In this document: one piece after another, positions 1 to 32,397 of the stretch
How the letters are laid out: each line of letters begins with the position of its first letter
Numbering within the stretch: position 1 is the first letter of the stretch
Assembly: GCA_017940245.1 (NCBI GenBank)
Contig: JAGAYZ010000056.1
Location: 1 to 32,397 of the forward strand
DNA: 32,397 bases
Reading direction: 5' to 3'
DNA from: Muribaculaceae bacterium
Lineage (GTDB): Bacteria; Bacteroidota; Bacteroidia; Bacteroidales; Muribaculaceae
Notes under the pieces: generated by a model
What the model saw: the letters and a program-made list of their open reading frames with translations, nothing else
The model's database searches: none
What the model was told of the DNA's origin: nothing
Made by a program: the position numbers and the translations under genes

Positions 1-57
1 AAGGTGGATGTGGCCGACGTGAACGCCATTATCAACATCATACTCAAAGTGAGCTAA
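1..57 (+). CDS. C-terminal end of a dockerin-tailed protein (partial)
   Basis: Only the last 18 codons and the TAA stop are present; the gene begins upstream of the window. The peptide reads KVDVADVNAIINIILKVS, which is the second half of a dockerin-type calcium loop followed by its helix. It matches the end of five other tails in this window (VDVEDVNAIINIILK-like). The rest of the protein cannot be known from here. By analogy with the other genes it is probably a secreted, multidomain surface protein. Repeat family A begins a few dozen bases after the stop, as it does after the gene ending at 11,686. Confidence 0.85.
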   Translation, partial: KVDVADVNAIINIILKVS

Positions 58-353
58 ATTAATAATGAATAATGAATAATTAATAATGATGAATTCAGAA
101 TGATGAATTATGAATTTTGAATTGGACTGCGCAAACTCGCCTGGCCGAATCTGCGACCGACAGAGCTGCAATTATTAATTATTAATTATTCATTATTAAT
201 TTTGAATTGGGCTGCGCAAACGGGCCTTGCCGAATCTGCAACCGACAGAGCTGCAATTATTCATTATTAATTATTCATTATTAATTATTCATTATTAATT
301 TTGAATTGCGCTGCGCGAACGGGCCTTGCCGAATTTGCAACCGAAGCAAAGCC
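58..353 (+). repeat. AT-rich block with three tandem units of repeat family A
   Basis: The block follows a dockerin gene stop. About 60 nt of simple AATAATGAAT-type sequence leads into a unit that starts TTGAATTG, passes through CTGCGC-AAAC and GACCGACAGAGC, and ends GCAATTATT. It begins near 116 and 201, and near 301 in a diverged copy. AT-rich spacers such as ATTCATTATTAATT separate the units. One unit also occurs on the minus strand near 11,590-11,640, downstream of another dockerin gene in the same relative orientation. I see no protein-coding signal here. Confidence 0.8.
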
Positions 354-378
354 CAGATGGGCCTTGAAAAGGCCGGGC

Positions 379-531
379 GGGTCGAAGACCCGACTTTGTG
401 CGAAAGACCATGCAACCCCGAAGGGCTCGGGGAGATGATGAAGCGAGTGTTGCACGAAGTGCAGCTCGCGGTGCCCATGGGCATCATCACTCGACCCAAC
501 ATTGCAAGTCGTAGACGCGCGCAGCTTGGTC
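379..531 (+). repeat. Repeat family A, 153-nt conserved core (copy 1)
   Basis: This stretch matches the minus strand of 11,393-11,545 over the same 153-nt length, with nine differences by eye. It contains two small hairpins, GGGTC-GAA-GACCC at its start and CCCCGA-AGGGC-TCGGGG near 416-432, and a GCCCATGGGC palindrome near 473-482. The changes between copies nearly all alter the amino acid in the open frame that crosses it, so the conserved thing is the nucleotide sequence rather than a protein. It may be a mobile repeat or a structured RNA element; nothing in the sequence decides which. Confidence 0.8.
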
Positions 532-640
532 AAAAACAGCCACTTTGCTGGTGCCTCGAAGAGGAACTTCGACCGACAAAGCAGCAATTATTCATTATTC
601 ATTATTAATTATTCATTATTAATTATAAAAACAGAGTTTT
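532..640 (+). repeat. Tail of repeat family A with GCCTCGAAGAGGAAC motif
   Basis: A motif GTGCCTCGAAGAGGAAC near 550-566 is followed by GACCGACAAAG and AT-rich repeats. The same motif recurs near 11,354-11,372 (opposite strand, slightly changed) and twice, as an inverted pair, at 24,649-24,719. It therefore belongs to the same interspersed repeat system. The last bases before the gene at 677 show a weak TAACTTTA match to the -7 promoter box near 654, without a good -33 partner. Confidence 0.6.
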
Positions 641-676
641 TCAACCCAATTATTAACTTTATAAATTAATTGTTAC

Positions 677-1588
677 ATGAAAAAATCATTTTTGACTTTT
701 GCTGTGGCTTTAGCAGCAATGGCAACCATGAGTTGCAGTAACAACAGTGCCGAGGGCAATGCCGAAGGCACCGACAGCACTGCCACCGAACAGACTGCCG
801 AAGGCGAAGGCGAAACCGCCGCCACCAACCCCTTCCCCTGGGACTTCCCCCAGGACGTGAAACTTGATGCCGAGCCCGGTCAGATGGCCCTGGCTCCCTA
901 CACGTTCTACCCTGGTGCCGTCAAGGACGGTAAGGACCTGACCACGGCTACCCTCATCTTCTACAACTCGAAGTTGCAAGAAGTGGGCGACAAGACCTCA
1001 AAGATGGGTGGCGACCAAATTCCCAATGCCCTTATCATCCCACTTGACAAGGATGCTAAGGCCAAGAAGGGCGACATCCTGCTCACCTGGTGGCAGAGTG
1101 GTAGCGGTCTGGAGCGTGCCATCGTGAAAGATGCCAGCAATCCCGCTGAGCCCATCGTGGATTATCTGGACCTGGACTACAGCGACGACCCCGCAAAGCC
1201 CGGCATGGCACAGAAACATGGTGACAAGCAGCTCAAGCCCGGCAGCTTCAACGTGCTCACCGACGGCCAATGGCAGCCTGGAGCTCAGATTGCCTGCAAG
1301 AAGGACAACCACTGGCTAGTTGCAACACTCATCCGCGTTGAAGGCGACAAGGTGCTGGCCTACTGCACAGGTGCAAGAGTTGAGGCTTTCAACAAGGCCG
1401 ATGTGAAACTTGTTCCCTTCAAAGAGAACATCAAGGCTGGAGACATGGTTTGGGGAAAATTTGCCGCAACCTATCAACCCGACTACAAAGTCACCAAGGT
1501 GGACAACGAACTGGGTCGCGTGTGGGTTGAACACAACGACCGCACCGAGGTAAAGAGCATCTGCGAGGTAACTAAGGTGCTTGAATAA
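677..1588 (+). CDS. Uncharacterised lipoprotein, paralogue of the gene at 3,447
   Basis: A 303-residue protein with a hydrophobic signal sequence ending T-M-S-C at residues 17-20, read as a lipoprotein signal although threonine at -3 is atypical. A Ser/Thr/Glu-rich linker of about 28 residues follows. The mature part opens with NPFPWDFPQ and contains IPNALIIPL, AKKGDI and GSGLERAIV, all shared with the 274-residue protein at 3,447; by eye more than half of the aligned residues match. The C-terminal half has two stretches of similar pattern (a W-x-P-G-x-Q start, a charged turn, then an aromatic and basic end), which may be small SH3- or Tudor-like barrels; that is a guess. I do not recognise the family and propose no function. 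It is monocistronic, with a strong terminator right after it. Confidence 0.85.
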   Translation: MKKSFLTFAVALAAMATMSCSNNSAEGNAEGTDSTATEQTAEGEGETAATNPFPWDFPQDVKLDAEPGQMALAPYTFYPGAVKDGKDLTTATLIFYNSKLQEVGDKTSKMGGDQIPNALIIPLDKDAKAKKGDILLTWWQSGSGLERAIVKDASNPAEPIVDYLDLDYSDDPAKPGMAQKHGDKQLKPGSFNVLTDGQWQPGAQIACKKDNHWLVATLIRVEGDKVLAYCTGARVEAFNKADVKLVPFKENIKAGDMVWGKFAATYQPDYKVTKVDNELGRVWVEHNDRTEVKSICEVTKVLE

Positions 1589-1604
1589 ACTCTATGGTAA
1601 CGAC

Positions 1605-1639
1605 AGAGGGTGAGCCGCAGCTCACCCTCTTTATTTTTT
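1605..1639 (+). terminator. Intrinsic terminator of the lipoprotein gene at 677
   Basis: A perfect 11-bp stem (AGAGGGTGAGC at 1605-1615 paired with 1620-1630), a 4-nt loop and a following TTATTTTTT tract. It lies 17 nt past the stop codon. Confidence 0.93.
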
Positions 1640-1682
1640 AAAGGCACGGCAAATGGCCGCGTTTTCATTCTTTAATCGTCTC

Positions 1683-1958
1683 TTATTTATCGCCGTAGTG
1701 GCCGTAAGCCGCAAGCACTAAGACTAGCACCTCATCATTGACGACTCGATACACCAATCTATGTTTTTTAGTGATTTGGCGTGACCATCTGCCTTCGGGC
1801 TTTCCTTTCAAAGGCTCAGGATGACCGGTCCCCATTAAGGGGTGTTCGTACAGTTCAGCAATTAGCCGCAACGCTTTCTTATAGGCCGAAGGTTCATCCC
1901 GCTGCAACATTTTTAAATGGCTCTGTGCAATGTCGGTAAAGACTACTTGATAAGTCAT
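1683..1958 (-). CDS. yoeB: YoeB-type mRNA interferase toxin
   Basis: A 91-residue protein of the RelE/YoeB toxin family. Members cleave mRNA in the ribosome A site and are neutralised by the antitoxin encoded just upstream. The match to E. coli YoeB is clear in the second half: GHPEPLK (general-base glutamate, E48 here), WSRQITKKHRLVY (arginines R60 and R67) and a C-terminal H87-Y88 pair. The usual catalytic positions are therefore all present and the toxin looks intact. The C terminus carries three extra residues (GDK) after the HY that normally ends the protein. The ATG overlaps the antitoxin stop in an ATGA, indicating translational coupling. Confidence 0.93.
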   Translation of the reverse strand: MTYQVVFTDIAQSHLKMLQRDEPSAYKKALRLIAELYEHPLMGTGHPEPLKGKPEGRWSRQITKKHRLVYRVVNDEVLVLVLAAYGHYGDK

Positions 1959-2200
1959 AATGATCGAATATAACTGTCTAAATCATTTACACTAGAGAAA
2001 CTTTTGTATTTGCCATTGCGGAATTCCTCCTCCGACTTATCTAATAAGGCCATATATTCCTCCTCGCTCATCAAGGTGGGGTCGGGTTTGGAAGCCGTGA
2101 TGCGCTTTAGGGCTTTCAAGGCTCGCTTGAGCTTGCCCTCATCCTCTACGATGAGACTCATCTGGCGAAACAGTTCTGCGGTAAGTTGTGCTGTCGACAT
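1955..2200 (-). CDS. Antitoxin of the YoeB module
   Basis: An 81-residue acidic protein lying directly upstream of the toxin and overlapping it by 4 nt. The N-terminal half is helical and basic (KLKRALKALKRI). The C-terminal half is acidic and probably disordered (SEEEYMALLDKSEEEF), as expected for the part that wraps the toxin. I cannot assign the DNA-binding fold with certainty. The ATG at 2200 is chosen because a clear promoter lies at 2233-2263. A frame open to 2284 exists, but its extra 28 codons would start upstream of the transcription start. Confidence 0.85.
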   Translation of the reverse strand: MSTAQLTAELFRQMSLIVEDEGKLKRALKALKRITASKPDPTLMSEEEYMALLDKSEEEFRNGKYKSFSSVNDLDSYIRSL

Positions 2201-2232
2201 GATTATTATAGTGTTTTTATCGTTTCTGGCTA

Positions 2233-2263
2233 CAAAGATAGTATAAACCGAGTGAAATACAAA
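2233..2263 (-). promoter_or_regulatory. Promoter of the toxin-antitoxin operon
   Basis: Read on the minus strand: TTTG (2260-2263), 19 nt, then TATCTTTG (2233-2240). This matches the Bacteroidota primary sigma consensus TTTG / TAnnTTTG exactly in both boxes. Transcription should begin near 2226, about 26 nt before the antitoxin ATG at 2200. Confidence 0.85.
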
Positions 2264-2433
2264 ATGAAAAACATAGTTTTTCATTCTTATTTCCCGGCTC
2301 TGGCTCTGGCCACCTTAGCCGAAGGCTGCATAGTTACTACCGCTCGGAAAATTGCAAATAAGTTTGCATAATATTGGTGGCGGTTCAGTAAAAAATCAAA
2401 CAGGTTTAATTTTTGCATTCACCTTGCTCAATA

Positions 2434-2465
2434 TTTGCATTTTCGCTCGCTTATTCGTAACTTTG
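2434..2465 (+). promoter_or_regulatory. Promoter of the lipoprotein-paralogue-ung operon
   Basis: TTTG at 2434-2437, 20 nt, then TAACTTTG at 2458-2465. The predicted start of transcription is near 2472, 20 nt before the ATG at 2492. This rules out the longer frame that opens at 2435. Confidence 0.85.
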
Positions 2466-2491
2466 CACCACAACTCAATTCAACGATAATT

Positions 2492-3418
2492 ATGAAACTA
2501 TTTAGCACCATCTTGACTATGGCCGTGCTGATGGGATGCTGCGGTTGCGCCAATGCCGGCACAGCCTCCAGTAGTACGGCATCAACCGCCGACACTCCTG
2601 CCGTGTCGCAAGCAACCGGCACTTTTGCAAAATCGACCATCGCCCTACCCGACTTCATGCTTCCCGGCCCTATCGACCCCGTGTGGGGACCCGATGAAGT
2701 GATGCTGGTGGCTATCGCTCATCTGGGCAATTACTCCAGCATCAAGCAACTCAAGCAGAGCCCGTTCTACCCCATAATGCTGTCGTGCTATCCCGACCTG
2801 GACCAGGTAAAAGACATCATCGACACGGGTAGCGGCGACTTGTGGTACGTGCGTCCGCTGGGCGACAACTACTCGCTGGCCATCAACGAGTATAACCTGG
2901 ACATGTTTAACGGCACGCAGCCCGAAGGCAGCGGCAAAGTGTATTACCGCACCGAAGAAGCACGCCCACTGCTGCTGCGCATGAGTGCCTACGACCCGGG
3001 CTCGGTGCAAATCAACATTGTTGACAACGAGGGGCACTCCATCAGCTGGACTCCGGCCATGACTCCGGCCGACAACGTTCTGCGCGATGCCATGGGCGTG
3101 ACCGATATCACCTACCACCCCATCGACTGGCTCGTAGATTTCGGAGCCGACTATGTGTGTGACCTCGGCAACAAAAAAGCCTCACTGCGCTTTTACGGCG
3201 ATGGACAGGTGAGCATCAACGGCCGGCTGGGACGCTACACATCGTTCCACCTCAAGAATAATACCGATGGCGTGGGGCTCTACTACATCGACAGCGAAGG
3301 TCGTGAGGGCACTGCCATCGTCACCCGGTTTGAACAGAGCGACGAAGCCTTCAACTGGCAGCACCTCAAGGGCTACGCATTAGGAATCGAGTCTTTTGCT
3401 ACGTTTTTAAAACAATAA
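2492..3418 (+). CDS. Uncharacterised lipoprotein
   Basis: A 308-residue protein with a short signal peptide and a lipobox L-M-G-C at residues 13-16 (the run continues CCGC, so C16 is the likely lipidated residue). A Ser/Thr/Ala-rich linker of about 30 residues follows, then a globular domain with many aromatic residues and no motif I recognise. It should sit on the periplasmic face of a membrane or on the cell surface. The gene is first in an operon: the next gene starts 28 nt downstream and ung follows that. The start is fixed by the promoter at 2434-2465. No function is proposed. Confidence 0.82.
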   Translation: MKLFSTILTMAVLMGCCGCANAGTASSSTASTADTPAVSQATGTFAKSTIALPDFMLPGPIDPVWGPDEVMLVAIAHLGNYSSIKQLKQSPFYPIMLSCYPDLDQVKDIIDTGSGDLWYVRPLGDNYSLAINEYNLDMFNGTQPEGSGKVYYRTEEARPLLLRMSAYDPGSVQINIVDNEGHSISWTPAMTPADNVLRDAMGVTDITYHPIDWLVDFGADYVCDLGNKKASLRFYGDGQVSINGRLGRYTSFHLKNNTDGVGLYYIDSEGREGTAIVTRFEQSDEAFNWQHLKGYALGIESFATFLKQ

Positions 3419-3446
3419 ATTATAACATTTTAATTACACATTGGCT

Positions 3447-4271
3447 ATGAACACTCGCATTTTGGCACTTGCCATGAGTTGCGCCATCGCCCTGGGCATG
3501 GCTGCACAGTACAATCCCTTTCCCTGGGATTTCCCACAAAACGTGAAAATTGAAGCAGAACCCGGACAATGGGTGCTGAGTTGCTACACGTTCTACCCCA
3601 GCGCTGTGAGCGAACAAAAGGATCTCACCGACGAGGTCTTGATATTCTACAGCACCAAGATGGAACAGGTGGGCGAAACCTCGTCCATTCTCAGTGGAAG
3701 GGAAATTCCCAACGCACTGATCATTCCACTCGATCCACAAGCCAAGGCTAAGAAAGGCGACATCGTGCTCACCTGGTGGCAAGAAGGCAGCGGACTGGAG
3801 CGCGCCATCGTCACCGACGCCAGCAATCCGGCTCAACCCAAGGTCGATTACCTGGACATGGACTACGGCACCAAAGAAAGACCCGGATTTGCTCAACGCG
3901 AAGCCGACCAGCAACTCAAGCCGGGCAGTTTCATCGTGCTCAGGGATGGTGAATGGCAACCGGGTGCCCAGATTGCGGCCTTCAATGGTAGTGAATGGGA
4001 AAGCGGTACGCTCATTCGCGAGCAGGACGGAAAAGTGCTGGTGCTGGGCTGGGCCAGCCACATCAAGGCCTACAAAAAAGAGAACTGCCGACTCATCCCC
4101 TTCAAGGAGAAACTGAAAAAAGGTGATGCCGTTTATGCCACCTTTGTCGATACCTACCGCGATGGTTACACCGTCAAGAAAGTTGACGAGAAAATAGGCC
4201 GCGTGTGGCTCGACCGCAATGGCAGCGAGGAGGTTAAAAGCATTGCCGAAGTTACCAAAGTACTGAAATAA
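3447..4271 (+). CDS. Uncharacterised secreted protein, paralogue of the gene at 677
   Basis: A 274-residue protein with a cleavable signal peptide (probable cut near GMAA-Q, residues 20-21). A lipobox-like A-M-S-C inside the hydrophobic stretch is less likely to be used, because the hydrophobic run continues past it. The mature protein begins NPFPWDFPQ and is collinear with the 677 product to the end (KSIAEVTKVLK versus KSICEVTKVLE), but lacks its acidic linker. The two paralogues may thus differ in location: one lipid-anchored, one soluble in the periplasm or exported. The ATG at 3447 is preferred to a TTG two codons earlier. It is 28 nt downstream of the lipoprotein gene and 12 nt upstream of ung, so it is very likely co-transcribed with both. 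Confidence 0.83.
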   Translation: MNTRILALAMSCAIALGMAAQYNPFPWDFPQNVKIEAEPGQWVLSCYTFYPSAVSEQKDLTDEVLIFYSTKMEQVGETSSILSGREIPNALIIPLDPQAKAKKGDIVLTWWQEGSGLERAIVTDASNPAQPKVDYLDMDYGTKERPGFAQREADQQLKPGSFIVLRDGEWQPGAQIAAFNGSEWESGTLIREQDGKVLVLGWASHIKAYKKENCRLIPFKEKLKKGDAVYATFVDTYRDGYTVKKVDEKIGRVWLDRNGSEEVKSIAEVTKVLK

Positions 4272-4283
4272 GGCGATATAGAC

Positions 4284-4946
4284 ATGAGCGTAAGGATTGA
4301 AGAAGGCTGGAAACAGGCACTGAGTGCCGAATGGGAATCGCCCTATTTCGCACAGCTCTCACAATTTGTGCATGCTGAGTACCGCACGCGCCAAGTGTTT
4401 CCGCCCGGCCGACAAATTTTTGCAGCTTTCGATGCCACGCCGTTCGATCAGGTAAAAGTCGTCATCCTGGGGCAAGACCCCTATCACGGCGACGGGCAGG
4501 CCAACGGGTTGTGCTTCAGTGTGAACGACGGTGTGCCGTTTCCGCCCTCACTGCTGAATATCTTTAAGGAAGTGCACGACGACACCGGCGCGCCCATTCC
4601 GGCCAGTGGCGACCTGTCGCGCTGGGCACAACAAGGCGTGCTGCTGCTCAACGCCACGCTCACCGTGGCTGCGCATCAGCCTGGCTCTCATCAAGGACAC
4701 GGCTGGGAACAGTTCACCGATGCAGCCATCCGAGCGCTAGCCGAGCGACGCGAGCACCTGGTGTTCATCTTGTGGGGGAGTTATGCCATCAAGAAAGGAG
4801 CTTTCATCGACAAGGCGCGGCATCTGGTGCTCACCTCGCCCCACCCCTCGCCGCTGTCGGCCCACCGCGGCTTCTTCGGCAACCACCACTTCTCGCTGGC
4901 CAACGACTACCTCCAGCGTCACGGCCAGACGCCCATCCAGTGGTGA
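4284..4946 (+). CDS. ung: Uracil-DNA glycosylase, family 1
   Basis: A 220-residue enzyme that removes uracil from DNA, arising from cytosine deamination or dUTP incorporation, as the first step of base excision repair. Diagnostic motifs are present: the water-activating loop GQDPYHG at residues 63-69 (catalytic D65), the GLCFSV uracil-binding segment just after it, and the HPSPLSA loop beginning at H187 (catalytic histidine). The length is typical of the family. It is the last gene of an operon with two envelope proteins of unknown role, 12 nt after the upstream stop. It faces truA, with 48 nt between the two stops. Confidence 0.97.
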   Translation: MSVRIEEGWKQALSAEWESPYFAQLSQFVHAEYRTRQVFPPGRQIFAAFDATPFDQVKVVILGQDPYHGDGQANGLCFSVNDGVPFPPSLLNIFKEVHDDTGAPIPASGDLSRWAQQGVLLLNATLTVAAHQPGSHQGHGWEQFTDAAIRALAERREHLVFILWGSYAIKKGAFIDKARHLVLTSPHPSPLSAHRGFFGNHHFSLANDYLQRHGQTPIQW

Positions 4947-4994
4947 GAGATAATCCTCCACGCACCGAATGTCACCATCCAAGTCTCCGGATGA

Positions 4995-5741
4995 TTAATT
5001 ACTCATTAAATAAGGGTAAATGATGTCCCACAAGAAAAGGGCATGACCGGGCATGGATGTGCCGGCCGAGCAGCGGTCTTTTTTCTCAATGATTTCACAG
5101 AACTGCTCCACCGTGATTTTGTGAGTACCCACGTCGACCAGTGTGCCCACAATGGCTCGCACCATATTGCGCAAAAAGCGATCGGCCGTGATGGTGAACA
5201 CCCACTGCTCGCCTTCACGCTCCCAGCGTGCATGCGTCACACGGCAGTTGTTGGTCTTGACATCGGTGTGCAACTTGCTGAAGCTGGTGAAATCGGTATA
5301 ATCCAGCAAATGCGCCGCCGCCTCGTTCATCAAGTCGAAATCCAGCCCGGGGCGGCACCGCCAGCTGAGCGGATACAGAAATGGCGACTTGCGTTCGTGC
5401 ACAAAATACTTGTAGGTGCGGCTGGTGGCGTCAAATCGGGCGTGAGCCGTGTCGTGGACCGGAATAATGTCATGGATTGCGATGTCGCGAGGCAGGATGC
5501 CGTTCAGGCTGCGAATGAATAGCGGCACATCGGCCAGTGGCTGCGACACGTCGAAGTGTGCCACCATCAGGCGGGCATTCACTCCGGTATCGGTGCGTCC
5601 GGCTCCGGTCACTCCCACCTGCTCACGCAGCAGCGTAGCCATCGCCTGCTCTATAGATTCCTGCACACTGGGGTCGTGCGGCTGAATCTGCCAACCACAG
5701 AACGTCGCTCCCCGGTAACTCAACCGCATGAAATATCTCAT
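4995..5741 (-). CDS. truA: tRNA pseudouridine(38-40) synthase
   Basis: A 248-residue enzyme that converts uridines 38-40 in the anticodon arm of tRNAs to pseudouridine. The catalytic aspartate is D51 in the motif GRTDTGVNA (48-56), and the N-terminal YRGATFCGWQIQ segment is typical of the family. Its ATG lies only 3 nt after the speA stop, so it is co-transcribed and probably translationally linked with speA. That pairing has no obvious functional logic. Length is normal. Confidence 0.96.
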   Translation of the reverse strand: MRYFMRLSYRGATFCGWQIQPHDPSVQESIEQAMATLLREQVGVTGAGRTDTGVNARLMVAHFDVSQPLADVPLFIRSLNGILPRDIAIHDIIPVHDTAHARFDATSRTYKYFVHERKSPFLYPLSWRCRPGLDFDLMNEAAAHLLDYTDFTSFSKLHTDVKTNNCRVTHARWEREGEQWVFTITADRFLRNMVRAIVGTLVDVGTHKITVEQFCEIIEKKDRCSAGTSMPGHALFLWDIIYPYLMSN

Positions 5742-5744
5742 GGA

Positions 5745-7655
5745 TCAGTCTTTCTCTAGATAAGTATAGCCGTAAAGGCCACTGCGATAGTTGCGCACAA
5801 ACTCGTTGCCCTCTTCGCTGGTGATTTTTCCGGCGCGGACGCTGTCGCTCACCCACGTTTCCACGTTACGCACCAGTTGTTTGGGCGAGAACTGAACGTA
5901 GTCGAGCACCTCGGCCACACTCTCACCGTCGATTACCTGATCTATCTCGTAATGGTCTTTATACACATCGATGTGCACCGCATTGGTGTCGCCGAACAGG
6001 TTGTGCATATCGCCCAAAATCTCCTGGTAGGCCCCCACAAGGAACACGCCCAGGTAATAGGGTTCGCCGGGTTTGAGCCGATGTACCGGCAGCGAGTGGG
6101 TAATGCCCTGCGGCGAAATGAAATTGGCTATCTTGCCATCGCTGTCGCAGGTGATGTCTTGCACAGTGGCATAGCGGTCGGGCTGCTCGTTAAGCCGCTG
6201 CAGGGGCACCACAGGGAACACCTGGTCGATGGCCCACGAGTCGGGCAGCGACTGGAAAAGCGAGAAGTTGCAGAAGTATTTCTCGGGAAGCATCTTCGAC
6301 ACTGCGCGCAGTTCCTCAGGGGCGTGCTTGATGTTCTCGGCAATGGCGTTCACGTCGCGAGCCACACTCCAGAACAGTTTTTCCACCATGGCACGCGTGC
6401 GCAGGTCTATCAGCCCCAGGCTGAAACGATCAAGCGCCTCATCGCGAATCTGCAACGCATCGTGCCAGTCTTCGAGCAAACGCGCCTTGTTGATTTTGTC
6501 CCAAATTTCGTAGAGGTCGCGCACCAGTTCATCGTCTTGATCGGTGACCACATCCACGTCCTCGTTCCACTGCGGCAAGCCGGCTGTTTCCAGCACGTTC
6601 ATCACCAGCACACTGTGGTGGGCTGTGAGCGACCGTCCGCTCTCGTTGATGATATTGGGATGGGGTATTCCATGCTTGTTGCTGGCATCCACAAAGGTAT
6701 AGACCGCATCGTTGACATACTCCTGGATGCTGTAGTTCATCGAGTAACCACTGGCACTGTTGCGCGTGCCATCGTAGTCCACACCCAAACCGCCGCCGAT
6801 GTCCACAAACTCGGGTTGGAAACCCATCTTGCACAGCTGCACATAGAATTGTGAAGCCTCGCGCAACGCGTTCTTGATGCGGCGTATCTTGGTCACCTGG
6901 CTGCCAATGTGATAGTGCGTGAGCTTGAGGCAATCGACCATGCCATGTTCCTTGAGGAAATCAAGAGCCGAGAAAAGTTCGCTCGTGTTCAACCCGAACT
7001 TGCTGCGGTCGCCGCCGCTCTCTTCCCACTTGCCGCTGCCGCTGCTCGAGAGCTTGATGCGCACCCCGATGTTGGGACGGATGCCCATGCGCTGGGCCAC
7101 GTCGCTGATGAGCTTCAACTCGTTGAGTTTTTCCACCACCAGGAAGATGCGGCGCCCCATCTTTTGTGCCAGCAGTGCCAGCTCGATGTAGCCCTCGTCC
7201 TTGTAGCCGTTGCAGATGATGATGGAATTGGTGCTCACCTCGGGCACATTGATGGCCAGCACGGCGTGCAGCTCGGGCTTGGAACCGGCCTCCAAGCCGA
7301 TGTTGAACTTCTTGCCGTGGCTCACGATCTCTTCCACCACCTGACGCATCTGGTTCACCTTGATGGGATAAATCACAAAGTTCTGGCCAGTGTACTCATA
7401 TTCTTTGGCGGCTTTCTTGAAACAACTGGAAATCTTCTCGATGCGATTATCCAGAATGTCGGGAAAACGCAGCAGCGTGGGCGCGGTGATGTTGCGCGAG
7501 CGCAACTCCTCCATCACCTCCACCAAATCCACCGACACACAACTCTGCTTGGGAGTCACCGTCATGTGTCCCTGATCGTTAATGGAGAAATACTTCAGGC
7601 CCCAGCCCTTGATGTTGTACAGTTCGGCGCTGTCGTCGATGCGCCACTTGTTCAT
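5745..7655 (-). CDS. speA: Biosynthetic arginine decarboxylase
   Basis: A 636-residue PLP enzyme (alanine-racemase-type fold) that converts arginine to agmatine, the entry to putrescine and spermidine synthesis. It opens with MNKWRIDDSAELYNIKGWG, as the family usually does. The PLP lysine is K99 in YPIKVNQM. A glycine-rich phosphate-binding stretch, GGGLGVDYDG, follows in the barrel. The ATG at 7655 is preferred over a GTG three codons earlier because the family starts at this residue. A promoter lies at 7699-7729. It is first in the speA-truA operon. Confidence 0.96.
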   Translation of the reverse strand: MNKWRIDDSAELYNIKGWGLKYFSINDQGHMTVTPKQSCVSVDLVEVMEELRSRNITAPTLLRFPDILDNRIEKISSCFKKAAKEYEYTGQNFVIYPIKVNQMRQVVEEIVSHGKKFNIGLEAGSKPELHAVLAINVPEVSTNSIIICNGYKDEGYIELALLAQKMGRRIFLVVEKLNELKLISDVAQRMGIRPNIGVRIKLSSSGSGKWEESGGDRSKFGLNTSELFSALDFLKEHGMVDCLKLTHYHIGSQVTKIRRIKNALREASQFYVQLCKMGFQPEFVDIGGGLGVDYDGTRNSASGYSMNYSIQEYVNDAVYTFVDASNKHGIPHPNIINESGRSLTAHHSVLVMNVLETAGLPQWNEDVDVVTDQDDELVRDLYEIWDKINKARLLEDWHDALQIRDEALDRFSLGLIDLRTRAMVEKLFWSVARDVNAIAENIKHAPEELRAVSKMLPEKYFCNFSLFQSLPDSWAIDQVFPVVPLQRLNEQPDRYATVQDITCDSDGKIANFISPQGITHSLPVHRLKPGEPYYLGVFLVGAYQEILGDMHNLFGDTNAVHIDVYKDHYEIDQVIDGESVAEVLDYVQFSPKQLVRNVETWVSDSVRAGKITSEEGNEFVRNYRSGLYGYTYLEKD

Positions 7656-7698
7656 TCCAGTCACGGCAGTAATTTTTTTCAGTTCAACAAATTGACTG

Positions 7699-7729
7699 CA
7701 AAAATAATGATTTTTTTAATAGCTACAAC
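7699..7729 (-). promoter_or_regulatory. Promoter of speA-truA
   Basis: On the minus strand, GTTG (7726-7729), 19 nt, then TATTTTTG (7699-7706), a full match to the TAnnTTTG box with a three-of-four match at -33. It lies about 44 nt upstream of the speA ATG. Confidence 0.7.
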
Positions 7730-7764
7730 CCACATCACCGATTTTTTATTCATAGTGCCGTCAA

Positions 7765-7793
7765 AAAGCCCCCCGATGCGGTCGAGGGGCTTT
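7765..7793 (-). terminator. Intrinsic terminator of the BspA-like gene
   Basis: AAAGCCCC (7765-7772) pairs with GGGGCTTT (7786-7793), with three more pairs inside. On the minus strand the hairpin ends in GGGGGGCTTTTTG, placing it as the terminator of the gene that stops at 7840. This is the only dockerin-tailed gene of the central block with such an ordinary ending. Confidence 0.8.
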
Positions 7794-7839
7794 GGAAGAG
7801 GCAGAACTGCGTGCCTCACTCTCGCTCGTGTATCGAGCA

Positions 7840-10800
7840 CTAAACCTTGAGGATAATGTTGATGATGGCGTTCACGTCCTCCACGTCCACGCGCCCGTCG
7901 CCCATCACGTCGGCAATGCCATCATAGTCAGTAACTGCCTTCTGTTTCAAGATGATGTTGATCACCGCGTTCACGTCCTCCACATCCACACGCCCGTCAC
8001 CGTTCACGTCGCCGTTGCCTGCAGCGGGCTTTTCGGTGGCGAACTTCACTTCATCGCCATAATAGGTCTTTCCGCCCGAGACGGCATAGGAGCGGAAACA
8101 GTAGGTGGCACCAGCCGTCAGACCTTCTACAGTGGTGCGCATGCGTTGTCCACTCGACTTTACCTTTGTGACCGAGCCTATGGGAGCAGCGGCCGGAGCA
8201 TTGTTGCCGCCCGTCGAGCGCCAGTATTCAAATCCCTGCTCGGTAATGTCGCTCGATCCCGGCAGTGCCACACCCTGCAGCGTGGCCTCGGTCTGCGTCA
8301 CCTCAGGATTCTTATAAGAATACAAGATTGGCTCATATTCCACCCCGGCGTCGGCTGTGATAAACGCGATCCAGTCGCCATAGTACATCGTTCCATTAGC
8401 ATCTTTCAGAAATGGGCGATACTTATAATAAACATTCTCGCTCATGTTTTTCAGCACGCCGGCCATCGTGCCATCGAATACCGGTGAGTAAACTTGGGCC
8501 GAAGGCAACTCTTCGGGGGCGTCATACCGTCGCCATTCAAAACCGCAACTGGTTTCTTCGTCGGCCAGGTTGGTGTTTGCGGCCAGCATGGGACTGGTGT
8601 TAGAAAGCATACGAGCGGCCTGAACCTCAAGAATCGGTTGGGGTGTAGTAATGGTTGTTGAGATTTCTTTATAAGTATTGATGCTGGTAATGCGGTACGT
8701 CACCGTGTGCGAAGAGCCTGGAATAAGCCCGGTAATGCTTCTGCCGTCCACCGGTGCGCCATCGAAGTATATTTCCAGTTTTTTTATAGATGCCGTCTCT
8801 TCGTCGTCAAATTGTGAAAGTGAGAAAACGGTGGGAGTAATGGTTTCAAAGTCCGTAACAGGTTTCGTCGGAAGATTAGAACCATCGCCAAAAAGGTCAA
8901 TGCCATGAGTGGTAACGTAAGGAGTAATCCAGCAACCACCAGGCGTTAATCCGATTATTTTGTCTATCGTCACTGTCAATTGTCCATCTCCGTTGTCCGT
9001 GACATTTCCCCTAATCTTTGTGTTACCGATTCTGATGCCGCAATCGGTAATGGCGGGAGATTCAAAATAATTGCAAGTGAAACTGATGCCCGTGGCAGTG
9101 GTCATCGTTGTTGACTGGCAAGTTGGCTCGGAAATGCCATAAATGGGATAGATATAAAGCAACAGATATGGCGAGATGTTCTTGTAGTGACCATATAAAT
9201 CGAAAGGAACAACGAACGGACAAGAACGTACAGGATATTGATCCAGTTTAGCATTGCACAGCATATATTTTAAGTTGGTGCAATTACCGAACGCCTCGCT
9301 ACCAATCTCTGTTACAGAACTTGGAATGGTGATGTTCTCTAGGCCAGTGCAACCCCAAAATGCCTCCTCTCCAATGGATGTGACGGAGTTGGGGATAGAT
9401 ATATTCATCAGGCCTTTGCAAACCCTGAAGGCATCTTCTGAGATGCTAACTGTTCCGTCCTTGATAGCGATACTCGTTCCTTCGGGCATGGTGCCTTTGT
9501 ATTGATATGCCACACGACCTGCATAGACCAGTCCATCTTGTTGATTATTGAACCATGGGGTACCATAAAATGCGCCTTGCCCAATGCGAGTGACAGAATT
9601 AGGAATGGTAATGCTACTTAGACTAGAACAACCAGAAAACGCATTGCCGCCAATGGATGTGACAGAATTAGGAATGGTGACACTCGACAGACTTTCGCAG
9701 CTGCCGAAAGCAAGGTAGCCAATCTCAGTGACGGTATTGGGGATGGTAATATTTGTCAGCCCTTTGCAGTAAGAGAAAGCATGATCTGAGATGCTAACAG
9801 TTCCATCCTTGATAGCGATACTCGTTCCTTCGGGCATGGTGCCTTTGTATTTATACGCCACACGGCCAGCATAGACTAGTCCGTCAGGTTGATTATTGAA
9901 CCATGGGGTTCCATAGAATGCGTCTGACCCGATATGGGTGACAGAATTAGGAATAGTAATGATACTTAGGCTGGAACAGCCATAAAACGCACTGCCTCCT
10001 ACTGTGGTAACGGAATTGGGGATGGTGATGCTATTTAAACTTGTACATTGATAAAACGCACTGCCTCCTATTGTGGTGACGGAATTGGGAATGGTGATAT
10101 TTGTCAGTGCACTACACTTCCTGAAAGCGCCGCTGCCAATTTTACGGACAGAATTAGGAATAATCACATTTGACAGTTTTTTTTGACCTTGCATAAAATC
10201 TGATGGTATATACTGCACAGAATTACCGATTGTTAAAACTTTTATTGGGCAATTTAAGAATGGGTGGCCAGATTGATATCCGTAGAAATCGTTACAGTTA
10301 ATGGCGTTCCACTCTATACTTGTCAGAGAATTGCAGCCACCAAACGCGCTTGTTCCAATGTCGGTTACAGACTCTGGAATGGTAATGCTGGTCAATTTTT
10401 TACAATTATAAAAAGCTTCACTTCCGATGATTTTTACCGAGTTGGGTATAGTTACACTTGTAAGATTTTCGCAGCCACAGAAAGTACCATAAAAAATGTC
10501 AGTAACTGAATTGGGTATAGTAATGCTCGTCAAGCTAGAACATCCCCAAAACGCATCACCACCAATGTAAGTTACAGATTTAGGAATTGTTACATTAGTA
10601 AGATTTTTGCTCCAAAAGAACGCCTCAACACCTATTTGGGTAACGGAGTAGGTTTTGCCGTTGTAGGTGACTCTCTCTGGAATAATTGCTTCGGTCAGAC
10701 CGGAATAATTGGATTCAGACTCATATTTTGTACAGGTAACCCTGACTGAGGTATTATTGTTGATGGAATATGCGAGGCCATCGACCATGAAATCGTAGGC

Positions 10801-10875
10801 GGTGGCGGTGTGGGTTAGCAACGTCATGAAGGCTATTGTCATTAATAGCCTGAGGGGGTAGGAAAAGTGTTTCAT
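7840..10875 (-). CDS. BspA-like LRR surface protein with dockerin tail
   Basis: A 1011-residue secreted protein. Signal peptide about 1-26 (cut near TATA-YDF). From about residue 60 to 560 it is built from LRR_5/BspA-type repeats with the core pattern A-F-x-x-C-x-x-L-x-x-I-x-I-P-N-S-V-T-x-I-G. Two segments carrying TPWFNNQ-DGLVYAGRVAY are near-identical and mark a recent internal duplication of about 125 residues. About 590-945 is a series of beta-sandwich domains, at least one fibronectin-III-like (GLTAGATYCFRSYAVSGGKTYYG). The last 57 or so residues hold two dockerin-type calcium loops (DVNGDGRVDVED and MGDGRVDVED) with INIILK helices. BspA-like proteins are usually surface adhesins in Bacteroidota; that role is inferred. 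A structured leader region lies upstream and a terminator follows. Confidence 0.9.
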   Translation of the reverse strand: MKHFSYPLRLLMTIAFMTLLTHTATAYDFMVDGLAYSINNNTSVRVTCTKYESESNYSGLTEAIIPERVTYNGKTYSVTQIGVEAFFWSKNLTNVTIPKSVTYIGGDAFWGCSSLTSITIPNSVTDIFYGTFCGCENLTSVTIPNSVKIIGSEAFYNCKKLTSITIPESVTDIGTSAFGGCNSLTSIEWNAINCNDFYGYQSGHPFLNCPIKVLTIGNSVQYIPSDFMQGQKKLSNVIIPNSVRKIGSGAFRKCSALTNITIPNSVTTIGGSAFYQCTSLNSITIPNSVTTVGGSAFYGCSSLSIITIPNSVTHIGSDAFYGTPWFNNQPDGLVYAGRVAYKYKGTMPEGTSIAIKDGTVSISDHAFSYCKGLTNITIPNTVTEIGYLAFGSCESLSSVTIPNSVTSIGGNAFSGCSSLSSITIPNSVTRIGQGAFYGTPWFNNQQDGLVYAGRVAYQYKGTMPEGTSIAIKDGTVSISEDAFRVCKGLMNISIPNSVTSIGEEAFWGCTGLENITIPSSVTEIGSEAFGNCTNLKYMLCNAKLDQYPVRSCPFVVPFDLYGHYKNISPYLLLYIYPIYGISEPTCQSTTMTTATGISFTCNYFESPAITDCGIRIGNTKIRGNVTDNGDGQLTVTIDKIIGLTPGGCWITPYVTTHGIDLFGDGSNLPTKPVTDFETITPTVFSLSQFDDEETASIKKLEIYFDGAPVDGRSITGLIPGSSHTVTYRITSINTYKEISTTITTPQPILEVQAARMLSNTSPMLAANTNLADEETSCGFEWRRYDAPEELPSAQVYSPVFDGTMAGVLKNMSENVYYKYRPFLKDANGTMYYGDWIAFITADAGVEYEPILYSYKNPEVTQTEATLQGVALPGSSDITEQGFEYWRSTGGNNAPAAAPIGSVTKVKSSGQRMRTTVEGLTAGATYCFRSYAVSGGKTYYGDEVKFATEKPAAGNGDVNGDGRVDVEDVNAVINIILKQKAVTDYDGIADVMGDGRVDVEDVNAIINIILKV

Positions 10876-10987
10876 CGTTACGCTTCGCTTTGTGGCCGGT
10901 GCGCTCTCCCCATCGCCGTGCCTGATTAATTAAGTAGTCGGGTTGAATGGATGTGAAAACGTGGAGAGTTGTTCTGATTTATTGTTC

Positions 10988-11227
10988 ACGAGGCATCGCC
11001 AAACGCCCAAACGAAAATAAACAGTATCCCCCCACGCGATGCCTATATACTGTTCTCGCCTAACGGGGGGATGATGTATAGGCACACATGAGCGTTTTTG
11101 GTACTGCTTATCCTTTTCGTTTTGAAAATTTTGGCGAATTCCGTGAACAGGATAAAGCAAAAACGCTTTCAGTTTGTAATATGTCCCTTCCAGTGGCGCT
11201 AGCACCACTGGAATTGCTGCAAATTTA
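10988..11227 (-). promoter_or_regulatory. Structured region upstream of the BspA-like gene
   Basis: This gap has an unusual density of complementary segments. On the plus strand: AGGCATCGC 10991-10999 with GCGATGCCT 11036-11044; ACAGTAT 11021-11027 with ATACTGT 11047-11053; ATCCCCCC 11026-11033 with GGGGGGAT 11065-11072; GCCTATA 11041-11047 with TATAGGC 11077-11083; GCGTTTTTG 11092-11100 with CAAAAACGC 11158-11166; TTCCAGTGG 11188-11196 with CCACTGGAA 11205-11213. The first four pairings cross or overlap one another, so they cannot all form together. A TAAATTTG -7-like box on the minus strand (11220-11227) would start a leader of about 340 nt just ahead of the last hairpin, but no -33 box is seen. 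It may be a regulatory leader, a small RNA or a recombination site. I recognise no known riboswitch. Confidence 0.5.
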
Positions 11228-11392
11228 TATAAAAATCCCGATATATAAGCCTAAAAAAGTAATTTTTCTTTAGAGGAAAACACTGTGTTTCGGATTGTCG
11301 AAAAGTGGCAGCCAATCCGGTGTATGGAAAATACACTGAACACCGAAAAAGTGAAGTTCCTCTGCGAGGCACCCCCAGCTATGCCGACGTGT
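11228..11392. other. Intergenic stretch between structured region and repeat A
   Basis: No gene seen. It contains a nested inverted repeat (CGGTGT ... ACACCG enclosing GTGTAT ... ATACAC, about 11,319-11,346) and then GAAGTTCCTCTGCGAGGCAC, the minus-strand form of the repeat A motif also found near 550 and 24,650. Confidence 0.5.
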
Positions 11393-11545
11393 GACCAAGC
11401 CGCACGCGTCTACGACTTGCAATGTTGGGTCGAGTGATGATGCCAATGGGCACCGCGAGCTGCACTTCGCGCAACACTCTCCTCATCATCTCCCCGAGCC
11501 CTTCGGGGTTGCTTGGTCTTTCTAACAAAGTCGGGTCTTCGACCC
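11393..11545 (-). repeat. Repeat family A, 153-nt conserved core (copy 2)
   Basis: Reverse complement of the core at 379-531, equal in length, nine differences by eye. It lies downstream of the NAGPA-like dockerin gene, in the same orientation relative to that gene as copy 1 has to the partial dockerin gene at the window start. The hairpins GGGTC-GAA-GACCC and CCCCGA-TCGGGG are both preserved. Confidence 0.8.
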
Positions 11546-11685
11546 ACCCGAGGCCCAATTCAAAATTAATAATTAATAATGAATAATTGCAGCTCCGGTC
11601 GCAGATTCGGCAAAGCCGGTTCGCGCAGCTCAATTCATAATTCATAATTCATCATTATGAATTCATCATTATGAATTATTCATTA
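11546..11685 (-). repeat. AT-rich block and one family A unit after a dockerin stop
   Basis: Read on the minus strand from the stop codon at 11,686: AT-rich AATAATGAAT repeats, then GAGCTGCGCGAACCGG and a GACCGGAGCTGCAATTATT unit, then more AT repeats leading to the family A core. This is the same order as 58-379 at the other end of the window, but with one unit instead of three. Confidence 0.75.
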
Positions 11686-14136
11686 TTAATTAGTTTTGAG
11701 GATAATGTTGATGATGGAGTTCACGTCCTCCACGTCCACGCGACCGTCGCCCGTCACGTCGGCAATGCCATCATAGTCAGTAAGTGCCTTCTGTTTCAAG
11801 ATGATGTTGATCACCGCGTTCACGTCCTCCACATCCACACGCCCGTCACCGTTCACGTCGGCCGTTGATGGCATCGCCACTTGATAGTGGCAGTAGAGTG
11901 GTCGCAGAGCAATGGAGCACTGACTGGCATCCAGTCCTTTCTCGGGCTCGAAGCGGATGCTGCGCAGCGTGAGCGGATAGGTGGAAACGGCATCAGCGCC
12001 GCCCATCTCGTCCATGTCGATGCAAATGCGATGCTCCGTACCGGCAGCAAAGGCACTATCGGGCGCAAAACTCTGGTTGTGTGTCTTGGTGAAGTTCATG
12101 TTGCGCACATCCACGCTCACACGCGTGATGGGCACATCGCTTGTGAATGAGAAAGCGACTGTGTCGGGCAGGCCGTAAAGGGTGAGTTGCTTGTCTAGCT
12201 CGATGTAGGCTGCTCGGCCCGACCCGTAGGTAAACGTGAGCGTTCCATCGGAGTTCAAAACGGCATTTTTGTGACCCGACGCTTTCACCGTCCAATCGGT
12301 CCACGGCTCATAGCGATAGGGCACGTCACTGATTTGTACCAGCACATCGGCCTCATCCACCAAGTCGCCTATGCGGCAGGTGAGATGGGCCTCTCCGTTT
12401 TTTATGCCGCGTAGCACGCCGCCGGTAATGGTGGCCACCTCGGGATGGTCGATGGTCCAGCTCAGCGCCCCGGGGTCGTAGCTATACTCTACCCCGTTGA
12501 CCATGGCTGTCACTTCCACTGGATAGTCGCGGCGGTCGATGATAATGGTCGGTTTCACCTTGATGGCAGGTTGCGCAGCCAGCAGCGTAACCTGCAAAGT
12601 GGCCGTCATCTCGCCCAGGGTGGCCGTCAGTGTGCCCGTGGTGGCAGCGGCTCCAGCCATGAACGACTCGCCTTGCGTCTTGCCTAGCGTGGCGTCGCAC
12701 GTGAGGGCGAATCCCCGCACATCCTTGCTCACCAGTTCACCACGTCGGTTATAGCCCAAGATTTTGGGTTGATAGGATGAGTAGACCGGCATCTTCACAT
12801 TGTAGTCATCGAAGGCGATGGAAGCCACCTCGTTGTCCTCTTCGCCCACGGCTTCCAGCATCCAGCCGGTGGCCACCGGTCGCGGAGTACCCTCGGTCGT
12901 GGTGTTGATGATGGCACCGTCGACCAGCATCTCGGCCGAGCCTCCGGCATCGAAGTTAACCACGTCCCACACCTGTGGACACAGGCTCTGCAATATCTGG
13001 CACATTTGCGCTGTGGTACAGCCCGCCGACGTGCCATAGCGTGGGCTGGTAGATTTGTCAATGACTATCATGTAGAGCTTGTCGCCGGTGGCATTGGTGC
13101 CATAGGCCGTGCGAGAATATACCATGGTGTTGTAAGTCTCGTCATAGTTGCGGCCCGTGAGTTGGCCACCATGCATCACCGGTGCGTTGCCCTCCACCAT
13201 GTTTTCAATGAGTGGATACTCGTGGTCGCGGTCGGCCTCATTAGTCATCCAGCTGGAATTTACTGTCACCACATCGCCCTCGGCCAGCGCGGCCATGGTC
13301 TCCTTGGTTTCCCCGGTGCAGGTGAGGCAGGCATCATAGTCGCCCAGCGTCAGACGGTCGGCTCCGTGCACGATTTTCTTCACCACCATGGCCATGTCTT
13401 TACCCACGCGCCAGCCTTCCCCCTCGGCAAAGTTCAGGTAATAGTTGTCGCTTTGGTTATCGCCTTTTTCATAAAACGACACCCAGTTATTTTCAAACTC
13501 GCGGGTGCGGCTATATGCAACATTCCACAATGCCATCTCACCGGCTACACAGCGGCGGTTCACGTTATAAAAATGCTGCGGGACACCTTCTTTCACCTTG
13601 GGCGAGGCCACCGTGCCATACCACCACCATCTACCGGCATACACCTTGCCATTGCGGTCTATGGCCACAGCTCCCGAGTGAGACGGGCCTCCATTCCACT
13701 GGTCACCACTGGTATTTGCGTTCACATAGGTGGTGTCGTTGCGCACCGCCGCGCCGTTGGGGGTACCCAGTGCATACACGTTCCACGGTTCGCCGCTGCC
13801 TCCCACTATCCAGAAGTTAGCGTTACAGGCAGCCACAGGCCGCTTGGTGGCTGTGCGGTTTCGCACCACAGCATTGGTGAGCAACTCGGTTTTGCCCACA
13901 GTGTTGTAGCCCAGCGTGGTCTCAACCCGATTATAGGGGTTGGTCAAATCGGTTTCCAGCACATACACATTGAGCGGGAAATCGGGCAAGCGCACGATGG
14001 TGTTCATGATACCGGGGCCCACCTGCCGGCGATGCACCGTGTCGGCCACATAACTCTTGCCATCAATCACTACATCGGCACCAGCCCATGCCGCGCAACA
14101 TGTTATTATCCACAATAAAACAACTATTTTCTTCAT
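11686..14136 (-). CDS. Secreted phosphodiester glycosidase (NAGPA-like) with dockerin tail
   Basis: An 816-residue protein. Signal peptide about 1-20. Residues about 100-430 fit the phosphodiester glycosidase / NAGPA domain: ACNANFW near 103-109, a central substrate segment, and the diagnostic NFDAGGSAEMLVDG (394-407, candidate acidic residue D396) followed by R-P-V-A near 419-422. In mammals the related uncovering enzyme removes GlcNAc from a sugar-phosphate diester; the bacterial substrate here is unknown. Residues about 440-635 look like two Ig-like domains (the second has EVATITGGVLRGIKNGEAHLTCRIG). A further beta-rich domain follows. The last 57 residues are the paired dockerin loops. 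The ATG at 14,136 is fixed by the promoter at 14,164-14,193. The tail DNA is nearly identical to that of the gene at 7,840. Confidence 0.88.
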   Translation of the reverse strand: MKKIVVLLWIITCCAAWAGADVVIDGKSYVADTVHRRQVGPGIMNTIVRLPDFPLNVYVLETDLTNPYNRVETTLGYNTVGKTELLTNAVVRNRTATKRPVAACNANFWIVGGSGEPWNVYALGTPNGAAVRNDTTYVNANTSGDQWNGGPSHSGAVAIDRNGKVYAGRWWWYGTVASPKVKEGVPQHFYNVNRRCVAGEMALWNVAYSRTREFENNWVSFYEKGDNQSDNYYLNFAEGEGWRVGKDMAMVVKKIVHGADRLTLGDYDACLTCTGETKETMAALAEGDVVTVNSSWMTNEADRDHEYPLIENMVEGNAPVMHGGQLTGRNYDETYNTMVYSRTAYGTNATGDKLYMIVIDKSTSPRYGTSAGCTTAQMCQILQSLCPQVWDVVNFDAGGSAEMLVDGAIINTTTEGTPRPVATGWMLEAVGEEDNEVASIAFDDYNVKMPVYSSYQPKILGYNRRGELVSKDVRGFALTCDATLGKTQGESFMAGAAATTGTLTATLGEMTATLQVTLLAAQPAIKVKPTIIIDRRDYPVEVTAMVNGVEYSYDPGALSWTIDHPEVATITGGVLRGIKNGEAHLTCRIGDLVDEADVLVQISDVPYRYEPWTDWTVKASGHKNAVLNSDGTLTFTYGSGRAAYIELDKQLTLYGLPDTVAFSFTSDVPITRVSVDVRNMNFTKTHNQSFAPDSAFAAGTEHRICIDMDEMGGADAVSTYPLTLRSIRFEPEKGLDASQCSIALRPLYCHYQVAMPSTADVNGDGRVDVEDVNAVINIILKQKALTDYDGIADVTGDGRVDVEDVNSIINIILKTN

Positions 14137-14163
14137 CGCTCTCGAATTTTGGATTAACGACTT

Positions 14164-14193
14164 CAAAGTTACTAAATAATCGACGATTAACAA
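14164..14193 (-). promoter_or_regulatory. Promoter of the NAGPA-like gene
   Basis: On the minus strand, TTG (14,191-14,193), 19 nt, then TAACTTTG (14,164-14,171). The expected leader is about 20 nt before the ATG at 14,136. A longer open frame reaching 14,193 would overlap the promoter. Confidence 0.75.
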
Positions 14194-14269
14194 TTAATTC
14201 CGAACGTTTTTTTCACCGTTAAGGAGACTATTGTAATTCCCTATATTAACGTGAGGTTTCCATCAAAAC

Positions 14270-14296
14270 GTAGGGACGGTGCAGCACCATCCCTAC
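14270..14296. repeat. Near-perfect 13-bp hairpin, possible bidirectional terminator
   Basis: GTAGGGACGGTGC followed after one base by GCACCATCCCTAC, complementary except for one C-A mismatch. On the plus strand it is followed by ATTTTC, and on the minus strand by GTTTTG, so a weak bidirectional terminator between the genes ending at 14,451 and starting at 14,136 is possible. A palindrome CTAGAC ... GTCTAG follows at 14,331-14,352. Confidence 0.55.
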
Positions 14297-14347
14297 ATTT
14301 TCAGACCCAAAACGGATATTCTAGACGCTCTAGCCTGTCTAGAACCT

Positions 14348-14450
14348 CCCCCTCAGTTCTGGCGGATTGCAAATCCGCCAGAACTGAGGGGGGTGAGGCA
14401 CAACGCATCGCGCTACATTATTCATTATTAATTATTCATTCTCTCGCAGC
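14348..14450 (-). repeat. Repeat family B, short copy with 21-bp perfect hairpin
   Basis: CCCCCTCAGTTCTGGCGGATT (21 nt, given as 14,348-14,368) is perfectly complementary to 14,372-14,392 across a 3-nt loop. It is followed by TGAGGCACAACGCATCGCGCTACATT and AT-rich repeats that run up to the stop codon of the gene at 14,451. The same sequence is found after the dockerin stops at 18,166 and 21,679. As a hairpin just past a stop it could also act in 3' end formation. Confidence 0.75.
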
Positions 14451-17400
14451 CTACAGCTTCAAGATGATATTGATGATGGCGTTCACGTCGCTCACATCCA
14501 GCTTGCCATCGCCCGTCACGTCGGCATAGCCAGGATAGTCGACGGCAGTCTTGTTCTTTAAGATGATGTTGATCACGGCGTTCACATCGCTCACATCCAC
14601 CTTGCCGTCGCCCGTCACGTCGCCGGACTTCGTGTCAAGATCTACTCGATACTGATAGATGATCTGATCTTCGGGCAACTCGCTTGCAGCCACATGCAGA
14701 TAGGCAGAACCTCCAGGTGTCCAAACAGGGTCGCCGGTAGCTCTCCAACTGGTAATGGGAACTTCAGTCTCATACATCGTTTCCCATGCCATGTTCACCC
14801 AGCCTTCTTCCATATCGATGTAGCCCATTTGCGGGGCTGGCAGCAGCAAGTTGGCGCTGTAGTCACCGGCAGCGGTAGCAGTTGCCTGGTTCAATAACCA
14901 TATCTTTTCCTCGTAGTTGTTGCGCTGGGGTAGCTTAATCATGACACCGGTGTTGGCGGGTACTACCTTGCCGGGCATCTGCATGGTCAGTGCACGCTGG
15001 TCACCCTCGATATGATTCAGACCATTGACAATGTGTATAGTCGCCCCCTGGGGTAGCTCTACTGCCACATCGCACGAGAATGGTGTCACATCCTCGTTGG
15101 CCCACTCGTCCATCTTGATGAACGGGTGCAGCAGGTTTTTTACGTTAACGCTTGCTATCTCATAGGCGGCATGGAAGTAGTTGCGATTCAGCCTTATTAC
15201 AGGTTTTACGCTATAGCCATTAGTGATGGGCATATGCAGTCCATCTTCATATCCAAAACCGCTATACACATCGTAATAATCGTCCAGCAATGTGATGCTG
15301 ATATCGTTATTACCCATGTCAAAGGCATTAACTCCCACATAGGTTACCTGCTCGGGCAGAGTGACCTCGGTGAGTGCCGTCATTCCAAATGCATATCCCG
15401 CGATGTAAGTTACGCGGTCGAATGCGAACGAAGCAAGCGACGAGCAATTATAGAATGCCTGGTCTTGCACAATGAGCGACTGGGCGTCATATTCCACGTT
15501 TTGCAGGGCGCTACATCCATTGAAGGCAAGCTGTGGCACCGTGCTAATGCCGGCAGGGAGATGAATGCTCTTGAGGGTCGTGTTTCCGTCAAAGGTCGAT
15601 TGTGCAAGCCCTGTGAGGCCGGTGAAGTACTGGAACTCGTCAAATTCCTCGAGGTTTGCACCTTGCAACTTCCTCTTCAACATGCCGGTGCTGGTCACTG
15701 CGGCGGCCTCGGCGTAGCTCAGCTCGCCGTCACCGTCGGTATCGAAGGCGGCAACGACGGCAGCCTTGGTCATCTCGCTTTCAAACACGATGTAGGGGTC
15801 ACCCTCGTAGTCCACCCATTCATCATTTTCATTCGACTTGACAATCCATCCCTTGGCGGCAGCGGCGGTCACCTGCTCGCGCGTGAAGCGGTTGGTCTCG
15901 GCACCCATGGTGTCGTGGTTGTTCCACACACCGTAGATGCTGCCTGTGGCGGCTGGCAACGTGGGCAGGTTGGCAATCATTGCGTCCACGCCGTCGCCAT
16001 TCAGCCGGTTGTGGTGGCAGTAGATTTCCGCGACGTGAGGGTTATGACTCAGGTCGATGGTGGTGAGCTGCGTGCCCACAGCGGTCAGCGTCTGCATTCT
16101 GGGGAAGAACTCGATGCCGGTCAGATCGGCGATGTCGCTGCCGGTTACCGAGACAGTGGTCAGGGCCATCTCGCTTGCTTGCAGCCAGCCGTCCTGGCTG
16201 GTGTCGCACGTGGTGCTGCCCACCCACTGGCGGAAGCCCGCGTCGGGGAAGTTAGCTTCGTTGATCTCTATCGCATATTCAGTGAAAGACGATCTGTCAT
16301 CGATGTATGTCACTATCCAGTTTTTGGCCAGCGCGTCGCAGGCGTTGCGGGTGCTGAACACGTTGCCCTCGTTGTGCTCGGGGCGCTCGCTGTAGGGCTG
16401 CAGACTGCCATGTTGCCCGTTGTAGTTTGAGGGTGTCACCTGTGGCAGACTGGCTATGAGTGCGTCCATCGCTTCGGCACCAATCTGGTTGCCATGGAAA
16501 GTCAAGTAGCGCAGTTGCGTGTTGTGCGACAGGTCGAGGCCTGTCAGCCGGTTGAGCACACAATACAGCAAAATCAAATCGCCATTGTTTTGCACATTCA
16601 GCTCACTCAGTTGGTTGTTGTTGCAGTAGAGCGTAGTCAGTGCTGTGTTGTGGCTCACGTCCAGTGTAGTCAGGTTGCAGTCACTCAGGAAGAGTCGCTG
16701 CAACAGGGTGTTGTGACTCAGGTCGATGGTGGTCAGATTGTTGCCATCGGCTTCCAGCACGGTCAGGTGTGTGAAGTGCTCTATGCCCTTAAGCGTGGTG
16801 ATGTCGCTCACACTCACACCGATCTCACTGACGCTGTTAGCCTCGCCCGGTTGCAGCTTGGCATCGCCGTTGACGTCGATGTTCTGCAGCACGTAGGCGC
16901 GGAAGTTGGCGTCGGGGAAGTTCACCTCGTTGATGTCGATGGCGGGCGCGGGCGTGGTGTAGCCGGCCTTGATGAGCAGCTGGATGATGACATAGTCCCA
17001 CGCGTCGCACTTGCCATCGCCGTTCAGGTCCATCGTCGGGTCGTCGCACACCCAGTCGTTATAGACACCACTTCCTATCATAAAGTTGTATATCTTCCCT
17101 AAATCGCCATCGCCAACGTAGCCGTTGCCGTCCACATCACCCAGACCCGCATACTGCGTCACGTCCAGATTCATCGGGTTGGTGTTAATAAGATACCGGA
17201 CCACAAAAATATAATCTGCCACATCTAAGAAATTACTCGCGTCCAAGTCAGCCCACTTAGTTTCAAAATAGTCGCTGTTCTGACCATAAATTTCACTCAC
17301 CACGGCATTGGCGTCGTCGGGGTCGACCTTTCCGTCGCGGTTCACGTCGTAGGTGTATGCCTGGCCGCCGTCGGCGTAGGTCACCCGGATTTGATTGATA

Positions 17401-17909
17401 TAGGTGGTGGTGCCGGTGTTGTCGGGCTTGGCTTGGATGATGATGGTCGATGCAGCTGCGTCCTGCCAGGTGACACTGCTGCTCGACGCACTCAGTGCGA
17501 TAGGATTAGTGTTGTGCGGGTCGCTAATCCCGATTTTGTATCCATCGCCACTCCTTGTGAAAACCTCGACTTTGGTGATGCGTAAGCTGTTGGTTGTTGG
17601 CCTGATTTCGACACGCCCGTCTTCGGCGGCCCAGCCCGACACTGTGGCCGCATCCTCCGAGCCGAAGATGATGAGACTGTTGTCAATCAACGCGCCACAG
17701 CGATAGAACTTTACATAATGGTTGTCGAAATAATGCTGCTCGTAGTTCATCATGTACACTTGTGTACTGCTTTGGGGCAGGTTGTTAAACCCCATGGCCA
17801 CCAACCCGGCACGGGAGGTGAAGTCGAGCGTCATGGTGCTGTAGGTTTGACACCAGCCATGTAGAGCAAGTGCAGCACACAAGATTAAAAGGTAATGTTT
17901 CAGTTTCAT
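14451..17909 (-). CDS. LRR surface protein with nine EF-hand-like loops and dockerin tail
   Basis: A 1152-residue secreted protein, signal peptide about 1-20. Residues 21-180 are a beta-rich N-terminal domain. A run of dockerin-like calcium loops follows at 188-199 (DVNRDGKVDPDD), 221-232, 258-269 and 294-305. Then come two LRR modules, each opening with a cap NFPDAxFR. The first cap carries a loop at 345-356 (DVNGDAKLQPGE) and the second a loop DTSQDGWLQASE. Each module closes with a similar segment (AMDALIASLP / GVDAMIANLP, then AKxWIV). Next are a loop DTDGDGELSYAE, BspA-type LRRs, a C-terminal beta domain, and the paired dockerin tail. It probably binds calcium at many sites and acts at the cell surface; ligands are unknown. 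It shares its N-terminal codons (MKLKH) and short leader with the gene at 18,166. Confidence 0.88.
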   Translation of the reverse strand: MKLKHYLLILCAALALHGWCQTYSTMTLDFTSRAGLVAMGFNNLPQSSTQVYMMNYEQHYFDNHYVKFYRCGALIDNSLIIFGSEDAATVSGWAAEDGRVEIRPTTNSLRITKVEVFTRSGDGYKIGISDPHNTNPIALSASSSSVTWQDAAASTIIIQAKPDNTGTTTYINQIRVTYADGGQAYTYDVNRDGKVDPDDANAVVSEIYGQNSDYFETKWADLDASNFLDVADYIFVVRYLINTNPMNLDVTQYAGLGDVDGNGYVGDGDLGKIYNFMIGSGVYNDWVCDDPTMDLNGDGKCDAWDYVIIQLLIKAGYTTPAPAIDINEVNFPDANFRAYVLQNIDVNGDAKLQPGEANSVSEIGVSVSDITTLKGIEHFTHLTVLEADGNNLTTIDLSHNTLLQRLFLSDCNLTTLDVSHNTALTTLYCNNNQLSELNVQNNGDLILLYCVLNRLTGLDLSHNTQLRYLTFHGNQIGAEAMDALIASLPQVTPSNYNGQHGSLQPYSERPEHNEGNVFSTRNACDALAKNWIVTYIDDRSSFTEYAIEINEANFPDAGFRQWVGSTTCDTSQDGWLQASEMALTTVSVTGSDIADLTGIEFFPRMQTLTAVGTQLTTIDLSHNPHVAEIYCHHNRLNGDGVDAMIANLPTLPAATGSIYGVWNNHDTMGAETNRFTREQVTAAAAKGWIVKSNENDEWVDYEGDPYIVFESEMTKAAVVAAFDTDGDGELSYAEAAAVTSTGMLKRKLQGANLEEFDEFQYFTGLTGLAQSTFDGNTTLKSIHLPAGISTVPQLAFNGCSALQNVEYDAQSLIVQDQAFYNCSSLASFAFDRVTYIAGYAFGMTALTEVTLPEQVTYVGVNAFDMGNNDISITLLDDYYDVYSGFGYEDGLHMPITNGYSVKPVIRLNRNYFHAAYEIASVNVKNLLHPFIKMDEWANEDVTPFSCDVAVELPQGATIHIVNGLNHIEGDQRALTMQMPGKVVPANTGVMIKLPQRNNYEEKIWLLNQATATAAGDYSANLLLPAPQMGYIDMEEGWVNMAWETMYETEVPITSWRATGDPVWTPGGSAYLHVAASELPEDQIIYQYRVDLDTKSGDVTGDGKVDVSDVNAVINIILKNKTAVDYPGYADVTGDGKLDVSDVNAIINIILKL

Positions 17910-17944
17910 ATCATTCTATTTTTATGGTTTATAATTCATTATTG

Positions 17945-18165
17945 GCTCGTTTGGCTGGATTTGCAATCCGGCCGCCGGGTAATCTGCTGATTTGCAATCC
18001 ACAAGCCCGTGAGGGCTACCACTGCGCCGTGCCGCCGCGGGGATTTCAAATCCCCCCTTTAGGCTCTGGCGGATTGCAAATCCGCCAGAACTGAGGGGGG
18101 TGAGGCACGACGCATCGCGCCACATTATTCATTATTAATTATTCATTATAAATTAACTGTCTTGC
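17945..18165 (-). repeat. Repeat family B (copy 2)
   Basis: An element of about 200 nt: GGCTGGATTTGCAATCCGGCC, GGGTAA, GATTTGCAATCC, CGTGAGGGCTACC, GCGCCGTGCCGCCGCGGGGATT, TCTGGCGGATTGCAAATCCGCCAGA, GAGGGGGGTGAGGCAC, CATCGCGCCACATT, then AT-rich repeats up to the stop codon at 18,166. It contains several GGATTTGCAATCC-type palindromes. It fills the 256-nt gap between the genes at 17,909 and 18,166; I see no gene in it. Confidence 0.8.
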
Positions 18166-21100
18166 CTACAGCTTCAAGATAATATTGATGATGGCGTTCA
18201 CGTCGCTCACATCCACCTTGTCGTTGCCGTCCAGGTCGGCATTGCCGGGATAGTCGGCGACTGTCATGATCTTCAAGATGATGTTGACCACAGCGTTCAC
18301 GTCGCTCACATCCACCTTGTTGTCGCCCGTCACGTCGCCACGCACACCGCCCTGGCCACTGCCGATTTCCACCCAGTCAACACCTACTTTCTCCAAGGGA
18401 ATCCAGCCCTTGGCACGCGCGGCGGCTACCTGAGTGGCATCGATCTGGTTGTTCTCGGTCTTGCCATCGTAATTTGCGTTCAGCACGTAGAAGTGGCCCT
18501 CAGTGGGCGACTTGGTGCGCAGACTGCCAATCATCGCCGTCATATTGCTGCCGCTGATCTGATTGATGCTGATGTTCAGACTTGTCAGTGCGCTACAACC
18601 CTCCAGTGAGAGCTCAGCGAGCTGGTTGCCCCACGCATTAATCCAGCTCAAATTACTCAATCCTGCCACATTGAGCGAATTGATCCTATTGTCGTAGCAA
18701 TGCAAATCAGTCAGTGCCGTGCAGCCCGACACATCGAGCGAGGTGAGTGCGTTGCTGCCGCAGTTGAGTTCCGTCAGCGTTGAGGGCAGCAAGGACAGTT
18801 CTGTGAGCTGGTTGCCTTGGCATCTCAGCGTGGTGAGTGCGCCACAGCCGCCGATAGATAAAGTTGTGAGCGCGTTGGCGTTGCAGCTCAATGTGGTCAG
18901 CTCGGCGTTATAATACAGATTTAGTGTTTTCAGGCTTGGCTTGCCGGTGATGTCCAGCGAGGTGAACTTGTTGCTGTAGGCATACACTTCCTGGATGCTG
19001 CTTGGCAATGTAGGCAGCGACGTGAGCTGATTATTACTACAACCGAGGGTCACCAATGCGCTGGGCAATGCGGGCAGCGAGGTGAGCTGATTGTTACTAC
19101 AACCGAGGTAAACCAATGCACTTGGCAATGTGGGCAGCGAGCTGAGCCGGTTGTAGTTGCAGTTGAGTTCAGTCAGGCTGCTGGGCAGGGCTGGCAACAA
19201 CGTGAGTTGATTGCTCACGCAATTCAGATTAGTTAACCCGCCTGGTAATGTAGGTAAGGAAGTTAATTGGTTTGCCTGGCAGTTGAGCCGGGCAAGCGAG
19301 CCGGGCAGTGTACCGAGCGAGGTGAGCTGGTTGCCGAGGCAGTTCAATTCGATCAAGCTAGTGCAGCCCGATATGTCTAACGTTGTAAGGGCATCGTAAT
19401 AACAGTAGAGCTCAGTGAGTGCAGTATTATTTTTCACATTGAGCACTTTCAATTTCGATTTGTTAAATATATTTACGCTTGACAGCTTATTGTTATAAGC
19501 ATACACTTCCTCGATGCCGTTGGGCATTGTGGGCAGCGAGGTGAGCTGATTGCCGGAACACTTGAGAAACTTCAACGTGCTGGGCAGCGCTGGCAGCGAG
19601 GTGAGATTGTTGTTAGGGCAATTGAGTATCTTGAGTGAGCCGGGCAGTGTGCCGAGCGAGGTGAGCTGGTTGTTGCCACAATAGAGTTCCTGCAGTGAGG
19701 CGGGTAGAGTACCAAGCGAGGTGAGCTGATTGCTACTGCATTGCAAGTAGGTGAGTGCCGTGCAGCCCGAGATGTTAAGCGAGGTGAGCTGGTTGATTTC
19801 GCAGTTAAGATAGGTCAGAGCCGTGCAGCCCGAGACGTTGAGAGTAGTCAACGCATAGAGACAACAATCCAGCTCGGTGAGCAATGTGCAATCCTTCACA
19901 TCAAGCAGTTTCAGATTTCTATTCCAGCGAAAGGGCAGCGTGGTGAACTTGTTGCTGCCGGCATATATTTGCTGGATGCTTTCGGGCAATTCCGGCAGCG
20001 AGGTGAGTTGATTGCTGCTGCAATTCAGGTGGATCAGCCCGCTTGGCAATGTGGGCAGCGAAGTGAGCTGATTTTGGTAACAATTGAGCGAGGTCAGCCC
20101 AGTAGGCAGCGTGGGCAGCGACGACAGGCTGTTGTTGCCGCAATTCAGCGAGGTCAGCCCAGTAGGCAGCGTGGGCAGCGACGACAGGCTGTTGTTGCCG
20201 CAATTCAGCGAGGTCAGCCCGCTGGGCAGCGTGGGCAGCGACGACAGGCTGTTGCTGCTGCAATTCAGCGTCTTGAGGTAGGTGAGTTTTGCCACGCCGG
20301 TGAGGTTGCTGATGTTTTTGCCGCTCACAGTGAGCGACGTGAGGTTCTGCAACTCGGTCTTGGTCAAGTAGCCCTTGGGATAGAGCGCAAGCATGGCACT
20401 GCGGAAATTGGCATCGGGGAAGTTGGTGCTGTTGATAATCAACCCGTATTCCGAGCTGATGTAGATGTCGCCGCTGGTGATTTGGCTGCCCGATGAGTTG
20501 TAGACCGTGTTGTTGCTGTAATAGGCACCATTGGGTGCCAAGATTGTCGCTCCACCCGAGAACGACATTGACACGCCGCTCACACTGGCATTGGAGCCGT
20601 TGCCCTTGATGGTCGCGTCGGCGCCGCTCTGGAAGTAGGCGGCAAACGAGCTCAACGCCGACCGCTGGCCGGCGCTGGCGGTCACTTTCGCACCCTGGAA
20701 GTACAACTTGGTGGAGCTTGTGCCGTCGCCCTTGATGGCCTCGTAGGCACTTGAACCCGCTTGGAACTGCATCGTTCCGCTGCCTGTGAGGTAATAGCTG
20801 TAGCTCTTCAGGTTGGCACAAATGCGAGACGATGAGTAGAACGACACACTGCTGCCCGAGGCCGCATTGAGCGTCGTGGAGCGCTCCAGTTTCAGGGCAT
20901 TGTCGGTGGTCATAATACCACAGCTCCCCTCGAACACAATCTTCAGGCCATCGCATTTGCGGTTGTGGATGCCATAAGCGTCTGTACTGGTTCGCGTAAT
21001 CTGGATGTTATACAGCGTCAGCGTGTTGGTCGATGCGTTATACACGCCATAGCCGCTCTTGATGTCACCGCCGGTGATGCGGCTGGCGTTGTCGCTCTTT

Positions 21101-21207
21101 ACTTCCACGCCCGCCACGTTGATTTCATAGCTGGTGGCGGCCCGTGCAGTGAATGTGCCCAGCGCGAGTGCCACGCACATCATGGATAGTAATTGTTTCA
21201 GTTTCAT
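18166..21207 (-). CDS. LRR protein (SLPTLP repeat type) with dockerin tail
   Basis: A 1013-residue secreted protein. Signal peptide about 1-24 (ATARAA region). Residues about 25-265 form a beta-rich domain that opens YEINVAGVEVKSDNASRITGGDIKSG and is shared with the protein at 21,679. A cap NFPDANFRSAMLALYPKGYLTKTEL leads into about 30 LRR units of roughly 20 residues with the core L-x-C-x-x-N-Q-L-T-S-L-P-x-L-P-x-x-L. The closing segment (AMIGSLRTKSP, then AKGWIPLEKVGVDWVEIG) precedes the two dockerin loops. Three LRR units near residues 314-373 are repeated almost without change at DNA level. The likely role is a surface or secreted binding protein, by analogy with other bacterial LRR proteins. 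No enzymatic domain is seen. Confidence 0.88.
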   Translation of the reverse strand: MKLKQLLSMMCVALALGTFTARAATSYEINVAGVEVKSDNASRITGGDIKSGYGVYNASTNTLTLYNIQITRTSTDAYGIHNRKCDGLKIVFEGSCGIMTTDNALKLERSTTLNAASGSSVSFYSSSRICANLKSYSYYLTGSGTMQFQAGSSAYEAIKGDGTSSTKLYFQGAKVTASAGQRSALSSFAAYFQSGADATIKGNGSNASVSGVSMSFSGGATILAPNGAYYSNNTVYNSSGSQITSGDIYISSEYGLIINSTNFPDANFRSAMLALYPKGYLTKTELQNLTSLTVSGKNISNLTGVAKLTYLKTLNCSSNSLSSLPTLPSGLTSLNCGNNSLSSLPTLPTGLTSLNCGNNSLSSLPTLPTGLTSLNCYQNQLTSLPTLPSGLIHLNCSSNQLTSLPELPESIQQIYAGSNKFTTLPFRWNRNLKLLDVKDCTLLTELDCCLYALTTLNVSGCTALTYLNCEINQLTSLNISGCTALTYLQCSSNQLTSLGTLPASLQELYCGNNQLTSLGTLPGSLKILNCPNNNLTSLPALPSTLKFLKCSGNQLTSLPTMPNGIEEVYAYNNKLSSVNIFNKSKLKVLNVKNNTALTELYCYYDALTTLDISGCTSLIELNCLGNQLTSLGTLPGSLARLNCQANQLTSLPTLPGGLTNLNCVSNQLTLLPALPSSLTELNCNYNRLSSLPTLPSALVYLGCSNNQLTSLPALPSALVTLGCSNNQLTSLPTLPSSIQEVYAYSNKFTSLDITGKPSLKTLNLYYNAELTTLSCNANALTTLSIGGCGALTTLRCQGNQLTELSLLPSTLTELNCGSNALTSLDVSGCTALTDLHCYDNRINSLNVAGLSNLSWINAWGNQLAELSLEGCSALTSLNISINQISGSNMTAMIGSLRTKSPTEGHFYVLNANYDGKTENNQIDATQVAAARAKGWIPLEKVGVDWVEIGSGQGGVRGDVTGDNKVDVSDVNAVVNIILKIMTVADYPGNADLDGNDKVDVSDVNAIINIILKL
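20088..20267 (-). repeat. Three tandem 60-bp LRR units inside the gene at 18,166
   Basis: The 60-bp unit starting GCGAGGTCAGCCCAGTAGGC (plus strand) occurs at 20,088 and 20,148 without change and at 20,208 with a few changes. Each unit encodes one 20-residue LRR, so gain or loss of a unit keeps the reading frame. Confidence 0.9.
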
Positions 21208-21267
21208 GTCGTTATCTTTTTATGGTTAATAATTCATTCGTTCGGCCGGGCTCGCCTGAGGCGAGGG
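21208..21267. other. Short leader region of the gene at 18,166
   Basis: The bases before the ATG (minus strand, CCATAAAAAGATAACGAC) closely resemble those before the gene at 17,909. A GCTCGCCTGAGGCGAG hairpin lies at 21,250-21,265. No promoter boxes were found. Confidence 0.4.
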
Positions 21268-21457
21268 TTCGTTCGGCTGGATTTGCAATCCGGCCGCCGG
21301 GTAACCTGCGGATTTGAAATCCGCCAGCCCGTGAGGGCTACCGCTGCGCCGTGCCGCCGCGGGGATTACAAATCCCCCGTTAAGCCCTGGCGGATTGCAA
21401 ATCCGCCAGAACTGAGGGGGGTGAGCCACGACGCGTCGCGCTACATTATTCATTATT
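21268..21457 (-). repeat. Repeat family B (copy 3)
   Basis: It has the same order of motifs as copy 2 (GGATTTGCAATCCGG, GGGTAACCTGCGG, CGTGAGGGCTACC, GCCGCCGCGGGGATT, TGGCGGATTGCAAATCCGCCA, GAGGGGGGTGAG, CGTCGCGCTACATT). It is directly followed by copy 4 in the same orientation. Confidence 0.8.
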
Positions 21458-21678
21458 CGCTCGTTCGGCTGGATTTGTAATCCGGCCGCCGGGTAACCTG
21501 CGGATTTGCAATCCACAAGCCCGTGAGGGCTACCACTGCGCCGTGCCGGCGCGGGGATTACAAATCCCCCCCTTTAGGCCCTGGCGGATTGCAAATCCGC
21601 CAGAACCGATGGGGTGAGCCACGACGCATCGCGCCACATTATTAATTATTAATTATTCATTATTCATTCTCTCGCAGC
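21458..21678 (-). repeat. Repeat family B (copy 4), tandem to copy 3
   Basis: A second complete element with the same motif order as copy 3, ending in AT-rich repeats and CATTCTCTCGCAGCCTACAG at the stop codon of the gene at 21,679. The last 20 bases match those at the stop codon of the gene at 14,451. Confidence 0.8.
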
Positions 21679-24198
21679 CTACAGCTTGAGCGTGATGTTG
21701 ATGATGGCGTTCACGTCTTCCACATCCACCTTGCCGTCGTTGTTCAAGTCGGCATTGCCGGGATAGTCGGCAGCCGTCTTCAGCTTGAGCGTGATGTTGA
21801 TAGCCGCGTTCACATCTTCCACATCGCACTTGCCATCGCCGTTCACGTCGCCCTTCATGCCGCTACCATCGGGGACATCTACCCAGTCGTTACCCACCTT
21901 GTGCTGCGGCAGCCAGCGTTTGTCTTTCGCCTGCTTGACCTGCGCCGCAGTTATTTCATTGCCCTCCGGCTTGTCGCTGGAGTAGTTCTCACCATACACA
22001 TAGAATGTGCCAAGCTCATCCGACGACGGAATCGTGCGCATACTGCCGATGAGTGAGGACATGGCCGATTCTTTAATCTGGTTGGCGCGAATATTCAGGT
22101 AATTCAACGACTTGCATCCACTCACGTTAAGCGAGGTCAGGTTGTTGCTAAAGGTGTTGATCTTCTGCAATGACGACATTCCTTGCACGTTGAGCGAGGT
22201 CAACTCATTTCGATAGCATTGCAAGTCGCTCAGGCCGCTACAACCGTACACATTGAGCAAGGTCAACGCATTGTTATAGCAGTTCAGTGTGGTGAGCGCG
22301 GGATTGTAATCCACATTGAGCAACTTCAAGCTTGGCTTGCCGGTGATGCTGAGCGTGCCCGAAAGGTTGTTAAAGCGGGCATACACTTCCTGGATGCTAT
22401 TGGGCATTGTCGGCAGCGACGTAAGCTGGTTGTTATTACAATTCAGTATCTGCAAATTTGTAGGCAGAGTGCCAAGTGAGGTGAGCTTGTTATAGTAGCA
22501 ATAAAGGGTTTTCATCTCCGTGCATCCCGACACGTCGAGCGAAGTCAGGGCACCGCCGTTGCCGCAATCCAGCGCGGTGAGAGCAGTGTTATTTTTCACA
22601 TCGAGCTTCGTCAGGCTCGACATGCCGGAAATGGTCAATGTGCCCGCCAATTTGTTGTCATAAGCATAAATTTCTTGAATGCCGCTAGGCATTGAGGGCA
22701 GCGACGTGAGCTGATTTTGGTAACAATAGAGAGTTTTCAGCGTGCTGGGCAACGTGGGCAGCGAGGTAAGCTGGTTTTGGGCACAATGCAGTATCTGCAC
22801 ATTTGTAGGCAGTGTGCCTAACGACGTGAGCTGGTTGTTTGAACAGTCGATTTTGGTTATTGCCGAGCAGCCCGACACGTCGAGCGCGGTCAGCGCATTG
22901 TTGTAGCAGTTCAGCACGGTGAGCGCGGTGTTATTTTTAACATTGAGCGTCTTAAGACTCGGCTTGTTGATGATGCTCAATGAGCCCGACAGCATATTGT
23001 CATAAGCATACATTGCCTCGATGCTACTAGGCATTGCCGGCAGCGAAGTGATTTGGTTTTTACTACAAAAGAGTCTCTGAAGTCCGGAAGGCAGCACAGG
23101 CAGTGACGTAAGACGATTGGCATCGCAATCAAGATAAGTCAACCCGGTAGGCAGCGTGGGCAGCGATGACAGACTGTTACTGCGGCAATCCAGTGTCTTG
23201 AGGTAGGTGAGTTTCTCCACGCCCGTGAGGCTGCTGATACTCTTGTCGCTCACAGTGAGCGACGTGAGGTTCTGCAGCTCGCTCTGCGTGAGGTATTCCT
23301 TCGGGTAGCGTGCACGCATTGCGCTGCGGAAGTTGGCATCGGGGAAGTTGGCAGTGTTCAGTAGCAGAGCGTAATTATCACTGATGTAGATGTCACGGGC
23401 ATAGACTTTGGTGCCATTGAGCACGAAAGACTGGCTATCGCCGCTGTAGACAGCATCACACGGCGTGAGGATGGCGGTGTTGCCAAAGAATTTAGTTAGT
23501 TGATACAGCTCGCGGGCAATAGGATAGCTGCTGCTACCCGTGGCCTTGAAGGTGACATTGCTGCCGGCAAAGAAATAGGCTGCCAGGCCCAAAAGGCTGC
23601 CCTGGCTGCCCTTGACGGTGGCGGTGACGTTCGAGAACTTAACGGCATCGACGGTTGCCAAGTCACCGACGTTGGAATTCCAGGTTCCGTGCCCAGCTAT
23701 GGCGCCGTCTTTGTCTCCCGTGATGTTGAACGTGCCGGGACCTTTAATCCACACACAGGTGAAGTCGCGCACATAGATGGCACCGTCGCCGGTACTGGTC
23801 ATGTTCACCGTGGCGCCACTGGTGGCTACCAGCTGACATTCATCGGCATTGGGTGTTTCGTTTTGTGACCAGTTTCCACCACTCTGGAAGCGGATAACGC
23901 GGGCCTTGGTGGTGAGATTGCAAGTGCCCACAAACTTCACAATCAGGCCCTTGTAGCTGCGGTTGTGGATTGCATAGTCACCGCTGCCGGTGCGCGTGAT
24001 GGTTACGTTGGTCATTGTCAGCGTCTTGGTCGATGGACTGAAGGTGACCGTTCCACTCTTGATGTCGCCGCCCTTGATGTTGTTCATGTTGTCGGACGTG
24101 ACTTCTACACCCGCCACATTGATGTCGTACTTGGTGGCGGCTTGCGTTACTAACGCACTGAGCAATACGAGGATTGCCATGAGTAATGTCTTCTTCAT
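21679..24198 (-). CDS. LRR protein with dockerin tail, paralogue of the gene at 18,166
   Basis: An 839-residue secreted protein, signal peptide about 1-20. The N-terminal domain (YDINVAGVEVTSDNMNNIKGGDIKSG, then IHNRSYKGL) parallels that of the 18,166 product. The NFPDANFRSAMRARYPKEYLTQSEL cap, the LRR block (TSLGTLPTNLQILNC-type units), the closing segment (SLIGSMRT, then VGNDWVDVP) and the tail with two loops (DVNGDGKCDVED and NNDGKVDVED) follow in the same order. It has fewer LRR units, which accounts for most of the length difference. The tail helices read INITLK rather than INIILK. A run of nine C residues lies about 145 nt upstream. The likely role is surface binding, as for its paralogue. 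Confidence 0.88.
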   Translation of the reverse strand: MKKTLLMAILVLLSALVTQAATKYDINVAGVEVTSDNMNNIKGGDIKSGTVTFSPSTKTLTMTNVTITRTGSGDYAIHNRSYKGLIVKFVGTCNLTTKARVIRFQSGGNWSQNETPNADECQLVATSGATVNMTSTGDGAIYVRDFTCVWIKGPGTFNITGDKDGAIAGHGTWNSNVGDLATVDAVKFSNVTATVKGSQGSLLGLAAYFFAGSNVTFKATGSSSYPIARELYQLTKFFGNTAILTPCDAVYSGDSQSFVLNGTKVYARDIYISDNYALLLNTANFPDANFRSAMRARYPKEYLTQSELQNLTSLTVSDKSISSLTGVEKLTYLKTLDCRSNSLSSLPTLPTGLTYLDCDANRLTSLPVLPSGLQRLFCSKNQITSLPAMPSSIEAMYAYDNMLSGSLSIINKPSLKTLNVKNNTALTVLNCYNNALTALDVSGCSAITKIDCSNNQLTSLGTLPTNVQILHCAQNQLTSLPTLPSTLKTLYCYQNQLTSLPSMPSGIQEIYAYDNKLAGTLTISGMSSLTKLDVKNNTALTALDCGNGGALTSLDVSGCTEMKTLYCYYNKLTSLGTLPTNLQILNCNNNQLTSLPTMPNSIQEVYARFNNLSGTLSITGKPSLKLLNVDYNPALTTLNCYNNALTLLNVYGCSGLSDLQCYRNELTSLNVQGMSSLQKINTFSNNLTSLNVSGCKSLNYLNIRANQIKESAMSSLIGSMRTIPSSDELGTFYVYGENYSSDKPEGNEITAAQVKQAKDKRWLPQHKVGNDWVDVPDGSGMKGDVNGDGKCDVEDVNAAINITLKLKTAADYPGNADLNNDGKVDVEDVNAIINITLKL

Positions 24199-24313
24199 AA
24201 TTAAAGTATTTAATTGGTTAGCAATGTATTAAGTTTGTTAATATTATTCATTACACCTCTCAAAATTTATAATATTGGCATAAAAATTACCGCATATTAC
24301 TAGTAACATGCAG

Positions 24314-24349
24314 CAAAATTACAAAAGATTATTAAAAACACCCCCCCCC
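24314..24349 (-). promoter_or_regulatory. Possible promoter with a 9-base C/G run
   Basis: On the minus strand TAATTTTG (24,314-24,321) matches the -7 box. The run of nine C at 24,341-24,349 (G on the coding strand) sits about 19 nt upstream, where the -33 box would be. No TTTG is present there. Homopolymer runs of this length are prone to slippage, so variable expression is conceivable. This is a weak promoter call. Confidence 0.35.
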
Positions 24350-24459
24350 GCGTTAAACTTTCTTAACAAGAAAAATACTATTACTTTCGGTAGTTTTCTA
24401 TTTTCAACACTTCACTCTCGGAATAATAAATCAATATTTATAAATTGGCTCAAAAAACA

Positions 24460-24804
24460 GCCACAAACTGGTGCCGGAAAGCAACCACCGAGAAGCGACA
24501 AAGATTACCTGCCAAAGAGTAACTATTCAGATGGCAAGGAGACGGCAGCCACCTTGAAAAAGTGGCTCGGGCCGTAGGTCCGAGTGCGTAGAGCATGCGA
24601 GTGGCTCGAAGATGCACGAAGCTTGGTCCCCAAGAACACGTACGGGAGGTGCCTCGAAAGAGGAACTTTAACATCCAAACCACGGTCACAGACATGGTTG
24701 ATGTTCCTCTTCGAGGCACTTTGCTTTGTCGCACTTGATGACCAAGCTGCGAACCCCGCTAGGGTTCTTGCATGGTCTTTAACACAAAGTCGGGTCTTCG
24801 ACCC
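24460..24804. repeat. Rearranged repeat family A pieces
   Basis: The stretch contains an inverted pair of the GTGCCTCGAAGAGGAAC motif (24,649-24,666 and 24,703-24,719, one base bulge). A truncated family A core lies at 24,740-24,804 (GACCAAGC ... GGGTCTTCGACCC, with the middle missing). AAGCTTGGTC near 24,619-24,629 mirrors GACCAAGCT at 24,740-24,748. Two family A copies in opposite orientation, partly deleted, would explain this. No gene is seen. Confidence 0.6.
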
Positions 24805-24854
24805 TCCAATGCATCATCGATGCATAAATTCCCCCTCGTTGACAGGGTTGTGCT

Positions 24855-25018
24855 TCGCTCGGCTGGATCCTCGTTCGGCTGGATTTGCAATCCGGCCGCC
24901 GGGTAACCCGCGGATTTACAATCCGCAAGCCCGCAAGGGCTACCGCTGCGCCGTGCCGCCGCGGGAATTGCAAATCCCCCATTAAGCCCTGGCTGATTGC
25001 AAATCCGCCAGAACTGAG
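24855..25018 (-). repeat. Repeat family B (copy 5, truncated)
   Basis: GGCTGGATTTGCAATCCGGCC, GGGTAACCCGCGG, GCAAGGGCTACC, GCCGCCGCGGGAATT and GCAAATCCGCCAGAACTGAG follow the order of copies 2-4, then the match stops without the GTGAGGCAC and AT-rich end. This copy does not abut a dockerin gene. Confidence 0.75.
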
Positions 25019-25060
25019 TTACTAACGCACTGATTTTAATCTCAAGGCATAGTTTTAAAA

Positions 25061-25098
25061 GTAAAAACTACGCAAGCTATGACCCGCGTAGTTTTTGA
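25061..25098 (-). terminator. Intrinsic terminator of porV-ispF
   Basis: A perfect 11-bp stem: AAAAACTACGC (25,063-25,073) with GCGTAGTTTTT (25,086-25,096). The T run within and after the stem on both strands allows bidirectional action. It lies 24 nt past the ispF stop. Confidence 0.85.
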
Positions 25099-25119
25099 AT
25101 ATTCATTGTTCTGTGTTCA

Positions 25120-25596
25120 CTATTTGTTTTTATGAATCAAAGCCACGGCATAGGCAGCGATTCCTTCCTCATGCCCCACAAAGCCCAATCGCTCGGTGGT
25201 GGTGGACTTAATCGACACTTGACCGATGTCGCAATTCATGCATTGGGCCAGCTGTTCCTGCATGGCTGGAATGTGTGGATTGATCTTAGGGCGCTCGGCA
25301 CAGATAGTGATGTCGCAGTTGCCCAACGTGTAGCCATGCTCATCGAGCAAGCGACACACTTCGCGCAGCAATTTGCGACTGTCAATACCTTTATACTTAG
25401 GGTCGGTATCGGGAAAATGGTAACCGATGTCGCGCAGACAGGCAGCACCGAGCAGCGCATCGCACAGGGCATGGATGGCCACATCGGCATCACTGTGCCC
25501 CAGCAGACCCAGCGTGTGCGCTATTTTCACTCCGCCCAGCCACAATTCACGACCTTCAACTAGGCGATGAACATCGTAGCCAAACCCAATTCTCAT
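25120..25596 (-). CDS. ispF: 2-C-methyl-D-erythritol 2,4-cyclodiphosphate synthase
   Basis: A 158-residue enzyme of the non-mevalonate (MEP) isoprenoid pathway, cyclising CDP-ME 2-phosphate with release of CMP. It acts as a trimer in the cytoplasm. Metal ligands D8 and H10 (GYDVHR) and H42 (AIHALCDAL) are present, as are GLLGHSDADV and the C-terminal TTTERLGFVGHEEGIAAYA signature. The ATG overlaps the porV stop by 4 nt (ATGA), so translation is coupled to porV. Length is normal. Confidence 0.97.
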   Translation of the reverse strand: MRIGFGYDVHRLVEGRELWLGGVKIAHTLGLLGHSDADVAIHALCDALLGAACLRDIGYHFPDTDPKYKGIDSRKLLREVCRLLDEHGYTLGNCDITICAERPKINPHIPAMQEQLAQCMNCDIGQVSIKSTTTERLGFVGHEEGIAAYAVALIHKNK

Positions 25597-26765
25597 CGAC
25601 CGAACAGGCTCTTGATGCCGTCCATGTCGAACGACAGGGTGAAACGCAACGTCTGGTCGAGCGGGCTGTTCTGCTTGGTGGCTATCATGTAACCGGCATC
25701 AAGGCGTATCACACTCAGCGAGAAGCCGGCACCCAGACCGAAATATTGGCGGTTGCCGTTGTAGGCACTCTCGTAGTAGTAACCGCCACGCAGGAAGAAC
25801 TGCTGGTTATAAGCATACTCGGCACCGATTGAGCAGTTGATGCGTTTTGCGAAATCACTGCCAAACGAGGAGAAGATGCCGGAAATCGACGACTTGCTCT
25901 TCCAGTCTTCCTCGGCTTGACGGAATTCCTCTTCATATTCAGCACTGCCATCGCCAAAATCTTGAAGACGCGGCTTGGCTGGAACCAGCAGTTTGTTGGC
26001 ATCCACACCGATGGAAAGGTTGTGATAGTCGGCCAGCGGGAAAGTGAAAGTCGTACCTATCTTGAGGTTAGCAGGCAGGAATGCCGGGTTGTTTCCTCCA
26101 TCGTAGTTGATTTTAGAACCGATGTTGGATATATTGAAACCCAGCGACCATTGACACTCATTGCGGCCGATGATGGGATAGGTGGTGAAGTAGCCACTAA
26201 TATCGGCAGCGAAGGCCGAAGCCGAGGTCTTTCCATCGGGGTTATAAGTGTTGTAACCCAAATCGCTATGAATGTAGCGCAACGCCACACCCATTGAGAA
26301 TTTCTCCGACAGTTTGCGGGAATAAGCCACATCGGCGGCCAATTCGAATGGATGGATGCTGGCGATTGAAGCACCACTCTCGGTCTGGTTAATTTCGCCA
26401 TAAGAGAAGTAGCGCAGCGAGGCACTCACCGCCTGGTTGTCGCCACTGCCGATTTTGAAATAGCCGCTCAAGTTGGCCAGATAAATGTCATTGACAATCT
26501 TGCGCAACCACGGCGTGTAGGAAAGCGACACACCCGCACTGCTGTAGGCAAAGGCATATTTTGATGGGTTCCAGTATTGTGAGTTCACATCGGGGTCGGT
26601 TGCGGCACCCAGGTTGCCCATCGAGGCTCCGCGCGCATCGGCGGTGATGCCCAGCATGGCCACACCGGTATGGATGGGGTTAAAGTCCTGGTGGTCTTGA
26701 GCCACGGCCTTGCTTGCCAGCAATATGCTCGCAAGCGCTATAACGGTCTTGAATTGAACTTTCAT
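25593..26765 (-). CDS. porV: Type IX secretion system outer membrane protein PorV
   Basis: A 390-residue outer membrane beta barrel. After a signal peptide (about 1-22, SKAVA-QD) it shows the PorV pattern: LGITADARGASMGNLGAATDPDVNSQYWNPSKYAF, then SYTPWLRKIVNDIYLANLSGY. It ends in alternating beta strands with a terminal aromatic-rich strand. PorV binds the C-terminal signal of type IX cargo and carries it from the translocon to the attachment complex with the PorU sortase. The gene shows that the organism has at least part of a type IX system. It overlaps ispF. The upstream neighbour is a Bax-inhibitor family gene, not porU, and a terminator separates them. Confidence 0.92.
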   Translation of the reverse strand: MKVQFKTVIALASILLASKAVAQDHQDFNPIHTGVAMLGITADARGASMGNLGAATDPDVNSQYWNPSKYAFAYSSAGVSLSYTPWLRKIVNDIYLANLSGYFKIGSGDNQAVSASLRYFSYGEINQTESGASIASIHPFELAADVAYSRKLSEKFSMGVALRYIHSDLGYNTYNPDGKTSASAFAADISGYFTTYPIIGRNECQWSLGFNISNIGSKINYDGGNNPAFLPANLKIGTTFTFPLADYHNLSIGVDANKLLVPAKPRLQDFGDGSAEYEEEFRQAEEDWKSKSSISGIFSSFGSDFAKRINCSIGAEYAYNQQFFLRGGYYYESAYNGNRQYFGLGAGFSLSVIRLDAGYMIATKQNSPLDQTLRFTLSFDMDGIKSLFGR

Positions 26766-26834
26766 AGTAGTCTTGTTATCTTATATCGTTTTATATAACT
26801 CCAAAACACCCCATTTTATTGTATCGGAAGCCAT

Positions 26835-26870
26835 AAAAAAATGGACAATGACGGAATTTCATTGCCCATT
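26835..26870 (-). terminator. Intrinsic terminator of the Bax-inhibitor family gene
   Basis: On the minus strand AATGGGCAATG (26,860-26,870) pairs with CATTGTCCATT (26,840-26,850) with one G-T pair and a 9-nt loop, followed by seven T (26,835-26,841). Confidence 0.88.
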
Positions 26871-26892
26871 GTGATGAGATTTAGTTGTTTCA

Positions 26893-27618
26893 TCAGTCGC
26901 GACTGCCGAAGAAGCGCAACAGATACAGGAACAAGTTGATGAAGTCCAGATACAGGCTCAATGCTCCCAACGTGGCCACCTTGCCCACCTGACTCTGGTC
27001 GGCCATCGAAGCCATTTCCTTGATTTTCTGGGTGTCCCAGGCCGTGAGTCCCACAAAGATGAGCACACCGACAATGCTGATGCCCCACTCCAGCGCAGAA
27101 CTCTGCAGGAAGATGTTGACCAGCGAACAGATAATCAAGCCTATCAGCCCCATGAACAAGATGGCTCCAAACTTGGTGAGGTCTTGCTTGGTGACATAGC
27201 CAAAGATGGTCATTGCTCCAAAAGTGAGCGACGTAATCAAAAATGTGAACCCTATCGACGACATGGTATAGACCATGAAGATGGGGGTGAGCACGATACC
27301 ATTCACCACGCTATATAGATAGAACAGCGCCGTGGCCGTGGCGGTGCTCAGTTTGTTGATGGCAGCACTGATTGCTATCACAAGGCCAAGCTCCACTGCC
27401 ATAAGCACCCAGAACACAGCCTGGTGAGAGAACAGCACCGACATGATCGAGGGACTCGACAACACGGCAAACGATGTGAGTGCCGTGACCAGTAGACCCA
27501 AAGACATCTTGCCGTACACGCGACGCATCACGCGGGCAATGTAGTTACTCAACGAGAGTTCATTCTCGGCCTGCATGGCCGTTGAATATCCCTGAGGAAA
27601 AATTTCGTTGTTATTCAT
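26893..27618 (-). CDS. Bax inhibitor-1 / YccA family membrane protein
   Basis: A 241-residue integral membrane protein with about seven hydrophobic segments after a polar N terminus of roughly 35 residues. The family signature is clear near the end: GLTAWDTQKIKEM between the last helices, and a final LSLYLDFINLFLYLLRFFG segment. Family members are proton-sensitive calcium channels or protease-interacting proteins in other bacteria; the role in Bacteroidota is not established. It lies 61 nt downstream of argS with no visible promoter, so co-transcription with argS is likely. Confidence 0.93.
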   Translation of the reverse strand: MNNNEIFPQGYSTAMQAENELSLSNYIARVMRRVYGKMSLGLLVTALTSFAVLSSPSIMSVLFSHQAVFWVLMAVELGLVIAISAAINKLSTATATALFYLYSVVNGIVLTPIFMVYTMSSIGFTFLITSLTFGAMTIFGYVTKQDLTKFGAILFMGLIGLIICSLVNIFLQSSALEWGISIVGVLIFVGLTAWDTQKIKEMASMADQSQVGKVATLGALSLYLDFINLFLYLLRFFGSRD

Positions 27619-27679
27619 GATGCATAATTATATTTGTTTCGTGTTCAGTACTTGCAAAAAGTGTGCCATGAGACTGGCA

Positions 27680-29464
27680 TTACATGCGCTGGGGCACTTC
27701 CATGCCCAGCAGACTCAAGCCACGGGCTATAATGTCGCCCACGGTGCGCGACAACTTAAGGCGGAACACACGCACACACGCATTTTCTTCACGCAAGATG
27801 CTATAGTCGTGATAGAACTGGTTGAACTCTTTGGCCAGTTCATAGACATAGTTGGCTATCAGCGCCGGGCTGAAGTTCTTGCCAGCATCGGCCACGGCTG
27901 CACTGAAGTCGGCAAGACGCTGGATGAGCGATGTCTCCTTGTCGTTTGGAGCCACATTGCTGATGTCGGTGCCGTCCACGTCGTCGGTAGATTTGCGTAA
28001 CAGCGACTGGATGCGGGCATAAGTGTACTGGATAAACGGACCGGTATTGCCGTTGAAATCTATCGACTCCTGCGGGTTGAACAGCATGTTCTTGCGCGGG
28101 TCCACCTTGAGGATAAAATACTTGAGTGCACCCAGGCCGATGATGCGAAGCACCTCTTCTTTTTCAGCCTCGGAAAGGCCCTCCAGTCGACCGGGTTCCT
28201 GACTCATCGTGCGAGCTGTGGCAATCATTTCGTCCATCAGTTCATCGGCATCCACAACAGTGCCCTCGCGCGACTTCATCTTGCCGTTGGGCAACTCTAC
28301 CATGCCATAGGAGAAGTGTATCAGGTCCTTGCCCCACTTGAAGCCCAACTTGTCGAGCAAGAGCGAGAGCACCTGGAAATGATAGTTCTGCTCATTGCCC
28401 ACCACATAAATCATGCGGTCGATGGGATAGTCTTGATAACGGAGCTTGGCCGTGCCGATGTCCTGAGTCATATACACCGATGTACCGTCGCTGCGCAGCA
28501 GCAATTTCTGATCCAGGCCGTCGCCGGTGAGGTCGGCCCACACGCTTCCGTCGTCCTTGCGGTAAAACACGCCCTTGTCAAGCCCTTCGAGCACTTTCTC
28601 CTTTCCTTCCAGATAGGTCTGGCTCTCATAATAAATTTTGTCAAACGACACGCCCATGCGCTTGTAGGTCTCATCAAAACCGGCATAGACCCACTCGTTC
28701 ATCATGCGCCACAGCGAGCGCACCTGCTCATCACCGTCTTCCCAGCGCTTGAGCATGGCGCGAGCTTCCTGCATGAGGGTTGATTGCTTTTCGGCCTCCT
28801 CTTCGCTCAGCCCTTGAGCCTGCAGTTCTTTAAGTTCGGCTTTATAATGCTTGTCAAACTCCACATAGTAGTCGCCGATGAGGTGGTCGCCCTTCTTACC
28901 GGTTGACTCAGGGGTAGCGCCGTTACCCCAGCGCTGCCACGCCAGCATCGACTTGCAGATGTGGATGCCACGGTCGTTCACGATATTGGTCTTCACCACC
29001 TTGTAGCCGTTAGCCTCCATGATGCGCGACAGGCTGAAACCCAGCAGATTATTGCGCACATGGCCCAAGTGGAGCGGTTTGTTGGTGTTTGGCGACGAGT
29101 ATTCAATCATCACCAATTGGCTCTCGGGGGTAACAGGACGGAAACCATAATCGGTTGTAGAGGCCACGTGATTGAGCACGCCAGTCCAAAACGACGGTTT
29201 GATGGTAATGTTCAGGAAGCCCTTGATGACGTTGAATTTTTCTACGGCATCGCAGTGCGCCACCAGATACTCACCTATTTCTTGGGCCGTCACATCGGGA
29301 GCCTTGCGAGAAGCGCGCAAGAAAGGAAACACCACTATGGTTTCATTACCTTCAAACTCTTTTTTTGTGGTCTGGGGTACAATTTGTTCAGCGGGAAAAT
29401 CCACGCCATACAAATCCTTCACCGCAGCGGCGGTGGCACTCGACAAAATATTATCTATCGACAT
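27680..29464 (-). CDS. argS: Arginyl-tRNA synthetase
   Basis: A 594-residue class I aminoacyl-tRNA synthetase that charges tRNA-Arg. The HIGH motif appears as HLGH at residues 132-135 within NTNKPLHLGHVRNN. A degenerate KMSKS loop reads MKSREG, as usual for this enzyme. The C terminus ends in MEVPQRM, like the family's LxxxPERM ending. The N-terminal Arg-specific domain (about 1-110) is complete. Length is normal. Confidence 0.97.
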   Translation of the reverse strand: MSIDNILSSATAAAVKDLYGVDFPAEQIVPQTTKKEFEGNETIVVFPFLRASRKAPDVTAQEIGEYLVAHCDAVEKFNVIKGFLNITIKPSFWTGVLNHVASTTDYGFRPVTPESQLVMIEYSSPNTNKPLHLGHVRNNLLGFSLSRIMEANGYKVVKTNIVNDRGIHICKSMLAWQRWGNGATPESTGKKGDHLIGDYYVEFDKHYKAELKELQAQGLSEEEAEKQSTLMQEARAMLKRWEDGDEQVRSLWRMMNEWVYAGFDETYKRMGVSFDKIYYESQTYLEGKEKVLEGLDKGVFYRKDDGSVWADLTGDGLDQKLLLRSDGTSVYMTQDIGTAKLRYQDYPIDRMIYVVGNEQNYHFQVLSLLLDKLGFKWGKDLIHFSYGMVELPNGKMKSREGTVVDADELMDEMIATARTMSQEPGRLEGLSEAEKEEVLRIIGLGALKYFILKVDPRKNMLFNPQESIDFNGNTGPFIQYTYARIQSLLRKSTDDVDGTDISNVAPNDKETSLIQRLADFSAAVADAGKNFSPALIANYVYELAKEFNQFYHDYSILREENACVRVFRLKLSRTVGDIIARGLSLLGMEVPQRM

Positions 29465-29566
29465 TGAAATAAACTTTTATTCGCTATATATGAAACACTA
29501 CACCACTCGCAGCACTCCACCTCATGACGAGTGCGACGAGCAGCACACACTTTATTTTTTGCAGTG

Positions 29567-29574
29567 CAAAGTTA
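29567..29574 (-). promoter_or_regulatory. Likely -7 box of the argS promoter
   Basis: TAACTTTG followed by C on the minus strand, a perfect TAnnTTTG match about 103 nt upstream of the argS ATG. No convincing TTTG is found 19-21 nt upstream, so the call rests on one box. Confidence 0.45.
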
Positions 29575-29627
29575 CTAATTAATTGATAATTAATTGGTCT
29601 ATTTGATAAATATTTTATCCACCCGCT

Positions 29628-31139
29628 TTATTTGGTCTCGGGCTCCTGAGTGGCCAACACTATATTTATCAGCGCATTAACGTCGCCCACGTCAATCGTT
29701 CCATCACCTGTTAAATCGCCCTTCCACAACGCAGGCGCGATTTTTCCCAACACCATATTGATGAGCAGGTTCACATCGGCCACATCCACGATACCATCGA
29801 TGTTGACGTCGCCACGGGCCACCAGCGCGTCGATGTTGCGCGATAACCAAGGCATGCGCAGTTTAAACCACTGCACTCGCTTGTAGATGTTGCTGTAGGG
29901 CGAATAATACGTGCCCCAGCGCCGGTTGTTGAGTGTCATTGATGCGTACAAGCCTTTTCCTTGCGCCGATGTCTTCAGGCCATTCAGCGCATCGGCCATG
30001 CCATCACAGAGCACCTCTTTTATCGCATGCCAATGCTCAACATAAGCGGCCAAGAAAATTTTATTGGAGTTGCGGAAAAATGGGCTGTACTGATCTCGAT
30101 GCACACGAGCCCATCGAGCCGTGTCGGTTTCTTGAGAAGTAAAGTCCCACATGAGCGGCATCACCATTATAGAAGACGCACTACGATCATATTTCATGTA
30201 ATACATGTTCGAGCCCGCAGCATCATTTGTCGACAGGATGTCATGTCCTAGCGTCCACTTGGCATATGAATCAACGTCTATATAGTCCTCATAGTGCCCG
30301 TTAAACATCGATGCCTCATATTTCTGGAGCAAGTCGGTCATGAATGCCACGTCGCCGTCCGTGAGCTCTTCAGTCTCGGGATATTTGAATGTGTAGTGCA
30401 CAGGAAATCCTAAACATGATTCAATATAGGTATCGACCTTCCACCAATATGGATCCAGTTCAAACAAGAAACCGTTTTTGGATATATTAATTCTGCAGTT
30501 TGTGTTACGTCTCACCGACTCCACTAGCATATACACACCGCAATACTCATTGTTGATAACGACATTCACATAACGATATCCGGGAGTCCAGGGCATGCCC
30601 AGCAACCGATTCAGTTCAAATCCTTGCGCCACAAATTGCTCATCGTCGCGAATCAGCAGCCAGTGCTTGTCACGAAAACTAGGATTGTTGCGCTTGAGCA
30701 AATCGGCCTTGTCTTGGAGTGTAATCTTATATGGCTTTTTGGCATAAAATGCACTGGAATTACCTCGCAAGCGCAAAGTCATGCCCTTTGCATCCTGCAC
30801 ATAGTCGCCCGAATCATAAATCACGCTGTTGCCATCCAAAATCATTAGCCTGCCGGGCACATCGGTGGCATTCACTATCGACAGTCCCCACGCTCCTTCG
30901 GGAGCATACACATAGTCGGCTGTAGGCCACACTCCCTGCTCCGTATTGACATCCAGTACCCACAAACCGGTCGCTGTAATGCTAGCAAAAGTAATCGAGT
31001 CTTTACCCTCACCCATTCCCACCATGCGATCGTGTGCGTCAACTTGTGACACTGTCATCGCAAACAGCAAACACATTGCCAAACTCCGAGTAATTCTTTT
31101 ATTTATCTTGCCTGACTTCAGATGTAACATAAACTGCAT
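29628..31139 (-). CDS. Secreted CotH kinase family protein with dockerin tail
   Basis: A 503-residue protein. Signal peptide about 1-35 (VSQVDA-HD). The CotH domain spans about 120-430: LRGNSS (124-129), KKPYKITL, KHWLLIRDDE, ELNRLLGMPWTPGYRYVNVVINNEYCGVYMLVESV, and a late WDF motif. CotH proteins have an atypical protein-kinase fold; Bacillus CotH phosphorylates spore-coat proteins, and many bacterial members are secreted with carbohydrate-related modules. The tail (about 440-497) holds two dockerin loops, DVNIDGIVDVAD and DLTGDGTIDVGD. It is more diverged from the other tails and is followed by a short charged end (ATQEPETK). The ATG at 31,139 is chosen; an ATG at 31,130 is also possible, because the promoter at 31,151-31,182 lies very close. 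No repeat A or B follows it. Confidence 0.87.
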   Translation of the reverse strand: MQFMLHLKSGKINKRITRSLAMCLLFAMTVSQVDAHDRMVGMGEGKDSITFASITATGLWVLDVNTEQGVWPTADYVYAPEGAWGLSIVNATDVPGRLMILDGNSVIYDSGDYVQDAKGMTLRLRGNSSAFYAKKPYKITLQDKADLLKRNNPSFRDKHWLLIRDDEQFVAQGFELNRLLGMPWTPGYRYVNVVINNEYCGVYMLVESVRRNTNCRINISKNGFLFELDPYWWKVDTYIESCLGFPVHYTFKYPETEELTDGDVAFMTDLLQKYEASMFNGHYEDYIDVDSYAKWTLGHDILSTNDAAGSNMYYMKYDRSASSIMVMPLMWDFTSQETDTARWARVHRDQYSPFFRNSNKIFLAAYVEHWHAIKEVLCDGMADALNGLKTSAQGKGLYASMTLNNRRWGTYYSPYSNIYKRVQWFKLRMPWLSRNIDALVARGDVNIDGIVDVADVNLLINMVLGKIAPALWKGDLTGDGTIDVGDVNALINIVLATQEPETK

Positions 31140-31150
31140 ATTTACTTCTA

Positions 31151-31182
31151 CAAAAGTACAATAATTCCAACACGCCCACAAG
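31151..31182 (-). promoter_or_regulatory. Promoter of the CotH gene
   Basis: On the minus strand CTTG (31,179-31,182), 20 nt, then TACTTTTG (31,151-31,158), a full -7 match. The leader would be only about 5-15 nt, depending on the start codon used. Confidence 0.65.
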
Positions 31183-31333
31183 AAAAACTTCCTTCATTTC
31201 TTCTTTCAGCTTCAATTTTACCAGACTTCAACTTTTAAATAAGCAGAAATCTTACTCTTTTTTCTAACAAAAACACATCTAGACCATTTTTTTATTGTAT
31301 CTTAGCACCGATTTTCAAAACGATTATAATCGC

Positions 31334-32155
31334 ATGACTTTACAATTACTCATCTGCACTATCGACGAAGGCATCAACAGTGTTGCCCAACTCATTCTCA
31401 CGCCTGCAGAGGGTATCAGTTATGTCATTTCATGGCAGCATTCAGGCAACGAGAACAACATTCAGGTGCCTAGCCAGTTAATCCGCGACGATATCAGCAT
31501 TTATCACCTGCAGGGGCGAGGACTAAGCAGAAACCGAAACAACGCACTGCGCCATGCTACTGCTCAATTATGCCTTATCGCCGATGATGATTGCAGATAT
31601 ACACATGAATGGCTGCAAACAGTCATCAAAACTTTTGAAGAACACACAGCCACCGACTTGGCTACCTTCAAGATGAAAAGCGATTACTGCCAAAAGATTT
31701 ACCCCACGCAGCCTCATGACCTTCAAAAACCAGCAAGAAAGTATTATCCCACATCGTTTGAAATCGCTTTTCGACGCGAAAAGGTGATTGGGAACATACA
31801 ATTCAACGAAAACTTCGGTTTAGGATCAGCCGTCTTTCATTGTTGTGAGGAGGAAATATTCATTCACGACGCCATCAGCCGCGGACTTCAATGTTGGTTC
31901 TACCCTATTACTATTGTAGAGCACAATCATCCCACCACCGACACATCACGAGCCACCGAGCCACATATCCTCATGGCCAAAGGCGCCTATCTCTACATTG
32001 GATATCGGTCAAAGATGCTACTTTATCCATTTGCCATTGCATGGAAAACAGCGCGAATGCACCACAGCAGCTACTTTCGCTCTCTTTGGTATCTCTTCAA
32101 GGGACTTAAACATATCATCAAGCATCCGAAACTTGCAACCCAGGGTCTCCTCTAG
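31334..32155 (+). CDS. Family 2 glycosyltransferase
   Basis: A 273-residue protein with a GT-A glycosyltransferase pattern: an N-terminal strand (LQLLICTIDEG), a middle segment GRGLSRNRNNALRHATAQLCLIADDDCRY carrying the DDD metal and nucleotide-sugar motif, and FGLGSAVFHCCEEEIFIHDAI with the acidic residues expected of the acceptor or base region. There is no signal peptide. The hydrophobic C-terminal part (YRSKMLLYPFAIAW) may sit on the inner membrane. It probably adds a sugar to a surface polysaccharide or glycoprotein; donor and acceptor are unknown. The ATG at 31,334 is preferred to a frame open from 31,295. A near-match -7 box, TATCTTAG, lies at 31,298-31,305. The gene stands alone and converges on the rRNA operon. 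Confidence 0.88.
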   Translation: MTLQLLICTIDEGINSVAQLILTPAEGISYVISWQHSGNENNIQVPSQLIRDDISIYHLQGRGLSRNRNNALRHATAQLCLIADDDCRYTHEWLQTVIKTFEEHTATDLATFKMKSDYCQKIYPTQPHDLQKPARKYYPTSFEIAFRREKVIGNIQFNENFGLGSAVFHCCEEEIFIHDAISRGLQCWFYPITIVEHNHPTTDTSRATEPHILMAKGAYLYIGYRSKMLLYPFAIAWKTARMHHSSYFRSLWYLFKGLKHIIKHPKLATQGLL

Positions 32156-32271
32156 CTATCGCCCCACACTTTTAAAACATTCGGTAAGCACTTTACACGG
32201 CCGTCTTTTGTCTGCACCGTACTGTAGCGGCCGGGGGCGACGGACGGGATGGACATTTGCCCGTCACGCAC

Positions 32272-32313
32272 AAAAAAGAGGAGGGACCCGTGCCTTGCGG
32301 CTCGGATCCCTCC
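32272..32313 (-). terminator. rRNA operon terminator
   Basis: On the minus strand GGAGGGA (32,307-32,313) and inner pairs (CC, GCC) fold with TCCCTCC (32,280-32,286), followed by T-rich TCTTTTTTG. It lies directly after the 5S rRNA 3' end and marks the end of the operon. Confidence 0.88.
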
Positions 32314-32316
32314 GTA

Positions 32317-32397
<81 letters not shown>

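Follow-up and report, generated by a model that had tools for sequence, protein, structure and literature searches.

Dockerins and gene conversion are each well known already. The closest described systems are the clostridial cellulosomes, the Gram-positive bacterium Ruminococcus flavefaciens and Porphyromonas gingivalis, a member of the Bacteroidales. Type I dockerins of clostridial cellulosomes (1ohz, 2vn5) are C-terminal modules with two calcium-loop repeats and internal symmetry, and dockerin sequences serve to infer protein co-assembly and enzyme evolution. In the portions available to us of the reports on R. flavefaciens FD-1, a very large dockerin set (225 copies), recognition classes and internal symmetry in some dockerins are described together with several scaffoldins, and domain shuffling is cited for enzyme architecture, not for copying of dockerin DNA (PMC2721979; PMC5301203). 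For surface proteins of P. gingivalis, the available part of one report describes rearranged gene modules and proposes gene conversion at adhesin and fimbrial loci compared across strains (PMC5266723). A rumen Bacteroidetes genome was found to have no cohesins or dockerins, as in other Bacteroidetes genomes, according to the accessible part of that study (PMC5831590). We found no paper on gene conversion or concerted evolution of dockerins in the open-access literature.

The locus analysed here shares with the clostridial type I dockerins the two calcium-loop repeats, the C-terminal position, the internal symmetry and, as a predicted fold, the structure (TM 0.65–0.82). It differs in belonging to a Bacteroidales genome with a single weak cohesin match, in carrying its dockerins on LRR, NAGPA and CotH bodies and not on cellulases, and in the apparent copying of tail DNA within the genome. 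As in R. flavefaciens the dockerin set is very large, and as in P. gingivalis gene conversion is proposed, although here it would act among more than 100 copies of one small C-terminal module per genome. We propose that ectopic homologous recombination has probably, and recently, overwritten the dockerin module of one gene with that of its neighbour, as one instance of a more general process. Should the tag recombine independently of the body, tail and body trees will disagree and partner specificity could shift without any change in the enzyme; such genomes would also offer a natural system of more than 100 short homologous tracts that would allow ectopic conversion, the length of its tracts and its dependence on distance to be measured.

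Dockerin-ended genes of the window

The window (the whole stretch of 32,397 nucleotides that was analysed) is contig C39 of a Muribaculaceae draft genome, G000 (2.70 Mb, 104 contigs, 80% complete), and profile matches place six dockerin-ended genes on its minus strand. The first, at 7840–10875, encodes a BspA-type leucine-rich-repeat (LRR) protein of 1011 aa (LRR_5, E 6.4e-118) with a C-terminal dockerin (Dockerin_1, residues 955–1009), the tail occupying 7846–8010 in codon frame. The second, at 11686–14136, encodes a NAGPA (phosphodiester glycosidase) domain protein (E 1.4e-14) whose 816 aa are counted from an internal ATG and which again has a C-terminal dockerin (residues 759–813); its tail, placed by DNA comparison, lies at 11695–11859. 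The four other tails, also on the minus strand, end an LRR gene at 14451 (tail 14454–14624), LRR-like genes at 18166 (18169–18339) and 21679 (21682–21852) and a CotH-domain gene at 29628 (29631–29813). Their identities to the first tail are 74, 73, 77 and 62%, respectively, so that three of them are about equally distant from it and not "progressively more different", as the preliminary description had them; the tails at 18169 and 14454 are 87% identical to each other.

By profile, the tails of the BspA-like and NAGPA-like genes are type I dockerins (PF00404), scoring 31.8 and 32.3 bits against a curated cut-off of 22.9. A structure model built from an alignment of 31 tails (mean pLDDT 95.2) predicts a dockerin fold with two calcium-loop repeats: ranks 1–26 of its 29 PDB matches are dockerins or cohesin–dockerin complexes (none reaching E 0.001), and a sequence search of solved structures returned solely weak matches to EF-hand calcium-binding proteins. 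Por_Secre_tail (PF18962), the type IX secretion sorting domain, was absent from the four window proteins scanned, including both paired genes; the whole genome has three matches to it, none on the window contig.

A palindromic intergenic repeat with the core TCTGGCGGATTGCAAATCCGCCAGA recurs near the LRR genes (14345–14440, 18052–18147, 21373–21468 and 21566–21661; copies 68–92% identical to the first), and near these genes similarity reaches past the dockerin tails. At 25593–26765 lies what we take, by reading and with no family search, to be a PorV/PorQ-like gene adjoining ispF; both genes are also near NAGPA at 8 of 11 loci of named relatives.

Two unrelated genes with a near-identical tail

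Ungapped comparison of 7847–8011 with 11696–11860 gave 161 identical bases of 165, in agreement with the preliminary description, which had counted four differences and no gap. The mismatches fall solely at window positions 7869, 7894, 7904 and 7935 and leave a longest identical stretch of 76 bases. The codon frame (7846–8010 and 11695–11859) adds one further difference, a synonymous one, giving three non-synonymous and two synonymous differences, the latter per ~37 synonymous sites. Outside either module edge the ungapped identity is immediately at chance level, except that 7 bases at the upstream edge match again once shifted by one base. The 600 bases upstream of the two tails showed no similarity by blastn or blastp (E 0.01), the two bodies gave no blastp match up to E 10, and no common flank was found; the earlier claim that the proteins are unrelated upstream and that identity ends abruptly is thus borne out.

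The 104 full tails of G000 form 5356 pairs, and by identity this one comes second (0.953 over a codon alignment of 171 positions; mean of all pairs 0.665, 99.9th percentile 0.920), a rank that rules out chance similarity. After its partner, the next-best own-genome match to the first tail is 79% identical, among the 40 matches scored. Duplication of a segment comprising gene and tail is also ruled out, since bodies and flanks have no similarity. What is observed is high identity limited to a homologous segment of otherwise unrelated genes, a pattern expected of ectopic gene conversion. Because near-identity holds at synonymous and non-synonymous sites alike and is restricted to the module, non-vertical copying of the tail is supported; the preliminary description had invoked either gene conversion or cassette capture, and conversion between pre-existing tails is the form we favour. 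The only pair to rank higher, C16:173 and C16:3874 (98.9% identical), again joins neighbours with unrelated bodies and flanks, one a BspA-type LRR protein and the other a different protein. The observation is therefore real and has a sibling.

Tails within and between genomes

All 37 genomes of the genus searched for dockerins (G000–G036) carry at least 29 modules (29 to 89 scored, among the matches listed). Of 24 genomes of the order that belong to other families, 23 have 0–2 and one has 38. Among named genomes, the closest counterparts of the NAGPA gene are in assemblies from gut and rumen that are labelled Muribaculaceae, Prevotellaceae or Bacteroidales. For comparison with G000 we used G013, whose NAGPA gene is the closest (77%). 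From 141 Dockerin_1 matches in G000, 139 were carried forward, 130 had DNA and 106 full C-terminal tails were used (104 under a stricter length); the 122 matches of G013 yielded 116 that were carried forward and retrieved and 99 that were used. Here and in the species pair treated below, the rows left out were partial, internal or overlapping matches, plus some that were not retrieved.

Tail identity exceeded 85% in 65 of 10416 within-genome pairs vs 0 of 10494 pairs between G000 and G013. Twenty of these 65 join unrelated bodies, 44 related bodies and one is unclear; the 44 are old tandem paralogs with alike tails. Five unrelated-body pairs of G013 are more than 90% identical. Of 205 tails, 177 had their nearest counterpart within their own genome (~102 expected; permutation maximum 132 in 2000). 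Among pairs with unrelated bodies, tails less than 10 kb apart averaged 0.710 identity (n=43) vs 0.663 for distant ones (n=5182) in G000, a value reached by none of 5000 resamples, and 0.681 (n=44) vs 0.660 (n=4340) in G013 (p 0.016), both tests treating pairs as independent. Neighbouring tails are therefore more alike despite unrelated bodies, clearly in G000 and weakly in G013. In ten related-body pairs picked for their alike tails, the tail synonymous difference was below that of the body in all ten.

For 36 body orthologs of G000 and G013 (at least 65% identity), the ortholog tail was the best match in 3 cases, and in 6 in the reverse direction (median rank 12 and 20.5). Some vertical signal remains, amino-acid identity being 0.693 for ortholog tails vs 0.618 for non-orthologs. 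G000 and G013 are distant at synonymous sites, and the low rank of ortholog tails could therefore partly reflect age or fast divergence. The observation that the best own tail beats the ortholog (36/36 and 35/36) was set aside in favour of the ranks and the between-genome comparison, as it compares a maximum with a single value and is biased.

Among tails with unrelated bodies, exact runs of at least 50 bases were shared by 3 pairs within G000 (n=5225) and 2 within G013 (n=4384), and by none of 9647 pairs between the genomes; runs of at least 35 bases are also found between genomes (13/9647), so that the runs no more than suggest partial mosaics. In the G000 pair C16:32278 and C95:32675, differences lie mainly in the first 13 codons and the remaining tail is nearly identical, with ~190 bases of 3' flank common at 88%. 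Some exchanges therefore include the flank.

Overwriting of an existing tail or capture of a first one

Each of the 24 distinct relatives in which the 3' end of the NAGPA gene was read has a dockerin after the NAGPA body (five named loci that repeat genome loci counted once; left out were L012, L016 and L032–L034, cut by a contig end, L021, in another frame, and L011). The BspA-like body is present in 7 of 61 genus genomes searched, G000 included, and a dockerin directly follows it in 6 of 6 relatives, although these bodies are only 30–59% identical. Since body homologues of both genes carry dockerins, each gene most likely already bore a tail, one of which was then replaced; in relatives both loci carry the segment, though none of them represents the direct ancestral state. 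The nearest relative's NAGPA tail is ~75% identical to both window tails and the tail of the closest BspA-body relative ~71% identical to the BspA tail. An attempt to polarise the copy event through relatives failed, their tails being about equally far from both window tails.

The proposed sequence of events would thus begin with two genes that most likely both bore dockerins. Direct copies of the 165-base module, 3.85 kb apart on the same strand, are plausible substrates for homologous recombination at ectopic positions; such gene conversion, without crossover, would overwrite one tail with that of the neighbour. The conversion tract would be confined to the module, as nothing homologous lies beyond it, and identity would stop at the module edges because the tract ends with the homology. 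A non-crossover overwrite would explain the near-identity, the abrupt edges, the kept gene order and the proximity effect; we infer the recombination and non-crossover steps, as well as conversion over other copying routes, from these patterns. More generally, dockerin modules would behave partly as a recombining family, with bodies that descend vertically.

The most serious alternative is cassette capture, whereby one gene without a dockerin would have gained its neighbour's tail by duplication. The rarity of the BspA-like body means that this gene may be a newcomer, the module edges are sharp, and C16:32278 and C95:32675, which share most of the tail together with the flank, look like a moved segment. 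The paired genes of the window have no such common flank, however, and the dockerin behind every BspA-like body found in relatives speaks against a gene that lacked one, so that we regard capture as unlikely. Overwriting between existing tails is better supported than capture of a first tail.

Tail turnover in a close species pair

Tails were also compared between two close species, G035 (148 matches, 144 carried forward, 113 retrieved, 99 used) and G036 (146, 131, 105 and 96). Seventy-six reciprocal best pairs were obtained, 52 of them with bodies of at least 90% amino-acid identity over at least 80 residues. Over all 52 pairs, dS was 0.158 in the body, 0.186 in the 60 codons preceding the tail and 0.341 in the tail, and dN 0.018, 0.024 and 0.102, respectively. 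DNA identity fell below 0.84 in 20 of 52 tails, in none of the 52 windows immediately preceding them and in two of 432 equally long body windows, which include those 52; the cut was picked after viewing the values, dS over all 52 pairs being the unselected comparison. The 20 diverged tails, selected for low identity, had a dS of 0.71 vs 0.16 before the tail; the other 32 had 0.17 vs 0.20. Divergence starts at the module edge. In the 80 bases past the stop, identity was 0.743 by the diverged tails vs 0.858 by the others, so that some of the turnover seems to include the flank; for 11 of the 20 diverged tails, conservation was higher in this flank than in the tail itself.

The ortholog remained the best tail in 67 of 72 pairs, an own-genome tail beating it in 5 of 72 in either direction, and was still the best match for 14 of the 20 diverged tails. 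For 17 of these 20, no own tail among those compared exceeded 0.72 identity, so that a donor of the entire tail is not apparent. A test for multi-codon stretches shared with own tails gave 110 vs a null of 60 but was non-specific, as random tail pairs likewise exceed their null (ratio 1.97 and 1.29). Altogether, tails in this species pair mostly follow vertical descent; a few have been homogenised with a neighbouring tail, and more than a third of the well-conserved proteins show patchy turnover of the tail. The preliminary description had held that exchange would be contradicted by tails as diverged at synonymous sites as their bodies, or by tail–body pairs conserved across distant species without exchange. 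Tails and bodies differ in their synonymous divergence, and tail–body pairs are not simply conserved; yet in this close pair most tails do follow their bodies.

The patchy turnover may be driven by short-tract conversion or by hypermutation. That local hypermutation, for instance by a diversity-generating retroelement, accounts for the diverged tails is nevertheless improbable in our view. Changes in many of these tails are scattered rather than gathered in one block and include synonymous ones, and this, like the want of a visible donor, is what such a process would leave. The differences are, however, not centred on adenine (CT 280, AG 198, AT 118, CG 98, AC 92, GT 82), and for 1053 of 1182 changed codons another own tail has the same codon at the corresponding position, which is weak evidence. 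Nor can hypermutation make two tails alike, and hence it cannot explain the near-identical pair itself, for which overwriting by recombination remains our reading.

Assembly and selection

An assembly artefact, with distinct tails collapsed or joined during short-read assembly, is very unlikely. The draft is fragmented and incomplete and the copies have the same orientation; yet both lie within one 32 kb contig, collapse would yield exact identity and not spread differences, and the similar unrelated-body pairs above 90% recur in the separate assembly of G013. Selection for one binding partner, by convergence or purifying selection, would keep tails alike without DNA exchange and could draw on the constrained loop position described below, but is barely credible: the paired tails are nearly identical at synonymous sites as well (own-genome tail pairs share on average only 0.58 of their same-amino-acid codons), and the raised synonymous divergence of the G035/G036 tails speaks against selection on the protein alone.

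Loop residues and cohesins

In 82 of 99 tails the two repeats have the same residue at loop position 11, numbered from the loop's first aspartate, where 30.9 such tails would be expected, a sign of functional constraint; in three other genomes the agreement likewise lies above permutation. Within one tail the DNA of the two repeats is 0.758 identical vs 0.711 across different tails. According to the part of one report available to us, cohesin-recognition residues are found at dockerin positions 11 and 12 and symmetrical dockerins are linked to dual binding (PMC5301203). Position 11 as counted here presumably corresponds to one of these recognition positions, and the tails, judged by their sequences, would function as cohesin-binding tags. 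We tentatively suggest, as a possibility rather less likely than not, that the genus keeps a pool of more than 100 interchangeable, recombining dockerin tags per genome that turn over faster than their carrier proteins; secreted proteins would then be re-addressed between cohesin partners, the matched position-11 residue (E, S, A or T) acting as the address class.

Of 61 genus genomes, 33 gave cohesin matches, with 1 to 6 per genome and 28 over the cut-off. The one match found in G000 (80% complete) is weak, at 26.6 bits, and lies in a protein at 1285–3372 of L039 (C23; cohesin-like domain at C23:17705–18094). By eye this protein also holds repeats of LRR type, a central region resembling a dockerin and an end similar to the sorting tail of type IX secretion; the gene after it likewise contains a dockerin-like stretch. 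In a relative (G078, C7; L119 58–1866), a protein of 602 residues has four tandem cohesin matches in one frame (cohesin-like domains at C7:125716–127275) and, by eye, a dockerin-like C-terminus, and thus looks like a candidate scaffoldin in a Bacteroidales genome.
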